DNA from: Colwellia ponticola
Lineage (GTDB): Bacteria; Pseudomonadota; Gammaproteobacteria; Enterobacterales; Alteromonadaceae
Assembly (NCBI RefSeq): GCF_005885605.1
Contig: NZ_SZVP01000008.1
Location: 62,001-126,000 of the forward strand
Length of the DNA: 64,000 bases
Direction: 5' to 3'
Of this stretch, positions 1 through 64,000 are shown in pieces; position 1 is the first letter of the stretch; the number at the start of each line of letters is the position of its first letter. The position numbers and the translations under genes were made by a program. The notes under the pieces are model-generated. The model saw only the letters and a program-made list of their open reading frames with translations, did no database searches and was not told where the DNA came from.

Positions 1-708
1 TTCTTAGGTTTTACCTCTGCAGGCATCCCCGTTGGCATAACCATGTCATTTCTTATCACCTCCCCTTTAATCAATGAAGTAGCAATATTACTATTATTGA
101 GCTTATTAGGCTGGAAGTTTACCCTACTTTATATTGTTGTGGGTATGTCGGTAGGTATTTTAGGCGGTGCTTTTCTTGATGCGATTAAAGCGGAGCGGTG
201 GTTGCAGTCTTTTGCCGCTAAAGCATTAGCGCGTGGTCAAAATTCCTCTGCAGGTTTACAAAGCCAAGGTATCAATACCTTATCTTTTAAAGAACGACAT
301 AATTATGCAAAAAATGAGATGCTTGAAATATTTGGTCGAGTATGGAAATGGGTCATTATTGGTGTTGGACTAGGAGCCGCTTTACATGGCTTTGTGCCAG
401 ATGGCTGGATTCAACAACATTTAGGAGATGGTCAATGGTGGTCTGTTCCGGCAGCCGTATTACTTGGAATACCTTTATATTCCAATGCCACTGGGGTTAT
501 TCCTATTATGGAAAGTTTAATTAAACAAGGGCTTCCTATTGGTACGACGCTCGCTTTTTGCATGAGTACGGTCGCGGCAAGTTTTCCTGAATTTATTTTA
601 TTAAAGCAAGTGATGCAATGGCGCTTATTAGCCGTACTTTTCTTACTGCTACTTAGCGCATTTACTTTAATTGGTTGGATTTTTAATTTGCTAAGCCCGT
701 TTATTTAA
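1..708 (+). CDS. Permease of the DUF318/ArsP-like family, 5' end outside window
   Basis: Integral membrane permease, probably exporting an arsenic species or another metal(loid). The frame is open from base 1 and the first in-frame ATG (43) lies inside a conserved family segment (AGIPVGITMSFLITSPLINE), so the gene starts upstream of the window. Several hydrophobic segments are visible, and the LGIPLYSNATGVIPIMESLI stretch is typical of COG0701 permeases. It lies 78 bp before a small CxxC protein and then an ArsJ-associated GAPDH and ArsJ, which points to arsenic. Related permeases act on Cu/Zn or methylarsenite, so the substrate is inferred from context only. Confidence 0.8.
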   Translation, partial: FLGFTSAGIPVGITMSFLITSPLINEVAILLLLSLLGWKFTLLYIVVGMSVGILGGAFLDAIKAERWLQSFAAKALARGQNSSAGLQSQGINTLSFKERHNYAKNEMLEIFGRVWKWVIIGVGLGAALHGFVPDGWIQQHLGDGQWWSVPAAVLLGIPLYSNATGVIPIMESLIKQGLPIGTTLAFCMSTVAASFPEFILLKQVMQWRLLAVLFLLLLSAFTLIGWIFNLLSPFI

Positions 709-786
709 CACGCTACACTTAACTACCAACTAAGCAAAGCAATTAAACACAGTAACTAAACATAATAACCACAAGGGAGAAGTCAC

Positions 787-1023
787 ATGAAGAACATTAA
801 AATCCTAGGCACAGGTTGCGCTAAGTGCACTAAAACAGCTGAACTTATTGAAAAAATAGCGAACGAATTAAGTATCGCTATCCAAATAACAAAAGAAACA
901 AATCCAGAAGTGATTATGGAGTACGGCGTTATGAGCACGCCTGCGGTCATTATTAATGAAGTTAATGTTCACAGCGGCTCTATTCCTAACACTAAAGCTA
1001 TTGAGTCTTGGCTAAAAGCGTAA
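787..1023 (+). CDS. Small thioredoxin-like redox protein (TM0996/MM1050 type)
   Basis: A 78-residue cytoplasmic thioredoxin-fold protein with no signal peptide. The N-terminal GTGCAKCTKT segment carries the CxxC active site directly after the first beta strand. The MSTPAVIINEV segment contains the cis-proline (TP) expected of the thioredoxin fold. A good ribosome site (GGGAG) sits 8 bases before the ATG. Proteins of this type are commonly encoded beside DUF318 permeases, including in arsenic operons, where they may reduce or hand over a thiol-bound metal(loid). The pairing is visible here; the precise biochemical role is inferred. Confidence 0.85.
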   Translation: MKNIKILGTGCAKCTKTAELIEKIANELSIAIQITKETNPEVIMEYGVMSTPAVIINEVNVHSGSIPNTKAIESWLKA

Positions 1024-1078
1024 CTAGCTATTTACCTTACGGCTTATAAATAATTTTTTTCGCTATTTAGGATAAAAC

Positions 1079-2089
1079 ATGACAATTAAAATAGGTATTA
1101 ACGGCTTTGGTCGTATGGGACGTTTATCAATGCGCGTGGCATTTGATTGGCACGATATCGACATTGTTCATATTAATGACCCTGCAGGCAATGCACAAAC
1201 ACTAGCCCACTTACTGAGTTTTGATTCAGTTCACGGTCGCTGGCACCATGACGCTACCCATGAGGGTGACTCCATCGTTATCAATGGTAACGCTATTCCT
1301 TGTACACAAAATATCGCAACCCAAGATACTGATTGGTCTAACTGTGATGTGGTGATAGAAGCTTCAGGAAAAATAAAAACTAAAGCCTTACTACAAGCTT
1401 ATTTAGATCAAGGGGTAAAACGCGTTGTCGTTACCGCGCCAGTCAAAGAAGAAGGTGTATTGAATATAGTGCTGGGGGTTAATGAAGCGTTATACGATAA
1501 AGCCATCCATCCTATTATCACCGCTGCATCATGTACCACTAATTGTTTAGCGCCTGTGGTCAAAGTTATTCATGAGAAGATAGGTATTAAACATGGTTCA
1601 ATAACCACCATACATAGCATAACCAATACCCAAACCATATTAGATGCTCCACATAAAGATTTACGTCGAGCTCGTGCTTGTGGGGCAAGTTTAATTCCAA
1701 CGACAACAGGCTCAGCGACGGCTATTACTCATATTTTCCCTGAGCTAGCAGGCAAGTTAAACGGCCATGCAATACGAGTGCCTTTAGCTAATGCGTCGAT
1801 TACCGATTGTGTCTTTGAGGTCGAACGCGAGACCTCGGTTGCAGAGGTAAATCAGTTATTAAAAGCAGCCGCTGATAATGAGTTACACGGTATTATGGGT
1901 TATGAAGAGCGCCCATTAGTCTCTATTGATTACAAAACGGATCCACGTTCAAGCGTTATTGATGCGCTTTCAACCATGGTGGTTAACGGCACACAGGTAA
2001 AATTGTATGTGTGGTACGACAACGAATGGGGTTATGCCAATCGCACCGCTGAGTTAGCCCGTCTGGTTGGTTTAGCTGACAAAGAATAG
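1079..2089 (+). CDS. ArsJ-associated glyceraldehyde-3-phosphate dehydrogenase
   Basis: A 336-residue GAPDH paralogue with the N-terminal Rossmann motif INGFGRMGR, the catalytic ASCTTNC segment (nucleophilic Cys near residue 153) and the C-terminal [11 protein letters not shown] segment. The next gene, 11 bp downstream, is the MFS exporter ArsJ. In the known GAPDH-ArsJ pathway this enzyme uses arsenate in place of phosphate to form 1-arseno-3-phosphoglycerate, which ArsJ exports. The family has several housekeeping paralogues, so the arsenic assignment rests on the arsJ linkage and the neighbouring permease and thioredoxin-like gene. Confidence 0.93.
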
Positions 2090-2100
2090 GGTTTACATAA

Positions 2101-3363
2101 ATGCTCTCTAAGCAGGTAAAACAATACTTGGTGATCACCGGTAATTATTGGGCGTTTACCTTAACCGATGGCGCGCTTCGTATGCTGGTTGTCCTGTACT
2201 TTCATCAGTTAGGGTACAGCCCCTTAAACATCGCCATGCTGTTTTTATTTTATGAGATTTTTGGTGTTATCACCAACCTTGTTGGTGGCTGGCTAGGTGC
2301 GCGATTGGGTTTAAATAAAACCATGAATATCGGTTTAGGGCTGCAAATAATTGCCCTAAGCATGTTGGCTGTTCCCGCTGACATGCTCACCATTATGTAT
2401 GTGATGGCAGCACAAGCCTTATCAGGTATCGCCAAAGATCTGAATAAAATGAGTGCTAAAAGCTCCATTAAACTTTTAGTCCCTGAAGGCGCTGAAGGTA
2501 AGTTATATCAATGGGTTGCTATTCTTACTGGTTCTAAAAATGCTTTAAAGGGTGTCGGCTTCTTTCTGGGAGGTTTATTACTGACCTTATTAGGCTTTAA
2601 AGGTGCCATCACCTTAATGGCAAGCTGTTTAACTGTGGTGTGGTTATTTAGTTTATTCGCCCTTAAAGAAGATTTAGGTAAGGCGAAAAGTAAGCCAAAA
2701 TTCAAGAAGATATTATCTAAAAGCCAGTCAATTAATATACTATCTGCCGCCCGTATGTTTCTGTTCGGCGCACGTGATGTTTGGTTTGTGGTCGCCCTAC
2801 CGGTATTTTTAGCAGTAACCTTTAATTGGGATCACTGGTGGGTTGGCGGCTTTATGGCCACTTGGATTATTGGTTATGGTATGGTGCAATCAATTGCTCC
2901 ACTGCTTACTGGTAGTAAAAGCAAAGTCGATAAAATCACTAACCCAAAAACGACTAATATACAGCAAGATCAAGCGCCATCAGGTAGAATTGCCTTTTTA
3001 TGGGCAAGTTACTTAACACTCATTCCCGTGGCAATTGCTTTAGCTCTGCATTTCAATTTTTATATTAAAGCTTCGCTTATTGTCGGACTGTTAATTTTTG
3101 GCGTTATTTTCGCCATTAATTCGTCTTTACATAGTTACTTAATTATTAGCTATGCCGATAAAGACGGAGTATCGCTTGATGTAGGTTTTTACTATATGGC
3201 GAATGCCATGGGCAGGTTAATCGGTACAGTGCTGTCTGGTTTAGTCTATCAAGCATATGGCTTAGCAGCCTGTTTATGGATATCTAGTGCTTTTATCGCG
3301 ATAGCAGCTTGGCTATCATTAAAGCTGCCTAAAGCGACTAATAAAGCTACAACTCTTTTATAA
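2101..3363 (+). CDS. arsJ: Organoarsenical efflux MFS transporter ArsJ
   Basis: A 420-residue major-facilitator protein of the inner membrane. The N-terminal segment (VITGNYWAFTLTDGALRMLV) followed by a helix-rich body and a central charged loop near residues 195-210 fit ArsJ. It exports 1-arseno-3-phosphoglycerate made by the preceding GAPDH; the product then breaks down outside to arsenate, giving arsenate resistance. It is the last gene of the arsenic cassette: the following 127 bp hold no obvious strong terminator and the next gene starts from a TTG codon. Confidence 0.93.
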   Translation: MLSKQVKQYLVITGNYWAFTLTDGALRMLVVLYFHQLGYSPLNIAMLFLFYEIFGVITNLVGGWLGARLGLNKTMNIGLGLQIIALSMLAVPADMLTIMYVMAAQALSGIAKDLNKMSAKSSIKLLVPEGAEGKLYQWVAILTGSKNALKGVGFFLGGLLLTLLGFKGAITLMASCLTVVWLFSLFALKEDLGKAKSKPKFKKILSKSQSINILSAARMFLFGARDVWFVVALPVFLAVTFNWDHWWVGGFMATWIIGYGMVQSIAPLLTGSKSKVDKITNPKTTNIQQDQAPSGRIAFLWASYLTLIPVAIALALHFNFYIKASLIVGLLIFGVIFAINSSLHSYLIISYADKDGVSLDVGFYYMANAMGRLIGTVLSGLVYQAYGLAACLWISSAFIAIAAWLSLKLPKATNKATTLL

Positions 3364-3490
3364 TTAACGGCTTACTTTATTTAACAGCGAGCAAAGTGAT
3401 TAAAACACCTATCATCTCATAAACCTATTCTAACATCCGTGTTAGCACATTATAATAACACATCACGCTTAGCAAAATAGAACTACACTC

Positions 3491-4033
3491 TTGAACATAC
3501 AATTAACTAAAGAAGATCTAAGAAAAAACAAACCGACACGCGATGACTACTTAACTAAAGAAAAAATCCCTTTGATTGTGGTATTAGACAAGGTTACCAA
3601 TAGCTACAACATTGGCGCTTTTATTCGTTTAGCTGATGCTTTTGCTATTGAAAAAGTGATTGTTTGCGGCGCACTAACCATATCCGATAAAAAGATGAAA
3701 AAGGCTTCACGAAATGAAGCAAAGTGGGTTTGCGTTGAATACAGCGATAGCACAACAACGAGCTTACAAACCTTATTAGCTGATGGCTACACACTTTACA
3801 GTGTTGAGCTTTGCCATGAGTCTGTTGATTATAGTAATGTTGCTTATCCGCCTAAATCGGTATTAGTCTTAGGTAATGAACGTAAAGGGGTGAGTGAGGA
3901 AGCACTGAAGTTAAGCCATCAACACATACATATCCCTATGTTTGGTATGGGCAACTCACTTAATGTTTCTACCGCTGGGGCGATTGTGTTAGCTGAATGT
4001 GCTAATCAAATTAGAAAATCACTACCCAGCTAA
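3491..4033 (+). CDS. TrmH/SpoU-family RNA 2'-O-methyltransferase
   Basis: A 180-residue SPOUT methyltransferase without an extra RNA-binding domain. The three SpoU motifs are visible: NSYNIGAFIRLADAF (motif 1, near residue 37), LVLGNERKGVSEE (motif 2, near 124) and IPMFGMGNSLNVSTAGAIVL (motif 3, near 148), which together form the knotted SAM site. It should methylate a ribose in tRNA or rRNA; the target cannot be read from sequence. The start is TTG at 3491, since no in-frame ATG occurs before the conserved domain. It converges on the exonuclease gene with an 11-bp gap. Confidence 0.88.
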   Translation: MNIQLTKEDLRKNKPTRDDYLTKEKIPLIVVLDKVTNSYNIGAFIRLADAFAIEKVIVCGALTISDKKMKKASRNEAKWVCVEYSDSTTTSLQTLLADGYTLYSVELCHESVDYSNVAYPPKSVLVLGNERKGVSEEALKLSHQHIHIPMFGMGNSLNVSTAGAIVLAECANQIRKSLPS

Positions 4034-4044
4034 AATATGATGGT

Positions 4045-4671
4045 TTATCGATGATGAGCTAATACCTTGTTGATATTAGCTTTCGTTGCTTTAGACAATT
4101 TTTGTATTAACGAAAAAGGCACTTGCTCAATACCTGCACGTTGTTGAATATCATCTAGCATGGCTAGCCAAAGTTTGGCTGTCATTTCAGCGTCGAATAA
4201 GGCCCTGTGGAAACTGCCCTTTGAGACAATGCCTTTATAGTTAATCAAGGTGCCTAATTGATGGTTTGGCGCTGCTTGATATAAGCGCCGAGATAACAAT
4301 AACGAACAAGCGAACTGCCCAGTATAACCTGACGAGATACGCTTTAACTCACTGTCTAAAAAGCGTTTATCAAACGAGGCATTATGCGCAACAAGGTTTT
4401 GACCTTGTATAAAGTCTGCAAAACGATGCATGACTTCATCACAAGGCGCTGCTTTACCTAACATTTGATTGGTGATACCAGTATAGTCTTCGATAAAATA
4501 GCTTATCGGCCTACCAGGGTACATAAGCTCTTGAAAACGCTCTATTACCACGCCATTTTCAATTTTTACTGCGCCTATTTCAATCGCTCTATCCCCTTTA
4601 TCAGGCGAAAGACCAGTAGTTTCAAAATCGAGGATTATTAGAGAGTCTGCGTGCATAGCATTAATGTTCAT
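4045..4671 (-). CDS. DnaQ-like DEDDh 3'-5' exonuclease
   Basis: A 208-residue exonuclease of the DnaQ/RNase T superfamily. Exo I is ILDFETTGLSPD (near residue 13), Exo II lies around HNASFDKRFLD (near 97) and Exo III is HRALFDAEMTAKLW (near 155), giving the D-E-D-D plus H catalytic set that binds two divalent metals. It is too short and lacks the additional domains for DnaQ epsilon proper, so it is better read as a stand-alone exonuclease (PolC-like) acting on DNA or RNA ends. It is the only gene on its transcript unless joined with the upstream lipoprotein gene. Confidence 0.87.
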   Translation of the reverse strand: MNINAMHADSLIILDFETTGLSPDKGDRAIEIGAVKIENGVVIERFQELMYPGRPISYFIEDYTGITNQMLGKAAPCDEVMHRFADFIQGQNLVAHNASFDKRFLDSELKRISSGYTGQFACSLLLSRRLYQAAPNHQLGTLINYKGIVSKGSFHRALFDAEMTAKLWLAMLDDIQQRAGIEQVPFSLIQKLSKATKANINKVLAHHR

Positions 4672-4791
4672 CTACGTTAGCTATCTTTGTATTATCGTTG
4701 AGTGGTAAATAACTTAATGATCTTTAGATAATCAATGATTTGAGAATTAAATATAATTAAGAGCCTAGCGTTGTAGCTTAATCTTACATCA

Positions 4792-5277
4792 CTATAGAGA
4801 TTTATGAGCAAAGGGGATAAGCCCCTTTTCAATAATCGTTATCGTTGGTATCAAAGGAATATCGATATCCAAATCGGCTTTTAACTGATAGCTTACCTCT
4901 TGTCCTTGACTATCCATTAAAGCTTTTATCACTTTTATACCTGTTAATAAACTCGTTGATAAGGGCACAATAAAACGCGACTCACCATAAGCGCTTGCGG
5001 TAGGAATATTGTTGGCAACACCATGAGCCAAGGTACTTCCTGCTACACTCAATTGATAGCTAATACCGTTGAGCGGTAGTTCAAAATTATTGGGATTAGT
5101 TAACTTCAAACCTATTTCAAAGTTTTGCTCAAACCCTTTAGCCGGCAGCATTTTAAAAGAAATTAACTCAACACTAGGGTCTTGGTAATTTAATTGCATA
5201 GTGGCGCAACCAGACAGTAAAAACAGTATGGCGGTGATGAAAGAAAATTGTTTGGCGAGTGATTTAGCTATTATCAT
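4792..5277 (-). CDS. LEA type 2 (WHy-domain) lipoprotein
   Basis: A 161-residue lipoprotein. The N terminus has a basic start, a hydrophobic stretch and the lipobox LLSGC (Cys near residue 24). The mature part carries a single LEA14/WHy-type beta-sandwich, shown by IGLKLTNPNNFELPLNGISY (near residue 56). Bacterial LEA2 lipoproteins are linked with desiccation or osmotic stress, but the function of this class is poorly defined. It precedes the exonuclease gene on the same strand by 120 bp. Confidence 0.85.
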   Translation of the reverse strand: MIIAKSLAKQFSFITAILFLLSGCATMQLNYQDPSVELISFKMLPAKGFEQNFEIGLKLTNPNNFELPLNGISYQLSVAGSTLAHGVANNIPTASAYGESRFIVPLSTSLLTGIKVIKALMDSQGQEVSYQLKADLDIDIPLIPTITIIEKGLIPFAHKSL

Positions 5278-5430
5278 TTTGTATCCTTAAGAAGTTATCC
5301 CCCTAAATTTATAGTAAATGGGTAGTGATTAGTATATTTTTCTGTTTCTGTTTCTACTGGTTAAATTAAAGCATTATATAAATCACTAAATAACATTTAT
5401 AGAACCGGCTGAGGTTAGATATTTTTTTGA

Positions 5431-5465
5431 AAAAAAAGCCCAAACAATCACTAAATTGTTCGGGC
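5431..5465 (-). terminator. Intrinsic terminator of the alcohol dehydrogenase gene
   Basis: On the minus strand a GC-containing stem (GCCCGAACAAT pairing with ATTGTTTGGGC, one wobble) is followed by a run of eight T. It lies 47 bp after the stop codon of the alcohol dehydrogenase gene. Confidence 0.85.
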
Positions 5466-5511
5466 ACTATTTTTCTATAAAGGCCTACATGACAAGGCTC
5501 ATAACAATGTT

Positions 5512-6660
5512 TTACATCGCAGCGCGGAAGATTTCACAAATTTCTTCATGGCTTGCTTGTTTAGGGTTAGTTAAACCACAAACATCTTTTAAGGCATTTT
5601 CAGCTAACAAGCTAATATCATCAGTTTTAACACCTAAAGCCTCTAATCCTGCTGGAATACCTACTTCTTTAGCTAAAATTTCAATTGCCGTAATGGCAGC
5701 ATTAGCGCCCTCTTCTGCAGACATTGCGAGCACATCAACACCTAAGCAGCGCGCTATATCTTTTAAGCGCTCAGGACATACTTGCGCGTTATAACGTTGC
5801 ACATGAGGTAGTAATACCGCATTACACACCCCATGAGGTAAGTCGTAAAAACCGCCTAATTGGTGAGCCATAGCATGTACATAACCTAGTGAAGCATTAT
5901 TGAACGCCATACCTGCCATAAACTGGGCATAAGCCATTTGCTCTCTAGCGGCTACATTTTCACCATGTTCAACCGCGGTAGGTAAATTAGCCTGAATTAA
6001 CTCAATTGCTTTTAATGCCACTGCATCAGTAATAGGTGTAGCACCGGTAGAAACATAAGCTTCAACAGCATGAGTTAGCGCATCCATCCCCGTTGCCGCC
6101 GTTAACGAGGCAGGCATACCAATCATCAATGATGGGTCATTAACGGAAAGTACTGGCGTCACGTGTTTATCAACAATGGCCATTTTCACATGACGTTCTT
6201 CATCCGTTATGATAGCAAAACGTGTCATCTCTGACGCCGTACCTGCGGTAGTATTAATGGCAATTAGCGGTAGTTGTGGTTTAGCCGATTGATCAATACC
6301 TTCATAATCGGCTAAATTGCCACCATTACTCGCCACTAAGGCAATACCTTTAGCGCAATCATGTGGTGAACCACCACCTAAAGAGACAACAAAATCACAG
6401 TTGTTTTTTTGTAAAATAGTTAAACCGGCATTAACATTACTAGTGGTAGGATTAGGCTGTACTTGATCATAAACAACACTAGCAATGTGATCTTGATCTA
6501 GTAAGTCAGTAAAAGACTTTACTACCCCTATTTTACTTAACACATTATCACTAACAATTAGTCCTTTTTTAAATCCCTGACCTTTAATATAGTTAATCGC
6601 TTCAGCTAAACTACCACTGCCCATCACGTTTAAAGATGGCATATAAAACGTTGAACTCAT
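5512..6660 (-). CDS. Iron-containing alcohol dehydrogenase (type III, ADH II-like)
   Basis: About 382 residues, NAD-dependent. The nucleotide site [14 protein letters not shown] (near residue 97) and the metal-binding segments [14 protein letters not shown] and [20 protein letters not shown] (His/Asp ligands) are intact. From memory the sequence follows Zymomonas mobilis ADH II closely from its first residues, supporting an ethanol/short-chain alcohol role; other substrates are possible. An ATG at 6681 is in frame, but the ribosome site AAGGAG lies between it and two consecutive ATGs at 6663 and 6660, so translation starts at one of these (6660 gives the better spacing). It is monocistronic with its own terminator. 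Confidence 0.93.
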
Positions 6661-6830
6661 CATACTCTCCTTTGCTTTCATTGTGTTTTGATATTTATAC
6701 GACTGTCTTAAAGATTAAACATACCGACCCGTACAACTGAGAAATTATATTCTATGATGAAAAAAAAATTTTGTGACCTTCTAGATCAAAGAACTGTTGA
6801 TAAATCCACAAAAAACATACTGCACAACGA

Positions 6831-6870
6831 ATTAACTAATTAACTAATTAACTAATTAACTAATTAACTA
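6831..6870. repeat. 8-bp tandem repeat, five exact copies
   Basis: Five uninterrupted copies of ATTAACTA in a row, about 170 bp upstream of the alcohol dehydrogenase start. An exact microsatellite of this length is prone to slippage; any effect on the dehydrogenase promoter is speculative. Confidence 0.95.
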
Positions 6871-7092
6871 TGCCAGCCATGAAAAGTCACACAATAATAG
6901 TAGGCGACTTATTGCTTTTTTAGTTTATTAAAACTCCTATTGATAACGTAAATTTGTTCTATTGAGTCATTTATCGCAACTATCCTTTAAAACATCAAAT
7001 TTTAACCGAGTTAAAACGCTACTTCAAAATAGTATTAAGTTTACGTATTATAAATAAAAGATGTTATGCGCTATTGAAACATACTCAATTTA

Positions 7093-7152
7093 TTATGGGT
7101 GGCACGATAAGTTTTCACGATAAGTTTTGTTATGGGTGGCACGATAAGTTTT
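7093..7152 (+). repeat. REP-like repeat cluster A
   Basis: Two exact 23-bp units (7093-7115 and 7130-7152) beginning TTATGGGTGGCACGATAAG, with a partial copy (CACGATAAGTTTT, 7116-7128) between them. The core TTATGGGTGGC..GATAAG recurs in inverted orientation at 10075-10158 and in diverged form at 11364-11425, around the RAYT gene. This cluster lies just past the 3' end of the TonB receptor gene. Confidence 0.9.
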
Positions 7153-7193
7153 GTGCGTTAATAATGTGCCAATTGGCTTTTTAGCCATATAAA

Positions 7194-7226
7194 AAATCCA
7201 TAATCAAACTGGCTGATTATGGATTT
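7194..7226 (-). terminator. Intrinsic terminator of the TonB receptor gene
   Basis: On the minus strand the perfect 13-bp arms AAATCCATAATCA and TGATTATGGATTT enclose a 7-base loop and are followed by TTTTTT. It lies about 70 bp after the stop codon of the receptor gene. Confidence 0.85.
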
Positions 7227-7297
7227 ATATACATATTAACAAGTCTTTACTAGCAATGACTTAACTAACCAGTATTATATTGATAATATTTTCCGCT

Positions 7298-9892
7298 TTA
7301 GAAGCTAAAAGACACTTTAGTGTAAAGGTAACGTCCTCGAGGGTTATGTACACCTGAGACATAACCATAAAGATCACCATCACCATCACCAATTGCAAAT
7401 GGTGGCTCTTCATCAAATAAGTTATTTACACCAATAGATATTTTAGTAGAGTCTGTGATGCGATAAGCCGCTTGTAAATCAACTAAAACTTGTGAGTCAA
7501 CCATTCTAGAAGTGTTGCTATCAAAGTCTAAATTACCATCAAAATCAATATCTGGTGTATCTTCGAACTCACCCACATAACTAATATTCATATTGATATT
7601 AAGCGCACCATTTTCCCAGTTAGTTGAAAACATCCAACGATGCTCTGGGTAGCCGTATTCACCAGTATAATCACGACCATCTTTTTCAAAGTTATTTTGG
7701 TATGCCCATTCTAAGTTGAATTTTAACAAACCTAATTCTTCAAGTGAATGGCTATAATTTGCAGATAAATCAATACCTGAAACTTCTTGTGATGATACGT
7801 TTTTAAATGTGCTATGTACTTTTTGTATCACACCTAAGCTTTGACCAGCTTGTGGTGCTAAACGAACACAAATAGTACTATTTTGATCATTACATTCGGC
7901 GCTATAAACTGGACCAAATGCTTCTGCGTCAATTTTGTTATCTTGAGTAATACTCCAAACGTCAACACTTAAGCCAAAATCAGCCACCGGCGCCCAAATA
8001 ACACCAACATTCCAAGACTCTGACTCTTCTGCTTCTAAGTTAGGATTACCGCTAAATTCAATATTATAATCAAGTGCACCACAGTCTTGACCAGTGGCTG
8101 CGCAGCGATATGAATCAATAAAGAATTGACTTTTTTCTGATGGGCCTAAACCAATTTGTGCAAGTGATGGCGCTCTAAACCCTTGCGCCCATGAACCACG
8201 TACTGAAATCTCATCCGTTGGTGTCCAATGTAATGCAACTTTAGGGTTGGTAGTTGAACCAAAATCACTGTAATCATCAAAACGACCAGCTAATTGTAAC
8301 TCTACGCTATCCACAACAGGGATTGAAAATTCTACATACGCAGCATATTGATCTCGCGATGCTGCAGCTGAAACTGATTCAGTACCAAAAATAAGACCTC
8401 GCTGAAATTGGTCATCAGGAATATCGCTTACATCTTCTTCGCGATATTCTATACCTGCCGCCATCATCACAACATCATCACCTAAACTAAAGGCTTCACC
8501 CGATATATTTGCATCAAATGAAGTCATGTGAGATTCACCACGACGCGTTAAACTGGTTGTTATGCGATCAATAACATCTGGATCGTTGATAACACCGCCA
8601 AATGGGTTGTAATTACCTGCATTAATTTCTTGTTGTAAGAAATCAGTTCTTACCCACCCTTGAGAACGGTCACCTGTTTGCATAGAGCTACTACGACCTT
8701 TTTGTACCGCAGTTTCCCAGCTCCAATCATTAATTTCACCTCTTAGACCCGCAACAAGACGTAACGTATCTGACTCGATACTCCATTGACGTGCACCCGC
8801 GTCAACCGTTCGATAGCGACCAATCTCAACGTCTTTTCCAAAGGGATTGTTTGGATGGCTTCCTGGCACGGTTAAGCCTGCATCTTCATCAAGTGGCGTT
8901 GGTGCCCCCGCAGAAATTGAATTATTATGCTGCACAGCAATTTCCATAAATGCTGTTATACCGGTATCAAAGTTATATTCAAACTGTGATATCGCACCCA
9001 CCCTTTCTGAAGCTGGAGTAATATAACCATAAGGTCCATAGTCAAATAAGCAACTCCCACTAGATGTAGCGCTATCAGCAGGACAATCAGGATCGATTGT
9101 TTTAACACCATCAACATAAAAATAACCCGGGAAACCACGAGAAGAACGGAAATCTTCACCACCGTACGCTGTTTGATTAGCTGTACCTAAGCTACCCATT
9201 TCATTTGACGATAATGAGGTATTCTTAAAATAATCGATAATAACTGACGCACTACTTTTTTCGCTAACGGCTCCCCAGACAATACTTCCAGAGGTTTCTT
9301 CGTAGTTAGGGCCATCAGTGCCGCCATAACCTAAATTAACCTGTAATCCTTCAATATCTTTTTTCAAGATTATGTTCACTACACCTGCAACAGCATCTGA
9401 ACCATAAATGGCTGATGCACCATCTTTCAAAATATCAATACGTTCAATTGCTGAAACAGGAATACTATTAATATCAACAAAAGAATTAGTGATACTCTCA
9501 GCAAAGGCACTAATAGCAACACGGCGTCCGTTAATTAACACTAATGTTGCATCTGCGCCTAAACCACGCAAAGAGACGGCTGCTGAGCCGTTAGCTGTGG
9601 AGTCTTGATTATTACCTCGAGTAGAAAATGTGCCATTACCTGCGACTGGCATTCTTTCTAAAAGTTGCTGTAAGTTGTCGTAACCCATGTTATCAATATC
9701 TGCGCGAGAAATTGACTGTACTGGTGATGGACCTTCAATATCAGTTCTCTTTATTCTAGAGCCGGTTACTTCAATTCTTTCAACCCCTTTTGCTTCATCG
9801 GCCGCAAGGCTATAAGGCGTTAAGCCAATAGTTGATGTGGCTAAAATTGCAAAGGTTAATAGTGATGGTGTAAATGGAATGTTATGTTTCAT
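7298..9892 (-). CDS. TonB-dependent outer-membrane receptor
   Basis: An 864-residue TonB-dependent transporter. A signal peptide covers about residues 1-30 (hydrophobic core then PYSLAADE). The plug domain follows (IEVTGSRIKRTDIEG, then LRGLGADATLVLINGRRVA near residue 115, and IYGSDAVAGVVNIILKKD), then a large beta-barrel ending in aromatic residues (YTKVSFSF). This organisation is that of the GSRIKR receptors abundant in Alteromonadales, which often import oligosaccharides, peptides or other polymers. No partner gene identifies the substrate. The gene is flanked by inverted repeat clusters (7093-7152 and 10061-10158) and has a long perfect inverted repeat just before its start. Confidence 0.93.
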   Translation of the reverse strand: MKHNIPFTPSLLTFAILATSTIGLTPYSLAADEAKGVERIEVTGSRIKRTDIEGPSPVQSISRADIDNMGYDNLQQLLERMPVAGNGTFSTRGNNQDSTANGSAAVSLRGLGADATLVLINGRRVAISAFAESITNSFVDINSIPVSAIERIDILKDGASAIYGSDAVAGVVNIILKKDIEGLQVNLGYGGTDGPNYEETSGSIVWGAVSEKSSASVIIDYFKNTSLSSNEMGSLGTANQTAYGGEDFRSSRGFPGYFYVDGVKTIDPDCPADSATSSGSCLFDYGPYGYITPASERVGAISQFEYNFDTGITAFMEIAVQHNNSISAGAPTPLDEDAGLTVPGSHPNNPFGKDVEIGRYRTVDAGARQWSIESDTLRLVAGLRGEINDWSWETAVQKGRSSSMQTGDRSQGWVRTDFLQQEINAGNYNPFGGVINDPDVIDRITTSLTRRGESHMTSFDANISGEAFSLGDDVVMMAAGIEYREEDVSDIPDDQFQRGLIFGTESVSAAASRDQYAAYVEFSIPVVDSVELQLAGRFDDYSDFGSTTNPKVALHWTPTDEISVRGSWAQGFRAPSLAQIGLGPSEKSQFFIDSYRCAATGQDCGALDYNIEFSGNPNLEAEESESWNVGVIWAPVADFGLSVDVWSITQDNKIDAEAFGPVYSAECNDQNSTICVRLAPQAGQSLGVIQKVHSTFKNVSSQEVSGIDLSANYSHSLEELGLLKFNLEWAYQNNFEKDGRDYTGEYGYPEHRWMFSTNWENGALNINMNISYVGEFEDTPDIDFDGNLDFDSNTSRMVDSQVLVDLQAAYRITDSTKISIGVNNLFDEEPPFAIGDGDGDLYGYVSGVHNPRGRYLYTKVSFSF

Positions 9893-9926
9893 AATAAATC
9901 CTAAATCCTTTTTATTTTTTATTTTT

Positions 9927-9967
9927 TATTTTTTATTTTGATATTTAAAATATCAAAATAAAAAATA
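9927..9967. repeat. Perfect 20-bp-arm inverted repeat before the TonB receptor start
   Basis: Arms of 20 bp (9927-9946 and 9948-9967) separated by one base, centred on GATATTT-A-AAATATC, 35 bp upstream of the receptor ATG. It is extremely AT-rich and overlaps a 7-bp T-rich tandem repeat on one side. It could be an operator, a cruciform or an mRNA leader hairpin near the translation start; the sequence does not decide. Confidence 0.85.
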
Positions 9968-10060
9968 GCACGGATAAAATTGGTTAGCAAACAAACAGGA
10001 GATTGCAAAGTACAGCATTAAAAAAATTACACACTTATGCACTTAACTTATGTCGACTTT

Positions 10061-10158
10061 GTTCTTATCAAGCTGTTCTTATCAAGCCACCCATAATAAC
10101 TTGCTCATGTTTTCAGGTTCTTATCAAGCCACCCATAATAACTTGCTCATGTTTTCAG
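10061..10158 (-). repeat. REP-like repeat cluster B (two 42-bp tandem copies plus a partial)
   Basis: Two exact 42-bp units at 10075-10116 and 10117-10158, preceded by a 13-bp partial copy (10061-10073). Read on the minus strand each contains GTTATTATGGGTGGCTTGATAAG-type sequence, that is, the core of cluster A in opposite orientation. The cluster ends 53 bp before the RAYT start codon. Confidence 0.92.
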
Positions 10159-10211
10159 TAACCAACTACACTTAATTCATCTACGTTTACTTTGTTCATT
10201 TGGTGATTATT

Positions 10212-11192
10212 ATGCCTAAGCCTCGTTCTCAACAAATTAGTTTATCCGATACGCCGTATTACCATATTTGCAGTAGAACGGTACGTAAAGCTTACCTATG
10301 TGGTGTAAATGAAGAGACGGGCGTGAATTATGAGCACAGGCGCAATTGGATTGAACAGCGTATTTTTCAATTATCTCAGGTCTTCGCGATTGATATTTGC
10401 GCGCATGCGGTGATGCATAATCACTTACACTTGGTATTGCATGTAGATAGCGAACAAGTAAAAAAATGGACTACATTAGAGGTACTTACTCGCTGGCATA
10501 AATTATTTAAAGGCACACACCTAACGCGTCAGTATCAACATAAACATTCCCTGTGCACAGTTGAATTAGACATGGTTGAAGCAACAACACTTGTCTATAA
10601 ACAGCGATTACTGGATATCAGTTGGTTTATGCGCACCTTAAACGAGCCTATTGCCAGGCAGGCCAACAAAGAAGATAACTGTACTGGTCATTTTTGGGAA
10701 GGACGCTTTAAATCTCAAGCCTTATTGGATGAAGGTGCATTACTGTCATGCATGGCCTATGTTGATTTAAACCCCGTCCGTGCAGGTATCGCCCCAACAC
10801 CCGAACAGTCAAGCTTTACCAGTATTCAGCTGCGTATTAAAGCAGCGGTAAAGGGGGAACAACCCATAAGGTTATTAGCTTTTAAAGGTCATGAGCAGCA
10901 AGGCAACGCCAGTGGCATCCCTTTTAACTTAAAAGATTACTTGACCTTAGTTGATGAAACCGGACGTATGATAAGAGAAGATAAGTGTGGCGTAATTCAT
11001 GCTAACACCATAAAAATGCTCTCAAGGCTACACATCAGTGAAGAAGGTTGGTTAAAGCTCACCAAAAATTTTGAAGGGATATTTACTGGCGCAGTAGGCA
11101 CCGCAGAGCATTTGTGTGAATTTACTGAACATGTTGGCTTAAAACGTACTCACGGTATCACCAATGCGCAAGCCTGTTTAAATAGCGCTTAG
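10212..11192 (+). CDS. REP-associated tyrosine transposase (RAYT, Y1_Tnp domain)
   Basis: A 326-residue single-strand DNA nuclease/transposase of the Y1 HUH superfamily. It shows the TPYYHICSRTVRKAYLCG start typical of RAYTs, the HUH motif HNHLHLVLH (near residue 75), GHFWEGRFKSQALLDE, and a MAYVDLNPVRAG segment carrying the likely catalytic tyrosine. A TTG at 10200 extends the frame by four residues, but ATG 10212 matches the family N terminus. Such enzymes are domesticated relatives of IS200/IS605 transposases that recognise and spread REP sequences. Here related short repeats lie directly upstream (inverted) and downstream (direct). The gene appears full length and intact. Confidence 0.93.
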   Translation: MPKPRSQQISLSDTPYYHICSRTVRKAYLCGVNEETGVNYEHRRNWIEQRIFQLSQVFAIDICAHAVMHNHLHLVLHVDSEQVKKWTTLEVLTRWHKLFKGTHLTRQYQHKHSLCTVELDMVEATTLVYKQRLLDISWFMRTLNEPIARQANKEDNCTGHFWEGRFKSQALLDEGALLSCMAYVDLNPVRAGIAPTPEQSSFTSIQLRIKAAVKGEQPIRLLAFKGHEQQGNASGIPFNLKDYLTLVDETGRMIREDKCGVIHANTIKMLSRLHISEEGWLKLTKNFEGIFTGAVGTAEHLCEFTEHVGLKRTHGITNAQACLNSA

Positions 11193-11544
11193 CAAACAAA
11201 GCATTTTCAAACACAATACGGTTATTTCCATATAGCATCATCAACGCGCCTAAAATTTATGAATTGCCTGAAAATGGATGAACTAAATAATAAAATTACT
11301 ATTTACTGACTAAATGAGTGTTATATATGAGCAGAAAATTGCCCTGCCAATGCTTTGTTATTGCTCAGAGTTATTATGGCTGGCACCGTTTTTTCTCAGA
11401 GTTATTATGGCTGGCACCGTTTTTTTTCCGTTTTTTGAGAATAGGACTTACTAGTAATGGTGTTGCAAGATTGGCTTTAACTCTCACTTATTTCGAAATC
11501 GGATGTTTAGTCAGATGTTGATTCAAAAAAATACTCGCTGTAAA
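11193..11544. other. Intergenic region downstream of the RAYT gene
   Basis: About 350 bp without a supportable gene. It contains repeat cluster C (11364-11425). A 67-codon open frame crosses the repeats but has no family resemblance and its sequence is dictated by the duplication. Confidence 0.7.
11364..11425 (+). repeat. REP-like repeat cluster C (two exact 31-bp copies)
   Basis: Two contiguous exact copies (11364-11394 and 11395-11425) of a 31-bp unit that starts CTCAGAGTTATTATGGCTGG and ends CACCG plus six T. The GTTATTATGGSTGGC core is shared with cluster B (reverse orientation), and TTATGGSTGGC with cluster A, differing by one base. It lies about 170 bp past the RAYT stop codon. Confidence 0.9.
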
Positions 11545-11823
11545 TTAAGTCCGATAAAGTACTTTAATAACATGCCAACCAAACTTCGTTTTAACCAGGT
11601 GAGGCGTTAATATTTCACCTTTGAAAGCAACTTTATCAAACTGAGGCACCATTTGACCGCGTTTAAATTCACCTAAATCACCGCCCTTCTTACCCGACGG
11701 ACAAGTCGAATATTTTTTAGCTAAGGTTTGAAACTTCGCGCCTTTAGCTAATTGTTTAATAATATCTTCGGCTATTTCTTTATGTTTAACCAAAATGTGC
11801 AGTGCGTACGCGGTATCCGCCAT
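11545..11823 (-). CDS. ppiC: Parvulin-type peptidyl-prolyl cis-trans isomerase PpiC
   Basis: A 92-residue single-domain parvulin, cytoplasmic, the same size as the Escherichia coli protein. Typical segments are [37 protein letters not shown] and [10 protein letters not shown], ending [12 protein letters not shown]. An ATG at 11850 would add nine residues, but ATG 11823 has AAGG seven bases upstream and gives the usual family N terminus. It catalyses slow proline isomerisation during protein folding. The tRNA-Leu terminator lies 80 bp upstream on the same strand. Confidence 0.93.
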
Positions 11824-11904
11824 GTAAAAACCTTTTTTAATACTGAGCAATAAAACTGAGGAATACTCAAGCCAATGTGGGCTGTTAGTATAATCTTTTG
11901 GGCA

Positions 11905-11938
11905 TAAAAAAGCCCCGACTCTTTCGAATCAGGGCTTT
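11905..11938 (-). terminator. Intrinsic terminator after tRNA-Leu
   Basis: On the minus strand AAAGCCCTGA...TCGGGGCTTT forms a stem followed by TTTTTT, beginning 8 bases past the tRNA 3' end. Confidence 0.88.
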
Positions 11939-11945
11939 ATAATGT

Positions 11946-12030
11946 TGGTACCAGCGGTCGGACTCGAACCGACACGTCTTGCGACAGGGGATTTTGAATC
12001 CCCCATGTATACCAATTTCATCACGCTGGC
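11946..12030 (-). tRNA. tRNA-Leu (anticodon CAA)
   Basis: An 85-base class II tRNA read on the minus strand. The acceptor GCCAGCG pairs with CGCTGGT (G-U at the first pair), followed by A and an encoded CCA. The anticodon stem GGGGA/TCCCC (loop TTCAAAA) gives anticodon CAA, reading UUG codons. A long variable arm (TGTCGCAAGACG) and the T arm GTCGG-TTCGAGT-CCGAC are present. The long variable arm and anticodon identify it as leucine. It appears to be a single-tRNA transcript with its own terminator. Confidence 0.96.
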
Positions 12031-12058
12031 ATAGGCTTTACGCCCGTTTTGCAATTTG

Positions 12059-12097
12059 CAAAGAAGTCTTTTTTCACTGTAAAAACTGACTTCTTTG
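12059..12097. repeat. Inverted repeat upstream of tRNA-Leu
   Basis: Perfect 10-bp arms CAAAGAAGTC (12059-12068) and GACTTCTTTG (12088-12097), with partly complementary T and A runs inside. It sits 29 bp upstream of the tRNA 5' end, in its promoter region. It may be a regulatory or leader hairpin; no further support. Confidence 0.6.
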
Positions 12098-12305
12098 TAA
12101 ACTAATTACTATTAATTAACTTAGCAAATACTGACTAATTACCATCATTATTCTTTGCTGACATTTAGTAAACTAGCATCGCAGCGTTAGCTGCAAACTA
12201 AGAGGTGGCATTATACGAAACTTATTTCAGTTAGCAACAGTTTTTTCACCAGTTGGCTGATAAAACCTTAACTGTTGCTTGATTACACTATTTATTGATT
12301 AAAAA

Positions 12306-12944
12306 TCAAACTCGATGCGCCTTTAAAAAAATATCCACCGCCTGAGCCACTTGCTGGCTTATTTCTTCATCGCCAACTTTTTTATTAGGTAGTAATAAGC
12401 TGCGCGTATGTAATGGCCCTTTGGCTACTTCCAGTAACATTTGTGCACTAAAGTGACAATTTTCAATGGTTAATATTTTTTGTTCATTTAGCCATGACAA
12501 ATAATCGACTAGCGGTACAACACCGGCCATTAAGCCGGTTTGATTGATCATCTCGCCCAGCTCTGGAAATTTAACCACCTGTTGTACCACTAAACGAAAC
12601 AGCGATATTAATTCTGGCGAAAGCATACCTTGAACAAACTTAAAGCAAACTTGGTTAAGTGCTTCTTTTACATCAATATCCCTATTTATTAACGTTAACG
12701 TTTGTGATTGTCGTGTTACTTGTCTTTGCACAACAGCCATCAACAAGCCTTGTTTATTACCAAATTCATCATAAATAGAGCGCCTTGAACCGCCCGTTTG
12801 GCTAATAATCATGGCTAATGAAGTTTCATCAAAACCTTGATGATAAAAAAGATCTTGTGCCGCATCTAAAATCAACAGCCCTCTTGGACTAATTTTTTTT
12901 GCATCTACCGTTTTTGTGATATTTATAATGCTGTTACTAACCAT
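12306..12944 (-). CDS. TetR/AcrR-family transcriptional repressor of the RND operon
   Basis: A 212-residue repressor. The N-terminal helix-turn-helix is visible at about residues 24-70 (ILDAAQDLFYHQGFDETSLA, then GGSRRSIYDEFGNKQGLL), followed by a ligand-binding C-terminal domain of the AcrR type. It is divergent from the RND adaptor/pump pair with 183 bp between start codons, and a symmetric 22-bp palindrome lies there. By analogy with TetR-type efflux regulators it should repress the pump (and possibly itself) and release DNA on binding a toxic compound. The inducer is unknown. Confidence 0.9.
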   Translation of the reverse strand: MVSNSIINITKTVDAKKISPRGLLILDAAQDLFYHQGFDETSLAMIISQTGGSRRSIYDEFGNKQGLLMAVVQRQVTRQSQTLTLINRDIDVKEALNQVCFKFVQGMLSPELISLFRLVVQQVVKFPELGEMINQTGLMAGVVPLVDYLSWLNEQKILTIENCHFSAQMLLEVAKGPLHTRSLLLPNKKVGDEEISQQVAQAVDIFLKAHRV

Positions 12945-12978
12945 GTAATATTACTGCTATTAAAATTATATTGTTGAC

Positions 12979-13000
12979 TTTGGTACTGTATAGTACCAAA
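12979..13000. promoter_or_regulatory. Candidate TetR-family operator between regulator and RND genes
   Basis: A perfect inverted repeat with half-sites TTTGGTAC and GTACCAAA separated by TGTATA. A related ACTGTATAG motif recurs at 13010-13018. It is 34 bp upstream of the repressor ATG and 127 bp upstream of the adaptor ATG, a position suited to control both. Confidence 0.75.
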
Positions 13001-13127
13001 GTATAGGCCACTGTATAGCAATTGATTTATAGCTCAGCTAAAACCAAACTTTAGCGTAGGGATAACTCTGCCTTTTCTTCGGTGAAAAGTACTCTGTACC
13101 TGGCAACAAGCACTTAAAGGAAACCAT

Positions 13128-14240
13128 ATGCGTGCGTTTTTATATATATTTACCGCCTGCTTTATCACCCTAATTCTCTCTAGCTGTAATGAGCCTGCTA
13201 AAGAAGTATCTCAAGCTATTCGTCCTATAATGTGGAAAAAAGTAGATATATCTCCATTTGAGCAAATACGAACTTTATCGGGCATTGTCGACCCCGTTGA
13301 GGCAACAAAGTTAAGCTTTGAAGTACAGGGAAAAATTCAACAAATAAAAGTGAATTTAGGTGAAAAAGTCGTCAAAGGTCAAGAACTAGCACGTTTAGAT
13401 CAACGTAACTTTAGTTTAGGACTACAATCAGCTCAAGCACAATATCAGCAAGCAGAAGCCACGTTAGTTGATGCTAGAAATACTCATCAACGGTATGAAA
13501 AATTATTAAACCAAGGCGTGGTATCACAATCAGGTTTTGATAATGCCAAAGCGACTTTTGACGCCAGTAAAAGTGCTGCTGATGTTGCTCAAGCACAGCT
13601 AGATATTGCCCGTAAAAATTTACAAGACAGTATTTTATTATCACCTTACGATGGCATTATTACTAAGCGTTTATTTGAGCCTTCTCAACAAATATCTGCT
13701 GGTGAGTCACTGTTTGAAATTGAAGGTAATCATGGTCTTGAAGTACATGTCATGGTGCCTGAAACCCTGATCAGGGAGTTACGAAAATTTTCTATTATTC
13801 CTATTACTTTCCCTGTATTACCTGAGCTAACCATGCAAGGGAAAATTACCGAAATAGGTACTCGTGCTGAATTTGCGAATGCTTTTCCTGTCACCGTGGT
13901 TTTACAGGGGGATAATCCTCAATTACGTGCAGGTATGACAGCAGAAGTCGCGTTTTCTTTTGCTGGTACCGGTAGAACCGGTCATAAAGGTGATGTTTTT
14001 CGCATACCTGCCACTGCATTAAGTGCAGGGTTAGCGCAAAAGGCCTATGTTTTCGTCTACCAACCCGATACTCAACAACTAATAAAAACCGAAGTACAAA
14101 CAGAGAATATTTTCAACAATGAAATATTTATCTCCGCAGGTTTAAAACCAGGCGATATTATTGCTACCGCAGGCGTCGCCTTTTTACGTGATGGTCAACA
14201 AGTTAGTTTAATCGATAACAGCATTCAACGCTTTAATTAG
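13128..14240 (+). CDS. RND efflux periplasmic adaptor lipoprotein (HlyD/MFP family)
   Basis: A 370-residue membrane-fusion protein. A lipobox (LILSSC, Cys near residue 23) anchors it to the inner membrane. The first barrel-sandwich half (VEATKLSFEVQGKIQQIKVN), an alpha-hairpin of about residues 95-170 rich in Gln/Ala, the second lipoyl half (LSPYDGIITKRLFEPSQQI) and a beta-barrel follow. It links the RND pump to an outer-membrane channel, which is not encoded nearby. The ribosome site AAGGA lies seven bases before the ATG. The pump gene starts 19 bp downstream, so the two are co-transcribed. Confidence 0.94.
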   Translation: MRAFLYIFTACFITLILSSCNEPAKEVSQAIRPIMWKKVDISPFEQIRTLSGIVDPVEATKLSFEVQGKIQQIKVNLGEKVVKGQELARLDQRNFSLGLQSAQAQYQQAEATLVDARNTHQRYEKLLNQGVVSQSGFDNAKATFDASKSAADVAQAQLDIARKNLQDSILLSPYDGIITKRLFEPSQQISAGESLFEIEGNHGLEVHVMVPETLIRELRKFSIIPITFPVLPELTMQGKITEIGTRAEFANAFPVTVVLQGDNPQLRAGMTAEVAFSFAGTGRTGHKGDVFRIPATALSAGLAQKAYVFVYQPDTQQLIKTEVQTENIFNNEIFISAGLKPGDIIATAGVAFLRDGQQVSLIDNSIQRFN

Positions 14241-14259
14241 CTTAGTACTTGGAACCTTC

Positions 14260-17200
14260 ATGAATATTACTCAACTTGCTTTTAACTATCGAAAAAGTGT
14301 CTTTTTAATTATTGGCGTGTTACTCGTCAATGGTTTTTTTGCCTATTTCACCTTACCCGCGCAAGAAGATCCCACCATTACTATTCGTGAGGCTATTGTT
14401 AGCACGTCTTTTCCTGGTATGGCGCCAGACAGAGTAGAACAGCTCATTACGCAAAAACTAGAAGAAGAAATTCGTAAAATACCGCAAGTAAAAGAAATAA
14501 AGTCGAGCTCCGCCACCGGTATATCTATTATTCACGTAAAAATTTACGACCGCTACTTTAACCTTGACGATATTTGGCAAAATCTACGTAATAAAGTAGC
14601 CGCTGCGCACAGCAGAATGCCATCAGGTACTCATACACCTTACGTAAATGATGAGTTTGGTGATGTTTCTGTCGTTACACTAGCCTTAACCGCTAATGGT
14701 TTTAACCTAGGCGAAATGTATGATATTGCCCAGCACATTCGCGACACCTTATATGGCGTTGAAGGCACTAAAAAAATTGAAATATTAGGTCGTCAAGAAG
14801 AGCGCATTTTTTTAGAAGCATCTAATGCAAAGCTGGCTCAGTTAGGTATTTCACCACAATCACTTATTGAAGAACTACAGAAACAGAATATTGTTCGCTC
14901 TGGCGGTGAAGTCAACACTGGCGCTCTGAGTTTTATTGTTGAGCCATCAGGTAATTTCAACAGCCTAGCTGATATTGGTGATACTTATATTAATATTCCC
15001 AACAGTGAAGATTTTATCGCGCTAAAAGATGTGGTAACACTGCGTCGTGACTTTATCGACCCGCCCGATAAAACAGCCTATTTAAACGGTCAATCGGCGA
15101 TATTTTTTGCCATTTCTATGCTGCCCGAAAATAACCTTTTAGAATATGCGCCACGGGTATTAGAAAAAATTAATACGATAGAATCAAGCTTACCTATTGG
15201 TTACAACTTAGAGATTGCCACTTACCAAGCTGATCAGGTCGCTAAAACCATTAATGGTGTTTCTGTTAATGTATTACAAACTTTAGCCATAGTGCTAGTC
15301 GTGGTTATTCTATTTTTAGGTTTACGCACTGGTTTAATTGTTGGCGCTATTGTGCCTTTTGTTATGTTAACCACCTTAAGTATCATGCAATTTAGTGATA
15401 TGAAACTTGAACGAATGAGTTTAGCTACACTAATTATTTCTTTAGGCTTATTAGTCGATAATGGTATTGTTATTGCTGAAGATTTTAAGCGTCGCTTAGA
15501 AGATGGTATAGATCGCTATAATGCCATGCTACAAGGCAGTAAAGAGCTTGCTATTCCGTTATTAAGTTCATCTGTTACCACTATTTTATTCTTTTTACCC
15601 TTAATGTTGGCAGAGCATGTTGCTGGTGAATATACCCGCTCTATCTCATTGGTTATCCTAATTACTTTACTGACTAGTTGGATACTCGCTTTGTGTGTTA
15701 CACCGCTGCTGTGTTATTTTTTTATTACTCTGCCTAAAGATCAAAGCGCTACAGATAAAAGCGCTGACAACCAAGGTTCAGTAAAACAACACAGTAAATT
15801 TTATCATTACTATGAAACGTTTCTGCATTGGTTACTTAAACATAAAGCGCTATTTTTAAGCGCTATGTTAGTACTGTTCATTGGTTCAATAATCTCGATG
15901 AAATATGTCGCCAAGCAGTTTTTTCCTGATTCTGATCGCACTCAAATTCTAGTCAATATTGACTTGCCTAATGGTACCTCGTCCAAAGAAACGAATCGGC
16001 AGATGAAAGATATTTTCAAGTGGTTAGAAGATGATACTCGTTTTGGTTTTATCGACAGTTATTCTGCTTATGTTGGTTTTAGTGGGCCACGCTTTGTGAT
16101 GTCACTAAACCCAGAAGATCCTGCGAACAATAAAGGTTTTATGGTGTTAAATGTTAAAGACGATACCGATATTAGCGCTACGGTATTAAAGCTTGATCAA
16201 CAAATTGAGCATGACTTCCCTAACGTGTCGGCGCGAGTTAAAAAAATGTTTCTAGGCCCTTCAGATTCAAGCACCATTAAAATTCAAGTAAAAGGTCCTG
16301 ACAAAGACGTTATCTATAAGAAGGCTCAGCAGATCATGGCGGTATTGCACGATATCCCTAATACCCTTGATATACGGACCGACTGGGAGAACTTAATCAC
16401 TAAAATAGATGTACAAATAGATCAGCATCGTGCGAAACGCTCTGGTCTGACTTCTGATGAAATTGCTCAAGCGCTAGAGGGTTACTTCTCTGGCTCTAAA
16501 ATTACTGAGTTTCGAGAGGGCGATAATATAATTCCTGTGGTGTTACGTGCAGAGCAAGTAGAACGTCAAAGTCTAGACAGACTAAGAACGCTTAATGTGT
16601 ATTCGCATAAAACAGGGCAAACCGTGCCCTTATTTCAAGTGGCAAACTTAGCGCCGTATAATCAATTTTCCATTATTCATCATGAAGATCTATTTCGTAC
16701 CATTAGTATCCAGGCCAGAAATACCGATATGGCTGCAGAAGATCTTAAGTTAGTGATTGATGAAAAAATTCAAGCTTTAGCGACTGATTTACCGATTAAT
16801 CATCACATTGAATACGATGGCGTAATTAAAGAGTCACGTGATGCTCAAAAAGCGCTAGGTGCTAGTATGCCGATAGTATTAGGATTGATATTAATATTAT
16901 TAGTGGCTCAATTTAACTCGTTTAGACAGGCAGCCGTGATCACATTAACTATTCCGCTTTCTTTTATCGGCGCTGTACTTGGCTTATTTTTAATGCAAGC
17001 ACCTTTTGGCTTCATGGTCACATTGGGCTTATATAGTTTAGCCGGCATTATTATTAATAACGCTATTGTATTGCTCGATAGAATCAAAATTGAAATTGCT
17101 TCTGGAAAGTCTGATTATCAAGCGGTAGTAGATGCGTGCTTAACACGGTTACGCCCTATTGCTATGACCACCATTACCACGGTTATGGGCTTATTACCGT

Positions 17201-17379
17201 TAATACTGGGTAATGACCCACTGTTTTACGGCATGGCTAACGTTATCGCCTTTGGTTTAGGCATAGGTACAATTTTAACCTTAGCGGTAGTGCCAGCGCT
17301 GTATTGTGGTTTATATAAAATCACTGATACGCGTAGTATTTCAGAACCGCTTAACCAAGCTCAACCAAACCGAGCATAA
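14260..17379 (+). CDS. RND-family multidrug efflux permease
   Basis: A 1039-residue proton-driven inner-membrane pump of the AcrB/MexB superfamily, of usual length. It begins with the first transmembrane helix and TLPAQEDPTITIREAIVSTS, continues with the periplasmic porter domain, and shows the TM4 segment LGLLVDNGIVIAEDFKRR with acidic residues of the proton relay. The second half repeats the arrangement (GLYSLAGIIINNAIVLLDRI). Substrates are unknown; linkage with a TetR repressor suggests an inducible drug or solvent pump. It follows the adaptor gene and ends before a strong terminator. Confidence 0.95.
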   Translation: MNITQLAFNYRKSVFLIIGVLLVNGFFAYFTLPAQEDPTITIREAIVSTSFPGMAPDRVEQLITQKLEEEIRKIPQVKEIKSSSATGISIIHVKIYDRYFNLDDIWQNLRNKVAAAHSRMPSGTHTPYVNDEFGDVSVVTLALTANGFNLGEMYDIAQHIRDTLYGVEGTKKIEILGRQEERIFLEASNAKLAQLGISPQSLIEELQKQNIVRSGGEVNTGALSFIVEPSGNFNSLADIGDTYINIPNSEDFIALKDVVTLRRDFIDPPDKTAYLNGQSAIFFAISMLPENNLLEYAPRVLEKINTIESSLPIGYNLEIATYQADQVAKTINGVSVNVLQTLAIVLVVVILFLGLRTGLIVGAIVPFVMLTTLSIMQFSDMKLERMSLATLIISLGLLVDNGIVIAEDFKRRLEDGIDRYNAMLQGSKELAIPLLSSSVTTILFFLPLMLAEHVAGEYTRSISLVILITLLTSWILALCVTPLLCYFFITLPKDQSATDKSADNQGSVKQHSKFYHYYETFLHWLLKHKALFLSAMLVLFIGSIISMKYVAKQFFPDSDRTQILVNIDLPNGTSSKETNRQMKDIFKWLEDDTRFGFIDSYSAYVGFSGPRFVMSLNPEDPANNKGFMVLNVKDDTDISATVLKLDQQIEHDFPNVSARVKKMFLGPSDSSTIKIQVKGPDKDVIYKKAQQIMAVLHDIPNTLDIRTDWENLITKIDVQIDQHRAKRSGLTSDEIAQALEGYFSGSKITEFREGDNIIPVVLRAEQVERQSLDRLRTLNVYSHKTGQTVPLFQVANLAPYNQFSIIHHEDLFRTISIQARNTDMAAEDLKLVIDEKIQALATDLPINHHIEYDGVIKESRDAQKALGASMPIVLGLILILLVAQFNSFRQAAVITLTIPLSFIGAVLGLFLMQAPFGFMVTLGLYSLAGIIINNAIVLLDRIKIEIASGKSDYQAVVDACLTRLRPIAMTTITTVMGLLPLILGNDPLFYGMANVIAFGLGIGTILTLAVVPALYCGLYKITDTRSISEPLNQAQPNRA

Positions 17380-17425
17380 TTAATAATGCGTTAATTACAC
17401 TTAACAATTGACCTAAGCGACAAGT

Positions 17426-17464
17426 AAAAAGCCAGTTTCTATAAAGAGAAATTGGCTTTTTTGT
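17426..17464 (+). terminator. Intrinsic terminator of the RND operon
   Basis: AAAAAGCCAGTTTCT and AGAAATTGGCTTTTTT form a long stem with a 6-base loop and end in a T run, about 50 bp after the RND stop codon. Confidence 0.88.
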
Positions 17465-17559
17465 TTATAGAGTCGTTAACAGTGATACTCAATGACGGTA
17501 AATGTTGTTAAACTGCTGAGCATATTTTACCTGTATAAATTTATTATAAAGAAAATTCA

Positions 17560-18060
17560 ATGACTGATACTACTGCTCTAGGTTTCCCCCGCGCTGGTTT
17601 TAGACGACGCTTTGGCTCATGGATTTATGATCTGTTAATTATAATCGCTATTTTCATGCTCTCTGGTTACCTATGTGTAGCACTGTTTGTTGCCTTAGAT
17701 TCAGTGGGATTAATTTCAATTGCCCGCAGTGGTTTTGGTATTGACTGGAATGCTTCACATGTGGCTTATAAAGTCGCTTTTAATGCTTGGTGTATTGCTT
17801 GGGTTTGTCTGTTCTTCATTTATTTTTGGTCTAAAAAAGGTCAAACTCTGGGCATGAGAGCATGGCGTTTACGCGTACAAAACCTTGATGGTTCTTTATT
17901 ATCTAAAACAACGGCAATTAAACGCTTAGTGCCGACGTTATTAGGCTTAGGTACCCTGTTGGTTATAGTTGATCGCAAAAACAAACTGAGTTTACAAGAT
18001 AGAGTGACCAATACCGAAGTAGTGGTATTATCACTAGAAGCAAATAGAGGACGCTTATAA
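17560..18060 (+). CDS. RDD-family membrane protein
   Basis: A 166-residue inner-membrane protein with the RDD domain: GFRRRFGSWIYDLLIIIAIF near residue 13 supplies the R and D of the first helix, and KKGQTLGMRAWRLRVQNLDG precedes the last part. About three hydrophobic segments are visible. The function of the family is not established (some members are transporters or accessory subunits). It sits alone between the RND terminator and the convergent lptG gene. Confidence 0.88.
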   Translation: MTDTTALGFPRAGFRRRFGSWIYDLLIIIAIFMLSGYLCVALFVALDSVGLISIARSGFGIDWNASHVAYKVAFNAWCIAWVCLFFIYFWSKKGQTLGMRAWRLRVQNLDGSLLSKTTAIKRLVPTLLGLGTLLVIVDRKNKLSLQDRVTNTEVVVLSLEANRGRL

Positions 18061-18155
18061 AGCAGCTGATTGCATTAGGCAGTAGCGAATAACGCCCTGC
18101 CTAATGGCCCTTCTTTTCTCTTTCTGCCATTGAAGGAAAGTAAGAACAGGGATTA

Positions 18156-19223
18156 CTAGGTTGTTTTTTTACTGATAAAGTACCAAGCAACACTAACAAA
18201 AATTAAGCTCGGCATTATAGCACCAAGTATGGGCGGTAATTGATATACCAAACTTAATGAACCCAGTACTTCGTTAGAGATAAAGAACAAAATCCCAGTA
18301 AAAACGCCCATCATAATACGCGCCCCCATAGACACTGAGCGCAGTGGTCCAAAAATAAATGACAGTGCTACTAACAACATAACCGCCACAGTTAATGGCT
18401 GCATTATTTTTCGCCAAAAGGCTAACTGATAACGACTAGAGTCTTGTTCATTAGCTTGTAAATAATCTAAGTAATCAATCAGGCCTCGTAAAGAGAGTGA
18501 CTCTGGCGTCACCGTTACCACCCCCAATTTTTTAGGGGTAAGTGATGAACTCCAAAGTTTTTGCTGATGGTTTTTAGTAATAATTTCATCGTCAGTTAAG
18601 ACAAACTCTTCAACATCTTTTAATAACCAGCTCTTGTTTTGATAAATAGCACTCTTTGCCGACAACCAACTATCAATTTTCAACTGTTCATTAAAACCAT
18701 AAATTTGTACTTTCTTTAATTGGCCTTTATCCATTACCTCACCAATGTTGACAAAGTAATCGCCATCTTTAGCCCAAACACCGTTTTTAGCGGCAATTAA
18801 ACTACCGCCAGAAATCGCTTGTGCGCGAATTTCACGTGCTTTTGCCTCACCACTTGGGGCCAACCATTCGCCAATAGCCATACTGATAATAATCAATAAT
18901 ATAGCCGTTTTCATCACTGACTTAATGATATCTAAGCGTGATAAACCGGCTGCTTGCATAACAATAAGTTCACTGTTACTGGCTAACATACCAATGCCAA
19001 TTAAACCGCCAATCAGCGCAGACATAGGGAAAAAAACTTCTACATCACGTGGCACAGCATAAAGTACATATAATGCGGCATGTGCTAAGTCGTAATTACC
19101 TCGACCAATAGCACGCATTTGTTCAACAAACTTAATGATGCCACTGACACTGACAAACACAGCAAGGGTAATAAACGTAGTAGAGGCAAGTACGCGGCCA
19201 ATATAAAAATCTAGAATACGCAT
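18156..19223 (-). CDS. lptG: LPS export ABC transporter permease LptG
   Basis: A 355-residue inner-membrane permease of the LptB2FG complex that extracts lipopolysaccharide and passes it to the LptC-LptA bridge. It starts MRILDFYIGRVLASTTFITL, with transmembrane helices at both ends and a periplasmic beta-jellyroll domain of about residues 130-260. It overlaps the lptF stop by one base (TAATG), indicating translational coupling. The order lptF-lptG, divergent from pepA, is conserved in gammaproteobacteria. Confidence 0.96.
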   Translation of the reverse strand: MRILDFYIGRVLASTTFITLAVFVSVSGIIKFVEQMRAIGRGNYDLAHAALYVLYAVPRDVEVFFPMSALIGGLIGIGMLASNSELIVMQAAGLSRLDIIKSVMKTAILLIIISMAIGEWLAPSGEAKAREIRAQAISGGSLIAAKNGVWAKDGDYFVNIGEVMDKGQLKKVQIYGFNEQLKIDSWLSAKSAIYQNKSWLLKDVEEFVLTDDEIITKNHQQKLWSSSLTPKKLGVVTVTPESLSLRGLIDYLDYLQANEQDSSRYQLAFWRKIMQPLTVAVMLLVALSFIFGPLRSVSMGARIMMGVFTGILFFISNEVLGSLSLVYQLPPILGAIMPSLIFVSVAWYFISKKTT

Positions 19224-20404
19224 TAGCTTTCCTTGCTCTGACTAAGTTCTTTAGCCATAGCTCTTTTAGTCGATTTTCGTTTAAACTTAGGAAGTTTTGC
19301 TTTGATTATTCGCCCACTACTGCGCTCTTTCATTAACAACATTGCGCCGATAAAAATAGCACTAATATGTACTGGCCATAAGCCAATAATGCTCGGAATG
19401 GCATTTTTTTCTATCGCTGAGCGCATTGAGGTTAATAACAATAAGTAGCCTAAAAATAACATTAAGGCGGGTAACATTTTGGCAAATTTACCCTGCCTTG
19501 GATTAACGACGCTTAATGGCACCGCAATGAAAATAAGAATAATACAGGTCAGTGGAAAAGCTATACGCCATTGAATAGTCGCACGATAGGCTGACTCTAA
19601 CTCAGGGGGCACATTATTATATAATTCAATACTAGGTAAGGCACTTAATTTACGGTGTTGATGCTCAACTTGCTGATCTTTAATTTGTATATAGTATTTG
19701 TCGAAGGCAACTGATTGAAACTCTTTAGTTTTAATGTCTCTGTGATAGCGAATACCATTATCAAGTACTAATTGCTGTGAGCCTTGCTCGTTTTCAAAGA
19801 CCTTACCTGTTTTAGCGTATACCAAGCTAGAGTTAATAATACTGGCATCAATGTTATCGCCTTTAGGTAATTGGGCAACAAACACTTTATTAAAACTGTT
19901 GGTTTCTCGGTCTTTATCGTGAATAAAAACCACCGCGTCTTGATTGCCGGTTTGTTGGAATCGACCTGACACTAAAGCGCTTAAGCCTGAATCGGCAGCA
20001 AGATCTTCTTTCACTTTATATTCATATTCTGAAGCAATAGGCGCAAGGTATAAGGTAAAAATACCGGTCAATATTGCGGTAACCACCGCTAGTACTAAGG
20101 TCACTCGCACTACGTACCATTCACTTACACCACAAGCATGTAATACCGTCATTTCACTGTCAGCATAAATACGCCCATAAGCGAGCAATACCCCTAAAAA
20201 TAAACTTAAGGGTAAAATAAAACCAGCAAGATCAGGGATTTTTAAGGCAATAAAGGTCATTACCAATTGTCCTGGTATACTACCTTCTGAGGCATCACCC
20301 AATACACGGACAAATTTTTGACTGATAAAAATAGTCATTAACACAAAAAATACTGCTAATTGCGTTTTGGCGACTTCTTTTAATAAATAACGAAAAATGA
20401 TCAC
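19223..20404 (-). CDS. lptF: LPS export ABC transporter permease LptF
   Basis: About 393 residues, partner of LptG in LPS extraction. The start is taken as GTG at 20404, giving VIIFRYLLKEVAKTQLAVFF, which aligns with the Escherichia coli LptF N terminus; an upstream ATG (20449) would add an unusual charged 15-residue extension. Three N-terminal helices, a periplasmic domain and three C-terminal helices are visible. A long basic C-terminal tail (KAKLPKFKRKSTKRAMAKEL) is cytoplasmic. The divergent promoter region with pepA spans about 215 bp. Confidence 0.95.
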   Translation of the reverse strand: MIIFRYLLKEVAKTQLAVFFVLMTIFISQKFVRVLGDASEGSIPGQLVMTFIALKIPDLAGFILPLSLFLGVLLAYGRIYADSEMTVLHACGVSEWYVVRVTLVLAVVTAILTGIFTLYLAPIASEYEYKVKEDLAADSGLSALVSGRFQQTGNQDAVVFIHDKDRETNSFNKVFVAQLPKGDNIDASIINSSLVYAKTGKVFENEQGSQQLVLDNGIRYHRDIKTKEFQSVAFDKYYIQIKDQQVEHQHRKLSALPSIELYNNVPPELESAYRATIQWRIAFPLTCIILIFIAVPLSVVNPRQGKFAKMLPALMLFLGYLLLLTSMRSAIEKNAIPSIIGLWPVHISAIFIGAMLLMKERSSGRIIKAKLPKFKRKSTKRAMAKELSQSKES

Positions 20405-20621
20405 AAAAAGATCCCGTAAAAACTTAGTTTTTTTCTGACATAAAGGCAAATATTGAGTAAACTTGTCGTTTTGATAAGTAAACTATATAGTCTATGACTA
20501 ACGAATATTGATGAGTGCGAGTATAATTATAGCCCTTAGCGATATCAATTGGATAGACAAGAGTGCTATTTTTTACTTATTTTAGCAATAAATACCTTAT
20601 TAAATTGTAAAAGGAAAAGTC

Positions 20622-22127
20622 ATGGAGTTCAGTGTAAAAAGCGGCAGTCCAGAAAAACAACGTAGTGCTTGTATTGTTGTCGGTGTTTTTGAACCACGCA
20701 GACTTAGCGGTACAGCCGAACAGCTTGATGAAATTAGTGAAGGCTACATCAGCAACCTTTTACGTAAAGGCGATTTAGAAGGTAAATCAGGACAGATGTT
20801 ATTATTACATCACGTGCCTAATATTTTAAGCGAACGCGTTTTACTGGTAGGTTGTGGTAAAGAAAGAGAGCTGGATGAACGCCAGTATCGTCAAATCATT
20901 ACCAAAACAATTAACACCTTAAATGAAACAGGCTCAATGGAAGCAGTCTGCTTTTTATCAGAGTTACACGTTAAAGGGCGTGATATTTACTGGAAGGTAC
21001 GCCAAGCCGTAGAAGCCGCACAAGATGGCTTATATAGTTTTGATAGTTTAAAAACTCGCAAAGCGGAGCCACGTCGCCCGTTGCGTAAAATTATTTTTAA
21101 TGTACCAACGCGCCGCGAACTTCCTATTGGTGAACGCGCGGTAACTCACGCATTAGCGATAGCTGAAGGGATTAACACCTGTAAAAATGTGGCTAATATG
21201 CCGCCTAACATTTGTAATCCCGCCTATCTTGCCGAGCAAGCTAAGATTCTTGAAAATGATTATGACAACATAACCACAACCATTGTTGGCGAACAAGAAA
21301 TGGAAGAGCTAGGTATGGGATCATATTTAGCGGTTGGTCGCGGTTCAGTCAATGAATCATTAATGAGCATTATTAAATATGACGGTGCTGATGATGATTC
21401 AAAACCACTGGTATTAGTGGGCAAAGGCTTAACTTTTGACAGTGGTGGTATCTCATTAAAACCAGGCGCAGGCATGGATGAAATGAAATACGATATGGGC
21501 GGTGCAGCCGGCGTATTAGGGGCTATGCATGCACTAGCTCAGTTACAATTACCCATTAATGTTATTGGTGTATTAGCTGGCTGTGAAAACATGCCAAGCA
21601 GCAATGCCTATCGCCCTGGCGATATTCTAACCACTATGTCTGGTCAAACCGTTGAAGTACTTAATACTGATGCTGAAGGTCGTTTAGTGTTATGTGATGC
21701 GCTGACTTATGTTGAACGCTTTAACCCTGATGCCGTTATTGATGTCGCTACCTTAACAGGTGCTTGTGTTGTTGCCTTAGGCGCACATGCAACAGGTTTA
21801 TTAAGTAGCCATAATCCACTAGCTCATGAATTATTAAATGCTTCAGAGCAAAGTGGTGACAGAGCATGGCGCTTACCATTATGGGATGATTATCAAGAAC
21901 AACTTGAAAGCCCATTTGCCGATATGGCCAATATAGGCGGTAAAGAAGCGGGTACAATTACCGCGGGATGTTTCCTCGCGCGTTTTACTAAAAAATATAA
22001 TTGGGCGCATTTAGATATTGCTGGTACTGCATGGCGCAGCGGTAAAAACAAAGGCTCCACCGGTCGTCCGGTAAGTATGTTAACGCAGTTTTTACTTAAT
22101 CGTTCAGGCCAAGAGCAAGGCGAGTAA
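20622..22127 (+). CDS. pepA: Leucyl aminopeptidase PepA (M17)
   Basis: A 501-residue cytosolic aminopeptidase of family M17. The C-terminal catalytic half holds [20 protein letters not shown] (metal ligands Lys/Asp), [20 protein letters not shown] and the signature [14 protein letters not shown] with catalytic Arg and metal-binding Asp/Glu. It removes N-terminal residues from peptides; the Escherichia coli homologue also binds DNA in Xer recombination and carAB control. The ribosome site AAGGA lies upstream of the ATG. It heads the conserved pepA-holC-valS cluster. Confidence 0.97.
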
Positions 22128-22165
22128 AGCCTGATAAGTCATTATCAACAGAAAGCGTGTAAATA

Positions 22166-22197
22166 TTAACCCCGAGTAGTTAACTATTCGGGGTTAA
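22166..22197 (+). terminator. Hairpin between pepA and holC
   Basis: TTAACCCCGA and TCGGGGTTAA form the ends of a strong stem 38 bp after pepA. No T run follows, so it may be a pause site, a 3'-end stabiliser or a Rho-assisted terminator rather than a classic intrinsic one. Confidence 0.55.
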
Positions 22198-22265
22198 ACG
22201 CTTAAAATAGACCTGAAAAATAATTAAGCAAATGCTGATAAATTAGTAAATCAATAGGTAAAAAT

Positions 22266-22721
22266 ATGCAAAGCCAAGTAATGTTTTATCTACTTAACGA
22301 TGAAGATCAAGCTGACGAGGCTGGACAAGATAACCGCTCTGCTATTTATCATGCGTGTTTGCAAGCTAGTCATTTTTATCGACAAAATCAGCGTGTTTAT
22401 ATTTACACACAAGATCAACAACATGCTGAACAAGTCGATGAAATGCTTTGGGCCTTTGATAGTGATAGTTTTGTTCCTCATAATCTTGTTGGTGAAGGTC
22501 CAAAACAAGGCGCGATGGTAGAAATAGGTTTTCAAGCACCACAAGGGCGTCGCCCTGTGCTGATTAACTTAACCAGTACTGTGCCTACTTTTGCTAATCA
22601 GTTTCAATTTATCGTTGATTTTGTACCCAGTGATGAAACACTAAAACAACAAGCCAGAGAACGTTTTAAAACCTGCCGACAATGGGGGTTTCAAGTAGGC
22701 AACCAAGCAGTAGCCAACTGA
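22266..22721 (+). CDS. holC: DNA polymerase III chi subunit
   Basis: A 151-residue clamp-loader accessory protein that links the polymerase III holoenzyme to SSB. Recognisable parts are MFYLLNDEDQADEAG at the start, ACLQASHFYRQNQRVYIYTQ, LWAFDSDSFVPHNLVGEGP and the C-terminal FKTCRQWGFQVGN. Length is as usual. It lies between pepA and valS as in other gammaproteobacteria. Confidence 0.95.
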   Translation: MQSQVMFYLLNDEDQADEAGQDNRSAIYHACLQASHFYRQNQRVYIYTQDQQHAEQVDEMLWAFDSDSFVPHNLVGEGPKQGAMVEIGFQAPQGRRPVLINLTSTVPTFANQFQFIVDFVPSDETLKQQARERFKTCRQWGFQVGNQAVAN

Positions 22722-22793
22722 TTTTAAGCAGAAAAATAACAGACAGATTTTAAACAAAACAGTGAACAACTATTTAACCTATTACCGGATAAC

Positions 22794-25682
22794 ATGATGG
22801 AAAAAACCTTTAACCCTACCGACATTGAACAGTCTCTTTACACTAGCTGGGAAGAACAAGGTTACTTTAGCCCTACGGGTGAAGGTGACAGTTACAGCAT
22901 TGCTATTCCGCCACCCAATGTTACCGGCAGTTTACATATGGGGCATGCTTTTCAGCAAACCATCATGGACACGCTTATTCGTTACCAACGTATGCAAGGT
23001 AAAAATACCTTATGGCAAACGGGTTGCGATCATGCTGGTATAGCGACACAAATGGTCGTTGAACGTAAAATTGCCGCTGAAGAAGATAAAACTCGCCATG
23101 ATTACGGTCGTGAAGGCTTTATCGATAAAATTTGGGAATGGAAAGAAGAATCTGGCGGCACTATCGGTAAACAAATGCGCCGTTTAGGAAACTCTATTGA
23201 TTGGACTCGCGAACGCTTTACCATGGACGACGGTATGTCTGAAGCTGTTCAAGAAGTCTTTGTACGCTTATTTGAAGACGATCTTATTTATCGCGGTAAA
23301 CGCTTAGTTAACTGGGATCCTAAATTCCACACTGCTATTTCAGATTTAGAAGTAGAAAATAAAGATAAAAAAGGTCACATGTGGCATTTGCGCTACCCGT
23401 TAGCTAACGGCGCAAAAACAGCCGAAGGTCTTGACTATTTAGTGGTAGCCACCACTCGCCCTGAAACCATGTTAGGTGATACCGGTGTTGCGGTTAATCC
23501 TGAAGATCCACGTTATAAAGATTTAATTGGTAAACAGGTTTTGTTACCGCTAGTTAATCGCTTAATCCCGATTGTTGGCGATGATCACGCTGATATGGAC
23601 AAAGGCACAGGCTGTGTAAAAATAACTCCTGCCCATGACTTTAACGATAATGAAGTAGGTAAACGCCATGCTTTACCACAAATCAATATTTTTGATAAAG
23701 ACGCTGCAGTACTAGCAACCGCTGAAGTTTACGATACTAAAGGCGAAGTATGTGATGCATACGACGGCGCATTACCAAGCGAATTCGCGGGAATGGACAG
23801 ATTTGTTGCCCGTAAAGCTATCGTTGCTAAATTTGATGAATTAGGCTTGTTGGTTGAAGTAAAAGACCATGATTTAGTTGCCCCTTACGGTGATAGATCA
23901 GGGGTGATTATTGAGCCACTACTAACGGATCAATGGTATGTGCGTGTTGAAAAGCTCGCCGGCCCTGCCGTTGACGCAGTAAAAGATGGGCAAATTGAAT
24001 TTGTACCTAAGCAATATGAAAACATGTATTTTGCTTGGATGAACAATATTCAAGACTGGTGTATTTCCCGTCAACTTTGGTGGGGACACAGAATCCCAGC
24101 TTGGTATGACGAAAGCGGTAAAGTCTATGTGGGTCGTACTGAAGAAGAAGTACGTGCTAATAACGATATAGCTGCAAACATGACGCTACGTCAAGATGAT
24201 GATGTACTTGATACTTGGTTCTCCTCTGCCCTGTGGACGTTCTCAACATTAGGCTGGCCAAAAGACACTGATGATTTAAAAACCTTCCACCCTACTGATG
24301 TATTGGTAACGGGTTTTGATATTATTTTCTTCTGGGTTGCGCGCATGATCATGATGACCATGCATTTTAACAAAGATGAAAATGGTAAAGCACAAATACC
24401 TTTCAAAAAAGTTTACATGACCGGCCTTATCCGCGATGAAAATGGCGATAAGATGAGTAAATCAAAAGGTAACGTGGTTGATCCTCTTGATATGATTGAC
24501 GGTATTTCTCTTGAAGATTTATTGCAAAAACGCACCGGTAATATGATGCAGCCACAATTGGCTAAAAAAATTGAAAAGCTAACGCGTAAAGAATACCCCA
24601 ATGGTATTGAAGCGCACGGCACTGACGCCTTACGCTTTACCTTAACCTCTGTTGCTACCACAGGTCGTGATATTAGCTGGGATATGAAACGCCTTGAGGG
24701 TTACCGTAACTTTACTAATAAGTTATGGAATGCCAGTCGTTACGTGATGATGAATACTGAAGACTTTGACTGTGGTCGCTCTTCAGCTCAACAGCAAGCT
24801 GGTGCAATGGAGTTTTCACTAGCCGATCGCTGGATCATAGGCCAATTTGAACAAACGGTAAAAACGGTTCATGAAGCCTTTGACACCTATCGCTTCGATC
24901 TTGCATCACAGGCCCTGTATGAGTTCACTTGGAACCAATTCTGTGACTGGTACTTAGAGCTAACAAAGCCGGTATTATTCCCTAAAAATGAAGAACAGGT
25001 CAATGAGGCACAACAACGTGGTACTCGTCATACCTTAGTTAATGTTTTAGAAGGATTACTACGCTTAATGCATCCTATTATGCCGTTTATTACTGAAACT
25101 ATTTGGCAGCGTGTACAACCATTAAGTGACTTTGTTAAAAAAGGCGATTCGATCATGATTCAGGCATTCCCTGAATTTGACGAAAGCAAATGTGATCAAC
25201 AATCTATAGATGATTTAGAGTGGGTTAAACAATTTATTATTGCCATTCGAAATATCCGTGGTGAAATGAATATACCGCCAAGTAAAGAATTACCGGTATT
25301 ACTAAAAAATGTGAGCGACAACGATCAACGTCGTTTAACTGAAAATGAGCAATTCTTAAGTTCACTGGCCAAACTTGAAAGCATTACCGTATTAGCTCAG
25401 GATGAGCAAGGTCCAGCGTCTGCATCAGCATTAGTCGGCAATTTGTCGGTACTTATTCCGATGGCGGGTTTAATTGATAAAGCGGCTGAATTAGCACGTT
25501 TAGATAAGGCCATGGAAAAGCTTGAAAAAGACGCGGCGAAAACACGCGGTAAGCTGAGCAATGACAGCTTTGTTGGTAAAGCGCCCGCGGCAGTGATTGA
25601 AAAAGAAAAAGCAAAATTAGCCGAAGCAGAATCTGCATTAGTGAAAATGCAAGAACAAAAACAGCAATTAGCTGAACTGTAA
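22794..25682 (+). CDS. valS: Valyl-tRNA synthetase
   Basis: A 962-residue class I synthetase. It has the HIGH box in [15 protein letters not shown] (near residue 40), the CP1 editing domain ([18 protein letters not shown] near 220), the KMSKS loop in [14 protein letters not shown] (near 555), an anticodon-binding domain, and the C-terminal valyl coiled coil ([20 protein letters not shown]) ending [12 protein letters not shown]. Two ATGs occur in succession at 22794 and 22797. It attaches valine to tRNA-Val and hydrolyses mischarged threonine. A strong terminator follows. Confidence 0.98.
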
Positions 25683-26159
25683 TTTCAATACAAGTAAAAA
25701 AGCAAAAAAAACAATAAAATATGACGGTGTCTCGACCAAACCGTCATATTTTATTATCTTCATCAAACAACAAAGCATACTATTCACTCAGCTTTTCCTC
25801 ATTAGATTGATTTAAACAAAGAAAACTTGAACTAATACTATTTTTTATAAAGCAAATTAAAAACAACTATGCTAGACTGTTTTTGCGTTGAGTTTTTGCG
25901 TTGCAGATGAAGGGTTATACTGAATTTTGTTGTAGGTTTTCTATCTGATGCACCTAGTGTACTGATATACTGATTATTCTACACAAGCAGATTTAAACAA
26001 TGCAAACTATTGTTTGAAACAATGATTGTGTCGAATATGGTTTGTTACCTTCCTCTTCCTGTACTTTTTGGTAGAGGGCACTTACTCGGGTGAAAACGGT
26101 TTCTACCCATTTGGGGATAGAACCACATTATTATTTTATGATTACAGGAAAATGTTAGT
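25683..26159. other. Region between valS and the cold-shock gene, with the long csp leader
   Basis: About 480 bp. The first 70 bp hold the valS terminator. The remainder should contain the csp promoter and a long 5' untranslated leader, as is typical of cold-inducible csp genes. Near the gene the imperfect hairpin GGTTTCTACCC (26098-26108) with GGGATAGAACC (26114-26124) lies 35 bases before the start codon. A short hydrophobic open frame crossing the leader is not supported as a gene. Confidence 0.6.
25716..25752 (+). terminator. Intrinsic terminator of valS
   Basis: Perfect 12-bp arms AAAATATGACGG and CCGTCATATTTT enclose a 13-base loop, 34 bp after the valS stop codon; the T-rich right arm can act as the U tract. 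Confidence 0.82.
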
Positions 26160-26369
26160 ATGTCTGATACAGTTACTGGTAAAGTTAAATTTTTCAACGA
26201 AACTAAAGGTTTCGGTTTTATCGAGCAAGAAAATGGTCCTGACGTGTTTGTACACTTCAGCGCTATCTCTGGAGACGGTTTCCGTACTCTAGCTGACGGT
26301 CAAGCAGTTACTTTTACTGTTAAACAAGGTCAAAAAGGCCCTGAAGCAGAAAACGTATTAGCTGTATAA
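26160..26369 (+). CDS. Cold-shock protein (CspA family)
   Basis: A 69-residue single OB-fold RNA chaperone. The RNP1-type motif KGFGFIEQ and RNP2-type motif VFVHFSAI are both present, in the usual order [15 protein letters not shown]...[11 protein letters not shown]. It binds single-stranded RNA/DNA and melts structure at low temperature. The ribosome site AGGA lies about ten bases before the ATG. It is monocistronic with a long leader and its own terminator. Which csp paralogue this represents cannot be told. Confidence 0.96.
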
Positions 26370-26393
26370 GTTTATCTTATAAAGCTACTCTTT

Positions 26394-26427
26394 AAAAACG
26401 AAGCATGACTTATCATCCTTCGTTTTT
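26394..26427 (+). terminator. Intrinsic terminator of the cold-shock gene
   Basis: AAAAACGAAG (26394-26403) pairs with CTTCGTTTTT (26418-26427), followed by further T, 24 bp after the stop codon. Confidence 0.87.
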
Positions 26428-26630
26428 TTGTGCCTAAAATTTGTCAACTGACATTTTAAATACCCTCACAACTACCTCAAACTTCTAAACACTTAAAAAA
26501 CTTCAAACGACTTCACCGTATAGTTATAGCTTTCATTGTGGTTACAAAAAATAACACTTTACACTAGTATTATTTTCTTTATTATAATACTAGCAAAACT
26601 AAAATATAATTAAAATATGGGTATAACAAA

Positions 26631-29063
26631 ATGATTATTAAAGAAAAAAATACAAATAAAGCATTAAAAAGCAAGGGTAATGTTATACACTTTAGAAGAA
26701 ATATAACGACTGCTTTAATAACGAGTAGTTTACTATTTGCTTGTGGTGGTAGCAGTGATGACAATGGTGATAACGGTGTCATTACACCTACGTCAATGAA
26801 TATCAGTGGCGCTGCTTCTAAGGGACTAATTTTAGGGGCAAATGTTAACGCGTACTTAATCAATGATGATGGTACTAAAGCGGATACGCCAATAGGCACT
26901 ACAACAACTGACAACGCAGATGGTAGTTATAAGTTAGAGCTGGGTAGTGATTATAACGACAAGGCATTCATTATTGAAATCACTGCTGCCGATGGTTCAC
27001 AAATGAAGTGTGATTTATCAGTGTGTCTTGCTGGTGATGATGCTGAAGCTGAGATTACTTTTGGCGAGCTTTACACCTTACCAGACAACTTTAAACTATC
27101 TGCAGCTTGATCAGGCTCAGGTGATATTTCAATTAATATCACGCCACTCACTAATATTGCCGCAGCGTTAACATTAGATAAAGTAGCCAATGGAGCTAAA
27201 CCGACCGATGCTACCACAGCGGCTAACGCTCAAGTTGGTAACCTGTTAGGTTTAAATAGCGATGTAACTAAATTATCTATCGTTGATTTAACTGATGCCA
27301 CAGCAATTAAAGCCGCTTCTAGCGAAGCACTTAACGCTAATTTAAAAGCCGCAGCTATAGTTGAAGCAGCACTTAAAGATAGTCCTGCTGGTACTAGTTT
27401 AGAAGGCGCCTTAACAAGCTTTGTTAGCCAATATGTTAATCAAAGTGGCGTTGCTCAAACTGAAGGCGCAGGCGTTAATACTCCAAGCATTTCTTTAGAA
27501 GAAATAGCTGCAGCAGCACAAGCACTAACCGATAAAGTCACGACCCTTGAAGGTATCAGCGCTGAAGATAGCAATATAGCCTCTGTTAAAACAAGCTTAC
27601 AAACGCAAAAAGACGAAGCCGCAGCGGGTTCAACGCAAGCGTCTCAAGGTGATGTCCCTGATGATATTGGCTCAAAAGGCTTAGTTGCGACTAAAGCATT
27701 TGTACAACAAGTCAGTACGTTTAACGTAGCAACTGATCTAGACGCTGCGAATACTTTCAATACAGAAATAGAGTTAGCAACTGACTTAGCCTCGAGCGAT
27801 TTAGCGGCAAGCTCAGAAGCGCTATCTTTAGCCGCTAGTGCTATTGCTGAAGCGGTATCGGTGAATAACGCAAAACCGACGCCAACTTATACTTATAACG
27901 GCAAAGTGACTGTCGCTATTAGTGGCACAGGTAATAACGCCACTTACACGGTAGATCAAGATATTAATATTACCGAAGATGCGTACCTCGCAGAGCCTAA
28001 AACCACGAAAACAACCGTTAAGCTAGTTGCTGTTGTTAATGAGTTTAGCGATACTATTGTAGATACAGACACTGAGACAGGCAACGGTTACCAATGGAGA
28101 TCACAAGGCGATGCCAGTATCAATATCGCATTATCTGGTAAGGTATCCACTGATAGCATTACGATGGCGGTTAACGACGGCTCTAAAGTTATCGCTGCAC
28201 TGAGTGTCGATGAAGAAGGGAGAGAATCACAGACCACTAGTTGGAGTGAAGAAGATTCTGGCCTACTTAAAGTCACTGGTGTTGATGCTGCCTTAACCGT
28301 TACAATTGCACAAGTGGCTAGCACTGAAGTAACCGATCCTATTTCATTTGAAGGTAAACTAGCGCTTGCTGCTGAATTATTATCCATGCAATATAATGAA
28401 AACAATCAGTATGAAAGCAGTCAAAATGGAGATAATTATACTAGTAGTAATACTGACCAAGGTAGTGAAACAATTAGTGTTGATGGCTTAACGGCCTCGT
28501 TATCGGGTAAGTTTAGTAACAGCGCTAACAGCTTAGAAGCCTCAGTAGCATTAGCTGTTTCTGGCTTTAAAGAAACGTGTAGCTGGAATAACGAGTGGAC
28601 ATATACCCCAGCTACTGGCCATAGCGATGATTGTAGCTTACCTGATGAAACTGCAGAGCAATATGCCTCAGCTTCTATTAGTGCACGTTTATCATTCGAT
28701 GTTGACGGTATTGAAGATGATGTAGCTCTGGTCGCGGATATTGAGCGTACTGGCTTAGAAAGCGGTATTGCCAGTATTGACTTAACCTATGGCGGTAAGC
28801 TACTAGATTTTGACTTTAATACTAATGATATTGTCGAAGTAGTAGGTGTGACAGACACGACAACGACTATCAAAGGAACGTTAACAAATCACAATGGCGT
28901 TATTCTTACGGTAACCAATGTTGAAGTAGATTATGAAACGGGTAGTGATAAGGCTGACACCTCAGTGACTACAGGCGTTATCTCGGTTGAAGGTGAGCAG
29001 TTTGCTACGGTGAGCGATAACGGTATAGTCACCTTTAGTGATGGCACTTTTGTTAGCTTATAG
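26631..29063 (+). pseudogene. Large acidic surface lipoprotein gene interrupted by one in-frame TGA
   Basis: One continuous reading frame of 811 codons is broken only by TGA at 27108-27110. The first part (159 codons) has a signal peptide and lipobox (SSLLFACGGSSDDNGDNG) and a domain beginning ISGAASKGLILGANVNAYLI that resembles carboxypeptidase-regulatory-like beta domains. The 250 codons after the TGA are fully open and Ala/Asp/Ser/Thr-rich (ISINITPLTNIAAALTLDKV, helical), joining without a shift the 400-codon open part starting at GTG 27861, which is beta-rich and acidic. No family is recognised. The likely reading is a recent nonsense mutation, a sequencing error or readthrough of a leaky TGA. 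It is followed by a terminator and an unknown outer-membrane protein gene. Confidence 0.8.
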
Positions 29064-29092
29064 ATAATAAACTTAGCTAAACTATCTAAATT

Positions 29093-29118
29093 AAAGGGAG
29101 GTTAATACCTCCCTTTTT
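29093..29118 (+). terminator. Intrinsic terminator after the lipoprotein gene
   Basis: AAAGGGAGGT and ACCTCCCTTT enclose the loop TAAT and are followed by a T run, 30 bp after the stop at 29063. A maintained terminator suggests that the interrupted gene was recently functional as a single unit. Confidence 0.9.
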
Positions 29119-29217
29119 TATGCACTATGGTTGATAACTGTTTATCTGATTCACCTTAAATTAACACTTATCGGCTTGCCGAGTGCATCGTAATAAATAG
29201 ATTAATGGAATGTTTTT

Positions 29218-30360
29218 ATGGTAACCAAATACTCGTTATCTTTAATACTGTTGTTTATTATTTTTATAATGAGCTTAACAATAACTACTGCTTACTCTCG
29301 TGAATCAATTAGAGTTTTACCTGATAAACAACATCAAACTTATAGTACAATTGACTCAATTAGTTATAGTGAAGCAATGCCGATAAAACAATTGTTTAAT
29401 GATTTAGAAGGCCCTGAGATAAAAGATGGCGACTTTGCTTACACCCATAACCAAGTTGAACTAGGTCATCGCTGGGGTGCATTTGAGCTAGCCGTTTTTT
29501 GGCGTTATGATTATTTTCTTACCTTTACCCCTGATACCGCTTGGCTATTTTATTTAAATAAAAACAAAAAATCATATAACACAGCGACTGCTAATCAAGC
29601 TGGCCTTGAGTTAAAAGACTACAATATAGATTTAAACGCAAACCATATCCAGTCGCGAGGCGCTGCAATTGGTTACACTTTTGATTTACTCCCTGAGCTA
29701 GCAGTAAAAACGCGACTTAATTATTTTCATTCTGGCGACATGACCTATGGCTCGCTAAGCGGCAATGTAACCGCCTCAGCCGATGATTATCAAGGTACAC
29801 TTTATTTAGATTACGCCTATAAGCACGATAGTTTATTAGATCGAGAGGAAGAGTCTATTCTTGGTCAGGGTGTTGGTATTGATATTGATATTTTTTGGCA
29901 GTTAACAAGCGAGCTATCTTTATATATGCAAGGTCGTGATGTATTTAGCTATATTGATTGGCATGACGTTACTTACACTAAAGCTAAAGCCATAACTGAT
30001 CGCGTGAGTTATGATGAAAATGGTTTAATTCATGTTATCCCTAATATTTCTGGTACAAGGGGTTATCGTGATGAAATTCAAAGACTACCCAGTCGTTATT
30101 TATTTGATCTAAATTATCAGCTAAAAGACTGGCAGCTAGCGATGCAATGGTTTCGTTACGACAAGTTTAACTTTCCTCGTGTAATGCTGGGGACTAGGGA
30201 AAGAACTGTAGATTGGCATGTGGGTTACGACTTTAAAACAAATGCTATAGAAGTAGGACTTGAACATAGTAATGTAAGCTTTAAGGTAAAGTCTGACCAA
30301 TTAGACATAAACAAAGCACATGATTTTTCACTAGGTTTGAGTATTAACTATGTAATCTAG
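29218..30360 (+). CDS. Predicted outer-membrane beta-barrel protein, unknown function
   Basis: A 380-residue secreted protein not recognised as a named family. A signal peptide with a long hydrophobic core covers about residues 1-27. The mature part is rich in alternating aromatic/polar strands (HRWGAFELAVFWRYDYFLTF, AAIGYTFDLLPELAVKTRLNY, WQLAMQWFRYDKFNFPRVML), as in porin-like barrels, and ends LGLSINYVI. The N-terminal part before the barrel (SIRVLPDKQHQTYSTIDSIS) may be a plug or periplasmic extension. It follows the interrupted lipoprotein gene; a shared envelope role is possible but not shown. Confidence 0.75.
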   Translation: MVTKYSLSLILLFIIFIMSLTITTAYSRESIRVLPDKQHQTYSTIDSISYSEAMPIKQLFNDLEGPEIKDGDFAYTHNQVELGHRWGAFELAVFWRYDYFLTFTPDTAWLFYLNKNKKSYNTATANQAGLELKDYNIDLNANHIQSRGAAIGYTFDLLPELAVKTRLNYFHSGDMTYGSLSGNVTASADDYQGTLYLDYAYKHDSLLDREEESILGQGVGIDIDIFWQLTSELSLYMQGRDVFSYIDWHDVTYTKAKAITDRVSYDENGLIHVIPNISGTRGYRDEIQRLPSRYLFDLNYQLKDWQLAMQWFRYDKFNFPRVMLGTRERTVDWHVGYDFKTNAIEVGLEHSNVSFKVKSDQLDINKAHDFSLGLSINYVI

Positions 30361-30533
30361 TTTTGTTATCACTCTCATGAGCTAGTTTCTGCTGAATTAA
30401 TAACACAAGCATGTACATAGAATTTACAAAACTTATCACTAATGCGTGAGATATGAATATGAGCCGTAGAAGTAATTGAGCCGAGCTTATACCCGTAAAG
30501 ACGTACGGTAATTATCTGATAATAACTACACAT

Positions 30534-30573
30534 AAAAAAATGACGGTATATGTTTACCACATATACCGTCATT
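30534..30573 (-). terminator. Intrinsic terminator of ribBA
   Basis: On the minus strand AAATGACGGTATATGT pairs perfectly with ACATATACCGTCATTT and is followed by T residues, 30 bp after the ribBA stop codon. The rib transcript therefore ends here, without ribH. Confidence 0.9.
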
Positions 30574-30602
30574 TGTGCGGCTATAAACTGACCAATAAAG
30601 TA

Positions 30603-31712
30603 CTAGTCCGCAATATACTCAACAACTTCCAGACCAAAACCTGACAATGAGTGGTATTTAGTTTGTGAGCTGAGTAGACGCATTTTACTAACACCTAAAT
30701 TAGCTAAAATTTGTGAGCCAACACCAACATTACGTGAACCAATATGGCGGTTAATTTCTTTTACTGTTTCACCGTTATCTATTTTGGCATATTTTTGCAC
30801 TAAGTTAATTAACTCTGCTGGTGATTCATGCTTACCAAGTAAAACCAGTACGCCACCTTCTTTAGCTATTTTTTCTAAGGCACTAGCCATTGGCCAAGTC
30901 GCAACGCTTTCTCGCTGACTAAACAATAAATCTCTAAAGGTGTTTTCTAAATGTACACGCACTAAGGTAGGCTTATCTGCACTAATTTCACCTTTTGTTA
31001 AGGCAAAGTGTGCTTGACCATCAATAGTGTCTTTAAACACCGTTAAGTCAAAGTCACCAAAAGCGGTAGGCAATTTACATTGCGACACACGCTTAATAGT
31101 AGTTTCAGTGGTATTTCTAAATTCAATTAAATCGGCAATAGTACCCATTTTTATATCGTGTTTTTTGGCGATAATCTCTAAATCTGGGCGACGCGCCATA
31201 GTGCCGTCTTCATTTAAAATTTCAACAATCACTGCTGCTGATTCAAGTCCCGCCATGCGCGCTAAATCAACACTTGCTTCGGTATGACCAGCGCGATTTA
31301 ATACGCCACCATCTTTAGCAATTAACGGAAAAATATGCCCAGGTTGTACGATACTTAAATGAGTCGCTTCTTTATCTGCTGCGGCAAGTACGGTAGTTGC
31401 ACGATCGGCAGCAGAAATACCAGTAGTTACCCCAGTAGCAGCCTCAATGGATACAGTAAAGTTAGTGCTAAACTGCGCATCGTTTTTATCGACCATTAAT
31501 GGTAATTTTAATATTTCAGATTTTTCGCGACTCATTGGCATACAAATTAAACCACGTCCGTGCGTTGCCATAAAATTAATGGCCTCTGGAGTCACTTTTT
31601 CAGCGGCCATAATGAAGTCACCTTCATTTTCTCTGTCTTCATCATCCATTAAAATAACCATCTTACCTAAAGCGATGTCTGCGATGATTTCTTCTGGGGT
31701 ATTTAAATTCAT
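30603..31712 (-). CDS. ribBA: RibBA-type protein: DHBP synthase fused to a degenerate GTP cyclohydrolase II domain (RibBX-like)
   Basis: A 369-residue fusion. The N-terminal RibB domain (3,4-dihydroxy-2-butanone 4-phosphate synthase, about residues 1-200) is intact, with [18 protein letters not shown] and [10 protein letters not shown], the acidic metal site and the catalytic [13 protein letters not shown] segment. The C-terminal part (about 210-369) resembles RibA only in outline: the zinc-binding cysteines of the GDxxxSxRCDCG region are replaced by [16 protein letters not shown], so cyclohydrolase activity is not expected. This matches the RibBX variant described in proteobacteria, including Shewanella. 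A separate RibA must then supply the first step. It follows ribE by 192 bp; no FMN riboswitch was seen there. Confidence 0.92.
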
Positions 31713-31904
31713 TTGGGCCTCTTTAAATGACTAACTATCGGTTAGCCTATTTTAGCTTTATTGGGTATGTATTTTTATGAGTACAAATTTCAATTTCATT
31801 AATTAACAACATTGATATTATCAATAAGTGCGCTCATCATTTAATTACGTTCGTGCTTACTCTTTTTTTGGTATTTTTATTCATGTTTATCAATAGACCA
31901 TACG

Positions 31905-32591
31905 CTATTTAATAAACCCTGCCTTTACTAACATTGCTTCACTTACATTTGACTTAACAGCAGGATTTTCATCAGCAGTTTTAGTCAGTAAGCGCTCTAA
32001 GTAACGCGCAATTAAATCAACCTCAAGGTTGACCTTAGTACCGACTTGATATTCAGCAAAGATAGTTTCTTGTACGGTATGCGGCACAATCGTTAATCTA
32101 AATTTACCCGTTGAGCCATGCTCAGCAAGTGCATTAACCGTTAAGCTAGTACCATCAATAGTTACTGAACCTTTCTCGGCAATGTAATGTGCTAAATCCT
32201 TGGGCATGCTTAGCCAGTACTCCCAGCTATTACCGTTGTTATTAATAGCTAAAATTTCACTAACACCGTCAACATGTCCTGACACCATATGACCGCCAAA
32301 ACGTGTGCTTGCCAACATCGCTTTTTCTAGGTTCACTTTACTACCCACTTGATAGCTTGCAAATCCAGTACGCTGCAATGTTTCGTTAGAAACATCTACA
32401 CTGTAGCTGCCACTGCCCTTGGTATTATCAAAATCAACCACCGTAAGACAAATACCGTTAGTAGCAATTGAGTCTCCCAATTTAACATCACTCATATCTA
32501 AGTTATTGGTGGCAATAACTAAACGAGCACCTTGAGCATTAACATTGATGGCTTTGATAGCACCCACCGCTTCGATAATTCCTGTAAACAT
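31905..32591 (-). CDS. ribE: Riboflavin synthase alpha chain
   Basis: A 228-residue enzyme made of two repeated lumazine-binding barrels. The first starts MFTGIIEAVGAI and contains GDSIATNGICLTVVDF; the second contains GSVTIDGTSLTVNALAEHG. It converts two 6,7-dimethyl-8-ribityllumazine molecules into riboflavin and a pyrimidine. The C-terminal tail beyond the second barrel (ENPAVKSNVSEAMLVKAGFI) is slightly longer than in some homologues. It lies between ribD and ribBA on one strand. The symbol ribC is also used for this gene. Confidence 0.96.
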   Translation of the reverse strand: MFTGIIEAVGAIKAINVNAQGARLVIATNNLDMSDVKLGDSIATNGICLTVVDFDNTKGSGSYSVDVSNETLQRTGFASYQVGSKVNLEKAMLASTRFGGHMVSGHVDGVSEILAINNNGNSWEYWLSMPKDLAHYIAEKGSVTIDGTSLTVNALAEHGSTGKFRLTIVPHTVQETIFAEYQVGTKVNLEVDLIARYLERLLTKTADENPAVKSNVSEAMLVKAGFIK

Positions 32592-32660
32592 AGACGTCTC
32601 TATTTAATTTCTGTTGGTTTATTAATTGATTGACTTATTTTGCTGTTAACCATGTTTTTG

Positions 32661-34013
32661 CTATGAGTTATTTACTATAAACTGGCTAGTAATGCGAATA
32701 TCTGCACCGATCATACTAATATCACTAATAGTTAATGCTTTAGCTTGATTGAGCTTTAATATTGAAGGCATTGCCACTAAGCTTTTTCCGTCGCTGCCCA
32801 TTAACTTAGGCGCTTGGTATAAAATAAGTTCATTAACTAAATCTTGTTCAATAAAGGCACCACTTAACTGTGCGCCCGATTCTATTAAAATATCATTAAT
32901 ACCCAACGTAGTTAGGTATGCTAACAATGCCTTCAAATCTATTTTCAACTTACTTTGGTTACCACTTTGAGCATTGCTTTGACTATTACTATGTGGACTA
33001 ACGCTCATCAAAGGTAATTGTACGTGTTTTACGAAATGCGGCCATTTAGATGGCTTTTCAAGCGTAGGAGCAACTTTATTTTCAACGCCTTCATCATCAA
33101 TACCATTAATAATTAAAACCGGAGACTGATGAGAAAATAATGCAAGCTCTGGCGTTAAACGGTTTCGGCTGTCGATAACTACCCGTAATGGCTGACGCAG
33201 TGTTTCTTCAGGATAAGTACTTTTTAACTCGCCGAGTTCAGACCAACGTACTGTCATTTTAGCATTGTCGAAAATAACAGAGTCAGCGCCAGTAATAATG
33301 GCACAACTTTGCGCCCGTAAACGCTGTACATCTTGGCGTGCCTGGGTTGAGGTTATCCATTTACTTTCACCACTGGCCATCGCTGTTTTACCGTCTAAGC
33401 TTGCCGCTAACTTACAACGTACATATGGGCGTTTATGAACCATTTGATGAATAAAACCAACATTAAGTGCTTGTGCACTGTGCTCAAGCAACCCCGACTG
33501 GACTGTTATACCGGCTTTTTCTAATAACGATAAACCACTCCCTGAAACGTGTGGATTGGGGTCAACCATAGCAGCAATAACGTGACCGATATTGGCATCC
33601 ACTAAGGCCTTAGCACAAGGAGGGGTTCGACCAAAATGACTACAAGGTTCAAGCGTAACATACGCGGTAGCGCCTGCTATTAATTTAGGGTAATTCGTAT
33701 GAGCATCAGCAAGCGCATTCACTTCAGCATGCCCATGGCCTGCCTTGTGATGATAACCTTCACCAATAACTTTACCAACACCATTTTGGTAACTCACTAG
33801 TACACAACCTACGCGCGGGTTAGGTGAGGTAGTAAAGTGGCCTTTTTTAGCTAATTCAATCGCTTGTGCCATAAAGCGCTGATCATCCAGGGTAAAGCCT
33901 TGAGCTGTCAATGCTTGTTCTGTGCACTGGTTTTCTGTGCTGTTTTGTTTAGTTACGCGTTTAGTTACGCTTTGCTCAGATGACATTTGATTATTAGTAA
34001 CACCATTTTTCAT
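32661..34013 (-). CDS. ribD: Bifunctional riboflavin deaminase/reductase RibD
   Basis: A 450-residue enzyme. The N-terminal deaminase domain carries the zinc site (HAEVNAL, then EPCSHFGRTPPCAKAL) and the C-terminal reductase domain starts near residue 195 (RPYVRCKLAASLDGKTAMAS). It deaminates and then reduces the pyrimidine intermediate. It is longer than usual (about 370) because of a polar N-terminal extension of about 45 residues and a Ser/Gln/Asn-rich insert (SPHSNSQSNAQSGNQSK) in the reductase. The ATG at 34013 comes one base after the nrdR stop (TAACATG), which favours this start; a shorter product from Met48 cannot be excluded. Confidence 0.94.
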   Translation of the reverse strand: MKNGVTNNQMSSEQSVTKRVTKQNSTENQCTEQALTAQGFTLDDQRFMAQAIELAKKGHFTTSPNPRVGCVLVSYQNGVGKVIGEGYHHKAGHGHAEVNALADAHTNYPKLIAGATAYVTLEPCSHFGRTPPCAKALVDANIGHVIAAMVDPNPHVSGSGLSLLEKAGITVQSGLLEHSAQALNVGFIHQMVHKRPYVRCKLAASLDGKTAMASGESKWITSTQARQDVQRLRAQSCAIITGADSVIFDNAKMTVRWSELGELKSTYPEETLRQPLRVVIDSRNRLTPELALFSHQSPVLIINGIDDEGVENKVAPTLEKPSKWPHFVKHVQLPLMSVSPHSNSQSNAQSGNQSKLKIDLKALLAYLTTLGINDILIESGAQLSGAFIEQDLVNELILYQAPKLMGSDGKSLVAMPSILKLNQAKALTISDISMIGADIRITSQFIVNNS

Positions 34014-34014
34014 G

Positions 34015-34512
34015 TTATTTAGCTGCTTTCGAGGATTTTCTACTTTTGACCTTACCGTTTTTTTCTTTACCTAAACGCGTGATCTCATCGGCAAATTCGC
34101 TAATATCTTCAAAAGATAAATAAACCGAAGCAAAACGTAAATACGCCACTTTATCTAATTCTTTTAATTGCGCCATAATTAAATCGCCCAACATTTCGCT
34201 ACTAATTTCTCGTTCACCCGTAGCGCGCATTTGAGATTTTAACTTATCAATAGCCAGCTCTATTTGTTCCATACTCACCGGACGTTTTTCCAACGCGCGC
34301 GTTAAGCCACTGAGCATTTTATCTTCATTGAAAGGCTCTCTGCTGCCATCACGCTTTATAATACGTGGCATCACCAATTCAGCACTTTCAAAGGTAGTAT
34401 AACGCTCATGACAAGCTAAACATTCTCGACGGCGCCGTACTTGGTGACCATCAGAAACTAAACGTGAATCAATAACTTTGGTGTCATTCGCTGAACAAAA
34501 TGGACAATACAT
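34015..34512 (-). CDS. nrdR: Transcriptional repressor NrdR
   Basis: A 165-residue repressor of ribonucleotide reductase genes. It starts [18 protein letters not shown], a zinc ribbon with two CxxC pairs (second: [15 protein letters not shown]), followed by an ATP-cone domain ([21 protein letters not shown]) that senses ATP/dATP. ATG 34512 has AGG six to nine bases upstream; the longer open frame to 34590 would run into the glyA terminator and is rejected. A Lys/Ser-rich tail ([15 protein letters not shown]) ends the protein. It is the first gene of the nrdR-ribD-ribE-ribBA series. Confidence 0.96.
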
Positions 34513-34551
34513 GATATACCTATGGTAATGAAAAGTACGTTTACGGACAAA

Positions 34552-34578
34552 AAAATAGCCGCTCAAGGCGGCTATTTT
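34552..34578 (-). terminator. Intrinsic terminator downstream of glyA
   Basis: On the minus strand AAAATAGCCGC and GCGGCTATTTT enclose a 5-base loop and are followed by a T run. It separates glyA from nrdR. Confidence 0.88.
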
Positions 34579-34702
34579 AATATAAAACAAATGATTAAGC
34601 TAAAAAAACTAGCTCCCCGATAAAAGACATCGAGAATGCCGTTAATCAGCAATCAATTTATTTACCTTAAGTAAATTTCACCTTATAGCGACAAGGTGAT
34701 GG

Positions 34703-35962
34703 TTACTTTTGGTAAACTGGGAATTGAGTACATAACGCTTTCACTTGACCTTTAACGCGGTTAATAACGTCTTCATTGTCAATATCATCAAGAATGTCAC
34801 AGATCCAACCTGTTAATGCTTGTGTTTCTTCAATACCAAAGCCACGACGGGTAATCGCTGGCGTACCTAAACGTAAACCTGAAGTAACAAACGGAGAGCG
34901 AGGATCGTTTGGTACGGAGTTTTTGTTTACCGTAATGTGCGCTTTACCTAAAGCCGCATCAGCGTCTTTACCAGTAATATCTTTATCGATTAAATCAAGT
35001 AACAATAAGTGGTTTTCTGTGCCGTTAGACACAACTTTATAGCCACGTTCTTGTAATACAGCGACCATGGCTTTAGCGTTATCTAAAACACCTTGTTGGT
35101 ACACTTTAAACTCAGGCTGTAATGCTTCTTTAAAAGCTACCGCTTTGGCAGCAATAATGTGCATTAATGGGCCACCTTGACCACCAGGGAAAACCGCGCT
35201 GTTAAGCTTTTTGTAAATAGCTTCGTCATCACAAGCAGAAACAATTAAACCGCCACGAGGGCCAGCTAATGTTTTATGTGTCGTTGTTGTTACCACATGT
35301 GCGTGCGGTAACGGGCTAGGATAAAGACCCGCGGCAATTAAACCGGCAACGTGAGCCATATCAACAAAGAAAATAGCATCAATTTTATCAGCGATAGCGC
35401 GCATACGAGCCCAATCAACCACACCAGAGAATGCTGAGAAACCACCAATAATCATTTCTGGTTTATGCTCTAATGCTAAGCGCTCTAGCTCTTCATAGTC
35501 AATATCACCTGTTTCAGGGTGAAGTCCATATTGAAATGCTTCGTAAGATTTGCCTGAAAAACTAACATGTGCGCCATGAGTTAAGTGACCGCCGTGAGCT
35601 AAGCTCATACCTAACACTTTACCGCCTGGGGTAACTAAGGCTTGAAAAACAGCCGCATTAGCTTGTGAACCAGCGTGTGGTTGAACGTTTGCATAGGTAG
35701 CGCCAAATAACTCTTTAGCACGGTCAATAGCTAATTGCTCAGCAACATCAACATATTCACAACCACCGTAGTAACGTTTACCAGGGTAACCTTCAGCGTA
35801 CTTGTTCGTTAACTGTGAACCTTGAGCTTCAAGAACGCGCGGGCTACAGTAGTTTTCAGAAGCGATCAGTTCAATGTGCTCTTCTTGGCGAATAACTTCA
35901 TTGCTCATTGCTTGATAAAGTTCAGGATCAAAGTCAGCAATATTCATATCACGAGTAAACAT
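34703..35962 (-). CDS. glyA: Serine hydroxymethyltransferase
   Basis: A 419-residue PLP enzyme converting serine and tetrahydrofolate to glycine and methylene-tetrahydrofolate. Typical segments are [38 protein letters not shown], the PLP-lysine segment [18 protein letters not shown] (Lys near residue 229) and [14 protein letters not shown] near the end. Length is standard. It is transcribed alone toward nrdR, with a terminator between them. About 480 bp lie upstream. Confidence 0.98.
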
Positions 35963-36444
35963 GTTCTATTCCTTAAGTATTTCAGCCCAAGGCTGCAAAC
36001 GTTGCCCTAATTAACGCCTAGCTTAATACCTAATAATATTAGGCACTGAGTACGCAAACTTGGACAGACAAAAATTATTGGCAGTATATTGCCCTATTTC
36101 TCACTCATTGTACACGGTAAAACGGGCTCGTTTTAGTCCATTCCACCTTGTTTTAGCGCATCAATGGTTCACTAATTATTCATAAATGTATGCGTAACAA
36201 GTTGATAGCTCTGTCTACTAAAACAGGGATAGAAACTATAACTAAGCGTAAAGCCACTTACAACGAATATAAACCATAGTTAACATAACTAAACCGTATA
36301 ATTTTCGGTAATAATTAATAACACCAAACCACCATTAATTTTATTGAAATTTTTTACCTTAATTATTGAAATCCAGAAAGCAAAAAACACCGCCACAATA
36401 ATAAATGACAGTGTTTTTTATTCGTTCAAACTATTATTTACACG
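35963..36444. other. Intergenic region upstream of glyA
   Basis: About 480 bp with no supportable gene. It must hold the glyA promoter. An interrupted palindrome CCTAATA-A-TATTAGG lies at 36029-36043. The end near 36390-36422 forms the terminator of the ABC permease gene. No riboswitch consensus was recognised. Confidence 0.6.
36385..36422 (-). terminator. Probable terminator of the ABC exporter operon
   Basis: On the minus strand AAAAAACAC and GTGTTTTTT are separated by about 19 bases; the second arm provides the T run. It starts 23 bp after the permease stop codon. The loop is large, so strength is uncertain. Confidence 0.6.
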
Positions 36445-37635
36445 TTAACTTAACGCCATCACTACTTTTTCTGATTTTAATTTTTTAGCTAACGCTAAGA
36501 TTAAGGCAACGGTGATTACAATGGTAACCGAGCTGGTAGTAAATACCGCTAACCAATCAAGTTCAACGCCTTTAAAAATCTTTTCAATAATCATCGATTG
36601 CCCAGCTATAGGTAGCCAGTTTAGCCACTGAGGACGATCATCCATCATAGAAATAACAAAAGGAATAAAGGCCGGGATCCCGATAAGCATACCCACGGTT
36701 GATTGTGCTTCTTTAAAACTTTTTGTTTGAAAAGCAACAAATAACTGACAGGCTGAGGCAAAGAAACAAATAGGTAAAAGTAGTAATAGTAATATGGCTG
36801 CCGTTGATAAATCTAAACTAAAAGTTGCACCAATTTTTGTTAAATCGACAAAACCAACAGACACCGAAGTGAGTAATAAAATAAGTAACACGCCAATAAC
36901 CGAAATGGTTGACGCACTGATCAGTTTTGCTAACACTATTTTTAAGGTACTTACTGGCTGGCAAAGTAACATTTCTAATACATTACGCTCACGTTCGCCA
37001 GCGCTTGAGTCAATCGCTACCGATAAACCAGACATAAATGCCGCTAACATTAAATACAGCCCAAGCATCATTGAAATCAGCATAAAGGTTGCGTCTGGCT
37101 TAGCTGTGTCTTGCTCTACTAATTCAAGCGGGTTTAATAAACGAATATCGACGCCACGTAGCAGTAAACGTTTATAACCTATCGATAAAGAGAAGGCACG
37201 TAGCGCATTGTTAATTCGCCTTACGGGTGGTTGCACCGCTTTATCGGTAAAATCAGCTTGTAGATGTAACTGAATAGGCTTACCTGCTGCCATATCTGCA
37301 GCGTAGTTTGCGGGAATGTTAAGGGTTATACTTCGTTGCTGCCACGTTGATTTTTCATCTGCAGGCACATCAACAAATGCCAATAAATTATTATCGGCAA
37401 AGTGTTTTATTAGCTGTGGTGCATATTCAGCACCACTAAATTTCACGTAAACGGGTGGCTCGTCGACTAATTTTTCAATCATGATTTTTGATATCATCAT
37501 AATGCCAATAGGAGCTAAAATAGCCATCATTAATGCGACCATCAACGCGCGTTTATCCCGAAAGGCTTCTCGATATTCTTTTAGCACTAGTGCTTTGAGC
37601 TGAATAAGATCTCGCGTCAAATTCGACATCATCAC
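36445..37635 (-). CDS. ABC exporter permease, NatB/ABC-2 type
   Basis: A 396-residue permease. The first helix follows EYREAFRDKRALMVALMMAI. A periplasmic domain of about residues 55-170 and five further helices (from about 180) fit the NatB-like ABC2_membrane_3 fold, and DSSAGERERNVLEMLLCQPV near residue 210 is the characteristic cytosolic loop. It overlaps the ATPase gene stop by four bases (ATGA), so the two are translationally coupled. NatAB pairs export sodium ions in Bacillus; the substrate here is not established. Confidence 0.9.
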   Translation of the reverse strand: MMMSNLTRDLIQLKALVLKEYREAFRDKRALMVALMMAILAPIGIMMISKIMIEKLVDEPPVYVKFSGAEYAPQLIKHFADNNLLAFVDVPADEKSTWQQRSITLNIPANYAADMAAGKPIQLHLQADFTDKAVQPPVRRINNALRAFSLSIGYKRLLLRGVDIRLLNPLELVEQDTAKPDATFMLISMMLGLYLMLAAFMSGLSVAIDSSAGERERNVLEMLLCQPVSTLKIVLAKLISASTISVIGVLLILLLTSVSVGFVDLTKIGATFSLDLSTAAILLLLLLPICFFASACQLFVAFQTKSFKEAQSTVGMLIGIPAFIPFVISMMDDRPQWLNWLPIAGQSMIIEKIFKGVELDWLAVFTTSSVTIVITVALILALAKKLKSEKVVMALS

Positions 37636-38387
37636 GCGGCTACCCCTTCATCTGAGCCAATTAATTTAACAAAAGCTTCTTCTAAATTGCTTTCACCTGC
37701 TAATTCACATAATTCTTGTGGTGTGCCTTGTGCGGCTAATTTTCCATTCGCAACAATAATCACTCGGTCACAGAGCGCAGCAACTTCTTGCATAACGTGC
37801 GATGAAAATAAAATACAATGCCCTTTGGCTTTAAATTTTGCTAAATGATTACGTAATATACGGGTACTCATCACATCTAAACCACGTGTAGGTTCATCTA
37901 ATACAAAATTTTGTGGTTGATGTACTAACGCCTGCGCTAAGGTGATTTTCATGCGTTGACCTTGAGAAAAACCAACGGTTTTACGATGAGCAAGCTCGCC
38001 TAAGTCTAAATCTTGAATAACTTGCTCAATAGCTTGTTTTTTAACTTGCCCTGACATGCCATGCAAACTAGCAAAGTAGTCAATTTGTTCATAAGCGGTA
38101 AGGCGCTCATACAAACCAAACTTATCGGGAAAAATGCCTAACTTGGCGCGAGCCGCTAATGGTTTTTCAGTAACACTGATACCATCGATAGTGGCAAAGC
38201 CTTCATCAGCGCAGAGTAAGCCATATAAAGTGCGTAAGCAGGTGGTTTTTCCGGCACCATTTGGTCCTAAAATACCGGTGATTTCGCCATCGTTGGCGGT
38301 GAAAGATAACCCGTCTAAGGCTTTAACCGTATTTTTTTTATTTTTCTTATCAATAAAACTTTTATGTAAATTATTTACTTCAATCAT
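37632..38387 (-). CDS. ABC exporter ATP-binding protein, NatA type
   Basis: A 251-residue ATPase. Walker A is GPNGAGKTTCLR (near residue 42), the Q loop lies near DKFGLYERLTAYEQ, the signature is the slightly atypical FSQGQRMKITLAQA, Walker B is NFVLDEPTRGLDVM and the switch is SSHVMQEV. It forms a homodimer with the coupled permease. Its ATG is preceded by an AGGAAAA ribosome site. Confidence 0.93.
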   Translation of the reverse strand: MIEVNNLHKSFIDKKNKKNTVKALDGLSFTANDGEITGILGPNGAGKTTCLRTLYGLLCADEGFATIDGISVTEKPLAARAKLGIFPDKFGLYERLTAYEQIDYFASLHGMSGQVKKQAIEQVIQDLDLGELAHRKTVGFSQGQRMKITLAQALVHQPQNFVLDEPTRGLDVMSTRILRNHLAKFKAKGHCILFSSHVMQEVAALCDRVIIVANGKLAAQGTPQELCELAGESNLEEAFVKLIGSDEGVAA

Positions 38388-38459
38388 TTATTTTTCCTAG
38401 GCGTGTCAGCACTTGTTAATAGCTAAGCTTGCTAAGCTCTTATTGTGCAGGTAAGTGCT

Positions 38460-39932
38460 CTATTGAATACCATTAACACTGGTCATAAAGCGTTCTTGAG
38501 GAATGTTTTGTAAACAGGATTCGTCAAGGTTTCCAGGCGCTTTACTGGTTAAAAATTGATTAATAATATCACTAGCACAGGTACTCATTGCGACGGTATG
38601 TGAAGCATTATCGATAATAATATGATGGCTATTAGGTAACGATTTTGCTGAATACTCACCATTGCTTGGCGGTGTTACTGGATCTAAGTTACCTGATAAA
38701 ATCAACGTCGGAATATTAGCGGTGACGCGTTGATAAAAATCTTCACTGGGGCGGTATTGAGGAAAGAAAGGACAAACCATATCCCAGGCCAGTTGACTGT
38801 CTTTACCATCAAAATTATTATCAGCGTCGGCTGCCTTATCTGCTGCTGAGACTCTTGGCATATCTTCATTACAGACAATATTAAAAAGTAAACCGGTATA
38901 CACCAATTGCTCTCCTTCAGTGCGCGCCATCAAACCAATTAGCGGTTGATAGTTACCTAAAAAAGCTTGATGGATAACCAATGGCACCATAGAGCGACCT
39001 TCCATACCATACAGTTGAAAGCGTAAATTGCCGGTAAATTTAGTATCGTCGATTAGAAGTTTAGTAGGTGTACCTAAGCGAGGGTGTAAAATATCCATAT
39101 CAACGGGCTCTTTGGCTAAACGAGCTTTAACGATTTGAAACTCTTGCGCTACATTAGGAAATGCTTTATGACAAGGGGCGCTATTTTTACAGTTTTCTAG
39201 CAATAAATTAAAAGAGCGCGCGCCACTTTGACCAAATAGTCCAATGGGCACTTCAATGGGACCGACACTATCAAGTACGACACTAGCAAGTGACTCAGGA
39301 AACATACGCATAAAGACTAAACCTGCGCGAGTACCGTAAGAGCCACCATAAATATTTAATTTTTTATGACCTAGCGCAGCACGAATAGCGTCAAAGTCTC
39401 GAATAGCATTTTCAGAGTTATACTGTGTGACATCGCCGGTAAATTGTTTAACACAATCAGTGACCTCTGCGGGGGTTAAGGCATCAGGCAGAGCGCTGTA
39501 AACATTATCAACCGCTTCAAATTCACACGACAATGGACTACTTTCACCAGTACCTCGTTGGTCTACTAAAATAATATCGCGCGTTTTACGCACTTCACGA
39601 AAAACACGATTTAATCCTGTCGCTAATTCAACTGCGGCCTGGCCTGGCCCACCGGCCAAAAACATTAACGGTGTTTTGTATTCGCTATCATCAATAGCAG
39701 GCAATACTGCAAAATTAATCGCTATTTTAGTGCCCTCTGATTGCTGATAGTTTTCCGGTACTACCAACTTACCACATTTCACTTGTGAACGTATTTCTCC
39801 TAAATGACAATCTTCTAAGGTTAACTTTTCTAACGGTAACTCTTCTACCAGTAACGAAGCATCACTCGCCCACACGGTTGTGCTTAGCATTAACACCGCT
39901 AGCGTAATAATTTTGTTCCAGTTTACTTTCAT
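38460..39932 (-). CDS. Secreted S33-type alpha/beta-hydrolase (TAP-like aminopeptidase)
   Basis: A 490-residue secreted hydrolase. The signal peptide ends near VWASDASLL. The oxyanion region is FLAGGPGQAAVELA, the nucleophile elbow is GGSYGTRAGL (Ser near residue 197), the acid is in LILSGNLDPVTPP and the catalytic His in IIDNASHTVAM. The C-terminal TAP-like cap and the DQRGTGESSPLSCE segment agree with tripeptidyl/prolyl aminopeptidases of family S33. It should trim peptides in the periplasm. Two C-terminal cysteines may form a disulfide. It is located upstream of the ABC pair but separated by about 70 bp. Confidence 0.9.
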   Translation of the reverse strand: MKVNWNKIITLAVLMLSTTVWASDASLLVEELPLEKLTLEDCHLGEIRSQVKCGKLVVPENYQQSEGTKIAINFAVLPAIDDSEYKTPLMFLAGGPGQAAVELATGLNRVFREVRKTRDIILVDQRGTGESSPLSCEFEAVDNVYSALPDALTPAEVTDCVKQFTGDVTQYNSENAIRDFDAIRAALGHKKLNIYGGSYGTRAGLVFMRMFPESLASVVLDSVGPIEVPIGLFGQSGARSFNLLLENCKNSAPCHKAFPNVAQEFQIVKARLAKEPVDMDILHPRLGTPTKLLIDDTKFTGNLRFQLYGMEGRSMVPLVIHQAFLGNYQPLIGLMARTEGEQLVYTGLLFNIVCNEDMPRVSAADKAADADNNFDGKDSQLAWDMVCPFFPQYRPSEDFYQRVTANIPTLILSGNLDPVTPPSNGEYSAKSLPNSHHIIIDNASHTVAMSTCASDIINQFLTSKAPGNLDESCLQNIPQERFMTSVNGIQ

Positions 39933-40117
39933 GGTTTTTCCTTAATAGCGCACTACCCAGGTAGTCTGAACAATTATTATGCCATTTAAAGAAGATTAAA
40001 TAAGTAATTAGCGACTTTATTCATCTCAACATTAAAAAATTATAAATAGTCATTCACAAACACCTGAATAAGGGATATGGTTTAGGTATATATTTTTACT
40101 AAATTGTGGCCTTTACT

Positions 40118-40336
40118 ATGGAATTAAATCAGTGGGTAGACGAGTTATTTGAGATATTCGATGAAGATAAAGACGGCGTGATAAGTCGCTCTGAATTTGT
40201 TGAATTAATTGATGTTTTATTGCAAGACAAAGGTATTCGCATGTGCGAAAGCATTTTTAAACGTTTTGATAAAAATCACAGCAATTCAATTAATAAAGAA
40301 GAGCTAAAAGACATGGTGATCGAGTTAGCGCTTTAG
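40118..40336 (+). CDS. Small EF-hand calcium-binding protein
   Basis: A 72-residue protein with two EF-hand loops: DEDKDGVISRSEF (residues about 15-27) with Asp/Gly/Ile/Glu at the standard positions, and DKNHSNSINKEEL (about 52-64), where Ser replaces the usual central Gly, so this loop may bind weakly. No signal peptide, hence cytoplasmic. A GTG at 40106 would add four residues; ATG 40118 is preferred, though neither has a strong ribosome site. It probably acts as a calcium-responsive or buffering protein; the partner is unknown. Confidence 0.85.
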   Translation: MELNQWVDELFEIFDEDKDGVISRSEFVELIDVLLQDKGIRMCESIFKRFDKNHSNSINKEELKDMVIELAL

Positions 40337-40408
40337 TTAGCAATGTTCATGAACAATACGCTCTTAAAGTAATGGTTAAAACGATAAAAATTAATAATCG
40401 ACATTGAT

Positions 40409-40459
40409 AAAAAAGCCACCAGCTATAACATTATTATTAGTTTTAGTTGGTGGCTTTTT
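40409..40459. terminator. Bidirectional intrinsic terminator between EF-hand gene and fabV
   Basis: AAAAAAGCCACCA and TGGTGGCTTTTT form a strong stem around an AT-rich loop, with a T run on both strands. It lies between convergent genes and can serve both. Confidence 0.88.
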
Positions 40460-40477
40460 AATAAATTATTTAATTAC

Positions 40478-41668
40478 TTACAGTAAATTGTTTATCGCAA
40501 CTTCTGGGCTAACATCCGCATCGTAGTCAACACCTGCAACATCAAAACCAAACAGTTTTAAGAACTCTTGATGATAAGCAACGTAATCGGTTAACTCGTC
40601 AATAGTGTCGGTTTCAACACGGTTCCAAATATCGGTAACACGCTGCTGAACACTGTCTTCAAGTTCTTTATAATTTTGACGGAAACGACCTTGCTCATCT
40701 AAACGAGGTGAGTCACTGTAAATGTTTTCTTTAAATAGATTAGCTATTTGCTCAATACAGCCTTCATAAGTACCATCTGCTTTCATCACTTTAAACATCG
40801 CTGAAATATACAACGGCATAATAGGAATAGCAGAACTGGCTTGTGTTACCACGGCATTTAATGAGGTAACGCGTGCTTGGCCATTTACGTTAGCCGTTGC
40901 TGCATTAATAGCACTCGCAGCGCGGTCTAAATCTTCTTTCGCTTTACCAATAGTGGCTTTACCGTAAATAGGCCAAGTTAATTCTTTACCAATATAAGTG
41001 TAAGCCACGGTTTTAACACCTTCAGCCAATACACCGGCTTCGCCAAGCGCATTCATCCACAATTCCCAATCAGCGCCACCCATCACATCAATAGTCCCCT
41101 GAATCTCAGCGTCATTTGCTGCTTCAACAGAAACTTCATCGATGACACGCTTTGAAGTATTAAGGTTTTTAGTGGTAACGCTTTGACCAATAGGCTTTAG
41201 CGTAGAAGAGTAGACTTCACCGGTATCGGGATCGGTTCTACGTGGCGATGCCAATGAGTAAACGACTAAATCAACTTTACCCATATCCGCTTTAATCGCT
41301 TCAATGGCTTTAGCTTTTATTTCATGAGAAAAAGCATCACCGTTAATGTTTTTAGCGTAAATACCGGCTTCGTCTGCTGCTTTTACAAAAGCGGCAGTAT
41401 TATACCAACCCGCAGAAGCTGTTTTCTTCTCTGTTGGTGGTTTTTCAAAAAAGATACCCAGTGTTTTAGCGTCATGACCAAACGTTGCTGTGATACGTGA
41501 AGCTAAACCATAGCCAGTAGAAGCACCAATCACTAAAACATTTTTAGGGCCTGTAGCGGCTGGCGTTTGTGCTTTTACATAAGCAATTTGCTCATTAACA
41601 TGGGCTTCACAACCTACTGGGTGAGCATTAGTACAGATAAAACCACGAATTTTTGGTTTGATAACCAT
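40478..41668 (-). CDS. fabV: Trans-2-enoyl-ACP/CoA reductase FabV
   Basis: A 396-residue NADH-dependent enoyl reductase of the FabV type. It begins [20 protein letters not shown], has the cofactor motif [16 protein letters not shown] (near residue 44), and the [20 protein letters not shown] segment holding the Tyr-X8-Lys catalytic pair of this class. It catalyses the last step of the fatty-acid elongation cycle and is intrinsically triclosan-resistant in characterised bacteria. It is monocistronic with a strong terminator. Confidence 0.97.
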
Positions 41669-41835
41669 AAGTAAACCTTTTTATTTATAATAGTGACTCA
41701 GCTAGGGTCATACTAGGTGTAAAAACACAGCTAAGGTTTGAAAAAACTTCAAAAATATTAATGACATTGTACCCTGCCTTACACCTAAAGAGGTACGACC
41801 AGGGTAGCATGGTGATTAATAACAATAATATAACG

Positions 41836-42150
41836 CTATTTTCCGCCACCTAAACACTTAGGTGAACTCGGCGTATTACCGCCATGAAGTGCTTGCCACT
41901 CTGTTTGTGTATAGGTGTGTAACGCCAGCGCATGAATTTTCTCAGCAAGCTCTTGTGACAACACGCTATTAACCAAACGATGACGCTTGATTAAACGCTC
42001 ATTTTCAAAAGCATTTGCAACAATAACCACTTTAAAGTGAGATTCACTGCCTGGGGGCACATTATGATTATTACTCTCATTAATCAGTTCTAAATGTAAT
42101 GGTTGAAATGCATCAAGTAACTTTTTTTCAATAACAGCGGCAACAGTCAT
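41836..42150 (-). CDS. bolA: BolA family protein
   Basis: A 104-residue BolA-fold protein. Characteristic are LHLELINESNNHNVPPGSES, FKVVIVANAFENERLIKRHR with the conserved helix-turn-helix-like region, and VNSVLSQELAEKIHALALHT. BolA works with monothiol glutaredoxins in Fe-S handling and as a stress regulator. A Cys near the C terminus (SPKCLGGGK) is in an unconserved tail. It is divergent from rlmG, and the bolA-yajG-ampG neighbourhood is as in enterobacteria. Confidence 0.95.
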   Translation of the reverse strand: MTVAAVIEKKLLDAFQPLHLELINESNNHNVPPGSESHFKVVIVANAFENERLIKRHRLVNSVLSQELAEKIHALALHTYTQTEWQALHGGNTPSSPKCLGGGK

Positions 42151-42345
42151 TATTTTCTCGCTTAGTAAAAAGATGAAGCACTAAAGGTAATATAGTTATA
42201 CCTTTTGAGAGACTAGTTCCAAAGGATACTAACTCTCGATAGTTAAGGGCTAAATATTTTAGCTGATTTCAGTTGATAGACCAACACTATGTTGTGAATT
42301 ATGGCACAATAGCGGGCAATTTTTACTGACCTTTAGCCTATATTT

Positions 42346-43536
42346 ATGATCAGCCCTTTTATTGTTAATGATAAAAACTTATTTCTTAGCCGCTTTCCTG
42401 TTTCACAGGTAAATCGTAGTTTACAAGCGTGGGATTCAGCCGATGAATATCTAATTAACTATATTGATGAACAAGGGTTAATTAACGCCCAGACCAAGGT
42501 CGCTATCTTTAATGATGCTTTTGGGGCCCTAGCCAGCAACTTTTGCCACTCAGCAACGGAAAAACCTGAAGTTATTGCTATTAATGACTCTTATGTTAGT
42601 CAACAAGGCGCTTTGTATAACATTGAGCAAAATAATCTAGATGATAATAATGTTAAGCAATTAAGTTCGCTTGATAGTTTACCTAGCGATATTGATATTA
42701 TTTTATACAAAATACCTAAAAGTAAATCGTTACTGATTGAACAGCTTATCCAGATAAAAAAATCGGTTAGTGACAGCTGTATTTTTATTGCCGCAGATCG
42801 CGCTAAAGAAATTCATAGTGCAACGTTAAAAGTATTTGAAAAATATCTAGGTAGCACTAAAACCTCTTTAGCGGTAAAAAAAGCACGCTTAGTTTTTTGT
42901 CAGCTTGATTCTTTGCTTATAAACAAGCAGGTACACCAATCACCTTTCCCGACGGTGTGGTCATTAGCTCATCAATCAACAAATGACTCACCATCGCGCG
43001 AATTTACCATCAGTAACCATGCCAATGTCTACGCACGAGAAAAACTTGATATTGGCGCGCGCTATTTTATTGAAAACTTACCTCACGTGGCAGCTAACGC
43101 TAAAGTTATTGATTTAGGCTGCGGTAATGGGGTTATCGGTCTATCGGTATTAGCAAACCAACCTCAAGCACACGTACAATTTATTGATGAGTCAGTTATG
43201 GCTATTGCCTCAGCGCAGCAAAATATACAAACTAATATGCCCGAGTTAATTAACCAATGTGAATTTACCCTTAACGATTCATTAACCGATATTGAAGGCG
43301 GCAGCGTTGATTTAATTTTATGTAACCCACCTTTTCATCAAAATACCGCTACAACCGATCATATTGCTTGGCAGATGTTTAAAGACAGTCACAGAGTGTT
43401 GAAAAAAGGTGGCGAGTTACGTATTATTGGCAACCAAAAACTAGCTTATCATATTAAATTACAAAGACTTTTTGGTAATGAAACCTTAATAGCCAGTAAT
43501 AATAAATTTGTTACTCAATCAGCCATTAAACGATAA
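42346..43536 (+). CDS. rlmG: 23S rRNA (guanine(1835)-N2)-methyltransferase RlmG
   Basis: A 396-residue methyltransferase with duplicated Rossmann-like halves. The N-terminal half (NRSLQAWDSADEYLINYI, FNDAFGALASN) and the LDIGARYFIENLP segment match RlmG rather than the shorter RsmC. The catalytic half has the SAM motif VIDLGCGNGVIGLSVL (near residue 256) and NPPFHQ (motif IV). It methylates G1835 of 23S rRNA. It is transcribed with the following lipoprotein gene (15-bp gap). Confidence 0.92.
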   Translation: MISPFIVNDKNLFLSRFPVSQVNRSLQAWDSADEYLINYIDEQGLINAQTKVAIFNDAFGALASNFCHSATEKPEVIAINDSYVSQQGALYNIEQNNLDDNNVKQLSSLDSLPSDIDIILYKIPKSKSLLIEQLIQIKKSVSDSCIFIAADRAKEIHSATLKVFEKYLGSTKTSLAVKKARLVFCQLDSLLINKQVHQSPFPTVWSLAHQSTNDSPSREFTISNHANVYAREKLDIGARYFIENLPHVAANAKVIDLGCGNGVIGLSVLANQPQAHVQFIDESVMAIASAQQNIQTNMPELINQCEFTLNDSLTDIEGGSVDLILCNPPFHQNTATTDHIAWQMFKDSHRVLKKGGELRIIGNQKLAYHIKLQRLFGNETLIASNNKFVTQSAIKR

Positions 43537-43551
43537 AGGAACAAAGCAAAC

Positions 43552-44121
43552 ATGAAATTCATCCCCTTTAAAACAATAACGCTACTATTTTTACTAGTCA
43601 GTATTGTAGGCTGTAGCACTATGCCGACACATTTAATTGTTTCGCCACAAATTAGCCTTTCACCCTCGAATCAATTAACAGGTAAAGAAGTGCAATTACA
43701 TGTGGTTGATATGCGTACTAGCCCTCATATTATTCAAATACTTGAAAAAAATGAACCCGCTATTATTCTTTCATCTGAGCAACGTCTGGAAAATATTATT
43801 CAAGACACGTTAACAACACATTGGCAACAGCAGGGTTTAGCTATAAACGGATCTGCTGCTAATAAAATGACCGTAACGGTAAAAAAAGCCATTATTAGTG
43901 TTGATCAAGAAAGTGTCAGTTACAGCACTCAAAGTGAAATTATTATTGAAGTGTCTATTGATAACAGCAAGCAAACGCTAACTAGCAGTTTTAAAACACG
44001 TGCCCACAGTGAAGGTGCACTTAAAGCAGATGTCGCTGTATTAGAACGCGAGTTTAATCAGCACTTAAGTACACTATTAACACAACTATTAACCAGTAGT
44101 GATATTAAAACTTTTCTATAA
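43552..44121 (+). CDS. YajG-like lipoprotein
   Basis: A 189-residue lipoprotein with a lipobox (SIVGCSTM, Cys near residue 21). The mature part (IVSPQISLSPSNQLTGKEVQ, VVDMRTSPHIIQIL) resembles the YajG family, whose gene lies between bolA and ampG in Escherichia coli; the same neighbourhood occurs here, with rlmG and a cyclophilin added. Function unknown. The C-terminal part predicts alternating strands and a final helix. Confidence 0.85.
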   Translation: MKFIPFKTITLLFLLVSIVGCSTMPTHLIVSPQISLSPSNQLTGKEVQLHVVDMRTSPHIIQILEKNEPAIILSSEQRLENIIQDTLTTHWQQQGLAINGSAANKMTVTVKKAIISVDQESVSYSTQSEIIIEVSIDNSKQTLTSSFKTRAHSEGALKADVAVLEREFNQHLSTLLTQLLTSSDIKTFL

Positions 44122-44166
44122 TAATGTATGCCTAACAAGCGTACTTTCGAGCGGTGGTAAATCATT

Positions 44167-44754
44167 TTGAGCAATATTTTACAGTTTCTTATAGCAAGTA
44201 CTTTACTCATCACGAGCTGCTTTAGTCATGCCGTTGATCCAACTAATATCTACCCTAAAGTAAAGCTAGTCACTTCTATGGGTGTGATTGTTATTGAACT
44301 TGATAGAGTAAAGGCACCTATTACCGTGAATAACTTCTTAGAGTACGTGGTCAAAGGGGAATATAACAATACTATTTTTCATCGTATAATTGAGGGATTT
44401 ATTGTACAAGGCGGTGGATATGACGCTGAGTTTAGCGCCAAAAAAGCCGCTAAAAACATTATTAATGAATCAGGCAATGGTCTACAAAATGAATGGGGCA
44501 CTATTGCTATGGCGAAAGAGAATAGACCTCATACCGCCAACCGACAATTCTTTTTTAACCTCGCCGATAATACTACATTAAATCCGGGTAGATCATGGGG
44601 CTATGCAGTTTTTGGTACTATTGTTGAAGGTGAAGAAGTACTCGCTACTATTGCGAAAGTACCCACTGAATACAACGAAAAAATGGCGTGGAATGATGTG
44701 CCGATAAAACCCGTTATGCTAATCCAAGCAACATTATTACCCGCTAGTTATTAG
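44167..44754 (+). CDS. Secreted cyclophilin-type peptidyl-prolyl isomerase
   Basis: A 195-residue cyclophilin. A signal peptide (about residues 1-22, ending CFSHAVD) sends it to the periplasm. The core contains NTIFHRIIEGFIVQGGGYDA, EWGTIAMAKENRPHTANRQF and FFNLADNTTLNPG with the catalytic Arg and Phe/Gln residues. The start is TTG at 44167, with a GGTGG stretch upstream; the next ATG would remove the signal peptide. It corresponds to PpiA-type proteins that help fold periplasmic and outer-membrane proteins. Confidence 0.92.
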   Translation: MSNILQFLIASTLLITSCFSHAVDPTNIYPKVKLVTSMGVIVIELDRVKAPITVNNFLEYVVKGEYNNTIFHRIIEGFIVQGGGYDAEFSAKKAAKNIINESGNGLQNEWGTIAMAKENRPHTANRQFFFNLADNTTLNPGRSWGYAVFGTIVEGEEVLATIAKVPTEYNEKMAWNDVPIKPVMLIQATLLPASY

Positions 44755-44970
44755 GTTTGCCTTAGTAATACTATTACGGTAAACCGTACCAATACCCATA
44801 AATAAACTCTGCCATTTTTTGACAAAAAACTGATTATCACCGATACATTAGTTAGCTAGTAAACATTCTCGTCATATAATACAAAGTATACATTATCTAT
44901 AACACACACTTTTCAAGCAAATCACTTCTATTATTTTTGCACTGAACATAAGTATTTTTAAGGATCACTA

Positions 44971-45300
44971 ATGAGTATTGAGCAATTTATCGACGATAAA
45001 ATACTGCAAATGCATGTTTATGTGCAGGCCGTTATTGAAAAAACACTGCACTATACAGAGCTTGACTGCTTTATTGTTGATACCATGTCTGAGTGGACAT
45101 TATTAAATGTTGTAGACGAAACCCCAAATAGTGCTAAAGAACGTGTATTCTGGCATTTAATTCATGAAGTTAGTTTACATGGTGCACAAGCCTTGGACCA
45201 CGACATTCTTTTTAAAAGTGAAATAGACACCTGCTTAAATTTTTTTAATGGTACTGGCAATTATCCAATTGACTGTATTGGCTGGCGTCCAATTCCTTAA
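44971..45300 (+). CDS. Hypothetical protein, 109 residues
   Basis: No family recognised. A soluble, acidic protein, without a signal peptide or membrane segment, predicted mostly helical at the N terminus (EQFIDDKILQMHVYVQAVIE) and ending in GNYPIDCIGWRPIP. The ATG is preceded by AAGGA nine bases upstream, and codon use resembles its neighbours, so it is likely expressed. It stands alone, with gaps of about 215 and 245 bp on either side. Confidence 0.7.
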   Translation: MSIEQFIDDKILQMHVYVQAVIEKTLHYTELDCFIVDTMSEWTLLNVVDETPNSAKERVFWHLIHEVSLHGAQALDHDILFKSEIDTCLNFFNGTGNYPIDCIGWRPIP

Positions 45301-45546
45301 TTAAATACCTAATTTATATAGTAACGAATAGGTAGAAGTATAAGCGATAATGCATAGCACACTACTGCTCGAGTAAGATAAGTTAACGCTTTAAGTTATT
45401 CACTCATCAAGGCAACGGACAACTCCCCATCGAAAAAAATCAATATTCGTACGCTTATTGTTATTAATACCGTCTGATGCTTCTGCAAAGACTAAGCCTC
45501 TGATAGACTTCAACACAATAACTAACCTAATTAAAGTTACTCGCTA

Positions 45547-46827
45547 ATGCCAACATCCCCAACTACTAGCTCAGTAAAAAACAGCTCGATTAAAGAGGCT
45601 ATTTTAAATAAGCGCATGCTTATTTGTATTTTTACCGGTTTTAGCTCAGGTTTGCCATTATTCGTTTTATATCAGTTAGTCCCTGGGTGGTTACGTGATG
45701 AGGGTGTAAGTCTCACTGAAATTGGACTCTTTTCATTGATTGGCATTCCCTATGTGTGGAAGTTCTTGTGGTCACCACTGATGGATCGCTACTCACTTGG
45801 TGTGTTTGGCAGACGCCGTAGCTGGATGTTAGCAACACAACTATTACTACTCGGCTCTATCGCTGGGTTTGGTTTTGTTAATCCTATTATGGATATATGG
45901 GCCGTTGCTTATTTAGCAGCTGCGGTAGCTTTTTTCAGTGCCAGTCAAGATATAGTACTGGACGCTTACCGACGCGAGTTATTACCTGATAATGAACTGG
46001 GTTTAGGTAACTCAATTCATGTGCAAGCCTATCGGCTTTCAGGGTTAGTCCCCGGGTCGCTGGCCTTTATTCTAGCCGATCATATGAGCTGGCAATCTGT
46101 ATTTATCATTGTTGCGGCTTTTATGCTCTTAGGCGTACTATTAACCTTATTTATTAAAGAAACTGATTCTGAACATACTGCTCCTAAAAGCCTACGCGAA
46201 GCGGTTGTTTTGCCTTTTAAAGACTTTATTCAAAGTAAAGGACTTAAATCTGCTGGCTATACACTATTATTTCTTGTGCTTTATAAGTTAGGGGATAATA
46301 TGGCAACAGCGTTGCAAACGCCATTTTTCATTGATATGGGCTTTAGTAAAACTGAAATAGGTGTTGTCGCTAAAACCTCGTCATTAATTGCGATGACCAT
46401 TGGTATTATTGTGGGCGGTTTAGTGATGGTTAAACTAAGTATTAACCGAGCACTATGGCTATTTGGTTTTGTGCAAATAATAAGTATATTAGGTTTTGCA
46501 GCTCTCGCAGAAATAGGTCATAACACCTATGCTTTAGCCATAACCATGGGGTTTGAGTATTTAGGCGTTGGGTTAGGCACGGCTGCCTTTACTGCGTTTA
46601 TTGCCAAAACAACTAACCCTGCTTTTGCCGCTACTCAAATTGCTTTATTTACTGCCCTAGCGGTTGTACCGCGTACATTTGCCAATGCAACTACCGGCAT
46701 TATTGTTGAGCAAATTGGTTGGACTAACTTTTATTTTTTGTGTACGGCTTTAGCTATTCCTGGCATGTTAATGCTGCTTAAAGTAGCACCTTGGAATGAA
46801 AAGCCCCTTAACTCGAGTGTCCCTTAA
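45547..46827 (+). CDS. ampG: AmpG-type muropeptide permease (MFS)
   Basis: A 426-residue 12-helix MFS transporter. Characteristic are GFSSGLPLFVLYQLVPGWLR, LIGIPYVWKFLWSPLMDRY, FGRRRSWMLATQ and SASQDIVLDAYRRELLPDNE. AmpG imports GlcNAc-anhydroMurNAc peptides from the periplasm for cell-wall recycling and AmpC induction. Its position near bolA and a YajG-like gene supports the assignment. A small membrane protein gene begins six bases after the stop codon. Confidence 0.93.
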   Translation: MPTSPTTSSVKNSSIKEAILNKRMLICIFTGFSSGLPLFVLYQLVPGWLRDEGVSLTEIGLFSLIGIPYVWKFLWSPLMDRYSLGVFGRRRSWMLATQLLLLGSIAGFGFVNPIMDIWAVAYLAAAVAFFSASQDIVLDAYRRELLPDNELGLGNSIHVQAYRLSGLVPGSLAFILADHMSWQSVFIIVAAFMLLGVLLTLFIKETDSEHTAPKSLREAVVLPFKDFIQSKGLKSAGYTLLFLVLYKLGDNMATALQTPFFIDMGFSKTEIGVVAKTSSLIAMTIGIIVGGLVMVKLSINRALWLFGFVQIISILGFAALAEIGHNTYALAITMGFEYLGVGLGTAAFTAFIAKTTNPAFAATQIALFTALAVVPRTFANATTGIIVEQIGWTNFYFLCTALAIPGMLMLLKVAPWNEKPLNSSVP

Positions 46828-46832
46828 CTATT

Positions 46833-47006
46833 ATGATAAAATTTTTCTTTTTAATACCTATTATTATGTGTGCTATTTGGACCTGGTATCTTAGCGCGCA
46901 TAACTACACGCTTAAAGAAGGTATTAAAGGCTTCGCTTACATCTTTGCGTTTAATGCTATTATTATTGGTTTTTTTACCCTGATGATTTATATCACCCAT
47001 ACTTGA
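46833..47006 (+). CDS. Small membrane protein of 57 residues downstream of ampG
   Basis: ATG at 46833 opens a 57-codon frame ending with TGA at 47004-47006. The product has two hydrophobic segments (KFFFLIPIIMCAIWTWYL and FAFNAIIIGFFTLMIYI) separated by a charged loop (SAHNYTLKEGIKG), a two-helix inner-membrane protein. It begins five bases after the ampG stop, so it is probably co-translated. No family recognised. The balanced hydrophobic/charged pattern and tight spacing favour a real gene. Confidence 0.6.
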   Translation: MIKFFFLIPIIMCAIWTWYLSAHNYTLKEGIKGFAYIFAFNAIIIGFFTLMIYITHT

Positions 47007-47088
47007 GCAATAGCATGGTTAGAACTAAAGCAATGATGCGCTTTATACGATATAATTTGATTTTATTTCTATCGCGTTTACTTACCTT

Positions 47089-47934
47089 ATGTTAATTGTT
47101 GATCAAAGTGTTTTAGATGATATTGGTCGTGGCTTTTCAGTCCCCGCACAACCTCTGTTATTACTAGAGTTACTCAAGCTTATGGCTGAGCCTAACCCAA
47201 ACATTAATGCCATTAGTGATGTGATTAGTAAAGATATAGCTGTCAGCGCAGCTATTTTAAAAGCTATTAACTCACCTTTGTATGGTCTAAGTAGAACAAT
47301 TACTGACATAAAAATGTCAGTAAATTATATCGGCATTTTCGGTGTAGTTATGTTGGTAACGGGCAGTTTACTGAAAAAGAGTTTTGACCCAAAAAGTTGT
47401 AGTATTAATTTAGAAAGTTTTTGGCAACTGACCTCTGATATTGCCAATGTTGCTATGATAATGGGTCAACGTTATAAACCCCAAATAGCGAATGATAAAT
47501 TTTTTAGTTTAGGATTATTTCATGCCTGCGGCGTACCTGTTATGGCAATGAAATATAAAAATTATCAACAATTATTCGATAAAGCATTAACAACTTCGGA
47601 ATTATCACTAGTTGAAGCAGAAGAGCTCAATTATGGTGTAAATCATGCGACTATAGGTTATTTCGTTGCCAGTTCATGGCGCTTACCTAAAGACGTCTGC
47701 CAGATTATTCTGCAACAGCATGATAAAACATTTATTAGCCTACTTAATGGTTCACAAGAGCAAGATTTATTCGCGGTGCTAAAATTGAGTGAGCAGCTAA
47801 TATCAAGGAAAAATACTGGCTGCGACACTACAGATTGGCCTTATGTGAAAGACAATGTGTGTGAACTGTTAGCGATTGATGACCATGCTTTAGCTGCATT
47901 AATAGTAGAATTCACTGAAAATAGTGATGATTAA
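47089..47934 (+). CDS. HDOD-domain signalling protein
   Basis: A 281-residue protein consisting of one HDOD domain (about residues 18-215): PAQPLLLLELLKLMAEPNPN, ISKDIAVSAAILKAINSPLY and GVNHATIGYFVASSWRLPKD. HDOD domains resemble HD phosphohydrolases but lack the metal-binding His-Asp pair and act as protein-interaction modules in signalling, motility and stress responses. There is no attached receiver or GGDEF/EAL domain. Partner unknown. Confidence 0.9.
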   Translation: MLIVDQSVLDDIGRGFSVPAQPLLLLELLKLMAEPNPNINAISDVISKDIAVSAAILKAINSPLYGLSRTITDIKMSVNYIGIFGVVMLVTGSLLKKSFDPKSCSINLESFWQLTSDIANVAMIMGQRYKPQIANDKFFSLGLFHACGVPVMAMKYKNYQQLFDKALTTSELSLVEAEELNYGVNHATIGYFVASSWRLPKDVCQIILQQHDKTFISLLNGSQEQDLFAVLKLSEQLISRKNTGCDTTDWPYVKDNVCELLAIDDHALAALIVEFTENSDD

Positions 47935-47958
47935 CTATTTTTATCATCCACTTACCGT

Positions 47959-48357
47959 TTAACGTAAGCCGCTGATAAACTCTCGCCAAGAAAGTAACAG
48001 CGCGTTAAAGTCATCTAAGCCACAACCCGCTATTTCATTTTCATCTAAATGAATATGATCATCTGTCAACATATCAGACAAGCCCTCACCGTGCTCATCT
48101 AGTGAGCCATTCATACTTACATTGGTTTGAATAGACACCTCATCCTTACTTAAGGTAATAGAGTATTCACTACCTGTGATAAGTAACTCATGAGATTTAC
48201 CGGTTGAAATACCATCTATCGCGCTGAGCAGATCGTTAATCTTAGTCACATTACGACCCACTTCCACTTCTATCCATGGGCCAATAACCTCATGCTCTAG
48301 TGAGAACAGCGCTCGCGCCTCACCTGTAATGGCGTCGTGTACAAATTCATATTCCAT
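47959..48357 (-). CDS. YacL family protein (UPF0231)
   Basis: A 132-residue acidic cytoplasmic protein resembling Escherichia coli YacL: MEYEFVHDAITGEARALFSL, EHEVIGPWIEVEVG, and the C-terminal AGCGLDDFNALLLSWREFIS. Function uncharacterised. It is slightly longer than YacL due to an acidic stretch around residues 85-105. It converges on the HDOD gene with a 24-bp gap. Confidence 0.85.
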   Translation of the reverse strand: MEYEFVHDAITGEARALFSLEHEVIGPWIEVEVGRNVTKINDLLSAIDGISTGKSHELLITGSEYSITLSKDEVSIQTNVSMNGSLDEHGEGLSDMLTDDHIHLDENEIAGCGLDDFNALLLSWREFISGLR

Positions 48358-48425
48358 AGCGGTTCCTATCTAGATCAACAAGCCCTAAATTAAGTGTAGT
48401 AAATGTTGACTTAATTTTGATGTAG

Positions 48426-49085
48426 TTACTGCGCTCGCCACTGACAATCGAGCAATACTTTTTTCGTTTCTGCCTGGCTCAAATATAATTGACCAATAAA
48501 CTGGTCATTATCGTTAATAACGCCGACACCTTTGGGTGTACCCGTCATGACAATATCGCCTTCTTCAAGCGTCAAAAATGTTTGTAATTCTGTTAAAATT
48601 TCAGCGGGTTTAGCCATCATTAAGGCTACGCCACCTTGCTGTTTAAGCTCATCATTAATCAACAGTGATAACGTTAATTGCTCAATATCCTCTTGGTCGA
48701 TACCATTTTGCTCAAGACTAATAAAATCACTAAAAACAGCTGATTTATCGAATGCTTTTGCTCGTTCCCAGGGGAGGCCTTTTGCTTTTAATTTACCTTG
48801 CACCTCACGTTTAGTTAGGTCTAAACCTAAAGCGACTGCTGTAAACTTGCCCCCTTGATACAAAAAGCTCAACTCGGCTTCATAATGCAATACGTCACTA
48901 TTGTGCTGTGCAAATAATGTAGAGCTAATAGCTGAGTTAGGCTTGATAAACACCACCATTTCATCAGGCACTTCATTGGCTAGCTCTTTTATATGGTCGA
49001 CATAATTACGACCGATACAAACAACTTTTGAAGGTGTGATCGACTCTGCTGATTTTTTAGCTGATATTAAGGTAACAGTATTCAT
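48426..49085 (-). CDS. Fumarylacetoacetate hydrolase (FAH) family protein
   Basis: About 219 residues, single FAH domain like YcgM/FAHD1. Visible are VVCIGRNYVDHIKELANEVP, FIKPNSAI, the metal-binding YEAELSFL (Glu pair), ERAKAFDKSAVFSDFI and the terminal GDIVMTGTPKGVG. Members act as acylpyruvases or oxaloacetate decarboxylases. A start at 49127 is open, but ATG 49085 has AAGAGG five bases upstream and gives the usual N terminus. Confidence 0.9.
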   Translation of the reverse strand: MNTVTLISAKKSAESITPSKVVCIGRNYVDHIKELANEVPDEMVVFIKPNSAISSTLFAQHNSDVLHYEAELSFLYQGGKFTAVALGLDLTKREVQGKLKAKGLPWERAKAFDKSAVFSDFISLEQNGIDQEDIEQLTLSLLINDELKQQGGVALMMAKPAEILTELQTFLTLEEGDIVMTGTPKGVGVINDNDQFIGQLYLSQAETKKVLLDCQWRAQ

Positions 49086-49386
49086 AAAACCTCTTAAGTA
49101 ATGCAAAACATAACGACGTAAAGCCAATATGAGGGCATGATAATCAGTTACTGACTATTGGACAAGTTGATTTTCTGACTGATAACAAAATATAAACGCA
49201 TACAAGACATGCAACTCAAACATGGTTATATTTTTAATAACATAGCTTGAATTAATGTGATTAAATAATAGGAGATAAAAATAGCTACTTATAAATAAAC
49301 AATGACTGCTTAAACGCTAGTAGCGCGATATTTATCAGTAGACATCGTGCTAAAATGAAGTAGCTACTAGATTTAGTAAACTAACG

Positions 49387-49863
49387 TTAGTCTTTTACCG
49401 CTAATAAATGACGGATTGAAATGGTGATTTCTTCTATTCTATTAATATCAACAGGCGCAATAAAAATAGTATCATCGCCAGCAAGTGTCCCTAAAATACC
49501 GGCAGACTCGCCCATACTATCGAGCATACGAGAAATTAACGGCGCCGCACCAATGCCTGTTTTTAAAATAATTTGCATGTGATTATGTTTAACACTTAAG
49601 ACCACTGACTCAATTGATTGCTTTGACTTAGGTACGGATAATTCATCCGGCAAAATATAAATCATTTCATTATTAGCATTACGTGTTTTCACCGCACCAA
49701 GCTTAGATAATAAACGAGATATTTTCGCTTGTGACATATCCTCAAATCCCTGTGCAGCAAGGGCGTCAGCTAACTGTCCTTGAGAGCCATAGCATTGATC
49801 TTTTAATAGTTTTTTAAATGCGTGAACTAATAGGGATTCTTTCTCTTTACGGCTGCTACTCAT
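49387..49863 (-). CDS. argR: Arginine repressor ArgR
   Basis: A 158-residue hexameric repressor. The N-terminal winged helix-turn-helix (YGSQGQLADALAAQGFEDMS, QAKISRLLSKLGAVKTRNAN) binds ARG boxes; the C-terminal domain binds arginine (GIGAAPLISRMLDSMGESAGILGTLAGDDTIFI). Its own promoter carries a full-consensus ARG box, so it should repress itself. It stands alone rather than beside mdh, as it does in many relatives. Confidence 0.96.
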   Translation of the reverse strand: MSSSRKEKESLLVHAFKKLLKDQCYGSQGQLADALAAQGFEDMSQAKISRLLSKLGAVKTRNANNEMIYILPDELSVPKSKQSIESVVLSVKHNHMQIILKTGIGAAPLISRMLDSMGESAGILGTLAGDDTIFIAPVDINRIEEITISIRHLLAVKD

Positions 49864-49897
49864 TTAGCTTCTTCAAATAATTAATTGTTATATGCTA

Positions 49898-49926
49898 ATT
49901 ATACACTATTGACACTTAAATAGTGA
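49898..49926 (-). promoter_or_regulatory. Candidate argR promoter
   Basis: On the minus strand TATAAT (49903-49898) lies 35 bp upstream of the argR ATG, with TCACTA as a weak -35 (49926-49921) at 17-bp spacing. The ARG box covers the -35 element. Confidence 0.6.
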
Positions 49927-49939
49927 ATATTTATTCATT
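49922..49939. promoter_or_regulatory. ARG box (ArgR operator) at the argR promoter
   Basis: The 18-bp site AGTGAATATTTATTCATT agrees at every defined position with the ARG box consensus WNTNAATWWWWATTNANW. It overlaps the likely -35 element of argR, consistent with autoregulation. Confidence 0.85.
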
Positions 49940-49951
49940 AATCAGTGTTTT

Positions 49952-50143
49952 TCAAGCCAAAAAACGGCATGCCATTCCTGGGCTGTACCTAACATTATCT
50001 TGTAAAAGAGTGCTATTTAAACGGTTTTCAGCACTAACATCATAAGGATTGTCAATTTCAAACTAAGGTGTATTTAATGTCACTGTACTACCGTCGGCGT
50101 ATTTAACGGTTAATATAGATAACGTAGATATACTTTCGCTTGT
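49952..50143 (-). pseudogene. Possible decayed coding remnant
   Basis: A minus-strand frame reads like coding sequence on both sides of one stop (TAG, 50065-50063): LTVKYADGSTVTLNTP before it and FEIDNPYDVSAENRLNSTLL after it. It has no start or ribosome site, and the family is not recognised. It may be a gene relic or chance; confidence is low. Confidence 0.3.
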
Positions 50144-50430
50144 TCAATCGGGCTGTAGCCTGAGAACATCCCTCGTTGTTAATAGACCTTGATGACAATA
50201 ACGACTAATATTTTGTAAATAATAATCACACTCAATTGTAATAGCCATTGCAAATTATTACCACTTACTTTAATGATTATTGTTTTACTATTTTTTTGAC
50301 TAAAACCTATCGCTAGCGCACACTATCTTGTCGACATTTTTTGTCAAAAAAATCAATCACTGAATGCCATAAAAAGTTCATCATAAAAGTAAATATTCAG
50401 TTAACACCGCCTAATAAACGTAGGAAAACG

Positions 50431-52614
50431 ATGAAAAAAATAATTAAATTACTGACCTTGCCATTACTAGCATTTAGTGCGAGTTCGGCAGTAGCCGATG
50501 AAGGTATGTGGCAACCAAACCAATTGCCAACAATCACTAAAGAGTTAACCAAAGCGGGGTTACAATTAAACCCAAACGATCTAACCGATTTAACGGGCTT
50601 TCCTATGGGGGCTATTGTTAGCCTGGGTGGTTGTACCGCGTCATTTGTTTCTGACCAAGGCTTAGTTGCCACTAACCATCATTGTGTCTATGGCTCTGTT
50701 CAGTACAACTCAACGGCAGAAAATAACTTGCTTAAAAATGGTTTTTTAGCAAAAAACTTCGCACAAGAGTTACCAGCAACACCAGGCAGTCGTATTTATG
50801 TCACCGAAGAAATTACCGAGGTAACGAAACTGGTAAAATCAAGTGTTTCGAGCGAAATGTCTGGTAGTGAGCGATACAAAGCCGTTGATAGTAATTCAAA
50901 AAAACTAGTCGCTGAATGTGAAAATGACGATAGATATCGCTGCAGTGTGGTTAACTTTCATGGTGGCTTAGAATATTACTTATTTAAGCAACTCACTATT
51001 CGTGACGTGCGCTTAGTGCACGCGCCAGCCAGTAGTATTGGTAAATATGGCGGTGATATTGATAACTGGATGTGGCCACGTCACACCGGCGATTATGGTT
51101 TTTATCGTGCTTATGTTGGCAAAGACGGTCAGCCGGCAGATTTTAGTAAAGACAATGTACCATACCAGCCTAAGCATCACTTAAAAGTGAATAAAAGTAG
51201 TGTAGATGACGGTGATTATATTATGGTGCTTGGCTATCCCGGTAGAACCAATCGTTACCGCACCGCTTATGAAGTTGAAAACACCTTTTCTTGGACTTAC
51301 CCACACGCTAAAGCTTACCGCGAAGAAATTATTGATTTAATTTATAGCCATTCAGCTGAAGATAGTGAAGCACGTATAAAATATGAAAGTACCCTAGCGG
51401 GTTTAGCTAATTATGCTAAAAATTACGGCTCAATGATCCACAGTTACAATAAAGGCTCCTTCTTAGCACGTAAGCAAACACTAGAAAAAAACTTAACAAC
51501 ATGGTTAAACAGCAATACCGAGCGTGAAGCGCAATATGGCGAGGCGTTATCAGGGCTCAATAACTTAGTTAAGCAAGATGACAAGCATCAAGCGCGTGAT
51601 TTAATTTTAAGTTATATGGGGTACAGTAAAATGTTGTCCACGGCTAAATCGTTACATCGTTTAGCCGTAGAAAATACCAAGCCGAATATTGAACGTGAAC
51701 GTGGTTATCAAGCGCGAGATATTGCCCGCTTTGAACAGAGTATGAAATCTGTTGATCGTCGTTACGATGAAAAAGTGGACCAAGAAATCCTCGTCGCTAT
51801 GTTAACTCACTATGTGGCTTTACCTAAAGCTGAACGTCTTAAATCATTTGATAAGTTTTTCGGCCTAGCTAATGTAAGCGCTGCTAACTTTAGTGCCAAA
51901 AAACTTCGTAAGCAGTTAGCTCGCATGTATAAAAAAACAGAGCTTAACTCACAGGCCCAGCGCTTAGCGTTAATGAATGAACCGCTAAGTTATTTTAACA
52001 ACAGCAAAGATCCCTTTATTCAATTAGCGGTAACAAGCTTTAAAGAGCGTAAAGCGATTGAAGAGCAGTCAAAAGAGCTAGCGGGTAATATCCAAGCATT
52101 CCGCCCCAAATATATGGCGGCGCTTATTGCTTACTTCAACGATAACAACTTGCCGGTATATGCCGATGCTAATAGCACTCTACGCATCACTTACGGTAAT
52201 GTTAAAGGTTACTCTCCTCAAGATGGTTTAACCGCTACTCCTTTCACTACACTTGAAGGTATTATCGCTAAAGACACTGGTGTTACACCGTTTGATGCGC
52301 CACAAAAACAGTTAGACTTAATTAATAAAAAACATTATGGCGAGTACGCCAAAAAAGCTATTGGTTCAGTCCCAGTTAACTACTTAGGCACGCTCGATAT
52401 TACCGGTGGTAACTCTGGCTCGCCTACGTTGAACAACAAAGCTGAATTTGTTGGTTTAGTTTTTGATGGTGTCTATGAAAGCATTATTGGTGATTGGGAT
52501 TACGATACTAAATTAAATCGCTCAATTCATGTAGATGTGCGTTATATGCTTTGGGTAATGGAGCATGTCGATGGTGCAACTAATTTAATTGCAGAAATGG
52601 ACATTGTTGAGTAA
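50431..52614 (+). CDS. S46-family dipeptidyl peptidase (DPP7-like)
   Basis: About 727 residues, exported serine exopeptidase of family S46. The signal peptide MKKIIKLLTLPLLAFSASSA is followed by DEGMWQPNQLP. The catalytic triad segments are ATNHHCVYG (His), GGDIDNWMWPRHTGDYGFYR (Asp) and TGGNSGSPTLN (Ser). The residue after VFD in GLVFDGVYES is Gly, which from memory corresponds to hydrophobic-preferring DPP7 rather than the Arg of acidic-preferring DPP11. ATG 50431 with a TAGGA ribosome site is preferred over the in-frame TTG at 50341. It releases dipeptides in the periplasm for peptide nutrition. Confidence 0.94.
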   Translation: MKKIIKLLTLPLLAFSASSAVADEGMWQPNQLPTITKELTKAGLQLNPNDLTDLTGFPMGAIVSLGGCTASFVSDQGLVATNHHCVYGSVQYNSTAENNLLKNGFLAKNFAQELPATPGSRIYVTEEITEVTKLVKSSVSSEMSGSERYKAVDSNSKKLVAECENDDRYRCSVVNFHGGLEYYLFKQLTIRDVRLVHAPASSIGKYGGDIDNWMWPRHTGDYGFYRAYVGKDGQPADFSKDNVPYQPKHHLKVNKSSVDDGDYIMVLGYPGRTNRYRTAYEVENTFSWTYPHAKAYREEIIDLIYSHSAEDSEARIKYESTLAGLANYAKNYGSMIHSYNKGSFLARKQTLEKNLTTWLNSNTEREAQYGEALSGLNNLVKQDDKHQARDLILSYMGYSKMLSTAKSLHRLAVENTKPNIERERGYQARDIARFEQSMKSVDRRYDEKVDQEILVAMLTHYVALPKAERLKSFDKFFGLANVSAANFSAKKLRKQLARMYKKTELNSQAQRLALMNEPLSYFNNSKDPFIQLAVTSFKERKAIEEQSKELAGNIQAFRPKYMAALIAYFNDNNLPVYADANSTLRITYGNVKGYSPQDGLTATPFTTLEGIIAKDTGVTPFDAPQKQLDLINKKHYGEYAKKAIGSVPVNYLGTLDITGGNSGSPTLNNKAEFVGLVFDGVYESIIGDWDYDTKLNRSIHVDVRYMLWVMEHVDGATNLIAEMDIVE

Positions 52615-52672
52615 GGTTTAAACAATACTTACTACTAGGAATTTCTAAGTGCAATGAGAGTAATAGTAAAAC

Positions 52673-52700
52673 TTAAAATCCGGCCATGCGCCGGATTTTT
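52673..52700. terminator. Bidirectional terminator after the S46 peptidase gene
   Basis: AAAATCCGG and CCGGATTTT enclose a 7-base loop and are followed by T residues on the plus strand; the symmetric stem can also stop the convergent GGDEF gene. Confidence 0.83.
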
Positions 52701-53983
52701 TAATGCAAGTTGGTTGACCTAAGTACTTCAATGCGGTTACGACCATTTTTTTTAGCTTGATACATTGCTTGGTCTGTATCATTAATTAATTGCTCTAAGT
52801 GTTTATGGCGATCACTTAAAGTACAAGCACCAATACTCAAAGTGATCGCTATCTCTTGATTATTTATCGTGAGGCTATTTTTCGCTAACGAACTTTGTAT
52901 ACGACTAGCAGTTTCAATGCCTCCTGCTATATCACAATGAGGTAAAACGATAATAAATTCTTCGCCACCATACCTTGCTAAAAAATCCACGTCGCGTATC
53001 TCTTGGCTGCAAATATTACAAATATGTACCAATAACTGATCACCGAATAAGTGACCAAAATCATCATTTACCTTTTTAAAAAAATCACAATCTAACAACA
53101 GTAAGGTTAATTCAGTACCAGCTCTTCTTGCTCGAGAAAACTCCATATTTGCGCGTTCAAATAAAGCTCTACGATTAGCCACTTTTGTGAGCGCATCTGT
53201 ATTGGATAACTGTTCTAGCACCTTGGTTCTATCCTCAACAACTTCTTTCATTACCGTCAACGAAACCGTGGTATCACTGAGTTTTTTATTCATCGTATTA
53301 AACGCTTGTGCGATGCTATCAAACTCTTGTGAGTGATGAGAAAATTGTATATTTTGGAAGTCACCACTCTGGTTTTTCTCAAAAGCTCGTTTTACTTCAT
53401 TGAGTGACTTTCTGACGATGTAAGTCAGCGAAAAAGCACCAAATAACAGCCCAATAATGCTCGCAACAGATACTGAAATAATTAAAAATGCTTGCCGTTG
53501 AATGGTGTCGTAAATATCTTTTTGCGCAATAGCTGACAGCTGTAATGAATCAGATTGAATAGCTTCTAACTGAGTCATCAGTCTTGTTTTCAAATGCACT
53601 TTTATTACCTCACTGGCATTTTTTAGTTTATTTTTATTGATCAGTGTAAAAAGACTTTTTAAGTTTTCATTTTGACTTTGCAAACTCATTTGAATGGTTT
53701 GCTGCTGTGCGGTTAATTTAGGTGAAGACTGTAATAGGTTTGTTAACGTGACTTCTAGTGCATGCCAATGCTCCAGATTATAATTAGCATCATAAATATT
53801 ATCATTGGCAACTAACTGCTTTAACCTATAAGTTTGATTAGTTAGCTGCTTGGCATAATTATCTCGCTTAAATGCCGTTTCTACAGCATACGATGACCAA
53901 GTAACACTAGCCAACAATAGAATAAATAATAAGCAGCAACTTAACACAAAAAAGAATATTCGTTGCGACAAACTTACATTCAT
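52700..53983 (-). CDS. Membrane diguanylate cyclase (HAMP-GGDEF)
   Basis: A 427-residue inner-membrane signalling protein. Transmembrane segments at about residues 10-32 and 168-192 enclose a helical periplasmic sensor region (about 33-165, Gln/Leu/Asn-rich four-helix type). A HAMP-like linker (about 193-245) and a GGDEF domain (about 260-420) follow. The active site is ARYGGEEFIIVLP, with the LLLDCDFFKKVNDDFGHLFG metal/GTP segment intact, so c-di-GMP synthesis is expected. No clear RxxD inhibitory site directly precedes the GGEEF. It lies 13 bp after the substrate-binding protein gene, on the same transcript. Confidence 0.94.
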   Translation of the reverse strand: MNVSLSQRIFFFVLSCCLLFILLLASVTWSSYAVETAFKRDNYAKQLTNQTYRLKQLVANDNIYDANYNLEHWHALEVTLTNLLQSSPKLTAQQQTIQMSLQSQNENLKSLFTLINKNKLKNASEVIKVHLKTRLMTQLEAIQSDSLQLSAIAQKDIYDTIQRQAFLIISVSVASIIGLLFGAFSLTYIVRKSLNEVKRAFEKNQSGDFQNIQFSHHSQEFDSIAQAFNTMNKKLSDTTVSLTVMKEVVEDRTKVLEQLSNTDALTKVANRRALFERANMEFSRARRAGTELTLLLLDCDFFKKVNDDFGHLFGDQLLVHICNICSQEIRDVDFLARYGGEEFIIVLPHCDIAGGIETASRIQSSLAKNSLTINNQEIAITLSIGACTLSDRHKHLEQLINDTDQAMYQAKKNGRNRIEVLRSTNLH

Positions 53984-53996
53984 AATGAACTATCCT

Positions 53997-55007
53997 TTAT
54001 TGGGAAACATTTACCGCATTAGGTATAACTTGTAGCATGGCTCTACTATCAATGAAGCGTTCAACATCAGACACCTTTTCAAACTCACTCATTTGCGTAG
54101 CAACAGCCCAAATAGCTTGTGATTGCACACTGAAAATTAACGACTGATTAAGCGCTAACTTAAAGATATAATCAGGCCAAACCCATTCAATAAATGCCGC
54201 TGATAAGTTTAATTCTCTCATCACTATTTGCTTAGATTCCTCTTGGTTACCAGCAATGTAATCTGTTGCGATACTGAGCCCTTGAATAATACACTTTGCT
54301 TTTTCAACTAATAAGTTATCGGCAGTCAGTGATATTAAATTAAAACTGAGCGAGTTTAAGTTTTTAGTATTATGTACCTTAACCTTATCCCTTAATTGTT
54401 TTGTACTATTAAAAGCAAAGGGCTCCCAAGGCACAAAAGCATCCACTTCATTATTGATAAAACCATTAATCAATGCTTCAGGTTTATAATAACGCAGCGT
54501 GACATCTTCTGTTGTTAGCCCCTCAAGTGCTAATAAAATACTTACAAAGTATTCACTGGCGGTGCCTTGAATGACACCAATTTTCTTTCCTTTCAAGTCA
54601 AACACAGAGTCTACCTTTTCCGAGGATCTAGAAAGAAATTTCACATCATTATTTGATTGCACAAACATAGCATGGGTCACAAACCCTTTATTGGCTAAAC
54701 TTTGAAAAGCAATAACTGAATCAGAGCTAGTACCAAAATCAACGTCACCAGTCATAACTTTAGTAAATGCTTTTTGACCACCGACGACGTTATCAAACTT
54801 TACATTGACACAGGTTTTGTCAAAAGCACCTATGGCTTTAGCCACGTAAAAAGGAGTAGATAACGGTGTTTTAGACACCGCAATAGTTACCGAATATTTA
54901 GGTTGCCACCAATTCGATTCAGCATATGAATAAAATAAGGCTACGCAAATGATTATCAATAAAGAGATAATTGAGACTGTGAGGATTTTAATAATCGAAA
55001 TAACCAA
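53997..55007 (-). CDS. Membrane-anchored ABC-type substrate-binding protein (NMT1/TauA-like)
   Basis: A 336-residue periplasmic-binding-protein fold. Instead of a clearly cleavable signal peptide it begins with a long hydrophobic helix (IKILTVSIISLLIIICVALF) that probably stays as an anchor. The binding domain shows VAKAIGAFDKTCVNVKFDNV, GDVDFGTSSDSVIAFQSLA, LKGKKIGVIQGTASEYFV and NNEVDAFVPWEPFAF, as in nitrate/sulfonate/thiamine-precursor binding proteins. No permease or ATPase is nearby; instead the next gene encodes a diguanylate cyclase. It may act as a ligand sensor for that enzyme. Ligand unknown. Confidence 0.88.
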   Translation of the reverse strand: MVISIIKILTVSIISLLIIICVALFYSYAESNWWQPKYSVTIAVSKTPLSTPFYVAKAIGAFDKTCVNVKFDNVVGGQKAFTKVMTGDVDFGTSSDSVIAFQSLANKGFVTHAMFVQSNNDVKFLSRSSEKVDSVFDLKGKKIGVIQGTASEYFVSILLALEGLTTEDVTLRYYKPEALINGFINNEVDAFVPWEPFAFNSTKQLRDKVKVHNTKNLNSLSFNLISLTADNLLVEKAKCIIQGLSIATDYIAGNQEESKQIVMRELNLSAAFIEWVWPDYIFKLALNQSLIFSVQSQAIWAVATQMSEFEKVSDVERFIDSRAMLQVIPNAVNVSQ

Positions 55008-55325
55008 TACAAAATAGAGACATTCACCAAGTATAGAAAAGAATGAATTTTTTGGATCATTATCCGCTTATTTAAAAAAGGAAAATCTATTCACCTGCTA
55101 TTGAATAGTATATTACCTAGTCTGTTGTATGGTGCGTGTAAGTGAGGGGGTTACTGAGATATATAATAATACGCGTTACGACTTAAGCATGACGCTGAGC
55201 AAAGTTCATCGCCTTATTTAACTTGAACCCTTAGGGTTTTCGTTAATTAGTTTTCATGAAAAGCAACTGATGAAGCCAGCGGAACAAAAGAACAACCGGC
55301 TTTTTTGAAGATTAGCAATGGGGCA
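55008..55325. other. Intergenic region between feoB and the substrate-binding protein gene
   Basis: About 320 bp. It must hold the promoter of the SBP-GGDEF pair. A short palindrome AACCCT-T-AGGGTT lies at 55226-55238, and an imperfect stem ending in CCGGCTTTTTT lies near 55305. No gene is supported. Confidence 0.6.
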
Positions 55326-57509
55326 TTAGCTATAACTGACTTTAACAGGAATAGTTAACACTTGCTTTCCTTTATGCTTCAGCCAAAAGTAAATCATCAC
55401 AAAAGTTAATAAAGCCAGTACTATAGTAATACTTGCTCTAATAGGCGTCTGTAAAAATGTGCCAATTTGATAGCATAAGGTTGCCATTAAGTAAGCAAAG
55501 GTAAAACTCCATATACCGGCAAATGCTGCCCAACGGCTACCTACTTCATTTTTAATGGCGCCCATTGCAGCAACACAAGGCGTATAGAGTAAGATAAATA
55601 ATAAGTAGCTAAAAGCACCTAACTGGCTAACAAAGGCTACTTGCATACGTTGATAAGTGGTTAACTCAACCCCCTGCTCTTGAGCGGCAAGGTTTAAATC
55701 ACTAATATCACCAACATTAATACTTAGCGGATCCTCGGCGTGAATACCTAATAAGTTCTCTTTAATACTGGCATTCGCCTCTTGCCAACTTTTCGACAAT
55801 GATGGCGCAGTATCAACCTCACCGACATGAGGAGAGTATAAGTTATTAAACGTTGCTACCAACACTTCTTTAGCGAAAATACCAGTAATGATACCCACGC
55901 CAGCTTGCCAGTTATCTTCTTGAACTCCCATCGGTGCCAGTAATGGCATTACTACTTTTGAGCCTTGGCTTAATATAGACCCTTCACTGTCTTGGTTACC
56001 AAATTGACCATCTGTACCAATAGAATTTAAAAAATTAAGTAAACACACCACAATAACAATAGTTTTACCTGCACCAGTAACAAAGCTGCTCGTGCGCTGC
56101 CATACGCGTTGACTCAGTGCACCAACTTTTGGCATTTCATAATTAGGCAATTCCATAATATTTAATGACGTAGTACCTGACAATACCGTTTTCTTTAATA
56201 AGAAGCCGGTAAATATAGCGGCAGCAATACCTACTAAATATAATAAGAACACTAAGTTTTGGCCATTATCAGGAAAGAATGCCGCTGCAAATAAGGCATA
56301 AACCGGTAACCTTGCTCCACATGACATAAAAGGCGACATCATTACCGTGGTGATCCGTTCACGTTCGCTATCAAGAATTCTCGCTGACATTACGGCAGGA
56401 ACAGTACAACCAAAACCAACAATTAACGGTACAAAGGCTTTACCAGGTAAACCTATACGCTGCATAATACTGTCAACAACAAAAGCCGCTCGCGCTAAAT
56501 AACCAGAACTTTCTAACACTGATAAACCGATAAATAAACAAGCAATAACAGGGATAAAGGTAGCAACAGTTTGCATGCCACTGCCAAACCCTTCAATAAT
56601 AGTAAGAAGCCACTTAGGTAAATCTAAAGGTGCGAGAAGGTGTAATGGGTACTCAACAAATAAAGTACCACTGAGAATATCGAAAAAGTCGATAAAAGCA
56701 CTACCCACATTAATGGCAAACATAAAGAGTAGATACATAACACCAAGAAATACTGGCACCCCCATGATTGGATGTAACACGACACTGTCTATTTTTTCTG
56801 ATAAAGGCTTATTGTGACATGCCGAATCATCAAAGGCAGCATTACTTGCCTCAACACTGCTAACACGTGCAAGCATATCGGCAATGTAATCATAACGACC
56901 TTGCATTGCCTTCACACTTTTATTGGGTTGTTGTGCTTTTTCAAGCGCGGCATTATCAACAATTTTTTGGTGATGGCCAGAAATGTTAGCCGTCATTTGA
57001 CTTAAGGCTTGCTGGAGTTTTGCTAAACCACCTTGTGCCTGAGCACTAACAGCGATAACTGGGCAGCCTAATTCCTCAGCTAATTGTTCAATATCAATGT
57101 CTAAATATTGTTGTCGATCCGTTTTATTGAGTACCACTATCATCGGCACACCTAACTCAAGTAACTGACTAGTTAAGTAAAGTTGACGACTAAGTTGATT
57201 AATATCAACAACATTAACAAGGCAGTCAATGTTGTTATCTTGCAAAAATGATTGTGAAATAGTCAGATCTTTACCTTGCTCAGCATGACGCTCTAATGAA
57301 CTTAAGCCAGGCAAGTCTGATAAATAAGCAGATTGTTCATTTAATATAAAGCTAGTCTTTTTAGCGGCAACTGTAACACCGGACCAATTACCGACAGTTT
57401 GCTTACGCTGCTTTTTATCACCTTGATTACCAGACAATAACAGATTAAATAAAGTGCTTTTGCCTGCGTTGGCAAAACCAACGAGTGCGAAGTGTTTTGA
57501 TTGTTTCAC
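55326..57509 (-). CDS. feoB: Ferrous iron transporter FeoB
   Basis: A 727-residue inner-membrane Fe(II) transporter. The N-terminal G domain has G1 GFANAGKST, G3 DLPGLSS and G4 NKTD. The membrane part contains the Feo core motifs GFGCTVPAVMSARILDSERE and SPFMSCGARLPVYALFAAAF. Length is slightly below the Escherichia coli protein. It follows feoA by about 68 bp; no feoC was seen downstream. Confidence 0.97.
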   Translation of the reverse strand: MKQSKHFALVGFANAGKSTLFNLLLSGNQGDKKQRKQTVGNWSGVTVAAKKTSFILNEQSAYLSDLPGLSSLERHAEQGKDLTISQSFLQDNNIDCLVNVVDINQLSRQLYLTSQLLELGVPMIVVLNKTDRQQYLDIDIEQLAEELGCPVIAVSAQAQGGLAKLQQALSQMTANISGHHQKIVDNAALEKAQQPNKSVKAMQGRYDYIADMLARVSSVEASNAAFDDSACHNKPLSEKIDSVVLHPIMGVPVFLGVMYLLFMFAINVGSAFIDFFDILSGTLFVEYPLHLLAPLDLPKWLLTIIEGFGSGMQTVATFIPVIACLFIGLSVLESSGYLARAAFVVDSIMQRIGLPGKAFVPLIVGFGCTVPAVMSARILDSERERITTVMMSPFMSCGARLPVYALFAAAFFPDNGQNLVFLLYLVGIAAAIFTGFLLKKTVLSGTTSLNIMELPNYEMPKVGALSQRVWQRTSSFVTGAGKTIVIVVCLLNFLNSIGTDGQFGNQDSEGSILSQGSKVVMPLLAPMGVQEDNWQAGVGIITGIFAKEVLVATFNNLYSPHVGEVDTAPSLSKSWQEANASIKENLLGIHAEDPLSINVGDISDLNLAAQEQGVELTTYQRMQVAFVSQLGAFSYLLFILLYTPCVAAMGAIKNEVGSRWAAFAGIWSFTFAYLMATLCYQIGTFLQTPIRASITIVLALLTFVMIYFWLKHKGKQVLTIPVKVSYS

Positions 57510-57577
57510 GGAAAGATTCTTTTGTGATGACGGTTTAGGGATGTAGTTGCTGGCTAAGTCAATTATTAGCTAAGTGT

Positions 57578-57799
57578 TTAAAAGCTAACACCGATTTGCT
57601 CTGCAACAGCGCGTTGAATGCTAATCTTAGTATTATGTAAACGAAACGCCATAGGACCATTAAAAGGAGCTTTATGCGCTAATGATACGTGTGAACGTAA
57701 AGTGAAGCCTTGTTCAATCAACTGCGCTGCAATAATGTCATCTTTAGGCAGCGCATTAATTTTGGCTGGTTTATTCAGAGGGAGTTCTGCTAACGTCAT
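57578..57799 (-). CDS. feoA: FeoA, small SH3-fold iron-transport protein
   Basis: A 73-residue cytoplasmic protein needed for FeoB function. It begins MTLAELPLNKPAKINALPKD and ends RLHNTKISIQRAVAEQIGVS, which form the SH3-like beta barrel. It is the first gene of the feoAB operon, under a Fur-box-like site 65 bp upstream. Confidence 0.93.
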   Translation of the reverse strand: MTLAELPLNKPAKINALPKDDIIAAQLIEQGFTLRSHVSLAHKAPFNGPMAFRLHNTKISIQRAVAEQIGVSF

Positions 57800-57863
57800 A
57801 ATATAATTCCAAAAAACATAAGTCCACGAATGAAATTATCATAGCTGAGACTTAAACCTAACA

Positions 57864-57882
57864 GATAATGATAATTACTACT
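57864..57882. promoter_or_regulatory. Fur box upstream of feoAB
   Basis: GATAATGATAATTACTACT matches the Fur consensus GATAATGATAATCATTATC in the first two hexamers and partly in the third. Its position before feoA fits iron-dependent repression. Confidence 0.78.
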
Positions 57883-58073
57883 GTTCAGGATAATAGCATT
57901 TAGTCATCAAATACAAAAGTAAAAGCTGCTGAAAACAGTTGATTTTGATCATGTAAATTGTAATCAAAAGTACAAGTAACTCAAACTCTATCCTGAGTAT
58001 TCGCTGACCGTACTTTTGCGCTGGTAGTAGTAATAACCCTATTGAGTAAACACTTAACTCCCATCATACTCTC

Positions 58074-58107
58074 GAGTACAGAGAGTACAGAGAGTACAGA
58101 GAGTACT
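58074..58107. repeat. 9-bp tandem repeat
   Basis: GAGTACA followed by three 9-bp units (GAGAGTACA, GAGAGTACA, GAGAGTACT). Located between feoA and the small outer-membrane protein gene, without an evident function. Confidence 0.85.
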
Positions 58108-58215
58108 AACTTAGTCACTACTGACTCTTCGTGTTTAGTGCTTAGTGTTAGTGAGTAATAAAAGGTAAAAGTTTGTATGCTGCGTAATTGATTTTAATAA
58201 GGACGTAACTGGCTA

Positions 58216-58611
58216 TTAGAAGGCAAAGCGCACGCCAATAGCACCGTCAACACTGAAGTCAAAGTCATTATCAAAATCTGCGACTGGCTGTACTTGTCCA
58301 TATAAATCCCAACCTTTAGCAAAGTACCACGAAATGCCCAACGGTGCGCGCACGCCAAAACCATCATCCCAACCAGCCCAGCCGCCACCAGCAACATACC
58401 AAGACAACGGGGTGTTATTATCAAAACGACCCGTTTTAACTAAGTAGTCAACCGCAAAGCCACTATCACCAAGAACGAGGTTATAACGATCTACTTGTGC
58501 AACAACACTTAAATCCATATCAATCGCCACACCTACTTTAACCTGTGCTTGCGCAATATCAGACAAAAATAATGTCAGTACTAATATGCTTATGACTATA
58601 AATTTTTTCAT
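58216..58611 (-). CDS. Small outer-membrane/periplasmic beta protein, unknown function
   Basis: 131 residues with a signal peptide (MKKFIVISILVLTLFLSDIA, cleavage near QAQ). The mature part consists of alternating strands (VKVGVAIDMDLSVVAQVDRY, LGISWYFAKGWDLYGQVQPV) and ends DGAIGVRFAF with a terminal Phe, as expected of a small beta-barrel. ATG 58611 has AGGG eight bases upstream; longer open frames to 58710 lack a signal peptide at their start. No known family was recognised. Confidence 0.78.
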   Translation of the reverse strand: MKKFIVISILVLTLFLSDIAQAQVKVGVAIDMDLSVVAQVDRYNLVLGDSGFAVDYLVKTGRFDNNTPLSWYVAGGGWAGWDDGFGVRAPLGISWYFAKGWDLYGQVQPVADFDNDFDFSVDGAIGVRFAF

Positions 58612-58694
58612 AATAAACCCTATCTTCAATTCGTTGATAACAATCGAGCTATTGTAATCATTATCGAGTACAAGACAAGTAAAGCGGTTAACTA

Positions 58695-58729
58695 AAAAGC
58701 CGTATATCAATAATTGATATACGGCTTTT
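58695..58729. terminator. Perfect 16-bp stem terminator between amtB and the small OMP gene
   Basis: Arms AAAAGCCGTATATCAA and TTGATATACGGCTTTT with a 3-base loop. On the minus strand it is followed by a further T and ends the glnK-amtB transcript. Confidence 0.9.
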
Positions 58730-58783
58730 GATTAAAGCGCTAGTTACTTGTCTCTAGCTGGGTTTGTGGTAACTCAAAAACTA

Positions 58784-60067
58784 TTATCCGCGAGTAAATT
58801 CTGGGTAAGCTTCCATACCACAGTCAGATATATCACCACCTTCATATTCTTCCTCTTCTGTGACACGAATTCCAATAAGCTTTTTCAGAACAAACCACAC
58901 AATGAAACTAGTCACAAATACCCAAACAAAGATGGTTGCTGCTCCAATAAGCTGACCACTAAAAGTAGAACCTGAGTTAGTGATTGGCACAAGCATTAAA
59001 CCAAAGAAGCCAACAACACCATGCACAGAGATAGCACCTACCGGATCATCAATCTGAATTTTATCTAATGCTAGGATTGACATCACCACAATAACGCCTG
59101 CAATAGCACCAAACATTGTCGCTTGTAACGGTGATGGTGTCGATGGTTCAGCCGTAATCGCGACTAAACCCGCTAACGCACCGTTTAAAGTCATGGTTAA
59201 ATCTGCTTTTTTGAACAATAGCTTCGCAAAAATCAGCGCTGAAATTGCGCCTGCGGCCGCTGCTGCGTTAGTATTTAGAAACACCATAGCTACGGAGTTT
59301 GCACTATTAATATCAGCGAGTTTTAATACTGAACCACCATTAAAACCAAACCAGCCCATCCATAAAATAAAAGTACCTAGTGTTGCCATAGGTAAGTTAG
59401 CACCAGGAATGGCATTAACTTTACCGTCTTTTCCGTATTTTCCTCTACGAGCACCTAGTAATAAAACCCCTGCTAATGCTGCAGAAGCACCCGCCATATG
59501 AACAATACCTGAACCGGCAAAATCAGAAAAGCCTAGGTCACCTAATGTATACAAACCAAAAACGGCATCTCCGTTCCAAGTCCAGCTACCTTCCATTGGA
59601 TAGATAAAGCCTGTTAACACTATAGTAAAGGTTAGAAAAGCCCATAACTTCATACGCTCCGCAACGGCACCTGATACAATTGACATAGCAGTAGCAACAA
59701 AGACAACTTGAAAGAAGAAGTCTGCTGCGTTTGAGTATACCGCATCGCCGCCAAATCCTGCTTCAGCAGACTCTGCTAACACGGCTCCAACTAGTGCTTG
59801 TGCATCACTAGCACCATCTAAAGCAATACCATTAAGAAAGACTCCACCACCATACATAATATCGTAGCCTACAATAAGGTACATGATGCAAGCGATAGAA
59901 TATAATGCGACATTTTTAGTTAATATTTCCGTTGTGTTTTTAGCTCTGACTAAACCCGCTTCTAGCATTGAAAAACCAGCCGCCATCCACATGACCAAAG
60001 CACCACATATAAGAAAATAAAAAGTGTCTAAGGCGTATTGTAATTGAAGTATATTTTGTTCCATCAT
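58784..60067 (-). CDS. amtB: Ammonium transporter AmtB
   Basis: A 427-residue trimeric ammonium channel. The N-terminal YFLICGALVMWMAAGFSMLE and AKNTTEIL segments and the twin pore histidines (in FAGSGIVHMAGASAAL and SVHGVVGFFGLML) are present. The C-terminal tail GIRVTEEEEYEGGDISDCGM interacts with PII proteins. Two ATGs occur at the start. It lies nine bases after glnK and is co-transcribed with it under nitrogen control. Confidence 0.96.
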   Translation of the reverse strand: MMEQNILQLQYALDTFYFLICGALVMWMAAGFSMLEAGLVRAKNTTEILTKNVALYSIACIMYLIVGYDIMYGGGVFLNGIALDGASDAQALVGAVLAESAEAGFGGDAVYSNAADFFFQVVFVATAMSIVSGAVAERMKLWAFLTFTIVLTGFIYPMEGSWTWNGDAVFGLYTLGDLGFSDFAGSGIVHMAGASAALAGVLLLGARRGKYGKDGKVNAIPGANLPMATLGTFILWMGWFGFNGGSVLKLADINSANSVAMVFLNTNAAAAAGAISALIFAKLLFKKADLTMTLNGALAGLVAITAEPSTPSPLQATMFGAIAGVIVVMSILALDKIQIDDPVGAISVHGVVGFFGLMLVPITNSGSTFSGQLIGAATIFVWVFVTSFIVWFVLKKLIGIRVTEEEEYEGGDISDCGMEAYPEFTRG

Positions 60068-60076
60068 CTTTCCCCT

Positions 60077-60439
<363 letters not shown>

Positions 60440-60460
60440 CTATTACTGACAACTTGATAA

Positions 60461-60476
60461 TACAATTCATATGCCA
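60461..60476 (-). promoter_or_regulatory. Sigma-54 promoter of glnK-amtB
   Basis: Read on the minus strand, TGGCATATGAATTGTA matches the -24/-12 pattern TGGCAC-N5-TTGCA with two mismatches and correct spacing. It lies 45 bp upstream of the glnK ATG. Confidence 0.72.
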
Positions 60477-60538
60477 ATAATATTTTTACAATACTAATCA
60501 ACACCTTAACTAAAAATTTATTTTATAATGTTATTATT

Positions 60539-60555
60539 CGCACCAAGGGTGTGCA
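60539..60555. promoter_or_regulatory. NtrC-like enhancer site upstream of glnK
   Basis: CGCACCAAGGGTGTGCA agrees with the NtrC consensus TGCACC-N5-GGTGCA at ten of twelve defined positions. It is about 65 to 80 bp upstream of the sigma-54 element, a normal enhancer distance. Confidence 0.7.
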
Positions 60556-60778
60556 GAAAAACACCACTCTGAGATCATCTGGTGCAATATCGGTAGCAAT
60601 AGTTAGAGATGATGATACTGGTAAATATTACTCTTACTTATTAGAAGTACTCTTTAATAGTTGTTAAAAAAGCTAGTACCTTGCTAGTTTCTTAGTTATA
60701 TCTTTTCACTACATTGCCCAAGCACAATAAAAGCAGTAGAATAGCCGCCAATTTTATTGGCTGTTAGGCGAAATCTTT

Positions 60779-61378
60779 TTGTTATTAATGATCGACAATT
60801 ACGACTCATTTACCTTTAATTTAGTGCATTATTTTCAAGCACTAGGTCAAGAGGTGGTTGTTTATAGGAATGATGAAATTAGTCTTGAGGGGATTGCCCA
60901 GCTTCAGCCACAATATATTGTTATATCTCCAGGCCCTTGCGATCCTGACGCTGCCGGCATTTCACTCGCTGTTGTTGAAAAGTTCGCCGGAAAAATCCCC
61001 TTATTAGGTGTTTGTTTAGGCCATCAATGTATTGCACAGCATTTTGGCGCGAGCGTCGAGAAAGCAAAACAAGTCATGCACGGTAAAACGTCTAAAATTC
61101 GCCATAATCAGCAAGGGTTGTTTGCCCACTTAAATCAACCGTTACAAGTCACTCGATACCATTCATTAATTGTCAACAAAGCAACATTACCTGAGGAGCT
61201 AACAATATCCGCATGGAGTGAAACCCAGCAAGGCGATGTAGATGAGGTCATGGCGCTAACACATAAAACCTTACCAATTTGTAGTGTACAATTTCATCCT
61301 GAATCTATTCTTACAGACCAAGGTCACGAGCTACTAGCTAATTTTATTAAACAATTTGAAAATTATCCAACCAGCTAA
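60779..61378 (+). CDS. pabA: Aminodeoxychorismate synthase glutamine amidotransferase PabA
   Basis: A 199-residue class I glutamine amidotransferase. The TTG at 60779 gives [19 protein letters not shown], the usual N terminus; the ATG at 60788 would cut three conserved residues. The catalytic Cys is in [18 protein letters not shown] and the His-Glu pair in [12 protein letters not shown]. It feeds ammonia to PabB (folate) and possibly TrpE. The pabA-argD neighbourhood, known in enterobacteria, favours pabA over trpG; an HDOD gene lies between them here. Confidence 0.9.
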
Positions 61379-61700
61379 CTTAGTTCATTAGAGGGTTGGT
61401 CACCTCAACTGCTTGCCAGCTTTTATACTTATCTGACAAGTTTTTTCTTTTTTGAAATTAAACTTTTCGAAACTAAATTTTATCCCGGCTACACTTATAT
61501 CGCTTGCACTAACAGTACAGAAGTTTATTTAGCAAAATAGCCACTGTAAAGTCGAACACGATTCAACCCAGCAAGCCTAATAGCGTTAATATTATTTAAT
61601 TTAATAAGGCTAGTACTAGCACTTTACTGCAATAAAGCGCTAAACTGAGCCCATTAAATCTGTCTATATAGTCTCTTCTTAGCTAAACAAGCAATTATCC
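61379..61700. other. Intergenic region between pabA and the HDOD gene
   Basis: About 320 bp. It contains a near-palindrome AGCACTTTA-CTGCAA-TAAAGCGCT (61618-61641, one mismatch), 60 bp before the HDOD start. No gene is seen. Confidence 0.55.
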
Positions 61701-62846
61701 ATGCAAATATTTGAAAATAATCCAGCTGTCGCCTCTATTTATCAACGTGCTATTAGCCTTTCTATCTGTAAAGATTTTGCCGAAAAGCAAAGTGGCAAAA
61801 TTTCTATGGTTGACCATCAAGGTAGCGAACAAAAAAATCGCCGCCGAGAGCTGCTATCTGTTGAAGTACAAACACAACAAGAAAAAATTATTGCTGAGCA
61901 TGGTGCAGAGCACTTTCGTAAACAAACGGAGCAAAGCTTCTTTAGTAGAGTCCGCACCAAGGTTAATACTGATTTTGATAATAAAGAGCACCTTTACCAC
62001 AACGTATTAAATATCGATGAAGGCTGCCCTGCCATTCTTGATATTCTATCTACCCGCGCAGCATCAGTTAATCAAATCAAAGGACTAGCTGGTACACTCC
62101 CCTGGTTAAGCCTTGATTTAATCAACTTAGTTAATAAACCACAATACCGTAAACGCGCTGATGTACAAGTAACCGATGCAAAACTCGCCCTAAGTTATAT
62201 TGGTTTAGACAATTTAAAATTAGTTATGCCCACGTTTACCCTTAAACATTGGCTACCAACAAGTACCGCTCCTTATGGTTTAATGAAAAGAAAACTATGG
62301 AATGATAGTTTATCTATTGCGCTCGCTGCTCGCGTACTCGCTAAAGAACACGGTGTTGATGAATTTACAGTTTTTACCACCGCAATGTTGTCAAATATAG
62401 GCAGACTTGCTGTGACTCGCTGCTATTTAACTACGTTTAACGACATGTATAAAAAAGATGTACGCGAAGCGCTTGAGAGTAAAGATAAACGCTTACATAC
62501 TGTGTTATCAAAAATTACCGTTAGCGAAACGCTACTCCTTGAGCAGCTAATGATGCGCAGTGCAAAATTATCAGCTGACTTAATTGAGAAGATGCAATTT
62601 AAACGACTTGCTATTACTGAACCAGTTTTTGATCTAGCCTATGCCGTGCGCCTTGAAAAAATGCATCCTGTTGCCCAAATTGTCGCTAAAGCGAAAGCTT
62701 ATATTGCCTTTCGTTCACTGGCTAAAGAGTCGCTGATTACCAGTGATGAAAGCAGAGCATTACTGAGTGCCGTTCATTTAACTTCCGCTGATATCTCTCT
62801 GTTGAAAAAAAGTGATATTGATCACATAAAACTCATTTTTAATTAG
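61701..62846 (+). CDS. HDOD-domain protein with N-terminal extension
   Basis: A 381-residue protein. About residues 1-105 form a charged helical region (GSEQKNRRRELLSVEVQTQQ) and residues about 110-310 an HDOD domain (CPAILDILSTRAASVNQIKG, LALSYIGLDNLKLVMPTFTL, FTTAMLSNIGRLAVTRCYLT). HDOD domains lack HD metal ligands and mediate signalling contacts. It lies between pabA and argD and is distinct from the shorter HDOD protein at 47.1 kb. Role unknown. Confidence 0.85.
   Translation: MQIFENNPAVASIYQRAISLSICKDFAEKQSGKISMVDHQGSEQKNRRRELLSVEVQTQQEKIIAEHGAEHFRKQTEQSFFSRVRTKVNTDFDNKEHLYHNVLNIDEGCPAILDILSTRAASVNQIKGLAGTLPWLSLDLINLVNKPQYRKRADVQVTDAKLALSYIGLDNLKLVMPTFTLKHWLPTSTAPYGLMKRKLWNDSLSIALAARVLAKEHGVDEFTVFTTAMLSNIGRLAVTRCYLTTFNDMYKKDVREALESKDKRLHTVLSKITVSETLLLEQLMMRSAKLSADLIEKMQFKRLAITEPVFDLAYAVRLEKMHPVAQIVAKAKAYIAFRSLAKESLITSDESRALLSAVHLTSADISLLKKSDIDHIKLIFN

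Positions 62847-64000
<1,154 letters not shown>

Follow-up and report, generated by a model that had tools for sequence, protein, structure and literature searches.

Two adjacent genes of Colwellia ponticola, encoding a NMT1/SsuA-type substrate-binding protein (SBP) and a membrane diguanylate cyclase (DGC), probably form one dedicated two-protein transmembrane receptor, in which a ligand bound by the tethered SBP would set the output of the DGC through the helical domain of the latter. This reading is supported by the pairing of the two genes and its conservation, the lack of an adjoining ABC partner, the predicted folds of both proteins, the catalytic motifs of the DGC and the exchange of output domains beside the SBP. 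Our confidence stops short of certainty because neighbouring SBP and receptor genes can fail as partners: AgtS and AruS are not activated by the SBPs encoded next to them, so that adjacent genes are not always partners (PMC11113362).

The gene pair and its setting

The pair is located on the minus strand of the window (the whole stretch of 64,000 nucleotides that was analysed), in an assembly of 3.72 Mb. The SBP gene comes first and the DGC gene second, separated by the 13 bp reported in the first-pass annotation (Table 1), which had also pointed to the lack of an ABC permease or ATPase with the pair; indeed, no ABC genes are present among the adjoining ORFs. The outer neighbours are a gene encoding a S46 peptidase and feoB; a search of 51 other loci recovered neither of them next to the pair. 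The genome contains 39 GGDEF matches in its 3.72 Mb, corresponding to an estimated one gene in about 100.

A 10-pair hairpin (positions 52675-52699 of the window) lies between the convergent S46 peptidase and cyclase genes. A T run follows it on the plus strand, and the T run on the minus strand is weaker. The site resembles a terminator only in its pattern; a scan of the region detected three such sites, versus 1.2 in shuffled sequences.

Table 1. Features of the SBP-DGC gene pair (positions in the window).
Feature	Position	Strand	Basis
First gene (TTG start): SBP of the NMT1/SsuA type, 336 aa	53997..55007	minus	ORF, Pfam, model, fold match
Probable membrane anchor: hydrophobic helix at the N-terminus, residues 2-32	54912..55004	minus	predicted continuous helix; hydropathy 2.85
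Two-lobed ligand-binding body, residues 38-336	54000..54896	minus	model, fold match, conserved motifs
13-bp gap between the two genes	53984..53996	minus	ORF boundaries
Membrane diguanylate cyclase, 427 aa, ATG start, second gene	52700..53983	minus	ORF, Pfam
TM1, residues 9-27	53903..53959	minus	hydropathy scan
Predicted four-helix bundle in the periplasm, residues 28-165, where the SBP is proposed to dock	53489..53902	minus	model and fold matches
TM2 region, residues 166-189	53417..53488	minus	hydropathy scan
HAMP-like linker, about residues 190-240	53264..53416	minus	model; marginal Pfam match
GGDEF catalytic domain, residues 261-417	52733..53203	minus	Pfam
Active-site motif GGEEF, residues 339-343	52955..52969	minus	motif read from sequence
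RxxD motif, residues 330-333	52985..52996	minus	motif read from sequence

Conservation of the gene pair

The SBP was detected in 31 of 147 relatives (E 1e-25) and the N-terminus of the DGC, without its GGDEF domain, in 26 of 147 (E 1e-5), beside the SBP in 25 of these. Among these 25 genomes, the partner is a histidine kinase in one (G067) and is cut by the contig end in another (G026); the 26th match (G096) corresponds to a chemoreceptor-like protein matched only at query positions 141-242. The other six SBP-bearing relatives encode, at the same place, a GGDEF protein with a diverged N-terminus. Named records among the close relatives belong to Colwellia and Pseudocolwellia. At E 1e-40, a SBP profile had matches in 11 of the 369 class genomes and in 39 of the 394 order genomes, each count including the genome of the window itself.

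The first-pass annotation had suggested a survey of gene-pair conservation and had named a pair not conserved together as contrary to its model. In this survey, the pair proved to be conserved: a membrane receptor gene is present directly downstream of the SBP gene, on the same strand, in all 74 distinct loci of the class, which were retrieved by SBP similarity alone. We therefore rejected a chance adjacency of SBP and receptor, GGDEF genes being no more frequent in the genome than indicated above. The 74 loci correspond to the window, 30 near relatives, 29 plus 11 loci from the order and class profile searches, and L032, L036 and L037; they do not include L031, L033, L034 and L035, whose contigs have the same lengths as those of genomes already counted, nor the named plasmid loci L166-L168. 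The SBP gene carries an early stop in L159 and one stop inside the matched stretch in L145, the partner is cut by the contig end in L013, and the receptor of L129 is split into a first ORF with HAMP and a second one with PAS-GGDEF-EAL. In L024 (L024:1483-3810), from a genome of the same genus, the SBP gene contains nine stops and the following cyclase gene is intact, making this locus a natural case of SBP loss. The broken SBP genes of L024 and L159 count against the receptor reading. The close copies L004, L006, L027, L149 and L154 and the broken SBPs of L024 and L159 were left out of alignment A5, L013 (contig end) out of alignment A2 and L130 (other sensor) out of alignment A4.

The pair also occurs in named records beyond the 74, from Vibrio nigripulchritudo, Vibrio sp. 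THAF191d and Pseudoalteromonas xiamenensis. In V. nigripulchritudo (L166:3884-6208, NZ_AP027047.1), the pair is borne by a plasmid typed as conjugative, with further GGDEF genes nearby. Three-gene signalling clusters were also observed: a further PAS-GGDEF-EAL gene is located upstream of the SBP gene in L128 and L129, and a gene for a HAMP histidine kinase with a Cache domain in L136.

Exchange of output domains

Pfam analysis of 44 in-class partners detected GGDEF in 34 of them (three also with EAL and one also with HD) and HisKA in nine (eight also with HATPase_c), several with receiver or Hpt domains; the remaining partner is the split receptor of L129. The outputs observed beside the SBP comprise GGDEF, GGDEF-EAL, GGDEF-HD, histidine kinase and hybrid kinase, and at least four output changes are needed on the SBP tree, a quick tree that came with long-branch warnings. 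Whatever the output, hydropathy gives a TM1-TM2 distance of about 140-160 residues in almost every partner; only the second helix exceeds the hydropathy threshold in L147 and L037, L130 contains a longer Cache-like sensor (under its cut-off), and L235, from outside the class, a CHASE3 sensor. We regard the association of one SBP family with interchangeable outputs as our strongest indication that the SBP serves as a sensory input. Mirror-tree correlations reached 0.983 between the SBP and the periplasmic part of the receptor and 0.970 between the SBP and GGDEF, such values being expected from common descent.

The substrate-binding protein

The SBP matches the Pfam family NMT1 (PF09084; E 2.3e-17, 64.1 bits for a cut-off of 20.5), which is also matched by 67 of 67 SBP relatives (E 0.001). 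The model obtained from 67 aligned sequences (mean pLDDT 95.1) predicts a helix at residues 2-32 and a two-lobed body starting at residue 38. Its best solved match is SsuA (2x26; Z 30.3, rmsd 2.5, 282 residues aligned), also recovered by profile comparison (E 1e-21), and TauA (6ssy) was matched with Z 26.8. The nearest solved folds are those of sulfonate/taurine-type binders, a weak hint to the ligand of the SBP.

The first-pass annotation had described what resembled an uncleaved N-terminal anchor. The hydrophobic helix is shared by most SBP relatives and probably tethers the protein to the membrane; its uncleaved state is likely, not proven, since a S-Y-A sequence before residue 30 (noted by eye) could be a signal-peptidase site that has no counterpart in close relatives. 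The mean identity among 18 loci is 26% in the anchor versus 67% in the body, as expected for a simple tether whose sequence drifts. A strict lipobox is present within the first 42 residues of nine of the 67 relatives, and near-lipobox variants were recognised by eye in L126, L127 and L148. The distant members L030, L129, L133 and L134 have, by eye, seemingly cleavable signal peptides, indicating that tethering is not universal.

The body contains the conserved motifs IAVS.TPLS.P, S-[ND]-N-D-.-K, WEP and FNL, which hardly vary in two alignments (33 and 67 sequences), as would be expected of a ligand site under selection. This conservation argues against an alternative in which the SBP would modulate the receptor without classical ligand sensing, e.g., as a constitutive structural subunit or, with the opposite sign, as an inhibitor released on binding. 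Such a role would be consistent with L024, where the DGC is kept beside a broken SBP gene, and with the activation of MbaA that apo-NspS seems able to produce when both proteins are overproduced (PMC8967002), which suggests that the coupling between SBP and receptor need not be ligand-gated only. We consider this alternative unlikely.

Search for a cognate transporter

We found three NMT1 matches in the genome: the window SBP, the SBP of L080, which is encoded together with a permease and an ATPase of its own, and a one-chain protein (L081). There are 12 matches to BPD_transp_1 (PF00528), distributed in 11 ORFs. Eight of these ORFs match Sap/Dpp-like (oligopeptide/Sap), CysT, CysW, PotB, PotC, PstA or PstC models, one is located (by eye) between molybdate-type genes, and one, of 542 aa, is accompanied by SBP and ATPase genes of its own. 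The sole SsuC-like permease, encoded in the L080 operon (SsuC model, E 1.7e-22, under cut-off), has its own adjacent NMT1 SBP and ATPase. Homologues of the L080 permease or ATPase were detected in none of 51 loci at E 0.01, in a test that excluded 30 short loci of near relatives and recovered L080 as positive control. The cognate ABC transporter encoded elsewhere, which the first-pass annotation had named as the observation that would contradict its model, was therefore not found in the genome, the 11 PF00528 ORFs being of other types or having their own SBP: neither a permease and ATPase adjacent to the window SBP nor a permease without a SBP of its own came out of the PF00528 search.

These data bear on a possible transport role of the SBP, which would then be a stray or shared subunit that happens to lie in an operon with the cyclase and feeds an ABC permease encoded elsewhere. 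The SBP does have the fold of the SsuA/TauA transport proteins, and ABC genes stand beside such SBPs in five of the 34 non-class loci (see below). The partner is a receptor in all 74 in-class loci, however, many relatives carry a hydrophobic anchor or a lipoprotein signal, the only SsuC-like permease of the genome is provided with its own NMT1 SBP, and homologues of this permease and its ATPase are absent from the 51 loci. We therefore rejected the orphan transporter subunit as the main reading, on the evidence of the locus and of the PF00528 permeases of the genome, and regard it as quite improbable.

Reach of the SBP family

In a search of 398 phylum genomes, a wider profile gave matches in 39; 11 of these belong to the class of C. 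ponticola and were already counted. The 34 matches from outside the class, in 28 genomes, have a histidine kinase gene downstream in 28 cases, extending the conserved SBP-receptor pairing of the 74 in-class loci to most loci elsewhere in the phylum. Of these 28 receptors, 25 were recognised by similarity to kinase partners and three (L239, L246 and L250) by ORF reading and Pfam; Pfam scans covered L218, L231, L235, L239, L246 and L250, the assignment of the other 22 resting on their similarity to two kinase partners. In five of the 34 loci (L225, L226, L228, L247 and L249, all of family f234), the SBP gene sits in an ABC operon with permease and ATPase genes, and no partner is found downstream in L217. 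The SBP profile consequently does not delineate a pure sensor clade, and the five ABC-linked SBPs are possibly transport relatives of the sensor SBPs.

We also searched PF09084 in 26 genomes of the order and examined the loci of 30 matches. Three score at least 409 bits with the SBP profile, and each is followed by a GGDEF gene. The other 27 score 73 bits or less or do not match the profile: eight have ABC genes, seven are fused to GGDEF (one of them also with an ABC ATPase upstream), one is immediately followed by a kinase gene (L212, 62 bits), one has a kinase on the other strand, and ten have neither an ABC nor a signalling partner by the queries used. These 30 loci argue against pairing as a general habit of NMT1 genes; the kinase of L212 suggests that the pairing may reach below the SBP score threshold that we used.

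The diguanylate cyclase and its predicted sensor

The GGDEF domain of the DGC is recognised with E 9.6e-47 (159.2 bits), and no EAL match was obtained with Pfam in this protein. Residues G339, G340, E342 and F343 of the active-site motif, as well as R330 and D333 of the RxxD motif, which we take from its position to be the product-inhibition site, are invariant in 30 DGC relatives. The presence of both motifs suggests that the cyclase should be active. Of the two-helix HAMP-GGDEF architecture previously proposed, the two TM helices, placed by hydropathy near residues 9-27 and 161-190, and the GGDEF domain hold; HAMP is marginal in the window protein (E 0.061, 14.1 bits for a cut-off of 25), exceeds the cut-off in many relatives, and is matched by 33 of 44 full in-class partners at E 0.001. 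Among 72 receptor N-termini, it appears in 46 at E 0.1.

The receptor N-terminus (residues 1-246) was modelled from 72 sequences with a mean pLDDT of 89.1. The model predicts helices at residues 5-60, 70-85, 92-117, 125-205 and 219-245, arranged as a four-helix bundle that runs on into the two TM helices and precedes the linker. At E 0.1, Pfam detected no sensor family in this region, the matches being limited to the marginal HAMP and a chance Claudin match. The top-ranked fold match is a designed bundle (6egc, Z 15.9). The matches also include NarQ (Z 14.1, 214 residues aligned) and three helical sensors from structures determined with a partner protein: LytSN of the XylFII-LytSN complex (Z 15.1, 120 residues aligned, 2.2 A), and one chain each from QseE-QseG (Z 11.4) and TorS-TorT (Z 11.2). 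Since a designed bundle ranks first and helical bundles give middling Z scores by their arrangement, the fold match alone says little. NarQ binds nitrate itself, and the idea that the DGC likewise senses through its own periplasmic bundle, the SBP being an independent neighbour, could draw on the NarQ match and on the reported neighbours that do not act together (PMC11113362). It is nevertheless very improbable: the pairing is unbroken across the families of the class and holds at the majority of the loci outside it, the two genes overlap or are separated by short gaps while the outputs change, and the outer neighbours of the window pair were not recovered next to the pair at the 51 other loci.

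Proposed mechanism and significance

The two-protein sensor advanced in the first-pass annotation gains support from the conservation of the pair and from the outcome of the transporter search. According to this two-protein receptor model, the SBP would be exported and held at the inner membrane by its N-terminal helix; a SBP tethered in this way, we propose, would not serve a transporter. Its cleft would close on a small ligand, and the SBP would then dock on the periplasmic four-helix bundle of the cyclase. Docking would shift TM2 and the HAMP-like linker, and this shift would in turn set the GGDEF activity and the local level of c-di-GMP. The uncleaved tether, the physical docking, its dependence on a ligand and the direction of control are the elements that we infer.

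We also lean, if only slightly, towards the existence of a class of two-protein receptors across the phylum, in which a NMT1-type SBP, often TM- or lipid-anchored, would be a subunit dedicated to a receptor whose periplasmic domain is short and helical. One SBP family would be wired to cyclases, cyclase-phosphodiesterases, HD phosphodiesterases and histidine kinases, perhaps with one shared ligand class. The SBP looks like a dedicated and little-studied sensing part rather than a stray piece of a transporter, and a tether would also explain its commitment to signalling rather than transport.

Signals are known for only a minority of the c-di-GMP enzymes. A recognisable SBP encoded beside its receptor offers a handle, as the ligands of the soluble SBP body could reveal the inputs of cyclases and kinases at once in Colwellia, Vibrio, Pseudoalteromonas, Marinobacterium and further groups.

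Comparison with known systems

SBP-activated receptors, including diguanylate cyclases and phosphodiesterases, are known (PMC9602780), and a 2022 review indicates that SBP_bac_3 was the only family of the PBP clan studied until then in c-di-GMP networks (PMC8846402). The principle of the SBP receptor is thus already established; for a NMT1-type SBP paired with a separate cyclase, we found no earlier report in a literature search that left most subscription papers outside its range. The accessible part of the repertoire paper PMC9602780, which mentions NMT1 and diguanylate cyclase, describes no such pair, and the accessible parts of PMC9026889 and PMC11575326 contain nothing on one.

The transport SBPs SsuA and TauA share the fold of the window SBP and feed an ABC permease, whereas the window SBP lacks an adjoining permease and is probably tethered. 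In one-chain NMT1-TM-PAS-GGDEF sensors, NMT1 precedes GGDEF as in the pair, but without a separate helical sensor. The same genome encodes such a protein of 649 aa (C1:647197-649146; L081:1198-3147, minus strand), a fused counterpart of the split pair; its SBP part scores 28.6 bits with the SBP profile, versus 450 for the window SBP, and is not close kin.

TorT-TorS resembles the proposed receptor in combining a SBP with the helical periplasmic sensor of a membrane receptor, and a chain of this complex is among the matches of our receptor model (Z 11.2). TorT is a SBP of a different type, and TorS has a larger sensor domain and a hybrid kinase output.

NspS belongs to another SBP family than NMT1. 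The NspS-MbaA system is known from Vibrio cholerae and also from Sinorhizobium meliloti, and one paper on signalling of this type reportedly bears the words 'independent of their transport' in its title. As proposed for the window pair, a periplasmic SBP binds a ligand, associates with a membrane GGDEF protein and controls c-di-GMP (PMC8967002). NspS binds polyamines and MbaA also has an EAL domain, whereas here the SBP is of the NMT1 type and probably tethered, and the cyclase has no EAL match; the window pair therefore falls outside the NspS-MbaA family proper, with its polyamine-type SBP and GGDEF plus EAL receptor.

XylFII-LytS, a system of Clostridium with a histidine kinase output, consists of a SBP acting on a four-helix-bundle sensor, and LytSN is among the best matches of the receptor model (Z 15.1). 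XylFII binds xylose and is of another SBP family than the window SBP. In this complex, XylFII sits on helices H3 and H4 of the LytS bundle (PMC9769921). NspS-MbaA provides the functional precedent for the window pair, through c-di-GMP, and XylFII-LytS the structural one.
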